64,000 nucleotides of DNA from Paenibacillus sp. (GTDB lineage: Bacteria; Bacteroidota; Bacteroidia; Bacteroidales; Muribaculaceae), in assembly GCA_023663345.1 (NCBI GenBank), contig JAMPHR010000001.1:614786-678785 (forward strand), given 5' to 3'. Positions 1 through 64,000 of the stretch are shown piece after piece; position 1 is the stretch's first letter, and each line of letters starts with the position of its first letter. The notes under the pieces are model-generated. The model worked only from the letters and a program-made list of their open reading frames with translations, did no database searches and was not told the origin of the DNA. The position numbers and the translations under genes are program-made.

Positions 1-88
1 GCTAAACTTTATGCCTGATCCACCTCTTTGCCAACCGGAAAAATCCGCTGACCCTCTACTACCACACCAAACGTTGGGGGTGGATATG

Positions 89-118
89 AAAAAAGGTTCC
101 AGATGTCGGAACCTTTTG
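89..118 (-). terminator. Rho-independent terminator of the tRNA-fMet gene
   Basis: A six-base-pair hairpin (GGTTCC at 95-100 with GGAACC at 107-112, seven-base loop) lies just downstream of the tRNA on the minus strand. It is followed on that strand by a run of T (A on the plus strand, 89-94). Bases 1-88 before it hold no gene I can support. Confidence 0.8.
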
Positions 119-120
119 AT

Positions 121-195
<75 letters not shown>

Positions 196-209
196 ATGTT
201 TTCGTGGTG

Positions 210-240
210 CAAAGGTAGGAACTTTTATTTACACTCCAAA
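210..240 (-). promoter_or_regulatory. Promoter of tRNA-fMet
   Basis: On the minus strand a -7 box TACCTTTG (plus CAAAGGTA, 210-217) and a -33 box TTTG (plus CAAA, 237-240) are separated by 19 bases. This matches the Bacteroidetes housekeeping promoter TTTG...TAnnTTTG and sits about 15 bases before the mature tRNA 5' end. Confidence 0.75.
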
Positions 241-508
241 ATATTTCATATATTTATTACGTTAAAAAATATTAATCAACTGATATTTAATAATATATAT
301 TCATCGTGTAATTTTATCATCAGAACCTCCAGGACATAAAATTTGTTACTTACGGGAGAATATGTGTTTTCACAAATCTCCCTATCGTATAAAAAAGGCT
401 ACTTAAGTAAGTCCTATAAACTGTTTAATTAATAGAGTCGAACGCAACCTGAGGCAAACAAGTACTTAAAAAGTATTAATCAATAGCCTTTAGATTGCAA
501 GGTTTTTG
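241..508. other. AT-rich intergenic stretch without a gene
   Basis: No credible coding region is seen. The only structure is a hairpin with arms GGGAGA (354-359) and TCTCCC (377-382), extended inward by TGTG/CACA. It has no T-run on the plus side, so its role is unclear. Confidence 0.5.
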
Positions 509-516
509 TAAATTTG
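509..516 (+). promoter_or_regulatory. -7 box upstream of rhomboid operon
   Basis: TAAATTTG matches the Bacteroidetes -7 consensus TAnnTTTG and lies 52 bases before the first rhomboid start codon. No convincing -33 TTTG is present at the usual distance. Confidence 0.55.
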
Positions 517-568
517 CATAACTATACGGGCAGTTGCTGTCCTTAATGTACTAAAACCCATAAACGAT

Positions 569-1336
569 ATGAATTCACGAGGATCTATCTTTGGACAGAT
601 GCCACCTGTGACCAAAAACCTCATCATCATCAACCTGATCGTATGGCTGGCAATGTTTGTATTGCCGGGCCGTATCGGCACGAGCCTTGAGACTCTGGGC
701 GGACTGCACTATTTCAAGGCAGCCGACTTCAACCCTGTACAGCTTGTGACGTATATGTTCATGCACTCGACGGGTAGTTTCGCCCACATATTCTTCAATA
801 TGTTCACGCTGTGGATGTTTGGCATGACGCTGGAAAGGACATTCGGAAGCGCTCGCTTCCTGTTTTACTACATGTCGTGTGGCATAGGAGCCGGAATCAT
901 CCAGGAACTGACATGGATGCTGACGTGGGAGGATACGCTCACCCCGCTGCTTGCCAACGCAATGCACATAGACTTCCCTGAAGCCCGCGAGATACTCTCG
1001 GCTCCCGGCATGGAGGCGCAGGTGTCGCAATGGCTGAACATGTTCATCACCATCGGAGCCTCGGGAGCCATCTATGGTATCCTGCTCGCATTCGGCATGA
1101 TGTATCCCAACGCGCCTATATTCCTGTTCTTTGTCCCTGTACCTATCAAGGCAAAATGGATGGTGACCGGAATGATCGCCATAGAGCTGCTCATAGGTCT
1201 GAGCGAAGCCCGCGGAACATCGGATGGCATAGCCCATTTCGCCCATCTCGGAGGAATGATATTCGGATTCCTCATCATATATTACTGGAAGAAGAAAGGC
1301 ACATTCAGCGGAGGAGGCGGATATGGGGGTTATTGA
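569..1336 (+). CDS. Rhomboid family intramembrane serine protease
   Basis: This is a polytopic membrane protease of 255 residues that would cleave substrate transmembrane segments within the inner membrane. Visible rhomboid marks are the HxxxN element (H73, N77) in the second membrane segment, the GASG active-site motif with Ser165, and HFAHLGG with catalytic His226. The tail is glycine-rich (GGGGYGGY). A long hydrophilic insertion of about 30 residues before GASG is unusual compared with minimal rhomboids. The next gene overlaps it by 14 bases and is also a rhomboid, so the two are probably translated together. Its substrate cannot be inferred. Confidence 0.92.
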   Translation: MNSRGSIFGQMPPVTKNLIIINLIVWLAMFVLPGRIGTSLETLGGLHYFKAADFNPVQLVTYMFMHSTGSFAHIFFNMFTLWMFGMTLERTFGSARFLFYYMSCGIGAGIIQELTWMLTWEDTLTPLLANAMHIDFPEAREILSAPGMEAQVSQWLNMFITIGASGAIYGILLAFGMMYPNAPIFLFFVPVPIKAKWMVTGMIAIELLIGLSEARGTSDGIAHFAHLGGMIFGFLIIYYWKKKGTFSGGGGYGGY

Positions 1337-2216
1337 TGACATGCGCACAGGCTACCGCCAGTCGTCCATGCTGATGAAGATAGTATGGATTAATATAGGC
1401 GTGTTTGTAGCACTGCGCCTCATTGCCATAGCAGGAGTGTTCTCGGGCAATCCATCGCTTATCAACACCATGCTGCAATGGGTGGAGCTACCATCGTCGC
1501 CGGCGGTACTACTAACGCGTCCGTGGACGATAATCTCGTATATGTTTGCCCAATATGACCTATTGCATATAGTGTTCAATATGCTGTGGCTGTATTGGTT
1601 CGGCACCATGTTCCGCATGGTGGGCACATCAAGGCAACTGCTTGTGCTGTACCTATACGGAGGCATAGCGGGAGCGGTGCTTTTCCTTGCAGGATACAAT
1701 GCCCTGCCGGTGTTCAGCCACACGGGCGGATCGCTCATAGGCTCGTCGGCATCGGTGATAGCCATAGTGACAGCCGTAGCCATACTCATGCCCGACTTCA
1801 AGATGCACCTGTTCCTGATAGGCGCGGTGGCTGTGAAGTGGATAGCGATAGCCACGATAGTGCTTGTGCTGATAGGAGTTACTGGGAGCAATGCCGGAGG
1901 CGAGATAGCTCATATAGGGGGTATCCTAATGGGCGCGTTATTCGCCACAAGGCTGAAGAAAGGACAGGACATAACGGCCCCGGTGAGCCGTGTGATCGAC
2001 CGTGCATGTGTATCCAACATGCGCCCCCGTAACCAGAAAGCCAATACAGGCTCCACGAACAGACCGGCCAATACCGAACCTGCCACCGGTGGGCTCACTG
2101 CCGAAGAGCGACGTGAGCTCGACGCCATACTCGACAAGATAAAGAAGTCGGGCTACTCGGCCCTCACACCGGCCGAGCGTGACAGGCTGTTCAACGTGAG
2201 CCGAAAAATCAAATAA
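1323..2216 (+). CDS. Second rhomboid family protein with C-terminal extension
   Basis: A 297-residue membrane protein of the rhomboid family. It keeps HIVFN in the second membrane segment, a serine motif GSSA (Ser142; the usual GxSG has Ala in the last position) and AHIGG with His197, so the Ser-His pair is intact. After the membrane domain comes a cytoplasmic tail of about 85 residues rich in Pro, Thr and charged residues. It includes the segment LTAEERRELDAILDKIKKSG, which resembles a short helical motif common in Bacteroidetes rhomboid tails. The start ATG overlaps the previous rhomboid. The pair may form a heteromer or have divided substrates; this is inference. Confidence 0.9.
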   Translation: MGVIDDMRTGYRQSSMLMKIVWINIGVFVALRLIAIAGVFSGNPSLINTMLQWVELPSSPAVLLTRPWTIISYMFAQYDLLHIVFNMLWLYWFGTMFRMVGTSRQLLVLYLYGGIAGAVLFLAGYNALPVFSHTGGSLIGSSASVIAIVTAVAILMPDFKMHLFLIGAVAVKWIAIATIVLVLIGVTGSNAGGEIAHIGGILMGALFATRLKKGQDITAPVSRVIDRACVSNMRPRNQKANTGSTNRPANTEPATGGLTAEERRELDAILDKIKKSGYSALTPAERDRLFNVSRKIK

Positions 2217-2231
2217 AGAATCATATCCACC

Positions 2232-3392
2232 ATGCGCGCTACCCATCTGAGCCGATTCATATCCCGATCCACAAGGGCTACACTCATCACCATACTCATG
2301 GTGGTGAACGTGCTCGCGGCCATAGCGACCATAATATCGGCTTACGGAGGCATCGTGGATCCAGATCTGTCGATATTTCCCGCGCTCATGAGCATGATGC
2401 TGCCGGGGATACTCATAGGCGATATATTGCTTGTAGCGCTCGACCTGATAGTGCGCAAGTGGAGCATGACATTCATAGTAGCCGCATCATGGCTGGTGTC
2501 GGTGCCACCACTCCTCACCTACTCTCCCCTGCACATAGGCCATCACAAACTCACCCAGGCCGAGAAGGAACGGTCATTTACCCTACTCACCTACAACGCC
2601 CTGCACTTCTGGGACTTCCGGGGAAATGTCCCGGGACTGAAATCCAACAGCACCATCGACTATATACTCGAGACCGATGCCGACATAGTGAACCTCCAGG
2701 AAGTGGAGTTCATAAAGACATGGCCGTTGTGGCACATCACGTCGGAACAGATAAGCCAGCTCAACGCAAGGTACCCCTACAGAATGGTGGATATAAACAA
2801 TCAGCTCACCATACTGTCGAAATACCCGTTCCAGTATGACGACATACCACTGCCGTCGCCGATGGATGTGCGCATGGCACTGTTCAGATTCAACATACAG
2901 GGCCACAGGGTCAACCTGTTCAACGTGCATCTCGAATCCATAGGTCTGAGCATGGCCGACAAGGCACTATACCAGAACCTGTTTGACAAAGCCCCCGGAA
3001 GCGAACGCGCCATACGCAAGGAGCTATCGGATGTAAAGCATCAGCTGATAAGCAAACTGGCCGTGGCTTTCCGCAAGCGGGCAGAGCAAGCACGCTTCAT
3101 ACGCCACACGATCGACTCGATAGGCGGCAACTTTATAGTAGCCGGCGACTTCAACGACATCCAGGGGTGCTATGCCGTCCGCACGATAATGGACGGCGAC
3201 ATGAAGGACGCATACGCCGAAAACGCTTTCGGACCCACGATCACCTATCACGGCAACAGGTTCTATTTCCGCATAGACCAGGTGCTGTACAAGGGAGACA
3301 TGAAGGCCGTGGATATCGAGCGTGGCGACATCGAGTCGAGCGACCACTATCCGTTGCTGACCACCTTCGTCTTTGACGGAAACTCACCGTAA
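2232..3392 (+). CDS. Endonuclease/exonuclease/phosphatase (EEP) family membrane protein
   Basis: A 386-residue protein with about three hydrophobic segments in the first 100 residues followed by an EEP-superfamily catalytic domain. Family marks are LLTYNALHF at the domain start, NLQEVEF with the metal-binding Glu, GDFND with the Asp/Asn pair, and the final SSDHYP carrying the catalytic His. The fold serves metal-dependent phosphodiesterases such as nucleases and lipid phosphatases. With the membrane anchor, the domain is probably extracytoplasmic. The substrate is unknown. The start lies 15 bases after the second rhomboid, so it is likely the third gene of that operon. Confidence 0.87.
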   Translation: MRATHLSRFISRSTRATLITILMVVNVLAAIATIISAYGGIVDPDLSIFPALMSMMLPGILIGDILLVALDLIVRKWSMTFIVAASWLVSVPPLLTYSPLHIGHHKLTQAEKERSFTLLTYNALHFWDFRGNVPGLKSNSTIDYILETDADIVNLQEVEFIKTWPLWHITSEQISQLNARYPYRMVDINNQLTILSKYPFQYDDIPLPSPMDVRMALFRFNIQGHRVNLFNVHLESIGLSMADKALYQNLFDKAPGSERAIRKELSDVKHQLISKLAVAFRKRAEQARFIRHTIDSIGGNFIVAGDFNDIQGCYAVRTIMDGDMKDAYAENAFGPTITYHGNRFYFRIDQVLYKGDMKAVDIERGDIESSDHYPLLTTFVFDGNSP

Positions 3393-3435
3393 TCAACATT
3401 TTTCATCCCATTATATCCACCATCACAAGACCAAA

Positions 3436-5610
3436 ATGAAAACCTTAATCCGAGCCGCCGTCATCACGGCAGCCCTGTCAATCCCAATGGCCATGAACGC
3501 CCATCAAGCTACACGGGTCAATCCGTTCTTCGAGTCATACGGCACAAAGTACGACATACCCCCGTTTGAAAAAATCCAGTACAGCGACTACCTTCCCGCC
3601 GTGGAGAAGGGCATAGCCGAGCGCAAGGCCGAGATAAAGGCCATAGCCGACAACAAGGCCCAGCCCACATTTGACAACACCATCCTGGCCATGGAGAAAT
3701 CAGGCCAGCTGCTCAACCGGGTTATGCGCGTGTTCGGCTCGCTCAACGAGACCGACAACACACCCGAAATGCAGGAACTGTCGGAGGTAATACTCCCAAT
3801 GGTATCCACCGCATCGGACGAGATCTCGATGGATCCCAAGCTCTTTGCCCGCGTGAAGTCGCTCTACGACCGTCGTGACCAGCTCGGTCTCGAGCCTTAC
3901 CAGAAGCGTGCCATCGAGCTGTCCTACAAGAGCTTTGTGCGCAACGGCGCCCTGCTTCCCGAAAAAGAGAAACAGCAGCTTATGGAGGTGAACAAGAAAC
4001 TCACCGACCTGTTCCTGAAATACAACAAAAACCTGCTCGCCTCGACCAATGCCTTTGAGCTCGTGGTGGACAACAAGGCCGATCTTGCAGGTATCCCCGC
4101 CGGCATCGTGGCCACCGCCGCCACCGAGGCAACATCGCGCGGCAAGGACGGCAAGTGGGTGTTTACCCTCCATGCCCCAAGCCGACTCCCAGTATTGAAG
4201 TATGCCGACTCACGCGACGTGCGCGAGAAGATGTACAAGGGATATATCAACCTCGCATCACAGGCTCCCTACGACAACCGTCCCATAATCGGCGACATCG
4301 TGAAGCTCCGCGCCCGCAAGGCAGCGCTCCTCGGATTCAAGGACTTCGCTTCCTACATGACCGACAACGTGATGGCCAAGACCCCTCAGGCGGCCACCGA
4401 ACTGCTCATGCAGATATGGGAACCCGCCGTGAACCGCGCCCATGAGGAGATAGCCGAGATGACCGAGTATGCCAAGGCCGAGGGCAAGAATATCACCATC
4501 GAGCCTTGGGATTATTACTACTATGCCGAGAAGGTACGCGCCAAGAAATTTGCCCTCGATGAGAACGAGGTGAGCGCATATTTCTCGCTCGACAATGTGC
4601 GCAAGGGTATCTTCACCCTGGCTGAGCGTCTCTATGGCGTGAAATTCACCGAAATGCCCGATGCTCCGAAGTACAATCCAGAGGTGACAGTATATGACGT
4701 GACCGATGCCAAGAGTGGCGAGCATGTGGCAGTGTTCATGACCGACTATTTCCCCCGCGCCACCAAGCGCCAGGGAGCATGGATGGATGAGCTGAAATCA
4801 TCGTTTGTCGATCCTGACGGCACCGTGGAGCGCCCCATCATCTACAATGTAGGCAACTTCACCCGTCCCACCGGCGACACCCCCGCACTGCTCACCGTGG
4901 ACGAGGTAGAGACCATGTTCCATGAGTTCGGCCACGGCCTCCACGGCATGTTGAGCCGCGCCAAACTCCGCTCACAATCGGGCACAGCCACCGACCGTGA
5001 CTTCGTGGAACTCCCCTCACAGATCACCGAACACTGGGCCCTGGAGCCTGAACTGCTCAAGGACTATGCGTTCCACTACAAGACAGGTGAAGTGATACCA
5101 ACCGAGCTCGTAAACAAGCTCCAGGCCGCATCGACCCACAACCAGGGCTTCACCACCACCGAGCTTGCCGGCGCATCGCTCCTCGACCTTGCATGGGGTG
5201 CCCTCAATCCCGCCGAAGGTGATGTTATCGACGTGGATGCCTTCGAGAAGCAGATAGCCGAGAAGCTGGGTATGCCCAAGGAAATCGCCTACCGTTACCG
5301 CTCGCCCTACTTCAAGCACGTGTTCGGAAGTGACGGCTACGCATCGGGCTACTACACCTATCTGTGGGCCGAGGTGCTTGACACCGACGGCTTTGAGCTA
5401 TTCTCACAGAAAGGTATCTTCGATCCCGAGACCGCCCGCTCATTCAAGGAAAACATCCTGGAGATGGGTGGCAGTGAGGACCCAATGGAACTCTTTGTGA
5501 AGTTCCGCGGACACAAGCCCTCGGTTGACGCTCTCCTGCGCAACCGTGGTCTCATCCCCTCGGCTACTCCCGCCCACGGCGGTGACATCAAGACCCAGGG
5601 AGGGAAGTAA
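3436..5610 (+). CDS. Exported M3 family metallopeptidase (peptidyl-dipeptidase Dcp type)
   Basis: An oligopeptidase of 724 residues that should remove dipeptides from peptide C-termini with one zinc ion. The zinc motif HEFGH is at residues 496-500, within the family signature FHEFGHGLHGML. A downstream Glu in the FVELPSQITEHW segment gives the third ligand. I chose the ATG at 3436 because it gives a clear signal peptide (MKTLIRAAVITAALSIPMAM). An in-frame ATG at 3373 would put 21 hydrophilic residues before it and overlap the preceding gene. The export signal suggests periplasmic action, unlike cytoplasmic E. coli Dcp. A strong terminator follows. Confidence 0.93.
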   Translation: MKTLIRAAVITAALSIPMAMNAHQATRVNPFFESYGTKYDIPPFEKIQYSDYLPAVEKGIAERKAEIKAIADNKAQPTFDNTILAMEKSGQLLNRVMRVFGSLNETDNTPEMQELSEVILPMVSTASDEISMDPKLFARVKSLYDRRDQLGLEPYQKRAIELSYKSFVRNGALLPEKEKQQLMEVNKKLTDLFLKYNKNLLASTNAFELVVDNKADLAGIPAGIVATAATEATSRGKDGKWVFTLHAPSRLPVLKYADSRDVREKMYKGYINLASQAPYDNRPIIGDIVKLRARKAALLGFKDFASYMTDNVMAKTPQAATELLMQIWEPAVNRAHEEIAEMTEYAKAEGKNITIEPWDYYYYAEKVRAKKFALDENEVSAYFSLDNVRKGIFTLAERLYGVKFTEMPDAPKYNPEVTVYDVTDAKSGEHVAVFMTDYFPRATKRQGAWMDELKSSFVDPDGTVERPIIYNVGNFTRPTGDTPALLTVDEVETMFHEFGHGLHGMLSRAKLRSQSGTATDRDFVELPSQITEHWALEPELLKDYAFHYKTGEVIPTELVNKLQAASTHNQGFTTTELAGASLLDLAWGALNPAEGDVIDVDAFEKQIAEKLGMPKEIAYRYRSPYFKHVFGSDGYASGYYTYLWAEVLDTDGFELFSQKGIFDPETARSFKENILEMGGSEDPMELFVKFRGHKPSVDALLRNRGLIPSATPAHGGDIKTQGGK

Positions 5611-5632
5611 AGACAAATAGACAATCCTGACC

Positions 5633-5677
5633 GGGACCCCACGGAGCGAAACAGTTCCATGGGGTCCCAACGTTTTT
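5633..5677 (+). terminator. Rho-independent terminator after the M3 peptidase
   Basis: A nine-base-pair stem GGGACCCCA (5633-5641) with TGGGGTCCC (5660-5668) and an 18-base loop is followed by TTTTT at 5673-5677. Confidence 0.85.
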
Positions 5678-5737
5678 ACCCTCATGCGGGCAGGGTGACA
5701 CGGGAAGCCCATACAATACAAGTAATTGGGGAAAGTA

Positions 5738-5769
5738 TTTGGGGGAATGTGGGAATTGTTGTACCTTTG
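5738..5769 (+). promoter_or_regulatory. purL promoter
   Basis: A -33 box TTTG (5738-5741) and -7 box TACCTTTG (5762-5769) are separated by 20 bases, a full match to the Bacteroidetes consensus. The predicted transcript start leaves about 30 bases before the purL ATG. No purine riboswitch-like structure is seen in this short leader. Confidence 0.8.
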
Positions 5770-5804
5770 TGACAGAAACCAATCAATGACATAGCCAGCT
5801 ACTT

Positions 5805-8800
5805 ATGGTCGTATTTTTTAAGAAAGGCGCAAATCTTATCTACGCCGTAGAGACGAATCACAAGTTCTCGCCCGAGGAAGCCACCAAGCTCACTTGGCTC
5901 TTCGACGGAGCGACACCCCTCAGTTCAACTTCAGTAAAGGGACGCTTCGTAGGTCCCCGCAAGGAGATGATCACCCCCTGGAGCACCAACGCCGTGGAGA
6001 TCACCCAGAACATGGGCCTTGAAGGAATCACCCGCATAGAGGAATTCCACCGTACCACCGAGGAGCAACCCGTGTTTGACAAAATGCTCTCACGCCTGTA
6101 TGACGGGCTTAATTCCCGTGTGTTCAGCACCTCGACCGTGGCCGCTCCCATCGAGCACATAGCCGACATCACTGAATACAACAAGCGCGAAGGCCTCGCC
6201 CTCTCCAAGGAGGAGGAGGATTATCTGCGTCAGCTGGCTGAGCGTCTGGGCCGTCCCCTCACCGACAGCGAGGTGTTCGGTTTCTCACAGGTAAACAGCG
6301 AGCACTGCCGTCACAAGATCTTCAACGGATCGTTTGTGATCGACGGCGAGGAAAAGCCCCTGTCGCTATTCAAACTCATCAAGAAAACATCACAGGTAAA
6401 TCCCGGCCGTCTCGTGTCGGCTTACAAGGATAATGTGGCATTTGTAGAGGGTCCGACCGTGGCCCAGTTCTACCCCACCCACCCCGAGCGTTCCGACTAC
6501 TTCGAGGTGCGTGATCTGCCCACCGTGCTCTCGCTCAAGGCCGAGACCCACAACTTCCCCACCACTGTAGAGCCCTTCAACGGTGCTGCCACCGGTAGTG
6601 GCGGTGAGATCCGCGACCGTCTGGGCGGAGGACGCGCATCGCTTCCTCTGGCCGGTACAGCCGTGTACATGACCTCGTATCCCCGTCTGGGCGGACACCC
6701 CTGGGAGCTGATGATGAATCCCCGCGCATGGCTCTACCAGACACCCGCCGAGATTCTGATCAAGGCTTCCAACGGTGCATCGGACTTCGGTAACAAATAC
6801 GGTCAGCCCCTCATCTGCGGTTCACTTCTCACATTCGAGCACGATGAGAACGGCAAGATGTATGCCTACGACAAGGTGATCATGCTCGCCGGCGGTGTGG
6901 GCTATGCAGCCTCCAAGGACGCCATCAAGGGCGTACCCGAAGCCGGGGAAGCCGTTGTGGTGATGGGTGGCGACAACTACCGCATCGGTATGGGCGGTGG
7001 TGCAGTATCGTCGGTTGAGACCGGACAGTATGCATCGGGCATCGAGCTCAACGCCGTACAGCGTGCCAATCCCGAGATGCAGAAGCGTGTATCAAACGTA
7101 ATCCGTGCTCTCGCCGAAAATGACAACAACCCCATCGTGTCGATCCACGACCACGGCGCAGGCGGTCACCTCAACGCCCTCTCGGAGCTGGTGGAAGAGA
7201 CCGGCGGAAAGATCGAGATAGGCGCACTGCCTGTAGGCGACAAGACTCTCTCGTCAAAGGAAATCATAGGCAACGAGAGCCAGGAGCGCATGGGTATGGT
7301 GCTCAAGAAGGAGGATATCGAGTATGTGAAGACCATCGCCGACCGCGAGCGCGCCCCGATGTATGTAGTGGGCGAGACCACAGGCGACCACCGCTTCGTA
7401 TTCGAGCAGAAGGATGGCGTGAAGCCCATCGACCTCGCCATGACCGACATGTTCGGCTCATCGCCCAAGACCACTCTTACAGACACCACTGTAGTGAACA
7501 CCTACAAGGATGCTCCCTACAACGAGAATGACATAGAGAAATATGTTGCCGACACCCTCGCTCTCGAGGCTGTGGCTTCCAAGGACTGGCTCACCAACAA
7601 GGTGGACCGCTCGGTGACCGGCAAGATAGCCCGTCAGCAGTGCCAGGGTGAGATTCAGCTCCCTCTGAGCGACTGTGGTGTAGTCGCACTCGACTACTCG
7701 GGCACCAAGGGTATAGCAACCTCCATCGGTCATGCTCCCCAGGTGGCCCTCATTGACTCGGCCAAGGGTTCGGTTATGGCTGTTGCAGAGGCTCTCACCA
7801 ACATCGTGGGTACTCCGCTCGAAGGTGGCATCAAGGCCCTCTCGCTCAGCGCCAACTGGATGTGGCCATGCAAGAATCCCGGCGAGGATGCCGCACTGTA
7901 CCGCGCCGTAGAGGCTTGCAGCGACTTCGCTTGCGAGCTCGGCATCAACATCCCCACCGGTAAGGACTCGCTGTCAATGACCCAGAAGTATGGCGACGAC
8001 AAGGTATATGCTCCCGGCACCGTTATCATCTCGGCCGCAGGCGAGGTGACCGATGTGCGCAAGACCCTCTCACCCGTGCTCCGCGCCAAGGATTCCACCT
8101 TATATTATATCGACTTCTCGGGCGATGCCCTGAAGCTCGGCGGTTCGGCCCTGGCCCAGACTCTCGGCGCTCTCGGTGCCGACGCTCCCACAGTGAAGGA
8201 TACCAAGAGCTTTGTCAACACATTTGACACCGTGCAGAAGCTCGTGGCCAAGAAGATGTTCCTTGCCGCTCACGACGTGTCGGCCGGAGGTCTTGTGACC
8301 ACTCTTCTCGAAATGACATTCGCCAACACCGCCGGAGGTATCCAGCTTGACACCGAGGCATTTGGCGAGGATGATCTCGTGAAGATCCTCTTCAGCGAGA
8401 ATCCCGCTCTCGTGGCTCAAGTAGATGCCTCCAAGGTAGCTAAGGTGGACGAGATGCTCACCAAGGCCGGAGTGAAGTTCTACCACATAGGATCGCCTGC
8501 AAGCGAGCGTGCCCTCATCATCAATCACAAGGGTACCGAACGTCTGCTCGGCATCGATCATCTGCGCGATGTGTGGATGCACACCAGCTACCTCATGGAC
8601 TCGATCCAGAGCGGCGAGCAGAAGGCCCGCGAACGCTTCGAGAACTACAAGAAGCAACCCATACGCTACAGAATGCCTTCAGGATTTGACGGCAAGCTCG
8701 CATCGCGTGGCATAGCTCTGCGCCGCGACGGACACGGCGACGGTCGCGTGAAGGCCGCCATCATCCGCGAGAAGGGTGTTAACGGCGACCGCGAAATGGC

Positions 8801-9503
8801 TTACTCGCTCTATCTGGCCGGATTTGATGTGAAGGATGTACACATGACCGACCTCATGAGCGGCCGCGAGAATCTCGAGGATGTGAACATGATCGTGTTC
8901 TGCGGAGGCTTCTCCAACTCTGACGTACTCGGCTCAGCCAAGGGTTGGGCATCGGGATTCCGCTACAACGATAACGCCAAGCGCGCACTTGAGAACTTCT
9001 ACAAGCGCGAGGACACCCTCTCGCTCGGTATCTGCAACGGTTGCCAGCTGATGATCGAGCTCGGACTCATCAACCCCGAGCATCCCAAGAAGACCAAGAT
9101 GCTGCACAACGACTCCCACAAGTTTGAGTCGCAGTTCATCGGCCTCACCATTCCTCAGAACAACTCAGTGATGTTCGGCTCGCTCTCAGGATCGAAGCTC
9201 GGTATATGGGTGGCCCACGGCGAAGGCAAATTCCACCTGCCCATGTCGATGGACAACTACAACGTGGTGGCCAAGTATGCCTACAACGGCTATCCCGCCA
9301 ACCCCAACGGCTCACGTTGCTCAGTAGCCGGTATCTGCTCGGCCGATGGTCGTCACCTGGCCATGATGCCCCACCTCGAAAGGGCTATCTTCCCCTGGCA
9401 ATGCGGCTATTATCCCACCACCCGTTCAACCGACGAGGTGACTCCCTGGATCGATGCCTTCATCAATGCAAGGAAGTGGGTTGAAGAGCATGTTTCACAT
9501 TAA
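5805..9503 (+). CDS. purL: Phosphoribosylformylglycinamidine synthase, single-chain
   Basis: Large-type FGAM synthase of 1232 residues. It converts formylglycinamide ribonucleotide, glutamine and ATP to formylglycinamidine ribonucleotide in de novo purine synthesis. The central part carries the PurL signatures SQVNSEHCRHKIFNG and SLKAETHNFPTTVEPF, and two PurM-like ATP-binding halves. The C-terminal glutamine amidotransferase domain starts near residue 980. It has LGICNGCQL with the nucleophile Cys1080, followed by a late His region (HGEGKFH). The length agrees with the single-chain form of gamma-proteobacteria and Bacteroidetes rather than the split PurL/PurQ/PurS form. It stands alone between a promoter and a terminator. 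Confidence 0.97.
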   Translation: MVVFFKKGANLIYAVETNHKFSPEEATKLTWLFDGATPLSSTSVKGRFVGPRKEMITPWSTNAVEITQNMGLEGITRIEEFHRTTEEQPVFDKMLSRLYDGLNSRVFSTSTVAAPIEHIADITEYNKREGLALSKEEEDYLRQLAERLGRPLTDSEVFGFSQVNSEHCRHKIFNGSFVIDGEEKPLSLFKLIKKTSQVNPGRLVSAYKDNVAFVEGPTVAQFYPTHPERSDYFEVRDLPTVLSLKAETHNFPTTVEPFNGAATGSGGEIRDRLGGGRASLPLAGTAVYMTSYPRLGGHPWELMMNPRAWLYQTPAEILIKASNGASDFGNKYGQPLICGSLLTFEHDENGKMYAYDKVIMLAGGVGYAASKDAIKGVPEAGEAVVVMGGDNYRIGMGGGAVSSVETGQYASGIELNAVQRANPEMQKRVSNVIRALAENDNNPIVSIHDHGAGGHLNALSELVEETGGKIEIGALPVGDKTLSSKEIIGNESQERMGMVLKKEDIEYVKTIADRERAPMYVVGETTGDHRFVFEQKDGVKPIDLAMTDMFGSSPKTTLTDTTVVNTYKDAPYNENDIEKYVADTLALEAVASKDWLTNKVDRSVTGKIARQQCQGEIQLPLSDCGVVALDYSGTKGIATSIGHAPQVALIDSAKGSVMAVAEALTNIVGTPLEGGIKALSLSANWMWPCKNPGEDAALYRAVEACSDFACELGINIPTGKDSLSMTQKYGDDKVYAPGTVIISAAGEVTDVRKTLSPVLRAKDSTLYYIDFSGDALKLGGSALAQTLGALGADAPTVKDTKSFVNTFDTVQKLVAKKMFLAAHDVSAGGLVTTLLEMTFANTAGGIQLDTEAFGEDDLVKILFSENPALVAQVDASKVAKVDEMLTKAGVKFYHIGSPASERALIINHKGTERLLGIDHLRDVWMHTSYLMDSIQSGEQKARERFENYKKQPIRYRMPSGFDGKLASRGIALRRDGHGDGRVKAAIIREKGVNGDREMAYSLYLAGFDVKDVHMTDLMSGRENLEDVNMIVFCGGFSNSDVLGSAKGWASGFRYNDNAKRALENFYKREDTLSLGICNGCQLMIELGLINPEHPKKTKMLHNDSHKFESQFIGLTIPQNNSVMFGSLSGSKLGIWVAHGEGKFHLPMSMDNYNVVAKYAYNGYPANPNGSRCSVAGICSADGRHLAMMPHLERAIFPWQCGYYPTTRSTDEVTPWIDAFINARKWVEEHVSH

Positions 9504-9515
9504 TTTGCATTAAAT

Positions 9516-9565
9516 ACGCTCCGTTTTTCCTAAAAATCAGTAAATTTGTCGGAAAAACGGAGCGT
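9516..9565 (+). terminator. purL terminator with a -7 promoter box in its loop
   Basis: A perfect 15-base-pair stem (9516-9530 with 9551-9565) has an A/T-rich core, so it can act on either strand. The 20-base loop includes TAAATTTG (9541-9548), a full match to the -7 promoter consensus on the plus strand. This may be the start of the etfB operon transcript; no -33 TTTG is visible. Confidence 0.7.
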
Positions 9566-9641
9566 TTAGCTTCATTATACCTGAAAAGGGAAAATACAGG
9601 CAAAACAACTACAAAAAACCAAAACCTTAAATTATAAAAAA

Positions 9642-10514
9642 ATGAGTCTCAACATCATCGTGCTCGCCAAGCAGGTACCCGATACCCGCAACGTGGGCAA
9701 AGATGCAATGAAAGAGGATGGCACCATCAACCGTGCAGCCCTGCCGGCCATCTTCAATCCCGAGGATCTCAATGCTCTTGAGCAGGCTCTGCGCCTCAAA
9801 GACGCTAATCCCGGGTCGACAATCACATTGCTGACAATGGGTCTGCCCCGTGCGGCCGAGATTATCCGCGAAGCTATCTACCGCGGAGCCGACACCGGCA
9901 TCGTCCTCACTGACCGTGCCCTCGGCGGAGCCGACACACTGGCAACCTCCTACTCACTGGCTCAGGCCGTGAAAAAAATCGGAAACTATGATATCATACT
10001 CGGAGGCCGCCAGGCCATCGACGGCGACACAGCCCAGGTGGGTCCGCAGATCGCCGAGAAGCTTGGCATACCTCAGGTGACATACGCCGAGAAGATCCTT
10101 GACCTCAAGGACGGATACGTGACCGTGAAGCGTCGCCTTGAGAACGGCGTGGAGACCGTGAAGGCGCCCCTGCCCTGCGTGGTGACCGTAAACGGTACCG
10201 CCGCCGACTGCCGTCCCCGCAACGCTATGCGCGTGCAGAAGTACAAATATGCCGCTTCGCCCAGCGAGGCTGCCGCTCTCAGCGACGAGCGCAAGGCTCT
10301 GCTTGAGAAACGTCCCTATCTCAACCTCCAGGAGTGGAGCGCCGCTTACGTTGACGCCGATCCCGCACAGATAGGTCTGCCCGGCTCGCCCACCAAGGTG
10401 AAGAACGTGGAGAACGTAGTGTTCGCCACCAAAGAGTGCCGTGTGCTCGACGACAGCGATGCAGCTATCGAGGATCTCGTGAAAGAACTGATTACCAACC
10501 ATACAATAGGATAA
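9642..10514 (+). CDS. etfB: Electron transfer flavoprotein beta subunit
   Basis: EtfB/FixA-type subunit of 290 residues that binds AMP or FAD and carries electrons between acyl-CoA dehydrogenases and the respiratory chain or other acceptors. The N-terminus (IIVLAKQVPDTRNV) and the segments DAGRQAIDGDTAQVGP-like (seen as GGRQAIDGDTAQVGPQ) and NPEDLNALEQALRLKD are typical. It is the first gene of a three-gene set with etfA (6 bases later) and an acyl-CoA dehydrogenase. The preceding 130 bases contain the purL terminator and an A-rich leader. Confidence 0.95.
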   Translation: MSLNIIVLAKQVPDTRNVGKDAMKEDGTINRAALPAIFNPEDLNALEQALRLKDANPGSTITLLTMGLPRAAEIIREAIYRGADTGIVLTDRALGGADTLATSYSLAQAVKKIGNYDIILGGRQAIDGDTAQVGPQIAEKLGIPQVTYAEKILDLKDGYVTVKRRLENGVETVKAPLPCVVTVNGTAADCRPRNAMRVQKYKYAASPSEAAALSDERKALLEKRPYLNLQEWSAAYVDADPAQIGLPGSPTKVKNVENVVFATKECRVLDDSDAAIEDLVKELITNHTIG

Positions 10515-10519
10515 GCCCA

Positions 10520-11545
10520 ATGGACCAGAACAATCTCATAGTATATCTCGAAATCGAGGATGGCCGTGTGGCCGATGTGAGCCTCGAACTTCTGACCAAA
10601 GGGCGTGTGCTTGCCGAGAAATTAGGTGTGAAACTCGAAGCAGTGGCCGTGGGCGACAACCTCGACACCGTGGCCGAGCAGGTGTTCCCTTACGGAGTTG
10701 ACCGCCTGTACCGTGTAGCTGACAAGCGTCTCTCCCCCTACACCTCCAATCCCCACTCGGCAGTGCTGATCAATCTCTTCAAGGAGATCAAGCCCCAGAT
10801 CTGCCTCATGGGCGCGACCTGTATCGGCCGTGACCTGGGTCCCCGCGTGAGCTCGTGCCTGCACAGCGGTCTTACCGCCGACTGTACAGCCCTCGAGATC
10901 GGCGACCACACCGATGCCCGCACCAAGCAGGAATACAAGGACCTGTTGCTCCAGATCCGACCCGCTTTCGGTGGCAACATCGTGGCTACTATCGTCAACC
11001 CCGAGTGCCGTCCGCAGATGGCTACAGTGCGCGAGGGCGTGATGAAGAAAGAGGTGTATGATCCCGCCCACAAGGGTGAGGTGATCGACCTCGATGCCAA
11101 GAAATATGTGAGCGACGAGGACTTCGTGGTAGAGATCCTCGACCGTCATATCGAGAAATCCAAAATCAACATCAAGAACTCGCCCATCATCGTGGCCGGC
11201 GGTTACGGCGTAGGCTCGAAGGAGAACTTCAAGCTGCTCCACGACCTGGCCGAGACCCTCGGAGCCGAGGTAGGCGCTTCGCGTGCCGCCGTCGATGCTG
11301 GATTCACCGAACATGCCCGCCAGATAGGCCAGACCGGCGTGACCGTGCGTCCCAAACTGTACATTGCCTGCGGTATCTCAGGTCAGATCCAGCACATCGC
11401 CGGTATGCAGGAGAGCTCGATCATCATCTCGATCAACAACGATCCCAACGCTCCCATCAACACCATCGCCGACTATGTGATCACCGGCAATCTTGAGGAA
11501 GTGGTGCCCAAACTGATCAAATACTACAAGAAGAACTCAAAATAA
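10520..11545 (+). CDS. etfA: Electron transfer flavoprotein alpha subunit
   Basis: EtfA/FixB-type subunit of 341 residues and partner of EtfB. The start MDQNNLIVYLE at 10520 fits the family N-terminus and lies just after the etfB stop. A longer in-frame start inside etfB would add 28 unrelated residues. The C-terminal FAD-binding domain is clear: VAGGYGVGSKENF, GASRAAVDAGF, QIGQTGVTVRPKLYIACGISG, and the final SIIISINNDPNAPIN segment. The context with an acyl-CoA dehydrogenase points to fatty acyl or short-chain acyl-CoA metabolism. Whether it bifurcates electrons cannot be decided from the sequence alone. Confidence 0.95.
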   Translation: MDQNNLIVYLEIEDGRVADVSLELLTKGRVLAEKLGVKLEAVAVGDNLDTVAEQVFPYGVDRLYRVADKRLSPYTSNPHSAVLINLFKEIKPQICLMGATCIGRDLGPRVSSCLHSGLTADCTALEIGDHTDARTKQEYKDLLLQIRPAFGGNIVATIVNPECRPQMATVREGVMKKEVYDPAHKGEVIDLDAKKYVSDEDFVVEILDRHIEKSKINIKNSPIIVAGGYGVGSKENFKLLHDLAETLGAEVGASRAAVDAGFTEHARQIGQTGVTVRPKLYIACGISGQIQHIAGMQESSIIISINNDPNAPINTIADYVITGNLEEVVPKLIKYYKKNSK

Positions 11546-11555
11546 GACCACTGCA

Positions 11556-13259
11556 ATGGCTAACTTTTATACCGATAATCCCGATCTCAAGCACCATCTT
11601 ACCCATCCGCTGATGGAGAAGATCGTGGCCTTGAAAGAACGCAACTACAGCGATGCCGAGAAGTACGACTACGCACCTCTCGACTATGCCGACGCTCAGG
11701 ACAGCTACGACAAAGTCCTGGAGATCGTAGGCGAGATATGTGGCGACATCATCGCCCCCAACGCCGAGAGCGTTGACCATGACGGTCCCTCGGTGACCGA
11801 CGGTCGCGTGACCTACGCTCCCGCCACTCAGGTAAACCTCGACGCCTGCCGCAAGGCCGGCCTCATGGGCATGGCAATGCCCCGCCGTTACGGAGGTCTC
11901 AACTTCCCCATCACCCCCTATATCATGGCCGCCGACATCGTGAGCCGTGCCGATACCGGTTTCGAGAACCTGTGGGGACTTCAGGACTGTGCCGAGACCA
12001 TCTATGAGTTTGCCAACGAGGATCAGAAGCAACGTTTCATCTCACGCGTATGCCAGGGTGAGACTATGTCGATGGACCTCACCGAGCCCGATGCCGGATC
12101 GGACCTCCAGAGCGTGATGCTCAAGGCCACCGAACAGCCCGACGGCACATGGCGCCTCAACGGTGTGAAGCGTTTCATCACCAACGGTGATTCGGACATC
12201 CACCTGGTGCTCGCCCGCTCCGAGGCAGGAACCAAGGACGGACGTGGCCTGTCGATGTTCATCTACGACAAGCGCGACGGTGGCGTGAATGTGCGCCGCA
12301 TCGAGAACAAGATGGGTATCAAGGGATCGCCCACCTGTGAGCTTACCTACAAGGACGCCAAGGCCGAGCTGTGCGGATCGCGCCGTCTGGGCCTCATCAA
12401 GTATGTGATGGCCCTTATGAACGGTGCCCGTCTCGGCATCGCCGCCCAGAGTGTGGGCGTGAGCGAGCTCGCATACCGCGAGGCTCTCGCATACGCCCGC
12501 GACCGCAAGCAGTTTGGCAAGGCTATCATCGAGTTCCCCGCCGTGTACGAGATGCTTTCGGTGATGAAAGGCAAGCTCGACGCATCGCGCTCGCTGCTGT
12601 ATGAGTGCGCACGCTTCGTGGACATGTACAAGATCTACGATGACATCGCCAAGGAGCGCACCCTCACCCCCGAGGAGCGCAAGGAGGCTAAGTACTATTC
12701 CCGTCTGGCCGATGCGCTTACCCCGCTCGCCAAGGGCATGGGTAGCGAATATTGCAACCAGAACGCTTACGATTGTATCCAGATCCACGGCGGATCGGGC
12801 TTCATGAAGGATTACGCTTGCGAGCGCCTGTATCGCGATGCCCGCATCACCTCGATCTACGAGGGTACCACCCAGCTCCAGGTTGTGGCAGCTATCCGCC
12901 ACGTGACCACCGGCACCTATCTCAACCTCATCAATTCTTATCTTGAGGCTGAGGTTAAACCCGAGCTCCAGAGCGTAAAGGATCGTATCCGCGTGATAGC
13001 CGACATGTATGCCAAGGCTGTAGAGCATGTTGGCAAGGTGGAGGATCAGGCTTACGGTGATTTCATGGCCCGTCGTCTCGTCGAGATGGCCGGCGTGACC
13101 ATCATGAGCTGTCTGCTTCTCAACGATGCCGAGCGTAATGATTCGTTCCGTCGTTCGGCCGAGGTTTACCTGAACCTTGCTCAGGCTGAGGTGACCAAGC
13201 ACGCCGAGTTTATCAATACGTTCGCACCTGAAAGCGTTGCGGAGTACAAGGTTCTATAA
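11556..13259 (+). CDS. Acyl-CoA dehydrogenase, long form
   Basis: FAD-dependent acyl-CoA dehydrogenase of 567 residues that oxidises an acyl-CoA to the trans-2-enoyl-CoA and passes electrons to the adjacent ETF. Family marks are DLTEPDAGSD, ITNGDSDIHLVLAR, the FAD-contact segment ARDRKQFGKAI, QIHGGSGFMKDY and SIYEGTTQLQ with the likely catalytic base Glu436. It is longer than the ~380-residue classical enzymes. It has an N-terminal extension of about 70 residues and about 120 residues after the catalytic Glu, as in Bacteroidales homologues. Chain-length preference cannot be read from the sequence. It ends the etf operon and is followed by the palindromic repeat island. Confidence 0.94.
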   Translation: MANFYTDNPDLKHHLTHPLMEKIVALKERNYSDAEKYDYAPLDYADAQDSYDKVLEIVGEICGDIIAPNAESVDHDGPSVTDGRVTYAPATQVNLDACRKAGLMGMAMPRRYGGLNFPITPYIMAADIVSRADTGFENLWGLQDCAETIYEFANEDQKQRFISRVCQGETMSMDLTEPDAGSDLQSVMLKATEQPDGTWRLNGVKRFITNGDSDIHLVLARSEAGTKDGRGLSMFIYDKRDGGVNVRRIENKMGIKGSPTCELTYKDAKAELCGSRRLGLIKYVMALMNGARLGIAAQSVGVSELAYREALAYARDRKQFGKAIIEFPAVYEMLSVMKGKLDASRSLLYECARFVDMYKIYDDIAKERTLTPEERKEAKYYSRLADALTPLAKGMGSEYCNQNAYDCIQIHGGSGFMKDYACERLYRDARITSIYEGTTQLQVVAAIRHVTTGTYLNLINSYLEAEVKPELQSVKDRIRVIADMYAKAVEHVGKVEDQAYGDFMARRLVEMAGVTIMSCLLLNDAERNDSFRRSAEVYLNLAQAEVTKHAEFINTFAPESVAEYKVL

Positions 13260-13260
13260 T

Positions 13261-13362
13261 TTAGTATAGAGATTAAAGTATAGAGTATAGTGATTAGATT
13301 GGAGATCGGGATTTTGCCCTCTCCGCTAATCACTATACTCTATACTTTTCCCTCTATACTAA
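13261..13362. repeat. Palindromic ~100-base repeat element, copy 1
   Basis: Two 37-base arms (13261-13297 and 13326-13362) are near-perfect inverted repeats around a 28-base centre. The arms are built from the motif AGTATAGAG/CTCTATACT repeated within each arm. A second copy in the same orientation lies at 13611-13709, sharing arms and most of the centre (TTTTGCCCTCT). The first copy begins two bases after the acyl-CoA dehydrogenase stop codon and could serve as its transcription end structure. It contains no coding region. Confidence 0.85.
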
Positions 13363-13610
13363 TTCGGACGGGGCAATTATAGGACGTCTTCGACGCCCGT
13401 TTTACACCCTAATTCATTGTTCCCCCACGCCTCACCCGATGCGCAAATCTGCCCTGGCGGGCGATTTGCACTCGGGTTCGTGGTGGGGCTACCATTTCAT
13501 CGCCCCGTTCTGGGCTTAGTTGGCATCGGGCCTGCGGACAATTTGGTGGTCAGGTAAGTGGTGCCCGTGAATTTAATCGCTCCCTCGGGGCTTAGTGGGT
13601 AGCTATATAC
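13363..13610. other. Non-coding GC-rich segment between the two palindromes
   Basis: No gene is visible. A long imperfect hairpin is centred near 13456. ACCCGA (13434-13439) pairs with TCGGGT (13472-13477), GCAAATC and GCCC pair with GGGC and GATTTGC inside it, and CCCCCACG pairs outside it with CGTGGTGGGG. Two related stretches, TTTCATCGCCCCGTTCTGGG and TTTAATCGCTCCCTCGGGG, are each followed by CTTAGT. The segment may be a degenerate mobile or structural element bounded by the two palindromes. Confidence 0.5.
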
Positions 13611-13709
13611 AGTATAGAGGTAAAAGTATAGAGTATAGTGATTAGATTGGAGGCCCAGGATTTTGCCCTCTACGCTAATCGCTATACTCTATACTTTAAT
13701 CTCTATACT
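13611..13709. repeat. Palindromic ~100-base repeat element, copy 2
   Basis: Arms 13611-13645 and 13675-13709 (35 bases each) form an almost perfect inverted repeat with the same AGTATAGAG/CTCTATACT building block as the copy at 13261. The centre differs by a few substitutions (GGCCCAGGA against GATCGGGA). It ends 17 bases before the 3' end of the minus-strand TlpA gene and may act as terminator for both directions. Confidence 0.85.
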
Positions 13710-13726
13710 AAACTATAATACTTATC

Positions 13727-14899
13727 CTATAATGCCTTAGAGAGGATGTCGGATACTTTTACGGGATCGTGGCCGGCGAAGACGATCTTGCCATCGCCGT
13801 CGATAAGAACCATGAAGGGGATACCGCTGAAATGATAGGCGGTGGTCACATCCCTGAAGCTGTCCTTGGGCACGCGAAGCTGAGTCCATGCCATCTTCTC
13901 CTGATCCATGGCCTTGCGCCAGGCGGCATCGTCCTCATCAACGCTTGCTGCGATGATATTGAGCTTATCGCCATACTTCTCGTGAAGCTCGCGCACATGA
14001 GGAATAGCTGCACGGCAGGGACCACACCATGAGGCCCAGAAGTCGACCATAGTATATTTGCCCTTTCCAGCCTGCTCGGCGAAATTGTGGGAAGTTCCCT
14101 CGGGATCCACTGCTACGAAATCGGCAAACTGCTGTCCTCGCATAAATTTGCGTGCATTCTCCACGGCTTTGAGGAGCGATGCACGGCGCACGGGCGAGTT
14201 GTTGGCGCTCACCTTGGCCTGTATATCATCGAGCTCGGCGCTGTCATAGATAAACGGATTGCCGAGAGCCTGCTCCCACAACATTCCGCTGATATGATAG
14301 GCTGGATGCTCGTTCATGAACGCATCGTTGGCATTATCAAGAGCCTTTTCAGCATCGCTGTATGCGGCCTTAAGCTTTGCCTGATTTTCGGGCGACTTAT
14401 CACTGCTCTTATCCCAATACAGGTTGTAATGGGCTGTGCGGGCAGCCACATTGTAAGGGAACATGGCGTTATTGTACTCGTCATACTCGCGCTGAGCCTC
14501 TCCACCCTTTACCGTCACATTTTTCTTCTGATACAAGCCTGACGGACCCACAAAGAATGACAACGGGATACTGTCGAGATGAGCCACGGATACCTCAATC
14601 GGCAGATTCTCTACCATCAGATCGAAGGCTCGGCCATTGGCTCCATCATCGGCAGGGTCATCGAGCCGGATCTCACACATCGTAGGTTTGGCTACGGAGC
14701 CTGTAATGGTAAACTGTCCGTCGGTCACTGTACCCGAGACAGCCTTCCAGTCATTTCCGGCCTTGGTGTCACGGTTTACGAGTTCAACACGGTGGCCGGC
14801 TTTGAGGCCTGGCACTTTACCGGTGATTGTAAAAGTATCCTGAGCCATGAGCGAACCCATGGCCAGGAGGGATACAATTGATAGGGATATTCTTTTCAT
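13727..14899 (-). CDS. TlpA-like thioredoxin with N-terminal DUF4369 domain
   Basis: Exported thiol-disulfide protein of 390 residues. The signal peptide (MKRISLSIVSLLAMGSLMAQ) is followed by a beta-rich DUF4369-like N-terminal domain (FTITGKVPGLKAGHRVELVN), a helical middle of about 130 residues and a C-terminal thioredoxin-fold domain. The active site WCGPC lies in the context VDFWASWCGPCRAAIPHV, and a cis-Pro region reads FSGIPFMVLID. Such proteins are common in Bacteroidetes and act as periplasmic reductases, though partners are unknown. A paralogue of the same design is immediately upstream on the same strand. The two are separated by 219 bases, so co-transcription is possible but not certain. 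Confidence 0.9.
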   Translation of the reverse strand: MKRISLSIVSLLAMGSLMAQDTFTITGKVPGLKAGHRVELVNRDTKAGNDWKAVSGTVTDGQFTITGSVAKPTMCEIRLDDPADDGANGRAFDLMVENLPIEVSVAHLDSIPLSFFVGPSGLYQKKNVTVKGGEAQREYDEYNNAMFPYNVAARTAHYNLYWDKSSDKSPENQAKLKAAYSDAEKALDNANDAFMNEHPAYHISGMLWEQALGNPFIYDSAELDDIQAKVSANNSPVRRASLLKAVENARKFMRGQQFADFVAVDPEGTSHNFAEQAGKGKYTMVDFWASWCGPCRAAIPHVRELHEKYGDKLNIIAASVDEDDAAWRKAMDQEKMAWTQLRVPKDSFRDVTTAYHFSGIPFMVLIDGDGKIVFAGHDPVKVSDILSKAL

Positions 14900-15118
14900 A
14901 AATATATTAGATTGTTTATTTTAGGGGGGTAGACCAAAGTTGTTGTGGCTCTTGCAGTGCCAGCTTGCGGTAAAATAACAGGGGAGACATTGACCAAGGG
15001 ATCTACGCAATATACAATTGTTATATGATAGAGCCAGAGGGCTATTGGAGAGATTATATCTTTTGATCTTTAATTTTGTTCTTTGGTCCTATGGTCAAAG
15101 AATTATGGTCAAGAAATA
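14900..15118. other. Intergenic stretch with repeated TGGTCA/TGACCA half-sites
   Basis: No coding region. Two 14-base tandem near-copies TATGGTCAAAGAAT (15090-15103) and TATGGTCAAGAAAT (15104-15117) sit next to TTTGGTC (15083-15089). GACCAA occurs in opposite orientation at 14932 and 14992. A short palindrome ACAATTGT is at 15014-15021. Confidence 0.4.
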
Positions 15119-16276
15119 TTATTTTACGTTGGATTCGAGGTAGGCGTCGATCTCCTTGGGGAGATTGGTGGAGCACACGATCCGGCCCTCGGGATCGATC
15201 AGTATGAGGCGGGGGATGGCCGAGATGGCATATAGTTTGCCGGCCTCGGCGAACTGCCCGGGATTGAGGTGGAGCTGAGTCCACTCCATATGCTCCTTAT
15301 CCATAGCCTTTTTCCATGCCTCGGCACTCTCGTCACATGAGATGCTGAACACTTTCATCTTGCCGGCATACTGATTGTGGAGCTTGCGCACATGGGGGAT
15401 GGCTACACGACAAGGGCCACACCATGAGGCCCAAAAGTCGATGAACGTGTATTGGCCGGGCTCCATATAGCTCGAAAACTGCTTGGCATCGCCATTGGTA
15501 TCATCCACATGGAAATCGGAATACTTGCGCACCAAGGCATATTTCTTACTCCAGTCGAGGGCGCGTTTATTCAGACTGACACGGGCGGTATCGGGACACA
15601 CTTTCACTTTCTCGGCCATTGCTGTCAGCTCGTCCTCGGAATGTACAAATATATTCTGAAGTTCCTTAAACGTCATTGCCGATGATATATGATAAGTGGG
15701 ATGCGCTGCTATGAATTTCTGCTTTATTGCATAAAGTTCGGCCGCCGCCTTCTCCTTCAGTGCATCATATATTGCCATGGTGTCGGGGTTATCATTGCTC
15801 CAGAAATATTTTTCGGCGCTAAGGTAGCTTGCGCGTTTGGCCTTGTCCTCGGCTGCGGAGCATGAGGCGAGATACTCGGCAAACTGACGGTTGGCCTCGC
15901 TTCCGGTGACAGTCAGCAGTGTGTCGGGTACATACGATTCGCTCATCTCTCCGATGGGAGCTCGGAACGACACATTGATATCGGTGTTTTCTACCATCAT
16001 GCGCGGGGAGGTGGCTGTGCGGAATCCACCGCGCTTGCTACGAGGCTGGATGGAAATGGTGCATAACGATGGCATTTTCACCGAGCCGGTGAGGGTAAAT
16101 GAGCCATCAGTCGTGAATACCTCGGTAATCTTCTCAGGCTCCTCCCACTCGATGTTGGAGAGTACTATGCGGGTGCTGTCGGTCACGCCTGGAATGGTGC
16201 CTGTGATGGTGAAATGATCGGCCGCAAGTGCAGGCATGGCAAACGCCATGGCAAGGATCGTTGCAATAGTTTTCAT
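15119..16276 (-). CDS. TlpA-like thioredoxin with N-terminal DUF4369 domain, paralogue
   Basis: Exported protein of 385 residues with the same architecture as its downstream neighbour. It has a signal peptide (MKTIATILAMAFAMPALAA), a DUF4369-like domain (FTITGTIPGVTDSTRIVLSN), a helical linker and a thioredoxin domain with the active site in FIDFWASWCGPCRVAIPHV and ISAIPRLILID near the cis-Pro. The two proteins share the overall plan but are clearly diverged in the middle, so the duplication is old. A terminator separates this gene from the SusCD operon upstream, so it is probably transcribed separately. No consensus promoter was recognised in the 54 bases between the terminator and the start. 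Confidence 0.9.
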   Translation of the reverse strand: MKTIATILAMAFAMPALAADHFTITGTIPGVTDSTRIVLSNIEWEEPEKITEVFTTDGSFTLTGSVKMPSLCTISIQPRSKRGGFRTATSPRMMVENTDINVSFRAPIGEMSESYVPDTLLTVTGSEANRQFAEYLASCSAAEDKAKRASYLSAEKYFWSNDNPDTMAIYDALKEKAAAELYAIKQKFIAAHPTYHISSAMTFKELQNIFVHSEDELTAMAEKVKVCPDTARVSLNKRALDWSKKYALVRKYSDFHVDDTNGDAKQFSSYMEPGQYTFIDFWASWCGPCRVAIPHVRKLHNQYAGKMKVFSISCDESAEAWKKAMDKEHMEWTQLHLNPGQFAEAGKLYAISAIPRLILIDPEGRIVCSTNLPKEIDAYLESNVK

Positions 16277-16330
16277 AGAATTACCTTTGATTCAGGTGAT
16301 TAATTTTGTAGTTATTTTATTTAAGGCTAT

Positions 16331-16361
16331 AAAAATGGGGAGGTGAAACTACCCCTCCCCA
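16331..16361 (-). terminator. Terminator of the SusC-SusD operon
   Basis: Arms TGGGGAGG (16336-16343) and CCTCCCCA (16354-16361) form a stem. On the minus strand it is followed by TTTTT (plus A-run 16331-16335). It lies 17 bases after the FISUMP gene stop. Confidence 0.85.
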
Positions 16362-16377
16362 AAATATTCAAACTCTA

Positions 16378-17112
16378 TCAGTTGGTAGCATTACGGCACC
16401 AGCGGACTGACATGAGGTTATCGGTGTGCGAGCATTGACGCTCAACACCCTCTACGCCGGCTACAAGCTTACGGAAATATGCCATCGGTACCTCTCCGTA
16501 AGAATTATCGGGAGTAGAAGTCCAGAAATAGCCATACTCGGTGACAGTGTTAAGGTTCATAGCCATCCAGCCATAGGTTTTGACACGGACAGTACCACCA
16601 CCTAACTTCAGGCCCATGCCCACACCCGACTCGGAGGTTGCCATAAGTCGCGAGGCCACGCCATTGGCACCACGCCAGCCTTTATTGTCGGCATCGGTCA
16701 TGCCGAGGGCACGCTCGAGAGCTTTCCAATCCTCATCGGTGGGAAGTCTCCATCCCTCAGGGGCGGAAGCTACGGCCTCGTTATAGCACATCAGATTGCC
16801 ATACACCGGCATATAACCATTGTCTATATAATCAAACTCATCCTCATATTCCGATCCATATTTGATCTCAACATAAGAATAGTAAAAATTATTATAGAAT
16901 GTGTAGTCGTAAATAGGGGTACCATTCTTGGCATTGGAAGTAGTCCATTCCAGATCTCCTATGCGAATCCACTCATAGACATTTCCTTCATCATCGGTCA
17001 CAGTGCCTGATGCCGTAGGAGATGTTACCACAGTGATATCATCGTCATCGTTGCATGATGATAACACAACAGGAACCACCATCGCAAGGAATAAATATAT
17101 TAACTTTTTCAT
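16378..17112 (-). CDS. FISUMP-domain surface lipoprotein
   Basis: Lipoprotein of 244 residues with a signal peptide and lipobox ending at Cys19 (VVLSSC), followed by an acidic NDDDD stretch of the kind used for surface export of Bacteroidetes lipoproteins. The rest matches the Fibrobacter succinogenes major paralogous domain. It shows VTDDEGNVYEWIRIGDLEWT, NLMCYNEAVASAPEGWRLPT with DEDWKALERALG, and the end YFWTSTP ... SVRWCRN. This C-type-lectin-like fold is common in surface proteins but its ligand is not known. As last gene of a SusC-SusD operon, it could be a surface glycan- or protein-binding component. This is inferred from position only. Confidence 0.85.
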   Translation of the reverse strand: MKKLIYLFLAMVVPVVLSSCNDDDDITVVTSPTASGTVTDDEGNVYEWIRIGDLEWTTSNAKNGTPIYDYTFYNNFYYSYVEIKYGSEYEDEFDYIDNGYMPVYGNLMCYNEAVASAPEGWRLPTDEDWKALERALGMTDADNKGWRGANGVASRLMATSESGVGMGLKLGGGTVRVKTYGWMAMNLNTVTEYGYFWTSTPDNSYGEVPMAYFRKLVAGVEGVERQCSHTDNLMSVRWCRNATN

Positions 17113-17123
17113 TATAAACTTTA

Positions 17124-18029
17124 TTAGAATTTATATCCGAGTGACAGAATAGCATTCTTGATGATATTGTATTTTGTGACAATCATGGGATAGTCACCGA
17201 ACTCAGCCATGAAATCGGCTTCGTCCCTATCCATCACTGCATCATAGAAGTCATCAAAGTCATTGTATGCATATGGCAGATAGTCATTTTGCGGACCACG
17301 CCTACTCTGTATATATGAGAGATAGCCCATCTCATATACCGGCGTAATATCAGAACGATCCCAGTCTTCATAATAATCCGTGAGATATTCACCGGCATAT
17401 TCATAGGACAGATCCATGAATTCTTCAGCCTCATCGCTATAAGAATTGAACTTTGCACTTACAAGTTCTTTAAGAGCAGTCCTGGCGTAAACAGCCACAT
17501 CGTCATCGGACGTATTCAACATATCACCCATGGCAACCGCGAGACTGCGCCAACACGAGGTAGTAGATGCTTCCTCATAACCATAATATCCTGAAACCTG
17601 AAGATTATCCACAAGCAACACCGAATAAGGCAACAGTGAACTGCCCTTCACGTGAGGATATATATATTCCAAGAAAAGATTGGTAGCGGTCTCTTTGGCA
17701 TTATCATCCGTAATATACTCAAAGATAGGGGGATTGCCACCACTTGAGGTAAGGTTGAATGTGAAATCGATGTACTCATCCTTATACACATCATTGCCAT
17801 AGGCATCCTTACCGATCACTGTGTGGCTTAGGAGATCGTTAAACATCAGGTATGTACCGGTCTCCTTAAAGAAATTGCGACGCAATTCAGCCTCAAGCCC
17901 GGTTGCATCATCGGGCACTGCAAACAAATTGACATTATCAGACGGCTCAAGAATCTCCTCGTCATCAGAACAAGAGGTGGCAAACACCCCGGAAAGGAGC
18001 ATGAAACCATATATGATATATTTATTCAT
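17124..18029 (-). CDS. Lipoprotein of a SusCD operon, function unknown
   Basis: Lipoprotein of 301 residues with signal peptide MNKYIIYGFMLLSGVFATSC and an acidic SDDEE stretch after the lipid-bearing Cys. The start at 18029 gives a normal signal peptide; an ATG at 18050 would add seven residues and begin eight bases after the SusD stop. The segment ELRRNFFKETGTYLMFNDLL recalls the opening of lipoproteins described as substrate import-associated metallohydrolases encoded next to SusC/SusD. No HExxH zinc motif is present anywhere, so no catalytic role can be assigned. It may be a non-catalytic relative or a binding protein. It is the third gene of the SusC-SusD operon. Confidence 0.75.
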   Translation of the reverse strand: MNKYIIYGFMLLSGVFATSCSDDEEILEPSDNVNLFAVPDDATGLEAELRRNFFKETGTYLMFNDLLSHTVIGKDAYGNDVYKDEYIDFTFNLTSSGGNPPIFEYITDDNAKETATNLFLEYIYPHVKGSSLLPYSVLLVDNLQVSGYYGYEEASTTSCWRSLAVAMGDMLNTSDDDVAVYARTALKELVSAKFNSYSDEAEEFMDLSYEYAGEYLTDYYEDWDRSDITPVYEMGYLSYIQSRRGPQNDYLPYAYNDFDDFYDAVMDRDEADFMAEFGDYPMIVTKYNIIKNAILSLGYKF

Positions 18030-18057
18030 ATTTCTACGATTATTAACCATTTAACAA

Positions 18058-19635
18058 TTATTTGCTTGCCGAAACCCTGTTAGCCACACGGGCCGGACGG
18101 GGATTATTACCTATCGAGGGCTGGAATTCACGTATCTCACGAGGTATAGGCAGAGTATAGGCCTGATCATATTCCTCAAGCCGATAGGTGTCGGTGTAAT
18201 CCACCACTTCTTCCCAATCAACTTCATGATAGTAATGATAGCTATGGTCAATTACTTTTGACCATGGATATTTCTGACATACCGTGTAACGGCGTAAATC
18301 AAACCAGCGGTGTCCCTCGAGAAGGAACTCGCGTGCACGCTCCTCTCGTATAAAATCGATAAGAGCATTGCCTGACATATTGACATCGGGTACAGAATTC
18401 ATGCGATAACGCAGAAATGTCTTGAGCAGTTCGCAAGCCTGGGCATCCTGTCCTTTATAAGCCAAGGCCTCGGCCTTATTCAGATATGCCTCGGGAGTGC
18501 GTAACAGGCAGTAGCTCGATACGTCGGTCATACCTCCCCATTTAGAACGTTGCTGGTTATACTTCAGGAATACATCAGGATAATATCCATCCTCGGTAGA
18601 ACCGATATACAGGGTAGAGCGTAGGTCGTTCCTGTCAAAAAGGTCCAACATATAATCGGAAACCTTGAAAGCAGAAGGATAATCGCCATAGCGGTCATCA
18701 GCAAAATTAGCGGCAATCAGATAATGACCCATTGTAAAGATAGTCTCGGGTGAACCAAGATATACCGAATTGGCCCCGGCTGAGACTGTGTGAAGATCAA
18801 GCAACCGGCTATTGGATGCGAGCACCTTGTCGGCATAAGCCACAGCGTTATCCCAATCCTGCATATAGAGATATACACGGCTCAACATCAAGTTTGCGGC
18901 CGCCTCATCACCATGATACTTTGATTTCACGGTCTTTCCGGCAAGGAATGTAGAAGCATTGTGAAAATCCGACAGAATCTGGGCATAGGTTTCTTCGAGA
19001 GTCGAACGCCCAAACTCGGTATCCTCAATGTACTCGGTAGTCTTGATGGGTACACCGAGAGCAGTGGCCGCATTGTCGGCAGTGTAAGGCTGAGCATATA
19101 GATTGGCAAGGAAGAAGTAGCACATACCTCTCAAGAAATGAGCCTCACCCTTGACACGCTCTTTGGCTACAACATCTTCGACATCAGTCTCGGGCTGCTC
19201 ATCAATGAGAGCGATGACCATATTGCACACATTGATGCGGGCATATAAATCGTTCCAGTATGTGGCATCACCGCCGGTGTATCTGAGGTCTTTGTCGACA
19301 CCTGTATCCTGTTGCCATGTAAAGAAGGGGAACATCGATTCGAGATAGGCACCAAAATCATTTTTTTCACTGGTATTCAACTCTATCTCATCAGTCATGT
19401 AGTGGAGCACATCCAAGCCGTTACCACTCTCACTATAGAGACCGGAATTAGAAAAGTATAGACGGCCTGAATGCATGTATCCATCTCCGAGTAGCACTTC
19501 GTCGAGATCACGCCATGACTCAACCTTGGCCAAGTCCTGGGATTGCTCCGTGAGAAAGTCGGAGCAGGAGGTGAGCCCCACAGCCATTATAGCCGCAGAG
19601 GCAAGATATTTTATTGATTTCTTATAAGTTTTCAT
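18058..19635 (-). CDS. SusD/RagB family nutrient-binding outer-membrane lipoprotein
   Basis: Surface lipoprotein of 525 residues that would lid the SusC barrel and bind the imported ligand. The signal peptide ends at the lipobox LTSC (Cys24). The SusD-like N-terminal region includes WNDLYARINVCNMVIALID and RVKGEAHFLRGMCYFFLANLYAQPY. TPR-like helices follow, then the C-terminal RagB/SusD part LIDFIREERAREFLLEGHRWFDLRRY and IPREIREFQPSIGNNPRP. Length and motifs are typical. It lies 15 bases after the SusC gene and shares its transcript. The ligand is not evident. The neighbouring secreted beta-galactosidase suggests a galactose-containing glycan, although peptide ligands are also possible for this class. 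Confidence 0.95.
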   Translation of the reverse strand: MKTYKKSIKYLASAAIMAVGLTSCSDFLTEQSQDLAKVESWRDLDEVLLGDGYMHSGRLYFSNSGLYSESGNGLDVLHYMTDEIELNTSEKNDFGAYLESMFPFFTWQQDTGVDKDLRYTGGDATYWNDLYARINVCNMVIALIDEQPETDVEDVVAKERVKGEAHFLRGMCYFFLANLYAQPYTADNAATALGVPIKTTEYIEDTEFGRSTLEETYAQILSDFHNASTFLAGKTVKSKYHGDEAAANLMLSRVYLYMQDWDNAVAYADKVLASNSRLLDLHTVSAGANSVYLGSPETIFTMGHYLIAANFADDRYGDYPSAFKVSDYMLDLFDRNDLRSTLYIGSTEDGYYPDVFLKYNQQRSKWGGMTDVSSYCLLRTPEAYLNKAEALAYKGQDAQACELLKTFLRYRMNSVPDVNMSGNALIDFIREERAREFLLEGHRWFDLRRYTVCQKYPWSKVIDHSYHYYHEVDWEEVVDYTDTYRLEEYDQAYTLPIPREIREFQPSIGNNPRPARVANRVSASK

Positions 19636-19650
19636 TGCAATGGTCAGTGA

Positions 19651-22600
19651 TTAGAATGTAATGTTGAGACCAAATGAGTAGCTGGGACGATCGGAGAGCT
19701 GGATAGTCGTGAAGCCACCCTGGGTAGGAGTCTGGCCCTTGAGTTCCTTGCTACACCATGTGTGGAGATTGTTGCCGGATGCATGGAGCTCAAGACGGCT
19801 TAGGCCGAATCGTGAAATCCAATTATCGGGGAGCTCGTAGGAAAGGCTTATGGTCTGGAGTTTGAGATAATCGGCACTTACCACACGGTAGTCACTATAG
19901 TCGTACATATCCCAATAGCTTGTGGCAATGGTCTGTACGCCGAGGTCGCTCATACCTTCCGACCAATGGTTCTGATACTTGAAATAGCTATCGCTACCTT
20001 CTCCAATAATGGCAGGAATATTGGTGTGAAGCTCATCGCCAGGCTTCATCCAGCGGTCAAGATAGTCACGGCTGAGATTATTCTCGGGATGAATTTCAGC
20101 CGCGCCGAAAGTAGAATTCCCACCTAATCCGTAAGTCTTTGTACCATACATTCCGAACAGACGGGTCTTGGCTCCGAGGCTATAGGCAAACGAGGCATTG
20201 AAATAGAGACGCTTCCAGCGGAGACGGGTGCTGAAGCTACCTGACATATATGGTTCACGCGATCCGGAAGCTACAAGCACATTGGTATAAGTGTCATACT
20301 TGCTGAGACCAACAAGATCCTGATAGTGATCCAACCAATCGTCGAACATAGGACCTCCGTCGTAGGGGCTGAGGCCAAGGAAACGGTAGGAATAGAATGT
20401 TCCGATAGGCTGTCCCTTCACGATTGCGTTACCGTTAAGAAAGTCGTCGAGTTCATAGGACTCACCTGCTGGGAGTGATTCGATAGAGTTGATGGTGCGG
20501 GAGAACTGGCCAGAAATGCTCCACTGCCAGTCGCGGGTCTGGATAGGACGACCGGTCACCGAGATGCTCCAACCATCATTGGAGATATTACCACCGTTGA
20601 CCACATAAGTCTGATAACCGTTAACAGTAGATATGGTCTTTGACATGAATGCATCCTTGGTGCGCTTGAAGTAGAGGTCACCCTCAACTTCAAGACGATT
20701 GTTCAGGAATGCAAGGTCAAAACCAAGATTGACGCTGGTGGTCTTCTCCCACTTGAGATTGGGGTTGGGGTTGCGGCTAACCGATGAAGTGTACTCCCCG
20801 TAGTAGCTGTCCAGAGGATTCTTCTTAATAATCATAACCGGAGACTCCGAATCCAACATATTGCCCTGGAAACCATAGGATGCTTTCAAGATGAAACGGT
20901 CGAGCCATGTCTGTTGCTTGATGAACCCGAGCTGGGCAGGGTCAAATGAACCGGATACCGACCAGATAGGAAGGATCTTGTCGTTGGATGTATCACCGAA
21001 GTTATTGGATCCGTCGATACGGGCATTGGCATTGAGGAATATCATGCGTTTCCAGTTGTAGCTGACGGTAGCATAGGCCGAAATCACATTGGACTTGCTA
21101 TCGGTTATGGTAGGAACGTTGGAAGCCATCCAATCCTTGTACATAGGATAGTCATCGAGATTGATGCCTGAGACAAATGACATGCCACGGTCGGGGAAAT
21201 AGCCCCGATCGGTGCGGGCATATCCCTTATAAGTGGTAGAGGAAGCCTCGAAACCGAGACCGCCACTTATATTATGGATCTCATCCTCACCAAAGTATTT
21301 ATTGGCATCAAGCTGAACACGGGTTGTCCAACTACGGTTCTGGGTATGGTCCTGGGACAACTGTCCACCATAAGGCATAAGAGTCTGATCGGGATCAATT
21401 TCTCCACCGTACTCTCCCATGCGCAATTCGGCCGCATACCATGATCTCTCGCCCCAATAGCTCTTGATATCGGTATCACCTGTAGTGTAGGACAGGATAG
21501 CGTTGGCGCGCAACCAGTCGGTAAACTTGAATTTAAGATTGGCGTCAAATGTATAGGATGACTGATCCTGCTTGATGCCACTGTTCTCAAGTTCATTCAG
21601 TATATTGAAATTATGGGGATCGGTATTGTTGCGATCGGGCTTGGCATAATAATAGTAACGACCGTCACGGCCATAGGCGGGAATGGCACGGCTCGTGGAA
21701 TATGCATAATCGACAGGAGAGATCGATTCCTGATAGTACTCACGCTCGCTTACATTACCCTTGATGCCGAATGATGCCGACAGCCAATTGGAGAAATTGA
21801 CATCGAGGTTGACCACAGCACTGTAACGACGGTTCTTGGTACCTTTCACGACATCATCATTATCCATGAAACCGAGAGAAGCATAGTAGGTGCCACGCTC
21901 GCCACCACCGCTCACGCTTGCATTGTGTTGCTGCGAGAAGCTGTCGTGGGTGAGCAGATCGAACCAGTCGGTGTTTCCGGTCTCATACCAAGCAAGGTCC
22001 TCCTGAAACTGGGAATATGTGATTTTACCCTCATACAGTTGCTTCATCAGACCTTCATATCCCACCATCGCGGCATAAGGGCTGTACTCATAGTGGTCGG
22101 CAAACAGTTCACGAGAGAGCTGGATACGCTCCTTGGAGTTCATCACGTCCACGCTCTTGTCGGTATAGTGAGGACGCTGTTTCCATGTAAATGTGTTGTT
22201 GTAACGGATCTGGGGCTTGCCCTCGCGACCACGCTTGGTGGTAATCACAATAACACCGTTGGCTGCCTTGGTACCGTAGAGTGCGGTGGCCGAGGCATCC
22301 TTAAGAATGTCGAGACGCTCGATATCCTGGGGGTTGAGTCCGGCGATGGCGTTACCGATACGGTTGATATAGTCGGGGTCGTTGAGGTCCTCGGCCGAGA
22401 TGGGCACAGGATCGTTGACCACGATACCGTCGACTACCCAGAGGGGCTCGCGGTTACCGATGATCGAAGATGTACCGCGGATACGGATCTTGGGGGCAAC
22501 ACCGGCCTCGCCTGAGTTGGACATGAACATAAGGTCGGGCACCTGACCCTCGAGCATCTGGTCGATTGAGATAGCGTCGGGGCGGATGATGTCCTCGGCC

Positions 22601-23062
22601 TTGAGCGAAGTGATGGAGCTTGTGGAGGCGCGCTTGTCGATCACCTGATAGCCGGTAACGACCACATCCTCGAGCATATTCTCATCGTCCTCGAGATTTA
22701 CCACAAGCTGGCCACCTTTCCAAGTGACCTCCTTGCGCTTCATACCTATATAAGATACAACAAGGGTCACGCTTTTGCGACCCTTGGCCGGGAGAGAGAA
22801 TATACCGTCGATATTAGTTGCTGTAGCTGTCTTGGGAGACTTTTTCTCCCACACTGACGCTCCGGGGAGTGGCTCGCCTTCGGCATCAAACACTACGCCT
22901 CTGATAACTGTTGCAGATTGCTCATTCTCAACAGCTTGGGCATAGGGGGGGGTTGGAATTCCCCTCCTGCATACCGGATTCCTTGGCCGATGCACCGACT
23001 CCACACACAAGGGATAGTGTCACGGGAAGAAACCAGCGTTTACTTAATGCGAATGTTCTCAT
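19651..23062 (-). CDS. SusC/RagA TonB-dependent transporter, frame broken at a C8 tract
   Basis: The protein would be an outer-membrane TonB-dependent importer of about 1136 residues. From the ATG at 23062 a clear signal peptide is encoded (MRTFALSKRWFLPVTLSLV, then CGVGASA). That frame stops at a TGA after 44 codons. The main frame starts within the same stretch and carries a CarboxypepD_reg-like domain (VIRGVVFDAEGEPLPGASV), the SusC plug (VVVTGYQVIDKRASTSSI, GTSSIIGNREPLWVVDGIVV, KDASATALYGTKAANGVIVI) and a complete barrel ending in YSFGLNITF. The two frames meet at eight consecutive C on the coding strand (plus G 22945-22952). Removing one C joins them exactly, giving ...NSNPPYAQAVENEQ. 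No start codon in the main frame supplies another signal peptide. Slipped-strand phase variation, a real disabling mutation or a base-calling error are all possible. Confidence 0.88.
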
Positions 23063-23115
23063 GTAAAAGAGATTTCTGTGTTGTTTGGTTAAGATTGGTA
23101 AATTTTTTATGTTCG

Positions 23116-23123
23116 CAAATATA
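23116..23123 (-). promoter_or_regulatory. -7 box for the SusC-SusD operon
   Basis: On the minus strand TATATTTG matches TAnnTTTG. It lies 54 bases upstream of the ATG at 23062, which supports that ATG as the true start of the SusC gene. No clear -33 TTTG is present. Confidence 0.6.
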
Positions 23124-26492
<3,369 letters not shown>

Positions 26493-26516
26493 CCCCTATA
26501 GAACATCAGCATAATC

Positions 26517-26566
26517 ATCCCCGCCTGAGAGATGCCTGCAACGGCTCTCCAGGGCGGGGATTTTAT
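26517..26566 (+). terminator. Terminator after the beta-galactosidase gene
   Basis: ATCCCCGCC (26517-26525) pairs with GGCGGGGAT (26553-26561), with inner TGAGAG/CTCTCC pairing, followed by TTTTATT. Confidence 0.85.
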
Positions 26567-26638
26567 TGAAATGCCATCGCGGGAAGCAGTTTAGACATTT
26601 TTTAGATTCTTTAGAGAGTACGGGCGGGGAAAAATAGC

Positions 26639-26646
26639 TAAATTTG
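26639..26646 (+). promoter_or_regulatory. -7 box of the tat operon, very close to the start codon
   Basis: TAAATTTG, a full -7 match, ends four bases before the tatA ATG. Transcription would begin at or within a few bases of the start codon. Confidence 0.6.
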
Positions 26647-26650
26647 CAAT

Positions 26651-26842
26651 ATGATACCATGTATTTTTAATCTCGGCACAGGCGAGATAGTAATAATCCT
26701 TGTGGTGGTGCTCCTGCTGTTCGGAGCCAAGAAAATCCCCGAACTGGCACGCGGCCTTGGTCGCGGTGTCAACTCTTTCCGTCAGGGACTCAACGAAGTC
26801 TCGGATGAGCTTAATGCCAAAGAGAAGAAAGAGGAGAATTGA
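26651..26842 (+). CDS. tatA: Twin-arginine translocase subunit TatA
   Basis: Small membrane protein of 63 residues that forms the Tat pore for folded proteins. A single hydrophobic segment (EIVIILVVVLLLF) follows FNLGTGE and precedes the family signature GAKKIPELARGLGRGV. A charged amphipathic tail (KEKKEEN) ends the protein. The start gives the usual short periplasmic N-terminus, so ATG 26651 is well placed. The predicted -7 box leaves almost no leader. The stop overlaps the tatC start by four bases. No TatB is present, as is usual for a minimal TatA-TatC system. Confidence 0.92.
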   Translation: MIPCIFNLGTGEIVIILVVVLLLFGAKKIPELARGLGRGVNSFRQGLNEVSDELNAKEKKEEN

Positions 26843-27633
26843 ACGAAGCCGCAGGATTCTGGGACCATGCCGAGGCCCTGCGCAAAGTGCTGCTACGGGC
26901 CACCGGGGTTGTCGTGGGGTTGATGTGCATCTACTTCGCCGTGATGCCCGAACTCTTCGACCGGGTGATCCTTGCGCCTTGCCGGAGCGACTTTCCACTT
27001 TACAGTCTGCTCGACAGTGTAGGCGGGCATGACGGAGTGCCGGAGCGCGCTGACATCAGCCTCATCAATATCCAGCTCGCCTCGCAATTCTTCGTACACA
27101 TGACCTCATCGATGTGGCTCGCTGTGATCACAGCTTTCCCCATCGTCCTGTACATGCTATGGACCTTTGTGGCTCCGGGACTGTACGAACATGAGAAAAG
27201 AGGCGTGACCGGGGCTTTCATCGGCGGAAACGTGATGTTCTATCTCGGCGTGACCATCGGTTATTTCCTGGTGTTCCCACTCACTCTAAGGTTTCTTGCC
27301 GATTACCAGCTGAGCAGTCTTATCCCAAACCAGATATCTCTCGATTCATATATCGACACCTTCATGATGCTTGTGCTCACAATGGGTATAGTGTTTGAGT
27401 TGCCTGTCGTGGCATGGCTGTTGGGCAAGACCGGGATACTCAGCCGGGAATTCTTTACCACATTCCGCCGTCACGCCATAGTGGCATTGCTTGTGCTTGC
27501 CGCCGTGGTGACTCCGACCGGTGATCCGTTCACACTGATGGTAGTATTTCTGCCTATCTATATATTATGGGAAGCGTCGGCACTCACGGTGCCCTCGCGA
27601 TCAGTTTCAACTGTTAATATCGTCAAGACATGA
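26839..27633 (+). CDS. tatC: Sec-independent protein translocase TatC
   Basis: Polytopic membrane receptor of 264 residues that recognises twin-arginine signal peptides. The N-terminus FWDHAEALRKVLLRA is the conserved TatC opening. Later segments MLWTFVAPGLYEHEKRG and FELPVVAWLLGKTGILSREFF, as well as VLAAVVTPTGDPFT, match the family. Translation starts at TTG (26839) within the sequence TTGA shared with the tatA stop, which points to coupled translation. A weak start codon could set a TatA excess over TatC. The end overlaps mtnN by four bases (ATGA). Confidence 0.94.
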   Translation: MNEAAGFWDHAEALRKVLLRATGVVVGLMCIYFAVMPELFDRVILAPCRSDFPLYSLLDSVGGHDGVPERADISLINIQLASQFFVHMTSSMWLAVITAFPIVLYMLWTFVAPGLYEHEKRGVTGAFIGGNVMFYLGVTIGYFLVFPLTLRFLADYQLSSLIPNQISLDSYIDTFMMLVLTMGIVFELPVVAWLLGKTGILSREFFTTFRRHAIVALLVLAAVVTPTGDPFTLMVVFLPIYILWEASALTVPSRSVSTVNIVKT

Positions 27634-28298
27634 CTATAGGAATAATCGTGGCAATGACCAAGGAGCTGAATCTGCTCCTGCCACTCATGGAGGAACATGC
27701 CGTAAGTAACATCGGCGGAACCGAGTTTCACACCGGCAAGATACACGGGCACGATGTGGTGCTGATGGAATGTGGCATAGGAAAAGTGAACGCCGCCATT
27801 GGCACCGTCACTCTCATCGATACATTCCACCCCGACCTGGTGATCAACACCGGAGTGGCCGCCGGAGCCGGAGAGAATGTAGCTGTAATGGATGCCATAG
27901 TTGCTACCCAGGTTGCCCACCATGATTTCTGGTGCATAGGCGAGGAATGGGGACGTGTGCCGGGATGCCCAAGGCTCTTCCCCACTCTAACGTATCCCGA
28001 GGCTGTGAAGGGTGCTAACGTGAAGCGCGGACTGATAGCATCGGGCGAACTCTTTATCACTTCACGCGAGCAGGTCGACGCTATCAAGAAGAATTTCCCC
28101 GATGTTCTTGCCATCGACATGGAAAGCGCGGCCATAGCCCAGGCATGTTATGTAAGGAATGTTCCGTTCTTCTGTATGCGTGTGATCAGCGACACACCTT
28201 GGTGTCATCATGACAACTCGGCCCAGTATGAGAACTTCTGGGAGGATGCACCGCGCCAGTCGTTCGGCCTGATAAAATCATTGATAGAATCACTCTGA
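27630..28298 (+). CDS. mtnN: 5'-methylthioadenosine/S-adenosylhomocysteine nucleosidase
   Basis: Nucleosidase (Pfs/MtnN) of 222 residues that cleaves adenine from methylthioadenosine and S-adenosylhomocysteine. It shows IGIIVAMTKELNLLL at the N-terminus, GKVNAAIGTVTLIDTFHPD, INTGVAAGAG, and the purine/ribose-binding IDMESAAIAQACYVRNVPF with the conserved MES. The catalytic Asp should be in the late segment RVISDTPW. The next gene is luxS, so the product S-ribosylhomocysteine is processed by the adjacent enzyme. It starts inside the tatC stop. Confidence 0.95.
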   Translation: MTIGIIVAMTKELNLLLPLMEEHAVSNIGGTEFHTGKIHGHDVVLMECGIGKVNAAIGTVTLIDTFHPDLVINTGVAAGAGENVAVMDAIVATQVAHHDFWCIGEEWGRVPGCPRLFPTLTYPEAVKGANVKRGLIASGELFITSREQVDAIKKNFPDVLAIDMESAAIAQACYVRNVPFFCMRVISDTPWCHHDNSAQYENFWEDAPRQSFGLIKSLIESL

Positions 28299-28314
28299 CC
28301 CTAATATATCCGAC

Positions 28315-28797
28315 ATGGAGAAAATAGCAAGTTTCACCATCGACCATAACCGTCTGCTCCGTGGCATATATGTGTCACGCAGAGACATTACGCCCTCGGG
28401 CGACATAGTGACCACATTTGACATCCGCATGACTGAACCCAACCGCCAGCCGGCCATGAGTCCCGAGTCGCTTCACGCAATGGAGCATCTCGCGGCCACA
28501 TATCTGCGCAACCGTCCCGACTGGAGCGACCGTGTAGTCTACTGGGGTCCGATGGGATGTTGCACAGGTAACTATCTGCTCATGCAAGGGGAGCTTTCTC
28601 CGGCTGATATCCTGCCGTTGATGCGTGACACCATGAAATTTGTGGCCGAGTTTGACGGCGAGATTCCAGGAGCAAGCCCGCGCGACTGCGGCAACTACTC
28701 ATTCATGGATCTGGCCGAGGCGCGCCGCAATGCCCGCATGTATCTCGATGAAGTTCTTGACAGAATAACTGACGAAAATCTCAACTACCCGCGGTGA
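28315..28797 (+). CDS. luxS: S-ribosylhomocysteine lyase (AI-2 synthase)
   Basis: Metalloenzyme of 160 residues that splits S-ribosylhomocysteine into homocysteine and DPD, the precursor of autoinducer-2. The iron ligands are visible: His54 and His58 in LHAMEHLAA and Cys125 in SPRDCGNYS. Glu57 and Cys83 (GPMGCCTGNY) complete the active site. Length is normal. It follows mtnN by 16 bases, giving the complete SAH recycling pair. The last four bases overlap the next gene (GTGA). Confidence 0.97.
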   Translation: MEKIASFTIDHNRLLRGIYVSRRDITPSGDIVTTFDIRMTEPNRQPAMSPESLHAMEHLAATYLRNRPDWSDRVVYWGPMGCCTGNYLLMQGELSPADILPLMRDTMKFVAEFDGEIPGASPRDCGNYSFMDLAEARRNARMYLDEVLDRITDENLNYPR

Positions 28798-29450
28798 AAG
28801 ACATCAAGGGAATAAAAGGGAAATATTATATAGCCTCGCTCATCGAGGAGGGCGAACACGAGCATCAGGACTTCAAGTTTGCAGTCTCCGATGCCCGCAA
28901 GATAGCCCGTAGCCTGTCGGCTTTCGCCAATAACGACGGAGGCCGTCTGCTCATAGGGGTCAAGGACAACGGTGTGATCGCTGGAGTGCGCAACGAGGAG
29001 GACATATATGTGGTGGAACAGGCAGCCGGAATGTACTGTGTTCCTCCACAGGAGATACATGTCACCGCTTTCAAGACCGAGGGCGGGCTCACTGTGATGC
29101 GGGTTGAGATCGACCGTGCCCCAGTGCGCCCAGTACATGTCAAGGAGCAGGGCGGAGAGCTCAAAGCCTATTACCGGGTGCGTGACGAAAATATCGTGGC
29201 ACCACAATTGATGGTGAAAGCATGGATCAAAGCCTCGAGCGACAACGGAACCATCGTGGAAATCACCCCGGCCGGTAGAAAACTGCTTGAAATGGCTTCG
29301 GCCGATGAAGGGGTGACACTCGAGCAATTCATGGTCTCGGCCCATATCTCCCAATTGACAGCCGAGGAGCTTGCCGTATCTCTCTACGGGATGGGGCTGA
29401 TAGATTTCGTGTACACCGGACATCACTTCACTCTTAAAACTTTGGATTGA
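28794..29450 (+). CDS. AlbA_2/Schlafen-type (divergent AAA-4) domain protein
   Basis: Protein of 218 residues starting at GTG overlapping the luxS stop. Residues ~15-130 match the AlbA_2 (formerly AAA-4) fold with EHQDFKFAVSDARKIARSLSAFANNDGGRLLIGVKDNGVI and later RVEIDRAPVRPVHV and AYYRVRDENI. This domain binds nucleic acid in related proteins and often occurs in putative transcription regulators. The C-terminal 80 residues look like a winged-helix (SADEGVTLEQFMVSAHISQL). A regulatory role in this operon is conceivable but unproved. Confidence 0.82.
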   Translation: MKDIKGIKGKYYIASLIEEGEHEHQDFKFAVSDARKIARSLSAFANNDGGRLLIGVKDNGVIAGVRNEEDIYVVEQAAGMYCVPPQEIHVTAFKTEGGLTVMRVEIDRAPVRPVHVKEQGGELKAYYRVRDENIVAPQLMVKAWIKASSDNGTIVEITPAGRKLLEMASADEGVTLEQFMVSAHISQLTAEELAVSLYGMGLIDFVYTGHHFTLKTLD

Positions 29451-30169
29451 TGGCACGCTATCTATTCCTATTGATAATATCATCCTTGATTCTGGCAGGG
29501 TGCGCACACAGCGACAGCGCTCCTCACTCCGTGCCCGGATTCAAGGGTCATGATATCGTTGGAATAGATATCAGCGCCCACAACGGCGACATAGATTTCG
29601 ACAAGGTGAAGGAGGAAGGGATAGAGTTTGTTATAATCAAGGCTTCGGAAGGGGGCACATTCAAGGACAAAAAATTCATCGACAACATACGCAAAGCCCG
29701 TAAAGCCGGAATAAAGACGGGAGCCTATCACTTCTTCAGGTTTGACACTCCGGGATACATCCAGGGCCTAAACTTCGTGAACTCGATACATGGCCGCAAT
29801 CTCGACCTGCCGGCGGCGATAGATATAGAGGAGTTCACCAACCCCAATCTCCAGGCCACACGACTCGTGATGAACCGCGTGATGGAAATGGTAGATTACC
29901 TTGAGCGACGTGGATACCGCGTGATGCTGTACACCAATAAGAAAGGACACGCCCGCTTCATAAAAGGCCAGCTCGAAGCCTATCCGCTGTGGCTGTGTTC
30001 GCTCGGAAGCCGTCCCGAAGGGATCGACTGTGCCTTATGGCAGGCCACACATCACGGTAAGGTAAAAGGTGTTGATCATGACGTGGACATAAATGTTTTC
30101 ACGCTCACACGTCCCGAATGGGAAGAATTCTCGGCTGGCATTAAAATCCAGGCCGTTCAGGGACAATAA
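29450..30169 (+). CDS. Glycoside hydrolase family 25 lysozyme-like lipoprotein
   Basis: Muramidase-type protein of 239 residues. The lipoprotein signal MARYLFLLIISSLILAGC is followed by a GH25 barrel: HDIVGIDISAHNGDIDFDKV with the first catalytic Asp, FVIIKASEGG, GAYHFFRFDTPG, and AIDIEEF with the acidic pair on the next strand. The C-terminal WQATHHGKVKGVDHDVDINVF is typical. I use the ATG at 29450; a TTG one codon upstream is also in frame. The start overlaps the stop of the previous gene by one base. It probably acts on peptidoglycan of the own or competing cells. Confidence 0.92.
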   Translation: MARYLFLLIISSLILAGCAHSDSAPHSVPGFKGHDIVGIDISAHNGDIDFDKVKEEGIEFVIIKASEGGTFKDKKFIDNIRKARKAGIKTGAYHFFRFDTPGYIQGLNFVNSIHGRNLDLPAAIDIEEFTNPNLQATRLVMNRVMEMVDYLERRGYRVMLYTNKKGHARFIKGQLEAYPLWLCSLGSRPEGIDCALWQATHHGKVKGVDHDVDINVFTLTRPEWEEFSAGIKIQAVQGQ

Positions 30170-30197
30170 AATGCGGTGATAACACGTTAGGTATCAG

Positions 30198-33100
30198 GTG
30201 AGAATCGTTCTGATCATAATATTATCATTGTGTGGCATGAATGTCATGCAGGCATTCACGCCCGACATGTATGCGCCATCGTCGGTACTGAGCCGTGGAC
30301 GGTGGGTAAAACTCAGCGTGGCCGAGACCGGACTACACCGAATATCACTGTCGGACCTGAGAGCTTGGGGATTTGACGATCCGGCGAAAGTAAGGATTTA
30401 CGGATACGGAGGAGAAAGAATATCCGACATACTCTCACAAGAAAACTATATTGATGATCTGCCCCTGGTACAGAGCGAAATGACTCCCCGAGGGCTTGTG
30501 TTCTACGCGGTCGGACCGCTTACTCGCCATAACGAAACTGACGGCACCCACTATCATACCGCCAATCCCTACAGCTCCCACGGCTACTATTTCATCAGCG
30601 ACCGGGATGCGACAGAGCCACGCGCCATCCCTTCCGAAGGTCAGCCCAGACACAGCCACTCGCCGGCAACATCCTTCATGGCAAGCGTGCGCCATGAAAC
30701 CGACATGGAGAATCCTACCCAAAGCGGACACATGATGCTTGGAGAGGATTTCCGCTTCACTCCTACCAGACATTTCTCATTCGCTCTTCCCGGCCGCATC
30801 GAAGACACGCCGGTGAAAATGCGATGTGCTTTCTCGGCCAAATCAAGCGGAGGTGTGCAACTGACATTTGCCTGCAACGGAAAGACTCTCACACCATCGA
30901 CCGCAGACAAAGTCCCAGCCACTACCGATCTGGGAGCATATCTCATATCCAGGAGAGATATGGATACCCGTGGAGAAAATCTGAAACTGACCATAACAGC
31001 GGGCCCATCTGGCACAGTCACATATTCCCGCCTCGATAATATCTCGCTATGTTACGAACGCGCCATAGCCATGCCGGCTACAGGAGTGCTCAATTTCACG
31101 GCCGACAATTCATCGGTATTCCTTGCCGGAGCCACTGCCAATACAATAGTGTGGGACGTTACCGATCCGCTCAATATTATCAGGTTAAACTGTTCTGATC
31201 AGCAATCGGGCGGATTGACATGGACCAACGATTATTACGGACACCGACATTACTCAGCTTGGAACACCGACGCGACATTACCATCGCCGAGAGTTGCCGA
31301 AGTACTGCGCAATCAGGATATACATTCCCAACCTATTCCCGACATGGTGATAATATCACCGTCGCGCTTGCGCAACCAGGCTGAAAGAATAGCCTCTCTG
31401 CATAGCGAGGGACACAATGCCTTGAGGGTGTATGTGGTTACACCAGAGGAGATCGCTAATGAATTTGGAAGCGGATGCGGCGATATAAACGCCATGCGCA
31501 GGATGCTCAAGATGTTTCATGACCGTGGTACTGACGGCGACGGTCACAGACTGCAATATGCCTTGCTAATGGGTAGCGTCCATTATGATCACCGCAAACT
31601 ATCGGCCTACCGTTCCACCGGCCATCTCACCGTCCCGATATGGCAGACCGACAACAGCACCGAAGAAAACTTCTCGTTCAGCACCGATGACCTGCTGGGT
31701 ATTCTCGGCGATGACACCGGATTGCATCCCGAAGGCGAATATATGGATATTGCAGTCGGGCGCATCCCGGCTCACACCGAGAGCGAGGCACGGGTGTTTG
31801 TGGACCGTCTCATCTCCTATGTGAAGTCGCCCAAAAGCGGACAGTGGCGCAACCGCATCATGCTTGTGGCCGACGACGGCAACAATAATATCCACATGAC
31901 ACAAACGGAGGATATGGAGACCAGCCTGAGATCTTTTCCCAAGGGTCGTGAAATGACATATAATAAGGTATATGTCGATACCTATGAAAAGACTGGTGGC
32001 ATAGTGCCGCTCGCACGCGAAAAGTTCTACAATCTGCTCAACGACGGCGTAGTGTGGTGGAATTATGTAGGACATTCCTCCATCACAAGCATGAGTTCCG
32101 AAGGGTTGCTTGACCTCACTGACATCAACAACATGTATCTTCGTCATGCTCCATTCTATTACGGAGCCACATGCTCATTTGTCCATTGGGACGGAGATGA
32201 GTATTCGGGCCTGGAGATGCTGACACTCTCGGAATCGGGAGGCGTGATAGGTGGAATATCCGCCACCCGCCCTGTGTACATCACACGCAATGGAGTCCTC
32301 ACTACAGCTTTGGGAAAAGAACTGTTTGACACCGGAGCCGACGGCCTTATGAGACCTATCGGCGAGGTGTTGCGCAGATCAAAAAACCGCATAGGATCTG
32401 ATACAAACAAACTCAGATATGTACTGCTCGGTGATCCTGCAATGCGCATAGCTTTCCCCGACAATATAGCCACACTCGACAGCATAAACGGAAAGAAAAC
32501 AGTTGCTGACGACGGTGAGTCGGACCCTCTTATCATATCCGCGCTCGGCACCACTATATTGAAAGGTTCTATATTTTCAGCTGACGGTACACCCCTTGAT
32601 GATTTCAACGGATATATCGACATTACGCTCTATGACGCTGAGCGCAGTTTCACCACCCAAGGCCGGGAGAGCGACAAGACCATGATATACGAGGAACAGG
32701 GCGACCGCCTGTATGCCGGACGGGCAAAAGTGACGGGCGGAAAGTGGGAATCCACCCTCGTACTACCTCCTGAAATCACCGACAATTTCAGGAATGCCAC
32801 CCTGTCGATGTACGCGCAAAGCGAAGATGAATCCCGTAGCGCGACAGGAGCCAACAGGGATTTTTACGTCTACGGCTACGATGAGAACGCTGTGCTTGAC
32901 GAGCAGTCGCCCGTAATCGAATCCATATACCTCAACCATGAATCGTTCCGCAACGGTGATGCTGTGAACGCCTCACCTATGCTCTTCGCTAAAATAAGCG
33001 ATGACACCGGACTGAACATGTCACTCTCGGGAATCGGACATCAGATGACGGTGAGAATCGACGAGGATATCACATTCAATGACGTGTCATCATCATTCAT

Positions 33101-33578
33101 CCCGGCTACCGATGGTTCCCCTGCCGGCGAAATATCCTATCAGCTCCCTGAATTGACAGTGGGCAATCACACAGCCACCTTAAAGGTATGGGACATAGGA
33201 GGCAATTCGGCAACTTCCACCATCGACTTCTATGTCGACCCCATGCAATCTCCTAAGATATTCGATGTGTACACCGATGCCAATCCTGCTACCACCGAAG
33301 CAAACTTCTATATAGTGCATAACAGACCTGATGCAATGCTCAGCGTGAGAATTGATGTGTACAGCCTTTCGGGAAGGCTCGTGTGGAGCGAAACATCACG
33401 AGGCCGGGCCGACATGTACACCTCAATTCCTGTAAGATGGAATCTTACCGATAAAGGAGGATCCAGAATAGAACGCGGCATATACATATATCGGGCGACG
33501 GTGATCACCGAAGGGACATCCTCATCACCCTCCACCTCATCATCCTCAGCCAAACGTTTGGCAGTGGCCCCAGACTGA
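30198..33578 (+). CDS. porU: Type IX secretion system sortase PorU
   Basis: Surface sortase of 1126 residues that removes C-terminal sorting domains from T9SS cargo and joins them to lipopolysaccharide. The signal peptide (MRIVLIIILSLCGMNVMQA) precedes a long N-terminal beta-rich region (SVLSRGRWVKLSVAETGLHRI). A C25-type cysteine peptidase domain follows, with likely catalytic His626 (WWNYVGHSSI) and Cys659 (GATCSFVHWD). The region GDPAMRIAFP and a C-terminal domain with YSLSGRLVW and RGIYIYRATV follow. The start codon is GTG. It is placed at the end of the tat-luxS run. PorV, its partner, is encoded 9 kb further. Confidence 0.93.
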   Translation: MRIVLIIILSLCGMNVMQAFTPDMYAPSSVLSRGRWVKLSVAETGLHRISLSDLRAWGFDDPAKVRIYGYGGERISDILSQENYIDDLPLVQSEMTPRGLVFYAVGPLTRHNETDGTHYHTANPYSSHGYYFISDRDATEPRAIPSEGQPRHSHSPATSFMASVRHETDMENPTQSGHMMLGEDFRFTPTRHFSFALPGRIEDTPVKMRCAFSAKSSGGVQLTFACNGKTLTPSTADKVPATTDLGAYLISRRDMDTRGENLKLTITAGPSGTVTYSRLDNISLCYERAIAMPATGVLNFTADNSSVFLAGATANTIVWDVTDPLNIIRLNCSDQQSGGLTWTNDYYGHRHYSAWNTDATLPSPRVAEVLRNQDIHSQPIPDMVIISPSRLRNQAERIASLHSEGHNALRVYVVTPEEIANEFGSGCGDINAMRRMLKMFHDRGTDGDGHRLQYALLMGSVHYDHRKLSAYRSTGHLTVPIWQTDNSTEENFSFSTDDLLGILGDDTGLHPEGEYMDIAVGRIPAHTESEARVFVDRLISYVKSPKSGQWRNRIMLVADDGNNNIHMTQTEDMETSLRSFPKGREMTYNKVYVDTYEKTGGIVPLAREKFYNLLNDGVVWWNYVGHSSITSMSSEGLLDLTDINNMYLRHAPFYYGATCSFVHWDGDEYSGLEMLTLSESGGVIGGISATRPVYITRNGVLTTALGKELFDTGADGLMRPIGEVLRRSKNRIGSDTNKLRYVLLGDPAMRIAFPDNIATLDSINGKKTVADDGESDPLIISALGTTILKGSIFSADGTPLDDFNGYIDITLYDAERSFTTQGRESDKTMIYEEQGDRLYAGRAKVTGGKWESTLVLPPEITDNFRNATLSMYAQSEDESRSATGANRDFYVYGYDENAVLDEQSPVIESIYLNHESFRNGDAVNASPMLFAKISDDTGLNMSLSGIGHQMTVRIDEDITFNDVSSSFIPATDGSPAGEISYQLPELTVGNHTATLKVWDIGGNSATSTIDFYVDPMQSPKIFDVYTDANPATTEANFYIVHNRPDAMLSVRIDVYSLSGRLVWSETSRGRADMYTSIPVRWNLTDKGGSRIERGIYIYRATVITEGTSSSPSTSSSSAKRLAVAPD

Positions 33579-33685
33579 TGAGAGGTGATATTTTATCCGT
33601 TTTTCATGAACTTTTCCATTATTTAAGTATTATATATAGATGTGAACCCCATCATAGTCGTTCATTTCCTAACATATATTTATTT

Positions 33686-34219
33686 ATGAAAAAGTTGTTT
33701 TTATCATTTGCCGTATTAGCGGCCCTTGCCGCCACCTCATGCGGTACATCCCAGAAGAAAGCCGAGGATGAAGGAGCTGCAATCAAGGCAAAGATTGAAA
33801 ATTGCACAAATCCCGACAGCCTGAAAGTGTATGTAAATCAGGCCAAGGAGTATGCCGAAAAACTTGTCAAGAAAGGCGACGACAAGGCCGCTCAGGCATA
33901 TCTCGATGAAGTAGCACCCGCCATCCAGGCCAAGGATCCCTCCGCATCCGATATCTTCTCCAATCTTAAAGAGAAGGCCGACAGTGCCGTCACTGATGCA
34001 AAGAACGCAGTGGACAGCGCGGCCACCAAGACCGGCGAGGCTGTGAAAGACGCCGTAGACGCCACCAAGGAAAAGACTTCGGAAGTGGTAGAGGCTGGCA
34101 AGGACAAAGTATCGGAAGTAGGCAAGGCTGTATCCGACAAAGCCTCGGAGGTCAAGCAGAAAACTGCCGATGCCGTACAGTCGGGTGCTGACAAGGTTAA
34201 GGAAGCCTTGGGAAAATAA
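33686..34219 (+). CDS. Helical LEA-like lipoprotein
   Basis: Lipoprotein of 177 residues beginning MKKLFLSFAVLAALAATSC; the in-frame region upstream of this ATG does not look like protein. After the Cys comes a charged helix. From about residue 95 onward the protein has an 11-residue-like periodic, Ala/Lys/Asp/Glu-rich stretch (KEKADSAVTDAKNAVDSAA and following, VSDKASEVKQKTADAVQ). This composition resembles late-embryogenesis-abundant or YtxH-like stress proteins. No specific function can be assigned. It stands alone between porU and a terminator. Confidence 0.85.
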   Translation: MKKLFLSFAVLAALAATSCGTSQKKAEDEGAAIKAKIENCTNPDSLKVYVNQAKEYAEKLVKKGDDKAAQAYLDEVAPAIQAKDPSASDIFSNLKEKADSAVTDAKNAVDSAATKTGEAVKDAVDATKEKTSEVVEAGKDKVSEVGKAVSDKASEVKQKTADAVQSGADKVKEALGK

Positions 34220-34246
34220 AGTCCCCAACAACAGGCTCATGACATT

Positions 34247-34288
34247 AAAAGAAAAGGTTTCCGGCGCATACCGGGAACCTTCTCTTTT
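34247..34288. terminator. Bidirectional terminator between lipoprotein and rsh
   Basis: A long hairpin (34247-34264 with 34271-34288, six-base loop CGCATA) has an A-run on its left side and a T-run on its right side. It therefore serves the two convergent genes. Confidence 0.88.
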
Positions 34289-34311
34289 ATTCATTATCAG
34301 AAATATAGCTT

Positions 34312-36579
34312 TTATTTCAAGCGGTCGGCACGCTTGACACCATTGATCTTCAATACCTTGGAGCACAGGGCATCAACCTGAGCCGTGTCAGTCACCTTTA
34401 CATCGAGATAACATGAGAACACCTCACCCTTGGCCTCGATGTTGAGACGGCGTATATCAATATCAAGCGTGCTCGATATCATGCCGGTAAGTTCCTGAAG
34501 TATTCCATGGCGATCAATACCCTCGATGAGAATATTGGCGATAAATTCTCTCGACACATTATCCCATTTGACCGCCAGGATGCGGTCACCGTGGCCTGCT
34601 TTGAGTTTCTGGGCATGAGGACATGTGAGAGCGTGGATCTCCACACCTCCGTCGTAAGTGAGGAAGCCCATTACATCATCACCGGGAATAGGCCGGCAAC
34701 AATCGGCAAGCGAGAAATTACGTTCCGAACCGTCATCATGAAGTATATATGTCTCCTTGGGGTTGATCTTAGGCTTATCTCCATGTTCCTGGCCATCTAC
34801 AACATCTGATTTCTGATTTCCACGCTTGCGGTTGGTCTTTCCTCCGAATCCAAGCCGGAACAAACGGCTCACAAGCGATTTAGCTCCGCTCGATGTATTC
34901 ACATTCAGATAATCGTCGATCGAAGCCTCGCCTGATCCGAGCTTAAGGAACAGTTCCTCACGGGTCTGCACCTGATACCTTCCGAGTATCTTGGTTATTA
35001 CATCATTGTTGAGAATGATATTGTTATCATCAAGGAACTTTTCAAATATTTTCCGGCCCTCCTCGACAAAAGGTTGCTGCACCTTACGCAATTCCTTACG
35101 CAACCGTGTCTTGCCCTTGGCCGTCGACAGGAAGGACATCCATTCCGGCTTGGGTCCCTGCGACTGGGAGGTCAACACCTCAACCTGATCTCCTGAATTG
35201 AGTTTCTGTGACAAGGGTACAAGCTTATGATTCACCTTTCCGGCTATACAATGGTTTCCTATCTCGGAATGTAACGTATATGCGACATCAAGCACAGTGG
35301 CACCGGCCGGAAGCGTGAGCAGTTCCCCCTTGGGGGTGAACACCACGATCTCGCTTGAGAAAAGATTCAGTTTGAGCGTATCCAGAAAGTCAATAGCATT
35401 GGGATTGGGATCATCAAGAATATCCTTGATGGTGCGCAACCACACTGTGAGCTCGCTCTCTTCCTCCGACTCTCCGCCAATCTTATATTTCCAATGGGCG
35501 GCAAATCCCTTCTCGGCGATCTCATCCATCTTGCGCGATCGGATCTGCACCTCCACCCAGTTGCCGTCTGGTCCCATGAGCGTCACATGCAACGCCTGAT
35601 AACCATTGGCCTTGGGGACGGTAATCCAGTCACGTATGCGGTCGGGGTGCGGACGATACAGGTCGGTGAGAGCGGCATAGATCCTGTAGCACATCTCCTT
35701 CTCCCCTACCCCCTCAGGTGCATCAAATATAATACGCATGGCATAGAGATCATACACCTCGTCGAACGGTATATGCTTCGTCTCCATCTTGCGCCATATC
35801 GAGTACACCGATTTCACACGGGCCTTGGCCTCGTAGGTGAGCCCCATGCGGGCAAGCTGATGGTGGATGGGAGCCGCAAAATTATTGTAGACCATCTCGC
35901 GCTTCTCCTCGCTCCCCTTGAGCAACGATGCTATACGTGCATATTCGGTAGGATGCTCAAACTTGAAACTGAGATCCTCAAGCTCGGTCTTTATCCCAAA
36001 CAATCCAAGCCGATGGGCGAGCGGAGCGTATATATATAGGGTCTCACCGGCAATCTTATACTGCTTGTTAGGAGCCATCGAGCCGAGAGTGCGCATATTG
36101 TGAAGGCGGTCGGCCATCTTGATAAGCACCACCCGTATATCCTGGCTCATGGTGAGCAACAGTTTGCGGAAATTCTCGGCCTGTGCCGATGCTCGGTCAC
36201 CGAATATACCACCCGAAATCTTGGTGAGGCCGGCCACCAGTTCGGCAATTTTCTTGCCAAACTGCTGTTCGATATCCTCGACCGTGTACTCGGTATCCTC
36301 GACAACATCATGGAGCAGGGCGGCACAGATGGATGTGGATCCCAGACCGATCTCACGCGACGCGATCTTGGCAACCGCTATCGGGTGGAGGATATAAGGC
36401 TCGCCCGACCGGCGGCGCACCCCTTCATGAGCCTGACGGGCAAACTTAAACGCACGCTTGATTATATCCACCTTCTTACGGTGGTTGCTTGACACGTACC
36501 CTTGCAGGAGGTCGTCAAACTCACTATCGATGAGCTGACGTTCCTCCTCAGGTGTAAGGTTATAGGGTTTGGAATCCAT
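34312..36579 (-). CDS. Bifunctional (p)ppGpp synthetase/hydrolase, RelA/SpoT type
   Basis: Stringent-response enzyme of 755 residues. The N-terminal HD hydrolase domain has RRSGEPYILHPIAVAKI, ALLHDVVEDTEYT and KMADRLHNMRTL. The synthetase domain follows with KVRIRDWITVPKANGYQALHVTLMG-like residues (seen as RDWITVPKANGYQALHV). TGS (EIVVFTPKGELLTLPAGATVLD), helical and zinc-finger-like parts (ADCCRPIPGDDVMGFLTYDGGVEIH), and a C-terminal ACT domain complete the normal Rel order. Both catalytic halves appear intact. A bifunctional enzyme is the usual form in Bacteroidetes, sometimes beside a second paralogue. Confidence 0.95.
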   Translation of the reverse strand: MDSKPYNLTPEEERQLIDSEFDDLLQGYVSSNHRKKVDIIKRAFKFARQAHEGVRRRSGEPYILHPIAVAKIASREIGLGSTSICAALLHDVVEDTEYTVEDIEQQFGKKIAELVAGLTKISGGIFGDRASAQAENFRKLLLTMSQDIRVVLIKMADRLHNMRTLGSMAPNKQYKIAGETLYIYAPLAHRLGLFGIKTELEDLSFKFEHPTEYARIASLLKGSEEKREMVYNNFAAPIHHQLARMGLTYEAKARVKSVYSIWRKMETKHIPFDEVYDLYAMRIIFDAPEGVGEKEMCYRIYAALTDLYRPHPDRIRDWITVPKANGYQALHVTLMGPDGNWVEVQIRSRKMDEIAEKGFAAHWKYKIGGESEEESELTVWLRTIKDILDDPNPNAIDFLDTLKLNLFSSEIVVFTPKGELLTLPAGATVLDVAYTLHSEIGNHCIAGKVNHKLVPLSQKLNSGDQVEVLTSQSQGPKPEWMSFLSTAKGKTRLRKELRKVQQPFVEEGRKIFEKFLDDNNIILNNDVITKILGRYQVQTREELFLKLGSGEASIDDYLNVNTSSGAKSLVSRLFRLGFGGKTNRKRGNQKSDVVDGQEHGDKPKINPKETYILHDDGSERNFSLADCCRPIPGDDVMGFLTYDGGVEIHALTCPHAQKLKAGHGDRILAVKWDNVSREFIANILIEGIDRHGILQELTGMISSTLDIDIRRLNIEAKGEVFSCYLDVKVTDTAQVDALCSKVLKINGVKRADRLK

Positions 36580-36650
36580 GGCGAGGGTCAGAGATAAGGT
36601 AGGTTATTTTAAATAAATGAGGAGAGAAACATCATGATGCTACCGTGGCA

Positions 36651-37730
36651 TCACAGATATTTTTCATCAAAGCGTATCTTCACGTCATTGACCATCTGCT
36701 TGATGCGCTGCTCCTCCGATTTAGGACATATCAGCAACACATCGCCTGCATCGGCCACAATGTAATCCTTGAGCCCAGAGGCCACGACAAGCTTTCCGGC
36801 AGGAGTAACGAAGATGTTCCCTTCCGATTCATAGGCCACAAGCCCAGCACCCTGCGACACATTGTTATTATCATCCTTGGATGAATTGTCGTACAATGCA
36901 CTCCATGTGCCCAGGTCATTCCAACCGAAACGGGCGCTCTCCACATACACATTGTCGGCTTTCTCCATTACAGCATAATCGATGGAATTGGCCGGACAAG
37001 CCTCGAAATTCTGTTTGATGAACTCAGTCTCGTTGACCGTTCCAAACAGCCCTTCTCCCTTGTCGAAAAGCACCGTAAGATCCGAATCATACTTACGCAA
37101 GGCCTCGATTATCACTGAAGCCCTCCAAATGAATATTCCCGCGTTCCATAGAAATTCGCCCGAGTCAAGAAACACCTTGGCCAATTCGAGATTGGGTTTC
37201 TCGGTAAATGTCTTGACCTTGTTGATATCATGTGCCACAGGAGCACCCACCTGAATATAACCGTATCCGGTCTCGGGCCTCACGGGTGTGATGCCGAGCG
37301 TGAGCAACGCATCATTATTCTCGACAAACTCAAATCCGCGCTCCACACATTCACAATATGTGGCATCGCCGGTGATGAGATGATCGCTCGGAGCCACTAT
37401 CATCGAGGCCTCGGAATCAAGCGCGGCTATGTGATAGGCGGCCCACGCGATACATGGTGCCGTGTTGCGTCTGGCCGGCTCGAGAAGTATATTATGAGGG
37501 AGCAAGTCGGGGAGTTGCTCGCGTATGAGGGGGGCATATTTCTCGTTGGTGACAACTACGATATTCTCCTTCGGGACGAGGGGGAGAATACGGTCGTAGG
37601 ACATCTGCAGGAGCGACCGTCCGGTACCAAGAAAATCAATGAACTGCTTGGGACGATCCTCCCGGGAATAAGGCCAGAAACGGCTGCCTACGCCTCCACA
37701 CATTATGACACAATAGCGATGAGAATTCAT
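36651..37730 (-). CDS. Mannose-1-phosphate guanylyltransferase
   Basis: Nucleotidyltransferase of 359 residues making GDP-mannose from mannose-1-phosphate and GTP. It shows the opening YCVIMCGGVGSRFWPYSRE with DRPKQF, the signature PDLLPHNILLEPARRNTAP, and FTEKPNLELAKVFLDSGEFLWNAGIF with the sugar-binding motif. It ends shortly after the nucleotidyltransferase domain (DAGDVLLICPKSEEQRIKQM). It therefore lacks the isomerase half found in bifunctional ManC/AlgA. I chose ATG 37730 because it directly precedes the family N-terminus; a longer start adds ten residues. It feeds surface glycan or capsule synthesis. Confidence 0.93.
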   Translation of the reverse strand: MNSHRYCVIMCGGVGSRFWPYSREDRPKQFIDFLGTGRSLLQMSYDRILPLVPKENIVVVTNEKYAPLIREQLPDLLPHNILLEPARRNTAPCIAWAAYHIAALDSEASMIVAPSDHLITGDATYCECVERGFEFVENNDALLTLGITPVRPETGYGYIQVGAPVAHDINKVKTFTEKPNLELAKVFLDSGEFLWNAGIFIWRASVIIEALRKYDSDLTVLFDKGEGLFGTVNETEFIKQNFEACPANSIDYAVMEKADNVYVESARFGWNDLGTWSALYDNSSKDDNNNVSQGAGLVAYESEGNIFVTPAGKLVVASGLKDYIVADAGDVLLICPKSEEQRIKQMVNDVKIRFDEKYL

Positions 37731-37884
37731 AGTTGAAAAAGAAATTTTACGCCCGGCCACATTTCATATATGCTTACATGCTCATAGATGTTACAGCTGG
37801 CCGTGCAATGCTATTTATAAAATTTTTATGACCGCTAAGTTAATAAAAAACTCACGGTAATTCAAGTTAGATCCTTTTTTGTTT

Positions 37885-39108
37885 TTATGATTGTGAATTT
37901 TCCCGGGGTAATGAACGCGAGGAAATGAACCCGGAAATAAAACCTATCAGAAGAACGACTCCTGCCGTCACCAATACATCAACCGGAGCAAGACGGCATG
38001 GATAATAACTTATTGAAAGCTGTGACGGATCACCTCCGAGCGAGATGAGTCCGAAATGCTGTTGCATAAGGCATAGGATTATTCCTATGACCAGACCTAT
38101 GGCTCCGCCCAACAGCGCGATAAACATACCCTCGTAAAGAAATATGCGACGCAACATGCCACGCGACGCGCCCATAGCCGTGAATATGCGCAGGTTATCC
38201 TCCTTCTCAATAATAAGCATCGACATGGTCGACAGTATATTGAACGAAGCCATCATCAGCACGAAAAGCAACATTAGGAACGTGATCCATTTCTCAATCT
38301 GGATCATGCGGAACGATGATACCTGCTGGCCGAGACGATCGGCCACCACATATTCCTCGCCGAGTTCCGACACTATTTCAGCCACCACATCGCCGGGATC
38401 GTGACCGTGTGCGACTGCTATGTCAAGAGATGTTGTCTCGGTGCTGTAATCAAACAGATCACGTGCCGACTGGAGCGGTATCAGCACCAGATCCTCGTCA
38501 TATTCAGCCTGATTGGTCTGAAACACTCCGCTCACAATCAATGTGTCGGTGCGGAACGCGGCCATTGGAAACGCAGGATTGATGCGTCCCAACCGTCGGG
38601 GAGCTGTAAGGAGGAACGGCAGCTCATAGGAGGGACGCGCTCCGGTGTTCACCGCCACACCCACACTTATAAGGGCACATTCGATACCGGGGACACGGTC
38701 AATCATCTCGCCATCTATCACAAGATCGGCAATCGAGGACACCGATGAATAATCCTCATCGATACCCCTCACCCTCACCGGCATCTGCTCGCCATTGCTC
38801 ACGGCCAGAGCTTTCTGCTCGATCACACGCTTCACTCCGGCCACACCGTCGATACCGGCCACCACCCGGCACAGCGAATCGCCATTGTCCATGACGGCTC
38901 CGTAAGGAAGCGTGACCTTTATGTCAGGGTCGATAGCCGATAGCCTTTCCGACGCAAGATCGGTAAAACCGTTGAACACCGACATCACGCACACCATTGC
39001 CATGGTGGCAACAGCAATGCCCGCCATCGATATCATGGATATGATATTGACGGCGGCATGGCTTTTCTTAGCGAGCAGATAGCGTAAGGCTACGCGAAGT
39101 GCAAGCAT
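37885..39108 (-). CDS. LolC/E-type ABC transporter permease
   Basis: FtsX-like permease of 407 residues, related to the lipoprotein-releasing LolC/LolE family. The N-terminus (LRVALRYLLAKKSHAAVNIISMISMAGIAVATMAM) is a first membrane segment. A periplasmic domain of about 220 residues follows, then three closely spaced C-terminal segments (WITFLMLLFVLMMASFNILS, YEGMFIALLGGAIGLVIGI, VLVTAGVVLLIGFISGFIS). The context EKEDNLRIFTAMGAS is characteristic. No ATPase gene is next to it; a shared LolD-like ATPase must be elsewhere. It is downstream of rbfA and serS on the same strand. Confidence 0.9.
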   Translation of the reverse strand: MLALRVALRYLLAKKSHAAVNIISMISMAGIAVATMAMVCVMSVFNGFTDLASERLSAIDPDIKVTLPYGAVMDNGDSLCRVVAGIDGVAGVKRVIEQKALAVSNGEQMPVRVRGIDEDYSSVSSIADLVIDGEMIDRVPGIECALISVGVAVNTGARPSYELPFLLTAPRRLGRINPAFPMAAFRTDTLIVSGVFQTNQAEYDEDLVLIPLQSARDLFDYSTETTSLDIAVAHGHDPGDVVAEIVSELGEEYVVADRLGQQVSSFRMIQIEKWITFLMLLFVLMMASFNILSTMSMLIIEKEDNLRIFTAMGASRGMLRRIFLYEGMFIALLGGAIGLVIGIILCLMQQHFGLISLGGDPSQLSISYYPCRLAPVDVLVTAGVVLLIGFISGFISSRSLPRENSQS

Positions 39109-39150
39109 GATGGGGCTGAGATGATCTTCGACATTCAGTTGACCTGATCG

Positions 39151-39486
39151 TTATTTCCCGAGCAACTTATCGATGTTCTCGATATAGTCGAGCGAATCAT
39201 CGATATAGAAACTCAGTTCAGGACACTTTCTTAACTGGAACCTCACACGCTGCGCCAGTTCGTAACGTATAGTCTTGGCACTCGCGGTGATGCTCTCGAG
39301 CAGTTCCTGTGACTTCTCGGTAGGAAATATCGAGAGGTACACTTTGGCAATGCTCAGATCGGGCGACACGCGCACTGCGCTCACCGACACCAGCACGCCG
39401 TGGGTCTTGGCTGTCTGCTGGCGGAATATTTCGCTGAGGTCCTTCTGTAGGAGCCTTGCTATCTTGGCTTGTCGTGTTGTTTCCAT
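39151..39486 (-). CDS. rbfA: 30S ribosome-binding factor A
   Basis: Small KH-like protein of 111 residues needed for late maturation of the 16S rRNA 5' end. It opens with RQAKIARLLQKDLSEIFRQQ and has VSVSAVRVSPDLSIAKVYLSIFP and RVRFQLRKCPELSFYIDDSLDYIENIDKLL, all typical. It lies between serS and a LolC/E-type permease gene on the same strand, 42 bases upstream of the latter. Confidence 0.95.
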   Translation of the reverse strand: METTRQAKIARLLQKDLSEIFRQQTAKTHGVLVSVSAVRVSPDLSIAKVYLSIFPTEKSQELLESITASAKTIRYELAQRVRFQLRKCPELSFYIDDSLDYIENIDKLLGK

Positions 39487-39534
39487 ATTCTATTTTTATT
39501 TTGTATCTGTGGATACAACAATCGATTGATTCGA

Positions 39535-40806
39535 TTAGTTGATGAGATCAAATCCTGTGTACTTACGCAGACACTCGGGAACCACAATTCCATCGGGGGT
39601 CTGGTTGTTCTCGAGCAGAGCGGCCATGATGCGCGGGAGGGCAAGGGCCGATCCGTTGAGAGTGTGGCACAGGTGGGTCTTCTTGTCGTCGCCACGGTAA
39701 CGGCACTTCAGGCGGTTGGCCTGATAGGTCTCGAAATTGGATACCGACGACACCTCGAGCCAACGGCCCTGAGCGGCTGAATATACCTCGAAGTCAAATG
39801 TGATGGATGAGGTAAAGCTCATGTCGCCACCACACAGGCGCAGAATGTGCCAGGGCAGACCGAGGCTTTCGAGCAGACCCTGTACATGATCCTTCATCTC
39901 CTCAAGGGCGGCATAGGAGTTCTCAGGCTTCTCAATGCGCACGATCTCTACCTTGTCAAACTGGTGCAGACGATTTAGACCACGCACATCCTTGCCATAG
40001 CTTCCTGCCTCGCGACGGAAACAAGCCGAGTAGGCGCAATTCTTGATGGGAAGCTGATCGCCGGGGATAATCACATCGCGGTAAAGATTGGTCACAGGCA
40101 CCTCGGCTGTAGGGATAAGATAGAGCTTATCCTCGGTGACGAAGTACATCTGTCCCTCCTTGTCGGGGAGCTGGCCTGTGCCATATCCCGATGCCTCGTT
40201 CACTACGTAGGGGGGCTGTACCTCAAGATAACCGGCCTCCGAGGCACGGTCGAGGAAGAACTGTATGAGTGCGCGCTGCAGTTTGGCACCCTTGCCGATA
40301 TACACGGGGAAACCGGGACCTGTGATCTTGACACCAAGATCAAAATTGATGAGGTTGTATTTCTTCGCGAGATCCCAGTGAGGCAGAGCATCGGCAGGAA
40401 GCTCGGGCATCGGACCACCGTCCTTCTCCACCACATTGTCCTCGGCTGTCAATCCCTCGGGCACCATGTCGCAGGGCACGTTGGGGATACCGAGCAGGAT
40501 GTCGCGTATAGCCTTTTCGGTGGTGGCGAGGCGATCGGAAAGTTCCTTCTGTTTCTCCTTCATCTCGGCTACCTCCTTCTTGGCCTCATCGGCCTCGGCC
40601 TTGTTGCCCTCCTTCATAAGACGGCCTATCGAATCGGCCTTCTTCTTGAGCTCGGCGGCGAGAGTATCGCTCTGATATTGCAGATTCTTGCGCTGGTCAT
40701 CGAAATCGATGACATCGTTCACACCCTGTTTGCCGTCAAAGCCTTTCACGGCGAGGCGCGCTATCACGCGTTCGGGATCCTCTTTTATCTGTTGTAAAGT
40801 AAGCAT
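39535..40806 (-). CDS. serS: Seryl-tRNA synthetase
   Basis: Class II aminoacyl-tRNA synthetase of 423 residues. The N-terminal coiled-coil tRNA-binding arm (residues ~30-105, for example DTLAAELKKKADSIGRLMKEG) is followed by the catalytic core: motif 2 region FRREAGSYGKDVRGLNRLHQFDKVE and motif 3 region LNGSALALPRIMAALLENNQT. The full normal length is present. It is 32 bases from the yqeY gene upstream and followed by rbfA, so it is probably co-transcribed in the run from yqeY. Confidence 0.97.
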   Translation of the reverse strand: MLTLQQIKEDPERVIARLAVKGFDGKQGVNDVIDFDDQRKNLQYQSDTLAAELKKKADSIGRLMKEGNKAEADEAKKEVAEMKEKQKELSDRLATTEKAIRDILLGIPNVPCDMVPEGLTAEDNVVEKDGGPMPELPADALPHWDLAKKYNLINFDLGVKITGPGFPVYIGKGAKLQRALIQFFLDRASEAGYLEVQPPYVVNEASGYGTGQLPDKEGQMYFVTEDKLYLIPTAEVPVTNLYRDVIIPGDQLPIKNCAYSACFRREAGSYGKDVRGLNRLHQFDKVEIVRIEKPENSYAALEEMKDHVQGLLESLGLPWHILRLCGGDMSFTSSITFDFEVYSAAQGRWLEVSSVSNFETYQANRLKCRYRGDDKKTHLCHTLNGSALALPRIMAALLENNQTPDGIVVPECLRKYTGFDLIN

Positions 40807-40838
40807 CGTGTGTTATTGTTTTCTGAAAAAAACTCGGA

Positions 40839-41288
40839 TTATGCAAGCAGTTCCTTCACTTTGGCTGAGATAGCCTTTCCGTCGGCACGTCCGGCGAGAG
40901 CCTTGGAAGCCACGCCCATCACCTTGCCCATTTCCTTGGGCGATGTTGCGCCTGTCTGGGCTATGATTTTCTTAAGTTCCTCGGTAAGCTCGGCATCACT
41001 GAGCTGCTTGGGCAGATACTCCTCGATCACAGCGACCTCGGCCAGCTCATTGTCGCGGAGATCCATGCGGTTCTGCTCCTCGTATATCACGGCGGTTTCC
41101 TTACGCTGCTTGGCCATCTTGGCCAGAATCTTCATTGCTGCATCATCAGAGAGTGTGCCGTCACCGCCCTTGGCTGTCTTAGCCTCGAGAAATTCTTTCT
41201 TTATGCCACGCAGGGTCTCAAGTCTCACCTTCTCGCGGGCAAGCATCGCGGCCTTGATATCGGCCGAAATCCTGTCAAATAAGTCCAT
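40839..41288 (-). CDS. GatB/YqeY domain protein
   Basis: Protein of 149 residues of the YqeY family, which shares a domain with the tRNA-amidotransferase subunit GatB. It is mostly helical, with LFDRISADIKAAMLAREKVRLETLRGIKKEF near the N-terminus and LPKQLSDAELTEELKKIIAQTGATSPKEMGKVMG in the C-terminal half. These are typical. Its cellular role is not firmly known, with a possible tRNA link given its fold and the next gene serS. A -7 box lies 38 bases upstream. Confidence 0.92.
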   Translation of the reverse strand: MDLFDRISADIKAAMLAREKVRLETLRGIKKEFLEAKTAKGGDGTLSDDAAMKILAKMAKQRKETAVIYEEQNRMDLRDNELAEVAVIEEYLPKQLSDAELTEELKKIIAQTGATSPKEMGKVMGVASKALAGRADGKAISAKVKELLA

Positions 41289-41325
41289 ATATCTGGTATT
41301 TGTTTTGAATCGATGAATTATTCTG

Positions 41326-41333
41326 CAAAGTTA
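41326..41333 (-). promoter_or_regulatory. -7 box before the yqeY-serS run
   Basis: On the minus strand TAACTTTG (plus CAAAGTTA) matches the -7 consensus, in the 67-base gap between rsmD and yqeY. No clear -33 box is seen. Confidence 0.55.
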
Positions 41334-41355
41334 ACACTTAACAGGGGATTTTTGT

Positions 41356-41928
41356 CTACTCTTCATCCATTTTTTCTTCCTCATCGTCAGCAGGGACAAT
41401 GAATATGGAGAAGTTGACCGACCCATAGGCTCGGTGCTGGTCAAAATACGGTAGATCCGAGAAATTATAGGCCTTGGAATGTTCCATTATGAACACACTT
41501 CCGGGCTTCAGGATTCCGCTTGAGATCACTGCTCCGGGAATCTCGCCAAACCCTGGCATATCGTAGGGAGGATCGGCAAACACTATATCGAACGGCTGGG
41601 CTGATGCCTCGCGTATATACTTCACCGCATCAGACCTCAACAGCCTCAGATTCCTGTCGTTGAGTTCTCGGGCCACTTTCTCGATGAAACGGCCCTGGAT
41701 AGGAGACTTTTCCACCGAAGTGACCGAGGCTGCTCCTCGCGACAGAAACTCGAATGACACAGCTCCTGTCCCGGCAAACAGATCAAGACATCTCGCACCC
41801 TCGATGTCAGTCAGATTCTCGATCACATTGAAAATGTTCTCGCGGGCAAAGTCCGTGGTGGGACGTGCCGTAATATTTGTAGGGACATTGAAACGTCTCC
41901 TGCCATATTTTCCTCGGATTATTCGCAT
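41356..41928 (-). CDS. rsmD: 16S rRNA (guanine-966 N2)-methyltransferase RsmD
   Basis: SAM-dependent methyltransferase of 190 residues that modifies guanine in 16S rRNA. It shows the opening RIIRGKYGRRRFNVP, RPTTDFARENIFNVIENL, the SAM site LDLFAGTGAVSFEFLSRGA and the catalytic FADPPYDM (a DPPY-type motif). The acidic tail (DDEEEKMDEE) is unusual but short. The gene follows the DUF3822 gene by 15 bases and belongs to the same transcript. Confidence 0.94.
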   Translation of the reverse strand: MRIIRGKYGRRRFNVPTNITARPTTDFARENIFNVIENLTDIEGARCLDLFAGTGAVSFEFLSRGAASVTSVEKSPIQGRFIEKVARELNDRNLRLLRSDAVKYIREASAQPFDIVFADPPYDMPGFGEIPGAVISSGILKPGSVFIMEHSKAYNFSDLPYFDQHRAYGSVNFSIFIVPADDEEEKMDEE

Positions 41929-41943
41929 TATTTTGAGGTTTTA

Positions 41944-42765
41944 TTATTCACACAGTGGAGTGACTACCATGTCGAAAGGCGCTCTCATAGCCTCCTTGCC
42001 GGCCCGGAACATCTGGGGCGGGAATATCGCCGGCATCACTCGGGATATATATGTGCGCAACACCGGCACCACCTCCTCGCGCAACTGCTGGTCACCGGCA
42101 AGCAACAGTTCGTCGCCATAGGGATCAAGCCCGTGATGGGCACGCGATGCGAGGATGTAATACACGGCATCCATCGGTGAGCGGAACGCAAACGTGTTGG
42201 CCTGCAACAGGCTGTTGCCGTCAAGCACCACAATATCCAGTGCCGACTGACGGAAATTGCATATCATACGGCGTGAGTTTCCACGTCCGGGCTTGGATGC
42301 GAAGTATCGGGTGAGTGGCAGAATGTGGGGCATTATGACAGCTCCTATAAATGTGCGGTGAAGAAATCCGCTCAGATCCTTGTCAATGCCATACACCACA
42401 CTTGCGTTGCGGGTGGATGTCTCAGCCACCTCTACCGCACCGTCAAATCCGGGGTGCATTATCGCGAACATATCTCTCGCTCCCGCCTCGCCCGTCACTG
42501 AGGGTACCATCTCGTAAGCCACCGTGCCAACAAGGATATGCACCTTGCGGAAATCACACAGCATCAACGGATTGTCATAGACGACCTCTTCAAGAGCCTT
42601 AAGCAACGACACGGGCGATGACACATTGAACGAACGGTACACCAGCGAATTATCGGAAACCACCGAATATACCGCCACATCAACCCGTCCGGCACTTACC
42701 CGCACCAGCATGTCACATATCGCCGTATCGGCGACCATATCCTTATCAAGCTTTCCGTCAAGCAT
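41944..42765 (-). CDS. DUF3822 family protein
   Basis: Bacteroidetes protein of 273 residues belonging to DUF3822, a family often encoded directly upstream of rsmD in this phylum, as seen here. Recognisable parts are YGIDKDLSGFLHRTFIGAVIMPHILPLTRYF and MICNFRQSALDIVVLDGNSLLQANTFAF followed by DAVYYILASRAHHGLDPYGDEL. The fold has been compared with the ASKHA (actin/hexokinase) group, but no function is known. It has its own promoter. Confidence 0.85.
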   Translation of the reverse strand: MLDGKLDKDMVADTAICDMLVRVSAGRVDVAVYSVVSDNSLVYRSFNVSSPVSLLKALEEVVYDNPLMLCDFRKVHILVGTVAYEMVPSVTGEAGARDMFAIMHPGFDGAVEVAETSTRNASVVYGIDKDLSGFLHRTFIGAVIMPHILPLTRYFASKPGRGNSRRMICNFRQSALDIVVLDGNSLLQANTFAFRSPMDAVYYILASRAHHGLDPYGDELLLAGDQQLREEVVPVLRTYISRVMPAIFPPQMFRAGKEAMRAPFDMVVTPLCE

Positions 42766-42784
42766 CTGCTATTCTTTTCTTATG

Positions 42785-42815
42785 CAAAGATACTCTTTTG
42801 TCGCCTAATAACAAA
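42785..42815 (-). promoter_or_regulatory. Promoter of DUF3822-rsmD
   Basis: Minus-strand -7 box TATCTTTG (plus CAAAGATA, 42785-42792) and -33 TTTG (plus CAAA, 42812-42815) are separated by 19 bases. The leader to the ATG at 42765 would be about 14 bases. Confidence 0.75.
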
Positions 42816-42930
42816 ATTCCTATCCTCAGTACTTGCCGATTCCTCCGCAGGAAACGCATCTTTCTTATTTCATCCCTACGCAATAATTCCGCACTTTTTT
42901 AGTTTATATTATGAATAACCCCATCCGAGA

Positions 42931-44124
42931 ATGTACAAGCATATAAAACCGATCCTGATATGTGCCACCCTCCTCTATCCGGCACTCAAGGCGACGGCAC
43001 AGGGCAAGGAGGACTTCAACCCCATCACTACTGGAGTCACCTCGCTCGGCATCGCACCCGATGCCCGTGGCGCATCAATGGGCGATCTCGGAGCCGCGAC
43101 CGATCCCGATGCCAACTCCCAGTTCTGGAATCCTTCGAAATATGCCTTCGCTTACAGCCAGGGAGGTGTATCGCTCAGTTATACACCCTGGTTGCGCAAA
43201 CTTGTCAACGACATTTTCCTCGCCAATCTCTCGGGCTACATGAAAATAGGTGCCGACGACAACCAGGCCGTATCGGCATCGCTGAGATACTTTTCACTTG
43301 GAGAAGTAGTGACCTCGCCGGCCGGACAGACCGGATCACAGACCATCAACCCCTACGAGATGGCATTCGACATGGGCTATTCACGCAAGCTCTCCGAGAA
43401 ATTCTCAATGGGCATCGTGTTCCGTTACATTTATTCCGATCTCGGATTCGGAGGTTCGGAAACCGACCAATCCACCGGAGCATCAGCATTTTCAGCTGAT
43501 ATATCTGGCTACTATACCACTTTCCCTATCATCGGGCGCAACGAGTGCCAGTGGTCGTGGGGATGGGACATTTCCAACATAGGCACCAAGGTCAATTACA
43601 ACCATGGGTATGATCCGGCCTACCTGCCCACCAATCTGCGGTTGGGCACATCGTTCACCTTTCCGCTGGCCGACTATCACAACCTCTCGCTGAATCTCGA
43701 TCTCAATAAACTGCTGGTACCGGCCATGCCGCGCCTCTCGGACTACGAAGACAATGCCGAAGGCGAGGCGCAATGGGCTGTCGATTATTCCGACTGGCAG
43801 AACATGTCGCCTATAACCGGCATATTCAAATCATTCTCCGATGCTCCCGGAGGTTTCAAGGAGGAACTCCGCGAGATTTCCTGGTCGCTCGGTGCCGAAT
43901 ACAGCTACAACCAGCAACTCTTCCTGCGCGGAGGATACTTTTACCAGCACCCGTCGAAAGGCAACCTGCAATACTTCGGCATAGGTGCGGGATTCGCACT
44001 CAACGTGCTCAGGCTCGACGCTTCCTATATGCTTGCCACAGCCCAGACCTCTCCACTCGACCAGACTCTCCGCTTCACCCTCACGTTCGATATGGACGGA
44101 CTCAAAGAAATTTTTGGCAGATAA
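42931..44124 (+). CDS. porV: Type IX secretion system outer-membrane protein PorV
   Basis: Outer-membrane beta-barrel of 397 residues (also known as PG27/LptO) that shuttles T9SS cargo from the SprA channel to the PorU sortase. Typical parts are TTGVTSLGIAPDARGASMGDLGAATDPDANSQFWNPSKYAF at the N-terminus, following a signal peptide ending near TAQG, and a run of amphipathic strands to a C-terminal aromatic FTLTFDMDGL. It is the only T9SS gene here besides porU, and is followed three bases later by ispF. T9SS genes are commonly scattered in these genomes. Confidence 0.94.
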   Translation: MYKHIKPILICATLLYPALKATAQGKEDFNPITTGVTSLGIAPDARGASMGDLGAATDPDANSQFWNPSKYAFAYSQGGVSLSYTPWLRKLVNDIFLANLSGYMKIGADDNQAVSASLRYFSLGEVVTSPAGQTGSQTINPYEMAFDMGYSRKLSEKFSMGIVFRYIYSDLGFGGSETDQSTGASAFSADISGYYTTFPIIGRNECQWSWGWDISNIGTKVNYNHGYDPAYLPTNLRLGTSFTFPLADYHNLSLNLDLNKLLVPAMPRLSDYEDNAEGEAQWAVDYSDWQNMSPITGIFKSFSDAPGGFKEELREISWSLGAEYSYNQQLFLRGGYFYQHPSKGNLQYFGIGAGFALNVLRLDASYMLATAQTSPLDQTLRFTLTFDMDGLKEIFGR

Positions 44125-44127
44125 ATT

Positions 44128-44595
44128 ATGAGAATAGGACAAGGATATGACGTACACCGCCTCGTCGAGGGGCGTGATCTGATACTCTGCGGGGTAAATA
44201 TCCCCTACGAGAAAGGCCTGCTCGGCCATAGCGATGCCGATGTCGCACTCCATGCTCTCGCCGACGCCATACTCGGAGCGGCGGCAATGCGTGACATAGG
44301 ATATCATTTCCCCGACACCGATCCGGCCTATAAGGGTGCCGACTCGCGCCGTCTGCTTCGACGGGTGGTAGAGATCATCGGTGAAAAAGGTTTCACCATC
44401 GGCAATGTCGATGTCACAATCGTGGCCCAGCGACCGAAACTCCTCAACTATATACCTCAGATGATCGAGAACATAGCCTCCGATCTCAACATTCCGGCCG
44501 ATTGCGTATCGGTAAAAGCAACCACAACCGAGCATCTCGGCTTCACCGGCCGTGGCGAAGGCATCTCAGCCCTCGCAATCGCCGCTATCAATTGA
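44128..44595 (+). CDS. ispF: 2-C-methyl-D-erythritol 2,4-cyclodiphosphate synthase
   Basis: MEP-pathway enzyme of 155 residues that forms the cyclic diphosphate of isoprenoid synthesis. The metal ligands Asp8 and His10 are in GQGYDVHRL and His42-like in [36 protein letters not shown] follows. The C-terminal [21 protein letters not shown] is typical. The length is normal. The restriction-modification pair begins 12 bases downstream, so ispF marks the left edge of the inserted segment. Confidence 0.97.
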
Positions 44596-44606
44596 CCAAG
44601 CACAAG

Positions 44607-45917
44607 ATGAAAAAAGTATCTATTCCTACTGGAACATCATATTGTGACTCTCTTCAATTTATTGAAAAAGTTCTGTATGGCAAAAAGAGAAATGGCTATA
44701 CAGAAGATAACTGTGCGCTCGAATCAACACTCCCGTTCAGAGAACAAGCAGCCATAGTAACACACTATATTGCTTTAGATAAGGATGACGCCAATAATAT
44801 ATATGCATCTAAAGGAAGCTATTTATTGGAACAATGGTTCAATAACATGTCGGAAAATCTCAAAGCCCTTGACCTACATTATCTTGAGGACCTAAAATCA
44901 TTCAAAGAATGGCTGGTTTCATGTTTCAATAAATCTCCTTTCCTTCCAGACAAAAATGCGAAAATTAAGTTTATAGATCTTTTCGCTGGTATTGGTGGAT
45001 TTAGAGTTGCTATGCAGAAATGTGGTGGTAAATGTGTGTATTCTTCAGAGTGGGATTATAACGCACAGACTACGTATTTACATAATTTTGGAGAAGTACC
45101 ATTCGGAGATATCACTGCGGATAGAAATAAAGACCTCATCCCTGATAAGTTTGATATTCTTTGTGCCGGGTTTCCATGTCAAGCATTTTCTATCGCAGGC
45201 TATCGAAAAGGATTTGAAGACACCCGTGGTACATTGTTTTTCGACGTTGCTGACATTATAAGGCGTAAACGCCCTAAAGCCGTACTTCTTGAAAATGTAA
45301 AGAATCTGAAAACTCACGATGGTGGTCGCACATTCAATGTCATATCGTCTACATTAGTAGAACTTGGATACAAGGTATATGCCCGCGTTATGAATGCTAT
45401 GGAATATGCTAATATCCCGCAAAATCGTGAACGTATTATAATCGTATGCTTTGATCCTAAACAAGTTCCTGCATACGAAAATTTCTCATTTCCCGAGAAA
45501 GAAGCATTATCAAGTACTATTCATGATTGCATCGATTATGAAGAAGATTCCGAGAAGTTATTTTATGGTGATAGGATGTCCCATATAGCAGAACTTAGGG
45601 AAGCAATAACATCAAAAGATTCTATTTATCAGTGGCGTAGACAATACGTAAGAGAAAATAAAAGCCATGTGTGCCCAACATTAACAGCAAACATGGGTAC
45701 AGGAGGACATAATGTACCTTTAATTCTGACTGATAAAGGAATTCGAAAACTTTCTCCAAAAGAGTGTATTAATTTCCAAGGATATCCGTCAGAATATACA
45801 TTCCCTGAATCTATCGCGGATTCAGCTAAATATAAGCAAGCTGGAAATTCAGTTGTAGTACCTTTAATCCATAAGATATGCCAGAACATTGTTACAGTAA
45901 TCTCAATGAATTCTTGA
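44607..45917 (+). CDS. DNA (cytosine-5) methyltransferase of a type II R-M system
   Basis: C5-cytosine methyltransferase of 436 residues. An N-terminal extension of about 118 residues without a recognisable domain precedes the catalytic part. Motif I is DLFAGIGGFR (124-133) and motif IV GFPCQAFS with catalytic Cys191. Motif VI is LLENVKNL, motif VIII PQNRERIII and motif X AGNSVVVP. The start at ATG 44607 follows the ispF stop; an earlier in-frame start inside ispF would not resemble the family. Codon use and base composition are clearly more AT-rich than all neighbours, indicating horizontal acquisition together with the endonuclease gene that overlaps it by 40 bases. Confidence 0.94.
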   Translation: MKKVSIPTGTSYCDSLQFIEKVLYGKKRNGYTEDNCALESTLPFREQAAIVTHYIALDKDDANNIYASKGSYLLEQWFNNMSENLKALDLHYLEDLKSFKEWLVSCFNKSPFLPDKNAKIKFIDLFAGIGGFRVAMQKCGGKCVYSSEWDYNAQTTYLHNFGEVPFGDITADRNKDLIPDKFDILCAGFPCQAFSIAGYRKGFEDTRGTLFFDVADIIRRKRPKAVLLENVKNLKTHDGGRTFNVISSTLVELGYKVYARVMNAMEYANIPQNRERIIIVCFDPKQVPAYENFSFPEKEALSSTIHDCIDYEEDSEKLFYGDRMSHIAELREAITSKDSIYQWRRQYVRENKSHVCPTLTANMGTGGHNVPLILTDKGIRKLSPKECINFQGYPSEYTFPESIADSAKYKQAGNSVVVPLIHKICQNIVTVISMNS

Positions 45918-47056
45918 ATGGTTGGAAAAACAACGACAAGTATTTTGAGATGTTGAGCCTTATGGCCCAACTTAGCCGTCTTTTTTCAGAAAGCGATGTT
46001 CCTTATCTTGATTATAGACTTGCTGAAAATCTATTTTGCCGTTATTATAAGGCTATGAATGACGCAAGATCGTGTACCGCTTACGACGCAAGAATATCTG
46101 GCATAGGAATTGGTATAAAAACTTTCATTCTCAACAATAATCAATCAAGAGAAAAAATTGCTGAGTTTAACAAACTAAAGCCGACTCTTGAAAGACTACA
46201 TGGATTGGATTTAGCTCGTAAAATTGGATCCTATCGTAACGATCGCATGAGATTGGCTAATAACACATTCGATGTCTATGAGACTACATACCATGTGGTA
46301 GGTCGCACTTCCGGTCTTTTAAGAATATTCAATTGTCCTTATGAGGAAGTAGATATCGACAACATTTTATTGAGAAAAGAAGACGATAAAACAATAATAT
46401 TCGAGGATGGCAAAAATGAATATTCTTTTACAAAAAGTAAGAGTGTACTCATGAAGCGTTTCAAGATTACAGATGATGATTATAAAGATGTTAAAATAGA
46501 AATATTAGAGAATCCGTTGGAACTTCTTGAAGAATTTTTTGGGAAACATAACCAAGAAATTTATGAAGCTAAAAAACATGTTCCTGGAATAGACTATGTA
46601 ATGTTGCCCCTTTATTCTGTGCGCAAACATGAAGTAGCTCCTAAATCAGGGCTCAATCAATGGAATGCAGGTGGACGACCTCGTCACCACGATGAAGTAT
46701 ATATTCCTATTCCTAAAACCATACATAAATTATATCCCGATTTCTTTCCTCCAAGAGATGTAGATTTTACACTTTATCTACCGGACGGAAAATCCATATC
46801 CGCAAAAATATGTCAGGCTGATGGCAAAGCATTGATGTCAAACCCTAATCGTTCTCTCGGAGAATGGATTCTACGCAAGGTTCTTAACAAACAACCTGGC
46901 GAACTTGTAACTATGGATGATCTGAATAGATATGGTTTTAACAGCGTTTGTGTAGAAAACCTTCATTCCTTAGACCAACAAGGTCGAATGGAATACCGCA
47001 TTTCATTTGCAGAAATATCCGAGTCTTACAATCGTTTTATTGGAATGGATGACTGA
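45878..47056 (+). CDS. Type II restriction endonuclease, NgoFVII-like C-terminal domain
   Basis: Protein of 392 residues and likely cognate nuclease of the adjacent methyltransferase. The C-terminal part (about 238-380) resembles the B3-like DNA-binding domain of NgoFVII-type enzymes: LPLYSVRKHEVAPKSGLNQW, NAGGRPRHHDEVYIPIPK, FFPPRDVDFTLYLPDGKS with ISAKICQADGKALMSNPN, and LGEWILRKVL. The N-terminal 200 residues show E50 (YRLAENLFCRYY), D70 and K81 (AYDARISGIGIGIKTF). This spacing is consistent with a PD-(D/E)XK active site rather than a phospholipase D-type HKD motif, which I do not see. The recognition site cannot be read. It begins inside the methyltransferase gene and ends eight bases into the next gene. 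It is AT-rich like the methyltransferase gene. Confidence 0.8.
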   Translation: MPEHCYSNLNEFLNGWKNNDKYFEMLSLMAQLSRLFSESDVPYLDYRLAENLFCRYYKAMNDARSCTAYDARISGIGIGIKTFILNNNQSREKIAEFNKLKPTLERLHGLDLARKIGSYRNDRMRLANNTFDVYETTYHVVGRTSGLLRIFNCPYEEVDIDNILLRKEDDKTIIFEDGKNEYSFTKSKSVLMKRFKITDDDYKDVKIEILENPLELLEEFFGKHNQEIYEAKKHVPGIDYVMLPLYSVRKHEVAPKSGLNQWNAGGRPRHHDEVYIPIPKTIHKLYPDFFPPRDVDFTLYLPDGKSISAKICQADGKALMSNPNRSLGEWILRKVLNKQPGELVTMDDLNRYGFNSVCVENLHSLDQQGRMEYRISFAEISESYNRFIGMDD

Positions 47057-48014
47057 TGCAACTGGTAAAATACTGCGCGTTTCACGTATCGTGACAGGTG
47101 TCACGGTATGGGCTGTCACCACATGGATGCTTGTCAGTTACGGAATGACTTTTCCCGAGATAGCTGTATGGATCGAGAAAATACAGTTTTTCCAGGCTGC
47201 TATGGTCTTCTCCATATCCACAGTGGTGATATGGCTTATAGTAACTCTCGTGTTCGGACGCATATACTGTTCCGTAGCATGTCCGCTCGGAGTGTTCCAG
47301 GATATATGCGCCCGCATCCCACGCTTGGGCCGATATCCGTCACGGCGCCACTATCACTACAGTCAGCCCCTCACCCTGTGGCGAAATATCAGCCTGGCAT
47401 GTGTGGTAGCATCCATATTTCTCGGCATCACTGTCGCCACCACTTTTCTTGATCCTTGGAGCATATACAGCAGAGCCTGTGACAATATTTTAAAACCGCT
47501 TTGGGGATATGTCCTGAACATGTTCTCCGACCCAGCCGTGAAAATCGCCTCGGCATCGGTCATAGGCTCATCGGTATCGGCGGTGTCGATCATATTGATC
47601 GGATGGATAGCCTCGCGAAACGGCCGCACATTCTGCAACTCGATCTGCCCTGTAGGCACTACACTTGGATATGTGTCGCGCTACGCCATATACCACATCG
47701 ACATCAACACTGACAAATGCACCCAGTGCCGCAAGTGTGAGCATGTGTGCAAAGCATCGTGTATCGATCTCACATCCCACGTGGTGGACTCCTCGAGATG
47801 CGTCGATTGCTTCGACTGCCTGCCTGTGTGCGAGGACGATGCCATACACTACACATGGTCGCGCCACAGCCTGTCGACACCGCTGATGATGAAAGTGGAA
47901 AATCCATTCCGTCCTAACAACCGCCGATACAAGCTGGGAGGATACACCGGATGCAACCAATGTGCCGACAGTCCCGAAAGAGATCAGCCGGCCAACCGTA
48001 AAACGAAACAATAA
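47049..48014 (+). CDS. NapH/MauN-type 4Fe-4S membrane polyferredoxin
   Basis: Membrane protein of 321 residues with about four hydrophobic segments and four iron-sulfur type Cys clusters. The first two lie in membrane-proximal loops: [13 protein letters not shown] and [11 protein letters not shown]. Two 4Fe-4S ferredoxin motifs are in the hydrophilic part: [11 protein letters not shown] and [11 protein letters not shown]. It resembles NapH/NosR-type electron-transfer proteins. The partner is unknown since no oxidoreductase gene is adjacent. I chose ATG 47049; a TTG at 47007 would add 14 residues from within the restriction gene. It returns to host-like base composition at once, so it marks the right edge of the inserted R-M segment. 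Confidence 0.87.
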
Positions 48015-48028
48015 TCACAAGATACAGA

Positions 48029-48823
48029 ATGAGACAATATCTCGACCTGCTCAACAGGATAATGACCGAGGGAGTCGACCGTGGCGACCGCACAGGCACA
48101 GGCACACGCAGTGTGTTTGGCCACCAGATGCGGTTTGACCTGAGCGAAGGATTCCCCCTTCTCACCACCAAGAAACTTCATCTGAAATCCATCATCTACG
48201 AACTCCTCTGGTTCCTGAAAGGAGATACCAATGTGAAGTATCTGCAGGACAACGGAGTGAGGATATGGAACGAATGGGCACGCCCCGACGGAGATCTCGG
48301 ACACATCTACGGTTACCAATGGAGATCGTGGCCCGATTATAACGGTGGCCATATTGACCAGATCAAGGAGGTGATCGAGACCATAAAGAACAATCCCGAA
48401 TCGCGTCGTATCATCGTGAGCGCATGGAACGTAGCCGACATTCCCGGCATGGCACTCCCACCGTGCCACATATTGTTCCAGTTCTACGTGGCCGACGGAC
48501 GGCTCTCGCTCATGCTCTATCAGCGCAGTGCCGACTGCTTCCTCGGCGTGCCGTTCAACATCGCGTCCTACGCCCTCCTGCTCTTGATGGTGGCCCAGGT
48601 CACTGGCCTAAAGCCGGGCGAGTTTATACACACTCTCGGTGACACTCACATATATCACAATCATTTTGACCAGGTGAAGCTACAGCTGGAGCGTGAACCG
48701 CGTCCGTTGCCCGTAATGAAGATCAATCCCGAGGTTAAAGATATATTTGATTTCAAATATGAGGATTTCACCCTCGAGGATTACAATCCCCATCCTCACA
48801 TTAAAGGCACCGTAGCAGTATGA
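48029..48823 (+). CDS. thyA: Thymidylate synthase
   Basis: Classical folate-dependent thymidylate synthase of 264 residues that converts dUMP to dTMP. It has [18 protein letters not shown], the nucleophile Cys146 in [11 protein letters not shown], the Arg/Ser/Asp patch [21 protein letters not shown], and [12 protein letters not shown]. The length and Cys146 position equal E. coli ThyA. It overlaps folA by four bases (ATGA), a functional pair because folA regenerates the tetrahydrofolate consumed. Confidence 0.98.
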
Positions 48824-49311
48824 TAGCAATAATCGTAGCCGCCACGCTCGACATGGCCATCGGTGATCACGGCGATCTCCTCTATCATATATCCGATGAC
48901 CTGAAACGTTTCAAAGCCCTCACCATGGGAAGCCCCATCATCATGGGCCGACGCACATTCGAGTCATTTCCCAAAGGGGCGCTCCCCGGCCGACGCAATA
49001 TAGTGGTGACACGCAACCCCGACTATTCGGCACCCGGGATAGAGACAGCGCCATCGCTCGAGGAGGCCATAGCAATGTGTGCCGGCTCAGAGCGGATATA
49101 CATCATAGGTGGAGGCGAAATCTACCGCCAGGCAATTCCGATGGCCGACCGGCTCGAGCTAACTCTTATCGATGCCATGCGCCCCGAAGCCGATATACGA
49201 CTGGAGGGAATAGACCTCTCCGCGCTGGGAATTTCCAATCCTGATTTTGATCTCGCCGATCCTAAAACCGGAGTAAAATATTGCTTCCTGTCAGTCGACT
49301 TGCACCCGTGA
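48820..49311 (+). CDS. folA: Dihydrofolate reductase
   Basis: DHFR of 163 residues that reduces dihydrofolate with NADPH. Typical parts are [19 protein letters not shown] at the N-terminus, [26 protein letters not shown] with the substrate-binding Asp/Lys area, and [27 protein letters not shown]. It begins in the thyA stop codon. It would be the trimethoprim-target type; no sign of a second, resistant form. Confidence 0.97.
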
Positions 49312-49365
49312 ATCATGCGCCCTGTACCCCTCTGTTGATGATTAGCCGAGATTAGGTTGCTAAAA

Positions 49366-49397
49366 TTTGGTTATTTGGCAATTATAGCTTAAATTTG
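49366..49397 (+). promoter_or_regulatory. Promoter of the small acidic protein and agmatine deiminase genes
   Basis: -33 box TTTG (49366-49369) and -7 box TAAATTTG (49390-49397) have a 20-base gap. Transcription would start near 49404, about 30 bases before the small protein ATG. Confidence 0.78.
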
Positions 49398-49436
49398 ACA
49401 CCAAATCCCCAACCTAATCCTGAAAAATTACAACTT

Positions 49437-49679
49437 ATGGAGGAACACATTACTGATTTTTTTAATAATCTGCTTCGTGAATACGGGAGTATCGACATTG
49501 CCGAAGCAGAATTTAAAAAGCAGTTGCACGAGGACAGCTCGCTACATGAATCTTACCGCGAGTGGTGCCATGAAGTAGGAAGCAGCGAAAAACGCGGATT
49601 TCTGGATTATTGCGAAGAGTATCTCGAATCCCAGGAATCCATTTGGGACAATCTGAAAGATGAATACGAAGACGAATGA
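49437..49679 (+). CDS. Conserved small acidic protein upstream of agmatine deiminase
   Basis: Protein of 80 residues, acidic (many Glu/Asp), with helical features such as ITDFFNNLLREYGSIDIAEAEF and HESYREWCHEVGSSEKRGFLDYCEEYL. I believe related small proteins occur in the same place in other Bacteroidales, but I could not search. The ATG at 49437 is preferred because an upstream TTG would lie within the -7 box. It overlaps the next gene by 20 bases, so translation may be coupled. No known domain is seen. Confidence 0.8.
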   Translation: MEEHITDFFNNLLREYGSIDIAEAEFKKQLHEDSSLHESYREWCHEVGSSEKRGFLDYCEEYLESQESIWDNLKDEYEDE

Positions 49680-50763
49680 CAATCCTTTGAACGATAACAA
49701 ATCACCCCAACCAACCCCAGTAAGGCTTCCAGCCGAATGGGAAAACCACGATTGTGTACTCCTGGCATGGCCTCACGAGGAGACCGACTGGGCATATATG
49801 CTCGACGAGGCCAGGAAGTGTTTCGCCAATATAGTACGTGCCATTTCGGCCCGCGAATGCGTATTGCTTGTAGGCCCCGAACGGCTATGCGCCAAATCAG
49901 TGGCACAATGTTCGTTTGACCCGGCAAGAGTTAAGTTTGTAGATATCGAGACCAACGACACTTGGGCTCGTGACTTCGGCCCCATCACAGTGGAACGGGA
50001 CGGACGGTTGCACACCCTCGATTTCAAATTCAATGCCTGGGGATTGAAATTCCCGGCCGATAAGGACAACCTCATCACCACCCATCTCGCTCTCAAGGGC
50101 ATATTCAACGCCGACTATGACTGCCGGCTGGGATTTGTGCTCGAAGGAGGAAGCATCGAGAGCGACGGCAACGGCACCCTCCTCACCACTGCCGAATGTC
50201 TCCTCTCGCCCAACCGCAACGGCGGGATGAATGAGGAACAGATCCGCGCCTATCTTGCCGATACCCTCGGTTTCACCCACCAGCTATGGCTCAGAAACGG
50301 AGGCATGGCCGGCGATGACACCGACAGCCATATCGACACCCTGGCGCGACTCGCCCCACACGACACCATACTCTATGTCGGCGCTACCGATTCCGACGGA
50401 TACACCGTGGAATCGCTGTCACGTATGCGCGATGAACTCATCGACATGCGCACAGCCCAGGGCCAACCGTTCAATCTGATAGAACTCCCACTCCCCACTC
50501 CCATCTACGATGAGGACGGGATGCAACTACCTGCCACATACGCCAACTATCTTGTTGCCGACACGGCAATATATCTACCCACCTATGCCCAACCGGCCAA
50601 CGACATATTGGCAGAACAGACTCTGAAGATCGTATATCCCGACCACGAAATAATCCCGATAGACTGCCGTGCCCTCATACGCCAGCACGGCTCGCTCCAC
50701 TGCGTGACCATGCAACTGCCCACAGGCTCAGTCAACGGAATTAAGGATGGACGCTGGGTATAA
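49660..50763 (+). CDS. Agmatine deiminase family protein
   Basis: Porphyromonas-type peptidyl-arginine/agmatine deiminase family protein of 367 residues. With N-carbamoylputrescine amidase encoded next, the substrate is most likely agmatine, converted to N-carbamoylputrescine. Catalytic marks are TNDTWARDFGPI, FVLEGGSIESDGNGT, GGMAGDDTDSHIDTLARL and the nucleophile Cys348 in QHGSLHCVTMQLP. It follows the small acidic protein with overlap and precedes the amidase by 37 bases, forming a putative polyamine operon. A signal peptide is absent, as expected for a cytoplasmic enzyme. Confidence 0.93.
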   Translation: MNTKTNDNPLNDNKSPQPTPVRLPAEWENHDCVLLAWPHEETDWAYMLDEARKCFANIVRAISARECVLLVGPERLCAKSVAQCSFDPARVKFVDIETNDTWARDFGPITVERDGRLHTLDFKFNAWGLKFPADKDNLITTHLALKGIFNADYDCRLGFVLEGGSIESDGNGTLLTTAECLLSPNRNGGMNEEQIRAYLADTLGFTHQLWLRNGGMAGDDTDSHIDTLARLAPHDTILYVGATDSDGYTVESLSRMRDELIDMRTAQGQPFNLIELPLPTPIYDEDGMQLPATYANYLVADTAIYLPTYAQPANDILAEQTLKIVYPDHEIIPIDCRALIRQHGSLHCVTMQLPTGSVNGIKDGRWV

Positions 50764-50800
50764 TCGTGCATATAAACCGTAACCATACACTTGCAACCTC

Positions 50801-51679
50801 ATGAAAGTAGGAATAATACAGCAACATAACACCATAGACATCCCCGGCAACCGCCAGCGGTTGGCCGATAAGATAAAGATGCTTGCCGGAGAGGGCGCCG
50901 ACCTCGTAGTGCTTCAGGAGCTACACGATTCGCTGTACTTCTGCCAGACCGAGAATGTTGACAATTTCGACATCGCCATCCCTATCCCCTCGGCCACTAC
51001 CGAGTTTTATGCCGAAGTGGCTCGCGAGTGCGGAATCGTACTCGTGACATCACTTTTTGAGCGTCGAGCTCCCGGCCTGTACCACAACACGGCTGTAGTG
51101 TTTGAGAATGATGGCTCGATTGCCGGAAAATACCGCAAGATGCACATACCCGATGATCCCGCCTACTACGAGAAATTCTACTTCACGCCCGGCGATCTCG
51201 GATTCGAGCCTATCGACACAAGCGTTGGCCGTCTCGGAGTGCTTGTGTGCTGGGATCAATGGTACCCCGAGGCAGCCCGCCTCATGGCCATGCGTGGCGC
51301 ACAGATGCTGATCTACCCCACCGCCATAGGTTGGGAAAGCAGCGACACCGACCAGGAAAAATCACGCCAGCGCGAGGCTTGGATCACTGTACAGCGCGGA
51401 CATGCCGTAGCCAACGGTCTGCCCGTAGTGACAGTCAACCGCGTGGGCTATGAGTCCGACCCGTCGGGAGTAACAGGTGGCATACAATTCTGGGGATCAA
51501 GCTTCGTAGCAGGTCCGCAGGGCGAATTTCTCTATCAGGCCCCCGATGATGCCGAGGCTATAGCCGTGATAGAGATCGACATGAAACGCTCCGAGCAGGT
51601 GAGACGCTGGTGGCCGTTCCTCCGCGATCGCCGCATTGACAGCTTTGCGGGCCTCACCCGCCGTTACCTCGACGACTGA
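50801..51679 (+). CDS. N-carbamoylputrescine amidase
   Basis: Carbon-nitrogen hydrolase (nitrilase superfamily) of 292 residues that would split N-carbamoylputrescine into putrescine, CO2 and ammonia. The catalytic triad is Glu in VVLQELHDSL, Lys in KYRKMHIPDDPAYYEKFYF, and Cys150 in GVLVCWDQWYPEAARLMA. The segment WGSSFVAGPQGEF is typical. Together with the deiminase, it closes the agmatine route of polyamine synthesis. The starting arginine decarboxylase is not in the window. Confidence 0.95.
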   Translation: MKVGIIQQHNTIDIPGNRQRLADKIKMLAGEGADLVVLQELHDSLYFCQTENVDNFDIAIPIPSATTEFYAEVARECGIVLVTSLFERRAPGLYHNTAVVFENDGSIAGKYRKMHIPDDPAYYEKFYFTPGDLGFEPIDTSVGRLGVLVCWDQWYPEAARLMAMRGAQMLIYPTAIGWESSDTDQEKSRQREAWITVQRGHAVANGLPVVTVNRVGYESDPSGVTGGIQFWGSSFVAGPQGEFLYQAPDDAEAIAVIEIDMKRSEQVRRWWPFLRDRRIDSFAGLTRRYLDD

Positions 51680-51695
51680 TCCGCTCACATCCTCC

Positions 51696-52271
51696 ATGTC
51701 ACACACCTCAGGCGACATTCCTGTTACCACAGCCCCTTTTCTCACCACATCGGGCGACTACTTCTCCGTGCTGCTCTCGGCATGGCTTCCTCGTTACGGC
51801 TGGACACTCGCTATCCCTATTCTGGCGTTTGCCATTCTCGGTTATGTCCTGCACGACGAGCGTTGGATGCTTGTGGCGCTCATGTTGCTGTTCATCGTGA
51901 TGCCAATGGCCATGTCGTTTCTCTACACTTACTACATGCTCGCCCCCGAGGCCCGCAGATCAGTGTTGCGCAAGCGCGTGGAAATAGTGCCCGGCAGTCA
52001 CCTGAGACTCGAATATCTCCCTGAGCCGGAAAAATCTGCCGGTGACAGTTCAGGCGATCGAAAAGAGGATGCCCTCCTGAATATAGAAAATCCCAGGAAC
52101 GGGGCCGTGTTCACGGTTCCCGTTCCCGAGACTATTCCTTGGGATCATATCTTGAAAGTGAAAGCCACATCCCGGTTCCGGGTCTATTGGCTAAAAGGTG
52201 AGAGGATGCAATTTCTTCTCATCCCCTGGAGCGCACTGCGACCGTCGGCTTCCGACAGTACAGCCGGCTAA
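51696..52271 (+). CDS. Membrane protein of unknown function
   Basis: Protein of 191 residues with two hydrophobic segments in the first half (TLAIPILAFAILGYVL and MLVALMLLFIVMPMAMSFLYTYY), then a hydrophilic domain of about 110 residues (RVEIVPGSHLRLEYLPEPEK, VFTVPVPETIPWDHI, GERMQFLLIPWSALRP). I chose ATG 51696 because the longer frame would start inside the amidase gene. No domain is recognised. It lies 16 bases after the amidase gene and is convergent with the PepSY-like gene, which it overlaps by four bases. Confidence 0.7.
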   Translation: MSHTSGDIPVTTAPFLTTSGDYFSVLLSAWLPRYGWTLAIPILAFAILGYVLHDERWMLVALMLLFIVMPMAMSFLYTYYMLAPEARRSVLRKRVEIVPGSHLRLEYLPEPEKSAGDSSGDRKEDALLNIENPRNGAVFTVPVPETIPWDHILKVKATSRFRVYWLKGERMQFLLIPWSALRPSASDSTAG

Positions 52272-52711
52272 TCATCCACATCCACGTGGGTGAGCTTACC
52301 AAGGAGATTGAATTTCATCTCCACACCATCGGACAGCTCTATTTCATATCCTTTCAATTTCTTCTCCACTTTCACTATGAAAGCACCGTTGCCGTTCTTG
52401 GCAATATAATTCCTTATGGTCTTCATTACCAGTCCATCGGGCACTTCGCGAGTCTTACAGTCTACTGAAGTCCACTTACCGGCATTGTTGAACTCAATCT
52501 TGGTGCCATTGACCAGCTTCACATCATAATCGGTCTTCTTGAGCAGGTGACGATCCACCTTTATCATGCCTATCTTGGCCTTGGGGAAATACTTTTTCAA
52601 CATCTCCTGAGCAGGAGCCGGGAGCTGGTCACGGTCGATAGTGTATTTATCGGCACGGGCCACGCCACACACGCATACAAACGCTAAAAGCGCAATTAAA
52701 AATTTCTTCAT
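52268..52711 (-). CDS. PepSY-like periplasmic protein
   Basis: Exported protein of 147 residues with signal peptide MKKFLIALLAFVCVCGVARA. It has two similar halves of the PepSY-like (BVU_2987-type) fold: LPAPAQEMLKKYFPKAKIGMIKVD and TDYDVKLVNGTKIEFNNAGKWTSVD in the first, then KTIRNYIAKNGNGAFIVKVEKKLK with YEIELSDGVEMKFNLLGKLTHVD. Such proteins are abundant in gut Bacteroidetes, with unknown exact function. The stop overlaps the convergent upstream membrane-protein gene by four bases. Confidence 0.88.
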   Translation of the reverse strand: MKKFLIALLAFVCVCGVARADKYTIDRDQLPAPAQEMLKKYFPKAKIGMIKVDRHLLKKTDYDVKLVNGTKIEFNNAGKWTSVDCKTREVPDGLVMKTIRNYIAKNGNGAFIVKVEKKLKGYEIELSDGVEMKFNLLGKLTHVDVDD

Positions 52712-52850
52712 AATGTATATTTTATATAATAAGTCGGTATCGGAGGGTCAACAAGGCTTCATCCTGATCCATATCGCCTTGCTGACCCGTGTTACTTAAA
52801 AAACAATCCTGCCGGGGGTAATGTTGCAGATATCGCGACTGAAATCTTTA

Positions 52851-52882
52851 TTTGCATCCTACCGGATGATTTTGTAACTTTG
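52851..52882 (+). promoter_or_regulatory. Promoter of the LysE-type exporter gene
   Basis: -33 TTTG (52851-52854) and -7 TAACTTTG (52875-52882) with a 20-base gap. It argues against a TTG start at 52880, which lies in the -7 box, and for ATG 52913. Confidence 0.8.
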
Positions 52883-52912
52883 CATATTGTTGTGATACAT
52901 CTTCCGGTCATA

Positions 52913-53539
52913 ATGATGCGCGGAATCCTTATTGGAATCCTTGTGTCGGCCCCTATGGGACCGATAGGGATGTTGTGCATCCAGCGCACACTCAACCGTG
53001 GCCGATGGCCAGCGTTCTTCACCGGTATAGGAGCAGGCATGAGCGATCTCATATATTGCCTCCTCACAGGGCTCGGGTTATCGTTCGTGACCGATTTCAT
53101 CGAGGACAATCAGAGCTTGCTTCAACTGATAGGATCGGTGGTACTGCTCATCTATGCCGGCTACCTGTTCGGAGCCAACCCATCCCGCTCGCTCCAATCA
53201 AACGGAGTGCAATCCATGAGCTCTTGGAAAGATTTCGTCACCGGTTTCCTCCTCACCTTCTCCAATCCTCTTATCCTTTTCTTCATCATCGGTCTTTTTG
53301 CCCGGTTCAGTTTCCTTGCACCCGAATTCCAGGCCTATCACTATGTCGCAGGTTACGTGTCAATTTTTGCCGGAGCCGTGCTGTGGTGGTTTGGTGTCAC
53401 ATGGTTTGTCAACAAGGTCAGGGCTCATTTCAACCTGCGCTCCCTGTGGCTTCTCAACCGCATCGTGGGAGGCATCATCATGATAATGGGCGCAATCGGA
53501 CTTGTCACCGCCCTACACGAGCTTCTGGTGAACCATTGA
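52913..53539 (+). CDS. LysE/RhtB family exporter
   Basis: Inner-membrane exporter of 208 residues of the LysE superfamily, which exports amino acids or similar small molecules. It has RGILIGILVSAPMGPIGMLCIQRTLNRGRWPAFFTGIGAG at the N-terminus, matching the conserved family opening, and about six membrane segments (LLQLIGSVVLLIYAGYLFG, NPLILFFIIGLFARFSF, WWFGVTWFVNKVR, IIMIMGAIGLVTALHELL). The substrate is unknown. It is followed 44 bases later by a tiny gene, possibly in the same transcript. Confidence 0.9.
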   Translation: MMRGILIGILVSAPMGPIGMLCIQRTLNRGRWPAFFTGIGAGMSDLIYCLLTGLGLSFVTDFIEDNQSLLQLIGSVVLLIYAGYLFGANPSRSLQSNGVQSMSSWKDFVTGFLLTFSNPLILFFIIGLFARFSFLAPEFQAYHYVAGYVSIFAGAVLWWFGVTWFVNKVRAHFNLRSLWLLNRIVGGIIMIMGAIGLVTALHELLVNH

Positions 53540-53583
53540 CTCCCCGCCGACGTTTCTATAATAGATTATTAAACACCACTATT

Positions 53584-53742
53584 ATGGAAAAGAAACAAAA
53601 CATTTCAACTAACGAGGCTGAAAAGAAATTTCCCGGCGTAGAAGTCGACAAATGCGATAATGAGAAGGTCACACCCAAAATGGTAAAGGAAGAGACCAAG
53701 GATCTCAACAACAATCCCCGCAACAACGATATCGACCTCTAA
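53584..53742 (+). CDS. Small hydrophilic protein (52 residues)
   Basis: Open frame of 52 codons starting MEKKQNISTNEAEKKFPG and ending in NNNPRNNDIDL. It is hydrophilic and Lys/Glu/Asn-rich, and carries no transmembrane segment or known domain. It starts 44 bases after the LysE gene and is followed by a long hairpin. I believe similar short proteins with an NNNPRNND-like tail occur in related genomes, but I have not been able to check this. Confidence 0.7.
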   Translation: MEKKQNISTNEAEKKFPGVEVDKCDNEKVTPKMVKEETKDLNNNPRNNDIDL

Positions 53743-53785
53743 CTTTCCTCCTCAGGCACGGTCAACGACCGTCCGCCACACACAT

Positions 53786-53840
53786 CACACTCACCGCCAC
53801 GCTCAAGGCATCTCCTGCCTCACGCGTGGCGGTGAGTGTG
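53786..53840. repeat. Long perfect hairpin after the small protein gene
   Basis: A perfect 17-base-pair stem (53786-53802 with 53824-53840) encloses a 21-base loop, in which AGGCA and TGCCT pair again. There is no T-run, so classic intrinsic termination is doubtful; RNA 3'-end protection or a regulatory RNA structure is possible. Confidence 0.65.
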
Positions 53841-53901
53841 TCTCATATCACGGCGCATAGATATTGGCACACCGACTCACCTGTCAAATTAAACACAAGA
53901 A

Positions 53902-53945
53902 AGCCACGGCTCCTGCATTTGAGTAAGAGCCGTGGCTGACTATTT
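53902..53945. terminator. Bidirectional hairpin terminator
   Basis: Arms AGCCACGGCTC (53902-53912) and GAGCCGTGGCT (53927-53937) form an 11-base-pair stem, followed on the plus strand by ACTATTTATT and on the minus strand by T-rich TTCTTGTGTTT. It lies between the small protein gene and the convergent lipoprotein gene. Confidence 0.75.
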
Positions 53946-53978
53946 ATTGTCACTTTTCAAGTGGGATCATCACATGGT

Positions 53979-54458
53979 TCAGTTCACCGATTCGGTGATG
54001 GTCTGCTCGGGAGTGTCAGTGCCACCGCCGGTATCGCCGGGCTGATCTTCAGGAGCCTCTACGATATCAAGCTTGTAGCTGAATACTCCCCAACCGATCG
54101 ACTTGCCTTCCTGGAAAATCTGGCTGTTCACACTGAGAGTATGATTACCTACAGCGAGATCATCGGTCACGATATCTACTCCGAAAGGAGAGATAGCAGT
54201 GGTGAAGAAGGGACGTCCGTCGAAGAAATAGGTTGTCTGTCCAAGCATGGCCTTGCCGGTATTGGGGGCAGGGGTCACTTTCAGACCTTCGATCTTGAGC
54301 GTATCACCCTGTACTACGGTAAGCACACCGTCGTTGAGGGTACCGCCCGAGTATTCGATAGAGACGCTGACATCGGGAATGTTATTGTCATCGTCGTCAC
54401 ATGCCGCCATAAATGCGAGCATAGGCAGAGCCAGAAGCAGATAAAGGAATTTTTTCAT
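53979..54458 (-). CDS. Lipoprotein with Ig-like fold, DUF-type
   Basis: Lipoprotein of 159 residues with signal peptide MKKFLYLLLALPMLAFMAAC and the surface-export-like acidic stretch DDDD after the Cys. The body is beta-rich (VSVSIEYSGGTLNDG, VLTVVQGDTLKIEGLKV, DDLAVGNHTLSVNSQIF). The C-terminal tail is Gly/Thr-rich (GDTGGGTDTPE). I do not recognise a family with certainty. It is monocistronic, followed by a hairpin terminator. Confidence 0.75.
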   Translation of the reverse strand: MKKFLYLLLALPMLAFMAACDDDDNNIPDVSVSIEYSGGTLNDGVLTVVQGDTLKIEGLKVTPAPNTGKAMLGQTTYFFDGRPFFTTAISPFGVDIVTDDLAVGNHTLSVNSQIFQEGKSIGWGVFSYKLDIVEAPEDQPGDTGGGTDTPEQTITESVN

Positions 54459-54809
54459 AATTCAGTTGATTTGATTTGAGAGATTAATAAATAGTTTTTT
54501 AGTTGTTTTATATTTCAGTACCGCAAACCCGTTGCGGCGTCCGTGAGCTTTGGTCAGTATACAACGAGCCCTCCGGTATCGGTTTCATCTGAGTTTCTTC
54601 ACGCCACGGTTGGGAAGAGAGGGGGGGAGGAAAGAGAAAGCGGGGAGAGAGGAGACTGTAAAGTCGGTGGGCGTTTCAGAACAGAGTGGGAAACCGGTAT
54701 TGAATCCCGGAGGGTTGTCATGCTGCTTCCCCTGTCCGTGGGCAGTGCCTGTAAAAGTTATACCAGGCACTGCCACCAAGGGGAAAGTGTTATGTAATGT
54801 TCAGGTCAA
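54459..54809. other. Gene-free stretch with purine tract and clpB 3' hairpin
   Basis: No coding region. It holds a purine-only tract on the plus strand (54612-54640, continued at 54642-54655 after a single C) with a run of seven G. It also has a hairpin with 11-base-pair stem (54741-54751 with 54764-54774), extended by TTCCCCT/AGGGGAA pairing outside. This hairpin lies 36 bases past the clpB stop on the minus strand and may end that transcript, though it lacks a T-run. Confidence 0.5.
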
Positions 54810-57398
54810 TCAGTTTTTGAATACGATATCGTTGCCGTCGTAATCGATGATTATAGGATGCTCGCGGTCCACTTTCTGAGCAAGTATATCCTTGCTCAAC
54901 TGGTTGAGCACCATGCGGTGGATCACTCGCTTCACAGGACGGGCACCGAATTCAGGATCGTAACCCTCTTCGGCGAGGAATTTCAATGCAGCCGGGGTCA
55001 CTTCGAGCGTGATGCCGTTAGTAGCAAGCATCTTCTGGATCGACTTGATCTGCAGGCCTACGATCTCCTCAATCTCCACCTCGTTGAGCGGGGTGAACAT
55101 TATGATCTCATCGATACGGTTCAGGAACTCGGGACGTATGGTCTGCTTGAGCAGTTCCAGTACCTCATCCTTGCTCTTCTCGATGGTCTCCTCACGATTC
55201 TCGGGTGTCATCTTGGCGAAATTATCGCGGATCAGGTGAGAGCCCATGTTGGAGGTCATGATGATGATAGTATTCTTGAAGTTGACCAGTCGGCCCTTAT
55301 TGTCGGTGAGGTGTCCGTCATCAAGCACCTGGAGAAGTATGTTGAACACATCCGGATGAGCCTTTTCGATCTCATCGAAAAGCACTACTGAGTAGGGCTT
55401 GCGTCTCACAGCCTCGGTGAGCTGTCCGCCCTCATCGTATCCCACGTATCCCGGAGGCGCTCCTACAAGTCTTGACACCGAGTGCTTCTCCTGATACTCG
55501 CTCATGTCGATACGGGTCATCATGTTCTCGTCGTCGAAAAGGTATTCGGCAAGAGCCTTGGCAAGCTCGGTCTTACCTACACCCGTGGTGCCGAGGAATA
55601 TGAATGAGCCTATAGGACGGCGGGGATCATTAAGTCCGGCACGTGAGCGGCGCACAGCATCGGCAATAGCACGTATGGCGTCATTCTGGCCCACCACGCG
55701 GTTGTGAAGCTCGGCTTCGAGATGCAACAGCTTCTCCTTCTCAGTCTGCACCATCTTGTTGACGGGGATTCCGGTCCATCTCGACACCACATCGGCTATA
55801 TCCTCCGAATCCACCTCCTCCTTGATCAGGGCCTTCTCGCCCTGCATCTCCTTGAGACGGTTCTGGATATCGGCGTTTTCCTGCTCTTTCTGCTGGATAC
55901 GTGAGTAGCGGATCTCTGCCACTTTGGCATAGTCGCCCTCGCGCTCGGCTCGTTCGGCATCGAAATTGAGCTGTTCTATGTCTATCTTATTCTGCTGGAT
56001 CTTGTTGATAAGATCCTTTTCGGCCTTCCATTTGGCTGTGAAATCCTTTTCACGGTCGCGCAGGTCGGCCAGTTCCTTTTCAAGTTCCTTCACCTTGGCT
56101 TTGTCGCCCTCACGCTTTATCGCCTCGCGCTCGATCTCTTTCTGAGCTATGAGACGTGAGATCTCGTCAAGAGCCTGAGGCACGGAGTCGATCTCCAGGC
56201 GCAGTTTTGATGCGGCCTCGTCAACAAGGTCGATAGCCTTGTCGGGGAGGAAACGGTCGGTAATGTAACGCTCCGATAGAGTTACGGCGGCGATAATCGC
56301 CTCATCACGGATACGCACCTTGTGATGGTTCTCGTAACGCTCCTTAAGACCTCGCAGAATTGCAATGGCGGCAGCCTCGTCGGGTTCGTTGACCATCACT
56401 TTCTGGAAACGGCGTTCGAGAGCCTTGTCCTTTTCGAAGTATTTCTGGTACTCGTCAAGAGTAGTCGCGCCGATCGAACGGAGTTCGCCTCGGGCGAGCG
56501 CGGGTTTGAGGATATTGGCTGCATCCATCGCTCCCTCACCCTTTCCGGCACCCACAAGAGTGTGGATCTCGTCGATGAAGAGGATGATCTCGCCGTCGGC
56601 TCCGGTCACTTCGTTGACTATCGCCTTGAGTCGTTCCTCAAATTCGCCTTTATACTTTGCACCGGCCACAAGGGCACCCATGTCAAGTGAATATATCTGC
56701 TTGGAGCGCAGATTCTCGGGCACATCGCCACGTACTATACGCTGGGCGAGACCCTCGGCGATGGCGGTTTTACCGGTACCCGGCTCGCCGATGAGCATGG
56801 GATTGTTCTTGGTGCGTCGCGACAGGATCTGGAGCACACGGCGGATCTCGTCGTCACGACCGATCACAGGATCGAGCTTCCCCTCGCGGGCACGTTCGTT
56901 AAGGTTGATGGCATACTTAGATAAGGCCTGATATGTATCCTCAGCGCTCTGGTCGGTAGCTTTCTTCCCTTTGCGCAGCTCAGCCACTGCTGCCTCAAGC
57001 TCACGTTGGCTCAATCCGGCATCCTTCAGGATTGTTGCGGCCGGAGAGTTGACCGTGAAGATGGCCATGAGCAAAGCCTCGAGTGTCACATACTCGTCGC
57101 CCTGCTTCTTGGCAATGTCAAGAGCCTTTTGAAGAACATCATTGGAAGTGCGGCTAAGATAGGGTTCTCCGCCCGACACGCGCGGTTCGGCGGCAATCTT
57201 CTCATCGACCTGTCGCATCAAAGTGGCGCTGTTGGCTCCCACCTTGGAGAAAATGAAGTTGATGAGTGATTCTCCCTCCAGCATCACTCCCTTTAGCAAG
57301 TGTACCGGTTCGATAGCCTGATTACCTGCTCCTCGGGTAATCTCTATCGCCTTCTGTATCGCTTCCTGAGACTTTATTGTGAAATTATTGAAGTTCAT
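54810..57398 (-). CDS. clpB: ATP-dependent disaggregase ClpB
   Basis: Hsp100 disaggregase of 862 residues that rescues aggregated proteins with DnaK. It has the N-terminal Clp domain (residues ~1-145), the first AAA module with [15 protein letters not shown] and LFIDEIHTL, the long coiled-coil middle domain (~400-530), the second AAA module with [16 protein letters not shown] and [13 protein letters not shown], and the C-terminal domain [13 protein letters not shown]. ClpB is distinguished from ClpC/ClpA by its full middle domain. No consensus promoter is recognised in the 137 bases upstream; a heat-shock promoter type could differ. Confidence 0.97.
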
Positions 57399-57535
57399 GA
57401 GCTATATTTAGTAAGTTGAAGGTTCGTGATTTTAATATTCCTTTTATCTTACTAACAAAAATCATGCCAATTGGTTTTTATCGTCACTCATTATGATAAT
57501 GAGAGCCCCCAACCAACCGGCATGGCTCATGATAT

Positions 57536-57814
57536 TCAGGCAAACAGCGATGGATAGCTGTCAGTTCCTGATGATTTTGCTTTGGGACGGTCGGACTGAC
57601 CGTGGCGGAACACAAGATTGTGCTGCTGGGTCCATCCCTGGGTGCGGTTACGCAGTTTCACCGTGACAATGCCGGCATCAGCCGGTGCCGAGGATCTCAC
57701 CTGGCGGAACACGTCACTAAGCGTGGACACCCCGCTCATGGTGAGAGTGAGCAGTACGGTTCCACAAGTCTGGGCTGTGACCTGCAGGAGGTCGGTGCGA
57801 TGTATTGCTGTCAT
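57536..57814 (-). CDS. Small conserved-looking protein of unknown function
   Basis: Protein of 92 residues. The segment VLLTLTMSGVSTLSDVFRQV and VTVKLRNRTQGWTQQHNLVF read like genuine protein with alternating hydrophobic beta strands. A -7 box lies 36 bases before the ATG in the same orientation, which supports expression. No domain is recognised; I recall similar short proteins in Bacteroidales but cannot check. It lies between clpB and the nucleotidase gene. Confidence 0.65.
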   Translation of the reverse strand: MTAIHRTDLLQVTAQTCGTVLLTLTMSGVSTLSDVFRQVRSSAPADAGIVTVKLRNRTQGWTQQHNLVFRHGQSDRPKAKSSGTDSYPSLFA

Positions 57815-57849
57815 AATCGGGGTTATCTTTTATGGTTATTAATCTATTG

Positions 57850-57857
57850 CAAAGATA
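57850..57857 (-). promoter_or_regulatory. -7 box of the small protein gene at 57536
   Basis: Minus-strand TATCTTTG (plus CAAAGATA) matches the -7 consensus and leaves a leader of about 29 bases. No -33 TTTG is evident. Confidence 0.55.
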
Positions 57858-57956
57858 CCACCGCACATGGGCTATATTTTCGCCCACTATATTTAATTAT
57901 GACTAAATAAGCATATTTTCGCCCCTAATTATTAATGGAATACCTCTATATTTCAA

Positions 57957-59624
57957 TCATCCGTGACCAAATAGACGCGCACGGTCATGGCTGATCGCTG
58001 TCGCAACCATATCCTCAGGTACAAACCTCCAGTTGGGAGTCACCGACGGATAGATAATCCCCTTGCGCTCTATCGCTTTCATGAGATAGTAACGCAGATC
58101 CAGATCGGTAGTCCTGATTATACGCTCCTCCAGTTCATCGTGAGGTATGCCGGCTCCTCGGGTCATGAGCTCACCTCCACCGTTGGCACGGTAGGCATTC
58201 ACTGCCACTTCATAAGTCTCCCTGGGATCAAACGGCGTACCGTCCGACATTGACAGCACCCTTATCTTCTCGCCCTGAGGCTTGGTAACATCCACTGTAT
58301 AGTCGATTCCGAATGCCGAGTCAAAATTATAGGAAGGATTTATGAGCCGTGAATAATCCCCCTTGACAGGATTACCCGAAGCAAACTTCAACAGCGGATC
58401 ACGAGGCGAGCTCATCACCGCTGTCCACAGATTATAGCTCATCTCAAGATGATTTATAATCTCCTCGCCGGTCATAGCCATCGTGTAGAGCTGATTCTCG
58501 TAGCGGTAGAGCTTGAACATGTCGCTCATGCGCAACGGCCCCTTGTGAAGCGTGGTGTCAAACGACAGCGGAGCGGCAAGCGATATACGCGCGCCTGAGA
58601 TCTCAAGCTGTAGTCTGTGTATGAGCTCCATGAACGCCGATGGTCCGAAATAGGCATCGCGGATGGAAAAATCACCGGCAGCCTCACCTATCACCTTCTC
58701 TACAAAATCCATCGTAGCGTCATACACCGGCCTGAACTCATTAATAAATTCACCGTCAGGAGCTATTCCCGTGATAGGGATAACACCGCCGTCAATGTCA
58801 GTCACCTTTACATTCCCGCCGGTCGAAGTCTCCACCGTTACCATCGCCTCGGCCACATGCGTGGCATGTGCCCCGGGGTTGAGCAGCAGCGTGCCCGACT
58901 CCTCATGTTTCACAGCCACCAGGTGGTCGTGCCCCATGAATATTATGTCGATGCCATTTACCTCCCGTGCCACTTTTCCGGAAGCGTTCTCCAGCCATTT
59001 CCATGTGAGATGGGTACTCTCATATCCCGAATGAAACAATCCTATCACCACATCGGGATGCTCGTGCTCACGTATATATTCCACCCAATATCTGGCGCTC
59101 TCTACCATCGGCCCTACATCAAGCCCTTCCCACAACGGCTCGGGAAGCCATGCAGGTATGGCAGGCGTAAGCAGTCCGAACACAGCAAATCTCACCCCCT
59201 CACGCTCTATTACAGTATAAGGAGTGAGATATGGTGCGCCTGTCAGCTTGTCAGCGACATTGGCCCCGAGCAAAGGTATAGGAGCGAGATCGGCCCTGTA
59301 GCGGTCATAGACGGGATGCCCGGTCTCTATGTCATGGTTGCCCACCGTCTGCGCGTCATATCTCATGCGTTTAAGCATGGTGGCCACGGGATGGGGTCCT
59401 TGACTATCAATAAAGTTGTAGTAATATACCGATGGCTGCCCCTGTAGCATATCGCCATTATCGAGCAGTATCACACGGCTGTCGCCCATGCGCGCTCGTT
59501 CGGATTTCACGTAGGCCGACACCTGGGCAAGCGATCCTGGGAGCGGGGAGAGCGAGGTGAAGTCATAGGGGAACAGCTTGCCATGCACATCGCTCGTGGC
59601 TATTATCTTGAATTGCTTTCTCAT
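57957..59624 (-). CDS. 5'-nucleotidase/2',3'-cyclic phosphodiesterase family metallophosphatase
   Basis: Two-domain phosphoesterase of 555 residues in the UshA/CpdB group. The N-terminal metallophosphatase domain has ATSDVHGKLFPYDF, LLDNGDMLQGQP, VGNHDIETG, GLFHSGYE and IFMGHDHLVAV metal motifs. The C-terminal 5'-nucleotidase substrate domain includes TLLHKGPLRMSDMFKLYRYENQL-like residues and VAVNAYRANGGGEL. No signal peptide is visible, unlike most family members. It may be cytoplasmic, or the start could lie elsewhere; the overlapping upstream gene leaves little room. It overlaps the DUF3108 gene by four bases. Confidence 0.92.
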   Translation of the reverse strand: MRKQFKIIATSDVHGKLFPYDFTSLSPLPGSLAQVSAYVKSERARMGDSRVILLDNGDMLQGQPSVYYYNFIDSQGPHPVATMLKRMRYDAQTVGNHDIETGHPVYDRYRADLAPIPLLGANVADKLTGAPYLTPYTVIEREGVRFAVFGLLTPAIPAWLPEPLWEGLDVGPMVESARYWVEYIREHEHPDVVIGLFHSGYESTHLTWKWLENASGKVAREVNGIDIIFMGHDHLVAVKHEESGTLLLNPGAHATHVAEAMVTVETSTGGNVKVTDIDGGVIPITGIAPDGEFINEFRPVYDATMDFVEKVIGEAAGDFSIRDAYFGPSAFMELIHRLQLEISGARISLAAPLSFDTTLHKGPLRMSDMFKLYRYENQLYTMAMTGEEIINHLEMSYNLWTAVMSSPRDPLLKFASGNPVKGDYSRLINPSYNFDSAFGIDYTVDVTKPQGEKIRVLSMSDGTPFDPRETYEVAVNAYRANGGGELMTRGAGIPHDELEERIIRTTDLDLRYYLMKAIERKGIIYPSVTPNWRFVPEDMVATAISHDRARLFGHG

Positions 59625-60403
59625 GGATTAGGCCCCGTATAGATTGCCCTAACCTTGCCCACTGGCAATTGGCCCTCTACCTTCACAGGTATGCGACGGT
59701 CATCGGCCGATATCCAGCCCGAGATGGGATCCGACGAAGTCTTTCCCTGGCGGGTGAACGTGAAATTGATGTAATAGGCCGTGAGCTTCACCCCGTTGAC
59801 CTCCACTTTCTGCCGTCCAAGATAAGTGATGGTTAGTTTCTCTTTCTTTGAGCCGGAAAAAATATTCACCGTCACCGTATTCCCCTTCTTCATGTTAGGA
59901 AAATCGAGGGTGCGGAGATAGAAAAACGAGCTGAGCATATCCACCGTCATCCCCTGCGCCTCGAGCTGAAGGGTCGATGAAGTCATAGGCGCGTCGGCCG
60001 ACGGGCGCTTGTATCTCACCGCATCGGCTGTGAATGTGTTGCCGTCGCGATGAAACGTGAGCACATCCTTCTTATACTTCCCTTGCTCATGTGCTATGTA
60101 CACATACTTGACCGGATAAAGACCCTGCTTTGTCATGGTGGTGTAGAGGGTGTCACGGAGCATGTATATGCTGTTGGCCCAAGGCGCGTTCTGGGCAAAT
60201 ACCGACGCACGGTACAGGTCGCCGTCATTGCGGAGACTCATGGTGGCATATCCGGCCACCTTGTTGATGAACCCCCATTTGTATATCACGTCGTAGGTGA
60301 GCGTCTCGTCGACAAGCGATACGGTTGATTCCTGAGCTTTGAGACTTGTGCCTGATATGCACATCAGCATCACTGCCAGTAGATGAGTGTATAAGTGTTT
60401 CAT
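59621..60403 (-). CDS. DUF3108 domain exported protein
   Basis: Protein of 260 residues with signal peptide (MKHLYTHLLAVMLMCISGTSLKA). It then matches DUF3108: DETLTYDVIYKWGFINKVAGYATMSLR and YPVKYVYIAHEQGKYKKDVLTFHRDG followed by MLSSFFYLRTLDFPNMKKGNTVTVNIF and the end WISADDRRIPVKVEGQLPVGKVRAIYT. The family is probably periplasmic and beta-rich with unknown role. It is the upstream gene of the nucleotidase, overlapping by four bases. Confidence 0.88.
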   Translation of the reverse strand: MKHLYTHLLAVMLMCISGTSLKAQESTVSLVDETLTYDVIYKWGFINKVAGYATMSLRNDGDLYRASVFAQNAPWANSIYMLRDTLYTTMTKQGLYPVKYVYIAHEQGKYKKDVLTFHRDGNTFTADAVRYKRPSADAPMTSSTLQLEAQGMTVDMLSSFFYLRTLDFPNMKKGNTVTVNIFSGSKKEKLTITYLGRQKVEVNGVKLTAYYINFTFTRQGKTSSDPISGWISADDRRIPVKVEGQLPVGKVRAIYTGPNP

Positions 60404-60510
60404 ATTTTATTTCCTTTCTCTTGTTTTGACCGCTCTGTGATAAAAAGGTTTATCCAGTCGCGGCCTCGCCCATCTCCGAGCCTGTCCAGGCCTCACATCG
60501 CAATCCGGAA

Positions 60511-61143
60511 TCACACCGGCTCCTCAAACGGCAACACCATGCGGTAGCTCTGCTCGATGCGCTTGTTGCGCCAGCATTTGCGGCACACGGCTATATAACG
60601 GTCATCACCGCCGATCTCTACCTGTTGTCCTTCCTCGACAAAATCGCCATTTGCGTCCATACGGGCATTTATGATGGTCTTGCGCCCGCATGTACATGTC
60701 GATTTTATCTCATCGATAGTATCGGCTATCTCAAACAACCGGCGTGATCCCTCGAACAGACAGCTACGGAAATCGGTGCGCAGTCCGTAGCATATAACAT
60801 TACTGCCGAAATCATCCACTACCCTTGCCAGCTGGTCAACCTGCGCCGCTGTGAGAAACTGGGCCTCGTCGACCAGAAACCAGTCGACCATCCCCTCACC
60901 CTCGGCGCTCAGCTGGCGGGCCATCTCATAAAGATCGCTTTCGTGATATATCCACAGGCACTCTCGCTCGATGCCTATACGCGAACGTATCACATTAGCC
61001 TCCTCGCGGGTGTCAATAATAGGCTTGAGGCACACGTAGCGCATACCACGCTCCTCAAAATTATAAGCCGTAGTGAGCAACAGGGCCGTTTTGGCCGACC
61101 CCATGGTACCGTAACGAAAATATAGTTTACCTTTCCTGTACAT
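60511..61143 (-). CDS. tdk: Thymidine kinase
   Basis: Type II thymidine kinase of 210 residues, phosphorylating thymidine in the salvage pathway. The P-loop is GTMGSAKTALLL, the catalytic Glu is in FLVDEAQFL, and a zinc-binding lasso has TCTCGRKT and later CRKCW. I chose ATG 61143, the start of MYRKGKLYFRYG. A longer in-frame ATG at 61170 lies in the -7 box (61168-61175) and would precede the transcript start. The enzyme complements thyA found elsewhere in this window. Confidence 0.94.
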   Translation of the reverse strand: MYRKGKLYFRYGTMGSAKTALLLTTAYNFEERGMRYVCLKPIIDTREEANVIRSRIGIERECLWIYHESDLYEMARQLSAEGEGMVDWFLVDEAQFLTAAQVDQLARVVDDFGSNVICYGLRTDFRSCLFEGSRRLFEIADTIDEIKSTCTCGRKTIINARMDANGDFVEEGQQVEIGGDDRYIAVCRKCWRNKRIEQSYRMVLPFEEPV

Positions 61144-61167
61144 GACTATCGTTGATAAGTGACAGGA

Positions 61168-61175
61168 CAAAGGTA
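61168..61175 (-). promoter_or_regulatory. -7 box of tdk
   Basis: Minus-strand TACCTTTG (plus CAAAGGTA) lies 25 bases upstream of the tdk ATG. It fixes the start of the gene; the -33 region is only weakly matching. Confidence 0.6.
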
Positions 61176-61196
61176 ACTATATTTTCCGACAATACC

Positions 61197-61817
61197 TCAA
61201 TACATCTGCTTGGTGAGCACGAAATCTTCATGCCCCACCTCATACTTGAGCAATGGACCCTTTACTTTCACATCGTCCATGTGGCGCATTGCTGCATAAC
61301 GGGCCGTGAGCGACTGCTTTATGCTATGCTCGATGTTTGCACACACCTCCGGGCGCAACGAGTCAACCGCGGGAGACCCTATGGTGATGGGCGCATTGTT
61401 GGCCATAACAGCCTTGGGGTCAACCTGTACCATAAGCGATGCCAGATCAAAACTCAGCGATATCTCATCATCATCAACCACAGTCCAGGTTCCCGCGATG
61501 GAAGTATGGGCCGAGGCTGAGAGGCTGAGAGGTTCGATGAAAGCGCTGTCTACTATCTGGGTGGTGGTATTGACCATGCCCGACACTGTCACAGAGCCGG
61601 AGAGGGTCTCATTGGCTGTCATGGAGGCTGGCGAGAACTCGTAAACATCTATGATCGAAGCCGTGAGAGCGGAATTATCGGTAAATGTCTCAGGTGTCCC
61701 CTGCCATACCCCGGGCATCGCCTTGGCAAGACGTTCTTCACCGTTGGAGCAGCCGGTAATGACCGAGCCTGCAATCATCATGCCGAGCACCGGAGCTAAT
61801 CTTAGGAATGATTTCAT
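61197..61817 (-). CDS. Lipoprotein of unknown function
   Basis: Lipoprotein of 206 residues beginning MKSFLRLAPVLGMMIAGS followed by the lipobox VITGC. The mature part is rich in Ser, Thr and Val (SGSVTVSGMVNTTTQIVDSAF, AGTWTVVDDDEISLSFDLAS), suggesting a beta sandwich, and resembles a lipocalin-like DUF4923/DUF5004-type layout, which I cannot confirm. A start farther upstream at 61964 is ruled out by a -7 box at 61843-61850. Confidence 0.8.
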   Translation of the reverse strand: MKSFLRLAPVLGMMIAGSVITGCSNGEERLAKAMPGVWQGTPETFTDNSALTASIIDVYEFSPASMTANETLSGSVTVSGMVNTTTQIVDSAFIEPLSLSASAHTSIAGTWTVVDDDEISLSFDLASLMVQVDPKAVMANNAPITIGSPAVDSLRPEVCANIEHSIKQSLTARYAAMRHMDDVKVKGPLLKYEVGHEDFVLTKQMY

Positions 61818-61842
61818 TGGATAAACTGTTGTTGATTTTATA

Positions 61843-61850
61843 CAAAAGTA
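61843..61850 (-). promoter_or_regulatory. -7 box of the lipoprotein gene
   Basis: Minus-strand TACTTTTG (plus CAAAAGTA) matches TAnnTTTG, leaving about 19 bases to the ATG at 61817. Confidence 0.55.
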
Positions 61851-61936
61851 CTTTTTTTCAGAATACGGCACTGAAAAATTTATCTTAAAAACAAATAAAT
61901 GTAAAAAGATGTTTAGTACAAGTACATAAAAAGAGC

Positions 61937-61944
61937 TATATTTG
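61937..61944 (+). promoter_or_regulatory. -7 box of the GH51 gene
   Basis: TATATTTG matches the -7 consensus. TTTA at 61912-61915 is a weak -33 match with a 21-base gap. The leader to the ATG at 62040 is about 90 bases. Confidence 0.6.
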
Positions 61945-62039
61945 CGAATGAAAACGGATCCCACCCCACATTAATATTATATATGATATTATATGTGGCC
62001 GTGGATCCTGCCCTCACAACTACAACTAATCAAATATCT

Positions 62040-63581
62040 ATGAACCACAGAATCCAATCAATTCTCTTGGCAGGAGTCCTTCTTGCTCCCGCCTCGGCTT
62101 GGGCCGACACAGTAACGCTCAAGATGAACGAAATCAACCCCGACGCAGTGATCCTGCCCGAAATCTACGGCCAGTTTGCCGAACACCTCGGAGCCTGCAT
62201 ATACGGTGGCCTTTGGGTAGGCCCCGAATCACCTATCCCCAACACCCAGGGATACCGCAACGATGTGCTGCAGGCCTTGCGCGAACTCAAGGTTCCCGTG
62301 ATGAGATGGCCCGGCGGATGCTTTGCCGACGAGTACCACTGGCGCGACGGCATTGGTCCGGCCAAGGACCGTCCAACTCAGGTCAACAACAACTGGGGTG
62401 GCACCGTCGAGGACAACTCCTTCGGTACCAACGAATTTTTCAACCTCTGCGAACTGCTCGGTTGCGAGCCTTACCTGAGCGGAAACGTGGGTAGCGGTTC
62501 AGTCGAGGAACTCGCCCAGTGGGTAGAGTATATCACTGCCGAGGAGGGCCCTATGGCCCGTCTACGTAAGGAGAATGGCCGTGAGAAGCCCTGGAAACTG
62601 AAATACCTCGGCGTAGGAAACGAAAGCTGGGGATGCGGTGGAAATTTCACCCCCGAGTATTATGCTGACGTTTACCGTCGCTATCAGACCTACTGCCGCG
62701 ACTTCTCGGGCAACAAGCTCTACAAGATCGCATCGGGCGCGAGCGACTATGATTACAAATGGACCGACGTACTCATGGAGAAAGCCCACCGCCACATGCA
62801 CGGCATATCACTCCATTACTACACCGTCACCACTTGGAGCGGCTCCAAGGGCTCGGCCACGGAATTCACTCCTGAGGACTACTACTGGACCATGGGCAAA
62901 TGCCTCGAGATCGAACCCGTGATCGAGAAGCACGCCGCTATCATGGACAAGTATGACCCCAAGAAGAAAGTAGGTCTGCTCGTCGATGAGTGGGGCACAT
63001 GGTGGGACGTGGAGCCCGGCACCAATCCCGGACACCTCTACCAGCAGAACACCATGCGCGACGCCATGGTGGCAGCCCTCTCGCTCAATGTGTTCCAGCG
63101 CCACACCGACCGCGTGAAGATGACCAACATCGCCCAGGTGGCCAATGTGCTCCAGTCCATGGTGCTCACCCGTGGCGACCAGATGGTGCTCACCCCCACC
63201 TACTACGTGTTCAAGATGTACATTCCCCATCAGGGTGCCACACCCATCCCTCTCGACGTGACCACCACCCGCATGGATGTACGTGGCGACCGCTCGGTCG
63301 ACATGCTCCAGGCCACCGCCTCACGCAAGGATGGTCGCATAGCCGTGTCGCTCACCAATGTTGATCTCGACAAGGAGATGGAGGTGGAGATAGCGCTCGG
63401 CGACACCAAGGTCAAGAACATCGAAGGATCCATCCTCACAGCATCATCCATTGATGACTACAACGATTTCGGCCAGCCCGAGAAAGTTACCCTCAAGCCA
63501 TTCAAGGGTGCCAAAGTCGGCAAGGGCACAGTTAAAGTCAAGCTCCCCGCAAAATCAATCGTCACCCTCCTGCTCAACTGA
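62040..63581 (+). CDS. Secreted GH51 alpha-L-arabinofuranosidase
   Basis: Glycoside hydrolase family 51 enzyme of 513 residues that removes alpha-L-arabinofuranosyl groups from plant glycans. I chose ATG 62040 since it opens a signal peptide ([22 protein letters not shown]); an in-frame ATG at 61983 would add 19 residues before it. Marks are [20 protein letters not shown], the acid/base Glu195 in [11 protein letters not shown] and nucleophile Glu317 in [19 protein letters not shown]. The C-terminal beta-sandwich contains [21 protein letters not shown]. It is likely periplasmic, not in a clear polysaccharide locus, and followed by a terminator. Confidence 0.95.
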
Positions 63582-63618
63582 TCCAACATCTGAAGCCCTC
63601 GTGGCTTGAACCATAATT

Positions 63619-63660
63619 AACCCCGGACGACGGCCATGCACAAACCGTAATCCGGGGTTT
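63619..63660 (+). terminator. Terminator of the GH51 gene
   Basis: AACCCCGGA (63619-63627) pairs with TCCGGGGTT (63651-63659) and is followed by a short T-rich stretch. Confidence 0.8.
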
Positions 63661-63743
63661 ATCTATATCTTCTTGTGACAAGTCCCGCCCGACATTGCTA
63701 CAACCTCAAAAAGAACACCAGACTACCGGTGTTCCGATAACCA

Positions 63744-63779
63744 AAAAGCGCAACCGACTCGGAAGTCAATTGCGCTTTA
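63744..63779 (-). terminator. Terminator near rpmA 3' end
   Basis: AAAGCGCAA (63745-63753) pairs with TTGCGCTTT (63770-63778). On the minus strand it is followed by a run of T (plus A-run starting 63743). It lies 54 bases after the rpmA stop. Confidence 0.7.
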
Positions 63780-63832
63780 TAGGATATATCCCGTCAATTA
63801 TATTGACGTTGTGGGGATACTTGCTGGCGGAA

Positions 63833-64000
63833 TTATGCCTGGGCGGGCTGAACGTTGATGAACTTGCGTCCCTCCTTGCCCTCGGTGAATACTACTACAC
63901 CGTCGATGAGAGCGAAGATGGTGTGGTCCTTGCCCATACCCACGTTAAGACCGGGGTGGTGAACTGTGCCACGCTGACGCTTGATGATGTTGCCGGCTTT
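63833..64000 (-). CDS. rpmA: 50S ribosomal protein L27, 3' part
   Basis: The last 55 residues of ribosomal protein L27 run off the window end. The visible part reads [20 protein letters not shown] and [18 protein letters not shown] and ends at a TAA. About 30 N-terminal residues are beyond the window. The gene is on the minus strand, and rplU is expected upstream by the common rplU-rpmA order. Confidence 0.95.

Follow-up and report, generated by a model that had tools for sequence, protein, structure and literature searches.

In a SusC-type outer-membrane receptor gene, a run of eight C bases separates the part encoding the export leader from the receptor body. It very probably acts as a slipped-strand contingency locus and belongs to a set of such loci spread over the genome. 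The first-pass annotation had proposed phase variation of this tract through slipped-strand mispairing, and this is supported as the best reading by the recurrence of such runs at other SusC genes, the breakage of reading frames at the runs, the intact frames of control genes, purifying selection on the receptor body, and relatives that carry the run in frame. Error or decay confined to a single gene explains the data poorly, given this recurrence, the controls, the selection, and the relatives' in-frame runs. The tract is conserved in two relatives, and run and N-terminal extension have been exchanged at least twice among the orthologues.

The C8 tract and its operon

In the window, i.e., the whole 64,000-nucleotide stretch of DNA that was analyzed, eight C occupy 22952–22945 of the minus strand. 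They span codons 37–40 of a leader frame, a 44-codon ORF on the minus strand (22928..23062) that extends from an ATG at 23062 to a stop codon ending at 22928. This ORF provides the start codon and a leader peptide, MRTFALSKRWFLPVTLSLVCGVGASAKESG, that is signal-peptide-like as judged by hydropathy only, and past the tract it is out of the SusC frame. The body frame lies one base apart; it opens 22 codons upstream of the tract, continues through a stop codon at 19651, and contains no ATG in those 22 codons. Tract length alone sets the frame, with both frames open up to the C8 and no stop in the 1091-residue body. Counted from ATG 23062 through the stop codon, the sequence is 3412 bases long (1 modulo 3), so one base fewer would give a protein of 1136 residues. 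The annotation's claims that the C8 parts the leader frame from a complete SusC frame, and that removal of one C fuses the two into a 1136-residue protein, are thus confirmed, the former by the 44-codon ORF, the one-base offset and the intact body, the latter by frame arithmetic. A tract of about eight or more within the 5' coding region or promoter is what characterizes a simple-sequence locus, and this gene has one. Counting against the switch reading, eight is at the low end of the length for rapid slippage, and a TTG at 23010 within the body frame could start an OFF-phase product, though one without an evident leader.

A promoter box had also been claimed for ATG 23062. We found TATATTTG on the minus strand at 23123–23116, 53 bases upstream of that ATG; it conforms to TAnnTTTG, which we take to be the Bacteroidetes -7 promoter box. 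No clear -33 box was seen upstream of ATG 23062. Inversion of promoter DNA, by which Bacteroidales usually switch genes, is an exceedingly improbable explanation. Invertase-driven phase variation of SusC/SusD pairs is known in B. fragilis (passages of PMC11868660), but here the break lies at the run rather than at the promoter, and the region 22600–23700 contains no inverted-repeat pair of 12 or more. For this absence of inverted repeats we rejected promoter inversion. A search of a viral contig set gave no matches to the locus.

The intact receptor body (19651..22944, minus strand) contains CarbopepD_reg_2, Plug, and barrel regions according to TIGR04056, TIGR04057, and Pfam profiles. Its TIGR04056 score of 662 bits (cut-off 368) and the adjoining SusD gene (PF07980) identify it as a SusC/RagA TonB-linked receptor. 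The remaining genes of the operon, also on the minus strand, encode the SusD-family lipoprotein partner (18058..19635; PF14322, PF07980), a probable lipoprotein recognized by eye and without a family match (17124..18050), and a Fib_succ_major (FISUMP) protein (16378..17112; PF09603). An ORF of similar length to that of the probable lipoprotein follows SusD in all seven orthologous operons. Profile matches identify two thioredoxin-like/DUF4369 proteins further downstream on the same strand (15119..16276 and 13727..14899); the first perhaps belongs to the same operon, and ORFs resembling it occur in the same order in L082, L083, L084, and L088. The receptor itself has no STN domain, its profile matches beginning at CarbopepD_reg_2. 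Its upstream neighbor is a divergent LacZ-type beta-galactosidase (profile match; 23424..26492, plus strand), so the gene falls outside the FecR/ECF sigma type. TatA- and TatC-like ORFs, recognized only by eye, adjoin the beta-galactosidase at 26651–27633 of the window, and the corresponding beta-galactosidase neighbor in relative G010, likewise identified by eye, seems to be split into two ORFs (L082:5886-8950).

G/C runs at SusC genes across the host genome

The host genome (G000) is a 2.64 Mb draft assembly of 22 contigs that is 86.6% complete. It contains 25 G/C runs of at least eight bases and 14 of at least nine, compared to chance expectations per genome, extrapolated from the window's G/C runs of four and five, of approximately 5.7 and 0.8, respectively. 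Forty-one SusC genes score above the profile cut-off, and 15 of the 25 runs of at least eight, including 12 of the 14 of at least nine, lie near the start of a SusC body. Only 0.23 of the 25 would be expected there (binomial P 8e-25). The limits of this 5' zone, -420..+170 bases from the body start, were chosen after the runs had been seen; the excess far exceeds the freedom that such post hoc limits allow.

In total, 14 of the 41 SusC genes carry a 5' run, one of them two. The run lies in coding sequence 3' of the start codon in ten of these genes and upstream in the other four. Coding runs follow the hydrophobic leader in six of ten cases and fall between the ATG and the hydrophobic segment in three; the remaining one (C11:697771) is inside the CarbopepD domain. 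In nine of the ten, the break in frame coincides exactly with the run, whereas the tenth, a G8 at C15:13972, is in frame. By comparison, none of 27 SusC genes free of a run of eight is broken at the 5' end (Fisher 8e-8), a lenient hydropathy score placing a hydrophobic leader in the body frame of each. These controls include one gene with a TAA within the body, one with a profile match only from position 143, and one with an in-frame G7. As for the runs upstream of SusC genes, that at C15:464258 is G12 in G000 and G9 in the 80% identical G010 relative, and this run has therefore been retained between species. Two adjoining SusC paralogues of 71% identity share a near-identical stretch around the leader and a G9 (L032:4995-5145 and 10750-10900), as if by gene conversion.

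This pattern bears on whether the target is a recent pseudogene with a fixed frameshift, the run being merely the site of an indel. The gene is out of frame in this assembly, as such a history predicts, but the 1091-residue body and the SusD partner are intact, dN is well below dS, and the run is in frame in two relatives. Nine SusC genes are broken at runs compared to none of 27 others at the 5' end, with only one of the 27 having a stop elsewhere in the body. We therefore rejected a fixed pseudogene, very improbable in our judgment, on the grounds of purifying selection, nine parallel breaks at runs, and controls intact at the 5' end.

All nine broken SusC frames share the same +1 offset (two-way P 0.004), and none of the coding runs of nine at SusC genes of G000 is in frame. 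A base-calling or assembly error, by which the true length would be one less at the C8 and at the other eight broken runs, would produce such a shared offset, and the assembly is a draft that is only 86.6% complete. Such error is nevertheless quite unlikely. Within G000, runs of eight are in frame at the SusC gene C15:13972 and within an intact 615-codon ORF (C15:444879), a C10 at an acyltransferase gene is off by two rather than one, and runs of six to seven in the window sit inside open ORFs. Runs of eight to ten are also in frame in several relatives. Moreover, error gives no account of the clustering of long runs at SusC 5' ends, whichever length is right. Slippage itself would leave a population at nine at loci whose joining length is eight: in Campylobacter jejuni, insertions are favored in G8 and deletions from G11, with tracts mostly at G9 and G10 (passages of PMC8355987). 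The uniform offset fits this insertion bias, and systematic over-calling, retained as a rival reading, would equally give it.

The C8 may also be a leaky switch, in which a +1 ribosome slip at CCC-C, or a slip of RNA polymerase, would yield a little full-length receptor from the OFF form. The shift required to join the frames is +1 and falls within CCC CCC C, and CCC-C is a +1 frameshift-prone site. Most other coding SusC runs, however, are G runs without a CCC-C site, and the two relatives have retained an in-frame gene, not one with a fixed shift. Leakage of this kind is rather doubtful, and it would be compatible with a contingency locus. A point against the switch reading is that two of the nine OFF genes have an in-frame ATG, without a leader, 16 bases 5' of the run.

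Orthologues and runs in relatives

We searched 61 genomes (own, genus, family, and order) and found orthologues of the target in seven other genomes, all of the same genus, with 68–84% identity over nearly the full length. Two of them carry the run at the same place, between the leader and the CarbopepD domain, in the other phase: the G009 orthologue (84%) has an in-frame C8 and the G010 orthologue (78%) an in-frame C9. The TAnnTTTG box and the start codon align among target, G009, and G010, whereas alignment is poor in the leader DNA that flanks the run. Target and G009 differ by a dN of 0.108 and a dS of 1.69 (Nei-Gojobori), with synonymous sites near saturation (dS 1.69 and 1.93 relative to G009 and G010, respectively). 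The SusC body is under purifying selection.

The other five orthologues (G014, G019, G005, G017, and G020) have no G/C run of at least six from -300 to +480 bases of the start codon, and all five have an N-terminal extension of approximately 60–100 residues. Matches of the extension to STN fall below the cut-off of 28.4 bits in G014 (26.4), G019 (23.5), and G005 (22.4); there is none in G017 and G020, whose proteins share 82% identity with the G005 protein along their full length. FecR and ECF sigma domains score above cut-off in neighboring genes in all five run-less relatives, and neither was seen at this locus in G000, G009, or G010, which carry the run. In an unrooted tree of the eight orthologous bodies alone, the target pairs with G009 and G010 with G014, and every fork is well supported; a version with two distant outgroups was poorly resolved. 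Given this topology, run and extension have swapped at least twice, and in the simplest histories the run was either gained twice or gained once with one return. Most simply, inducible control of the ECF sigma/FecR/STN type was exchanged for stochastic control, a direction that we infer. In G005 and G017, the adjacent divergent SusC operon has a G8 13 bases 5' of a TACATTTG box (L085:7788 and L086:6606); thus, a run in the position of a promoter-mode run adjoins the run-less orthologue in these genomes.

Across 18 relatives of the same genus, SusC genes were found at nine of 79 runs of at least nine, one of the nine being a weak match, compared to 12 of 14 in G000 (Fisher 5e-8). The SusC bias is therefore peculiar to G000, which weighs against the switch reading, although the relatives' share still exceeds the 1% of sequence that such places occupy in G000. 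This survey left out G011, G013, G018, G023, G024, and G026 and some runs of G005, G006, and G007; several of these assemblies are fragmented, and the survey covers only the runs listed. G015 and G021 have no such runs. Of 19 scanned run-bearing proteins of relatives, 13 had a Pfam match and six had none. The matches comprise four to Acyl_transf_3 (one below cut-off), three to glycosyltransferase families 2 and 8, two to DUF3575, and one each to DUF6056, DUF4114, DUF5119, and DNA methylase. Acyltransferase and glycosyltransferase genes are usual targets of homopolymer switches. Sixteen coding runs of relatives, picked by eye with rows lacking a clear leader or body excluded, comprise eight in frame, five off by one, and three off by two.

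Two side observations concern such targets. In G006, a DNA methylase gene (L159; PF01555) has an in-frame G9 close to its start (run at 2777) and may encode a phase-variable methyltransferase. A similar short leader, MNQ..T, precedes a C-run in unrelated genes (L044:4985-5020; L187 and L197 of G083), i.e., an acyltransferase gene in G000 and a glycosyltransferase 8 gene in G083, which belongs to another genus. Might leader and C-run together be a re-used start-plus-run module?

The runs also share a sequence context. On the G strand, TA follows all 14 runs of at least nine in G000 and 18 of the 25 of at least eight; at the same loci it follows 6–7% of G4 and G5 and 10–12% of the few G6 and G7. 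The window's C8 is an exception and lacks the G-run-TA context, which counts against the switch reading here. In relatives, a T follows the G-run in 59 of 79 runs of at least nine. TA(A) occurs after coding and promoter runs alike and in both orientations relative to the gene. This context could reflect a recognized element, an effect of slippage, or shared origin. G9TAA is present in 114 of 148 genomes of the family. It outnumbers the reversed pattern by 27 to 7 in 12 genomes of the genus and by 8 to 0 in G000 alone; the reversed pattern is also common in other genera, the corresponding two counts being 22 and 9 in G083, which, like G072 (also of another genus), had been selected for its many G9TAA among the matches listed.

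Some runs are followed at a preferred distance by a promoter box. We counted boxes around 136 G-runs, taken from G000, from 18 further genomes of its genus, and from two genomes that represent two other genera. TAnnTTTG occurs within 45 bases 3' of the G-run in 38 of the 136, with 23 boxes at a spacing of 18–20 bases and seven at 13–15, compared to three of 136 on the C side and 1.9% at random places. This excess at set spacings makes it likely that runs also act in a second, promoter mode. Four SusC genes of G000 have their run upstream, and of these C21:26538 alone has TAnnTTTG in this range.

Proposed mechanism and comparison with known systems

We propose that slippage during replication gains or loses a C in the tract between the export leader and the SusC body of living cells. 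At the joining length, the receptor would be exported and could act together with SusD. With eight C, the leader frame runs into a stop after 44 codons; the body has neither an ATG nor a leader of its own and would not be exported, so the form in this assembly would be OFF. Since ten SusC genes have a run in their 5' coding sequence and four more have one upstream, a clone could express many combinations of receptors. At this operon, the switch would occupy the place of the ECF sigma/FecR/STN-type signaling chain of relatives. The benefit might be bet-hedging on diet, or escape from phage and immunity. In a broader reading, to which we give about an even chance, a lineage-wide contingency system of this Bacteroidales family would employ one element, a G-run of 8–12 followed by TA(A), in two modes: in the 5' coding region of genes for surface receptors or glycan modification, and 18–20 bases before TAnnTTTG boxes. 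In this species it would have spread to a third of the SusC genes, replace sigma/anti-sigma control, and make the import of food by each cell random.

Gut Bacteroidales are thought to pick nutrients by sensing and to vary their surfaces mainly through DNA inversion. If the proposed switch operates, clonal cells would differ randomly in what they import and in the phage or antibody targets that they display, and some annotated frameshifts in such genomes would be switches rather than junk. The joining lengths of the ten SusC genes can be predicted from their frames.

SusC regulation of the ECF sigma/FecR/STN type is signal-driven. All five run-less relatives have sigma and FecR genes of this kind next to the orthologous receptor gene; in this they differ from the target, since no such genes were seen there in G000, G009, or G010. 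The invertase system of B. fragilis resembles the target in acting on the same protein family and turning receptors on and off, but does so by site-specific DNA inversion rather than homopolymer slippage, and inversion is the sole mechanism of surface variation named in the passages of the review PMC11868660. Like G000, C. jejuni has many G-tracts per genome at its poly-G contingency loci; these affect flagellar, capsule, and restriction genes, whereas the long runs of G000 are mostly at SusC genes (passages of PMC8355987).

The closest analogue of the switch that we consider highly probable is provided by the haemoglobin receptor genes of Neisseria meningitidis, HmbR and HpuA, which contain poly-G tracts within the reading frame (passages of PMC3786947), and the SusC switch would be expected to work in the same manner. 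Both concern uptake at the outer membrane, have G-tracts of about the same length, and have a frame set by tract length; the hpuA tract, too, is followed by TAG (passages of PMC3786947). The Neisseria genes differ in phylum and receptor family and number one or two per genome, compared to 14 of 41 paralogues here. Among the papers listed in searches of one open-access library, none concerned homopolymer control of SusC, which is weak evidence of absence. Switches of this kind are known; their occurrence in this lineage and on this class of target appears new in the literature searched. As far as these searches show, the novelty relative to the known systems would be that homopolymer tracts control SusC genes across a whole genome and have been exchanged with the sigma/anti-sigma type of control.
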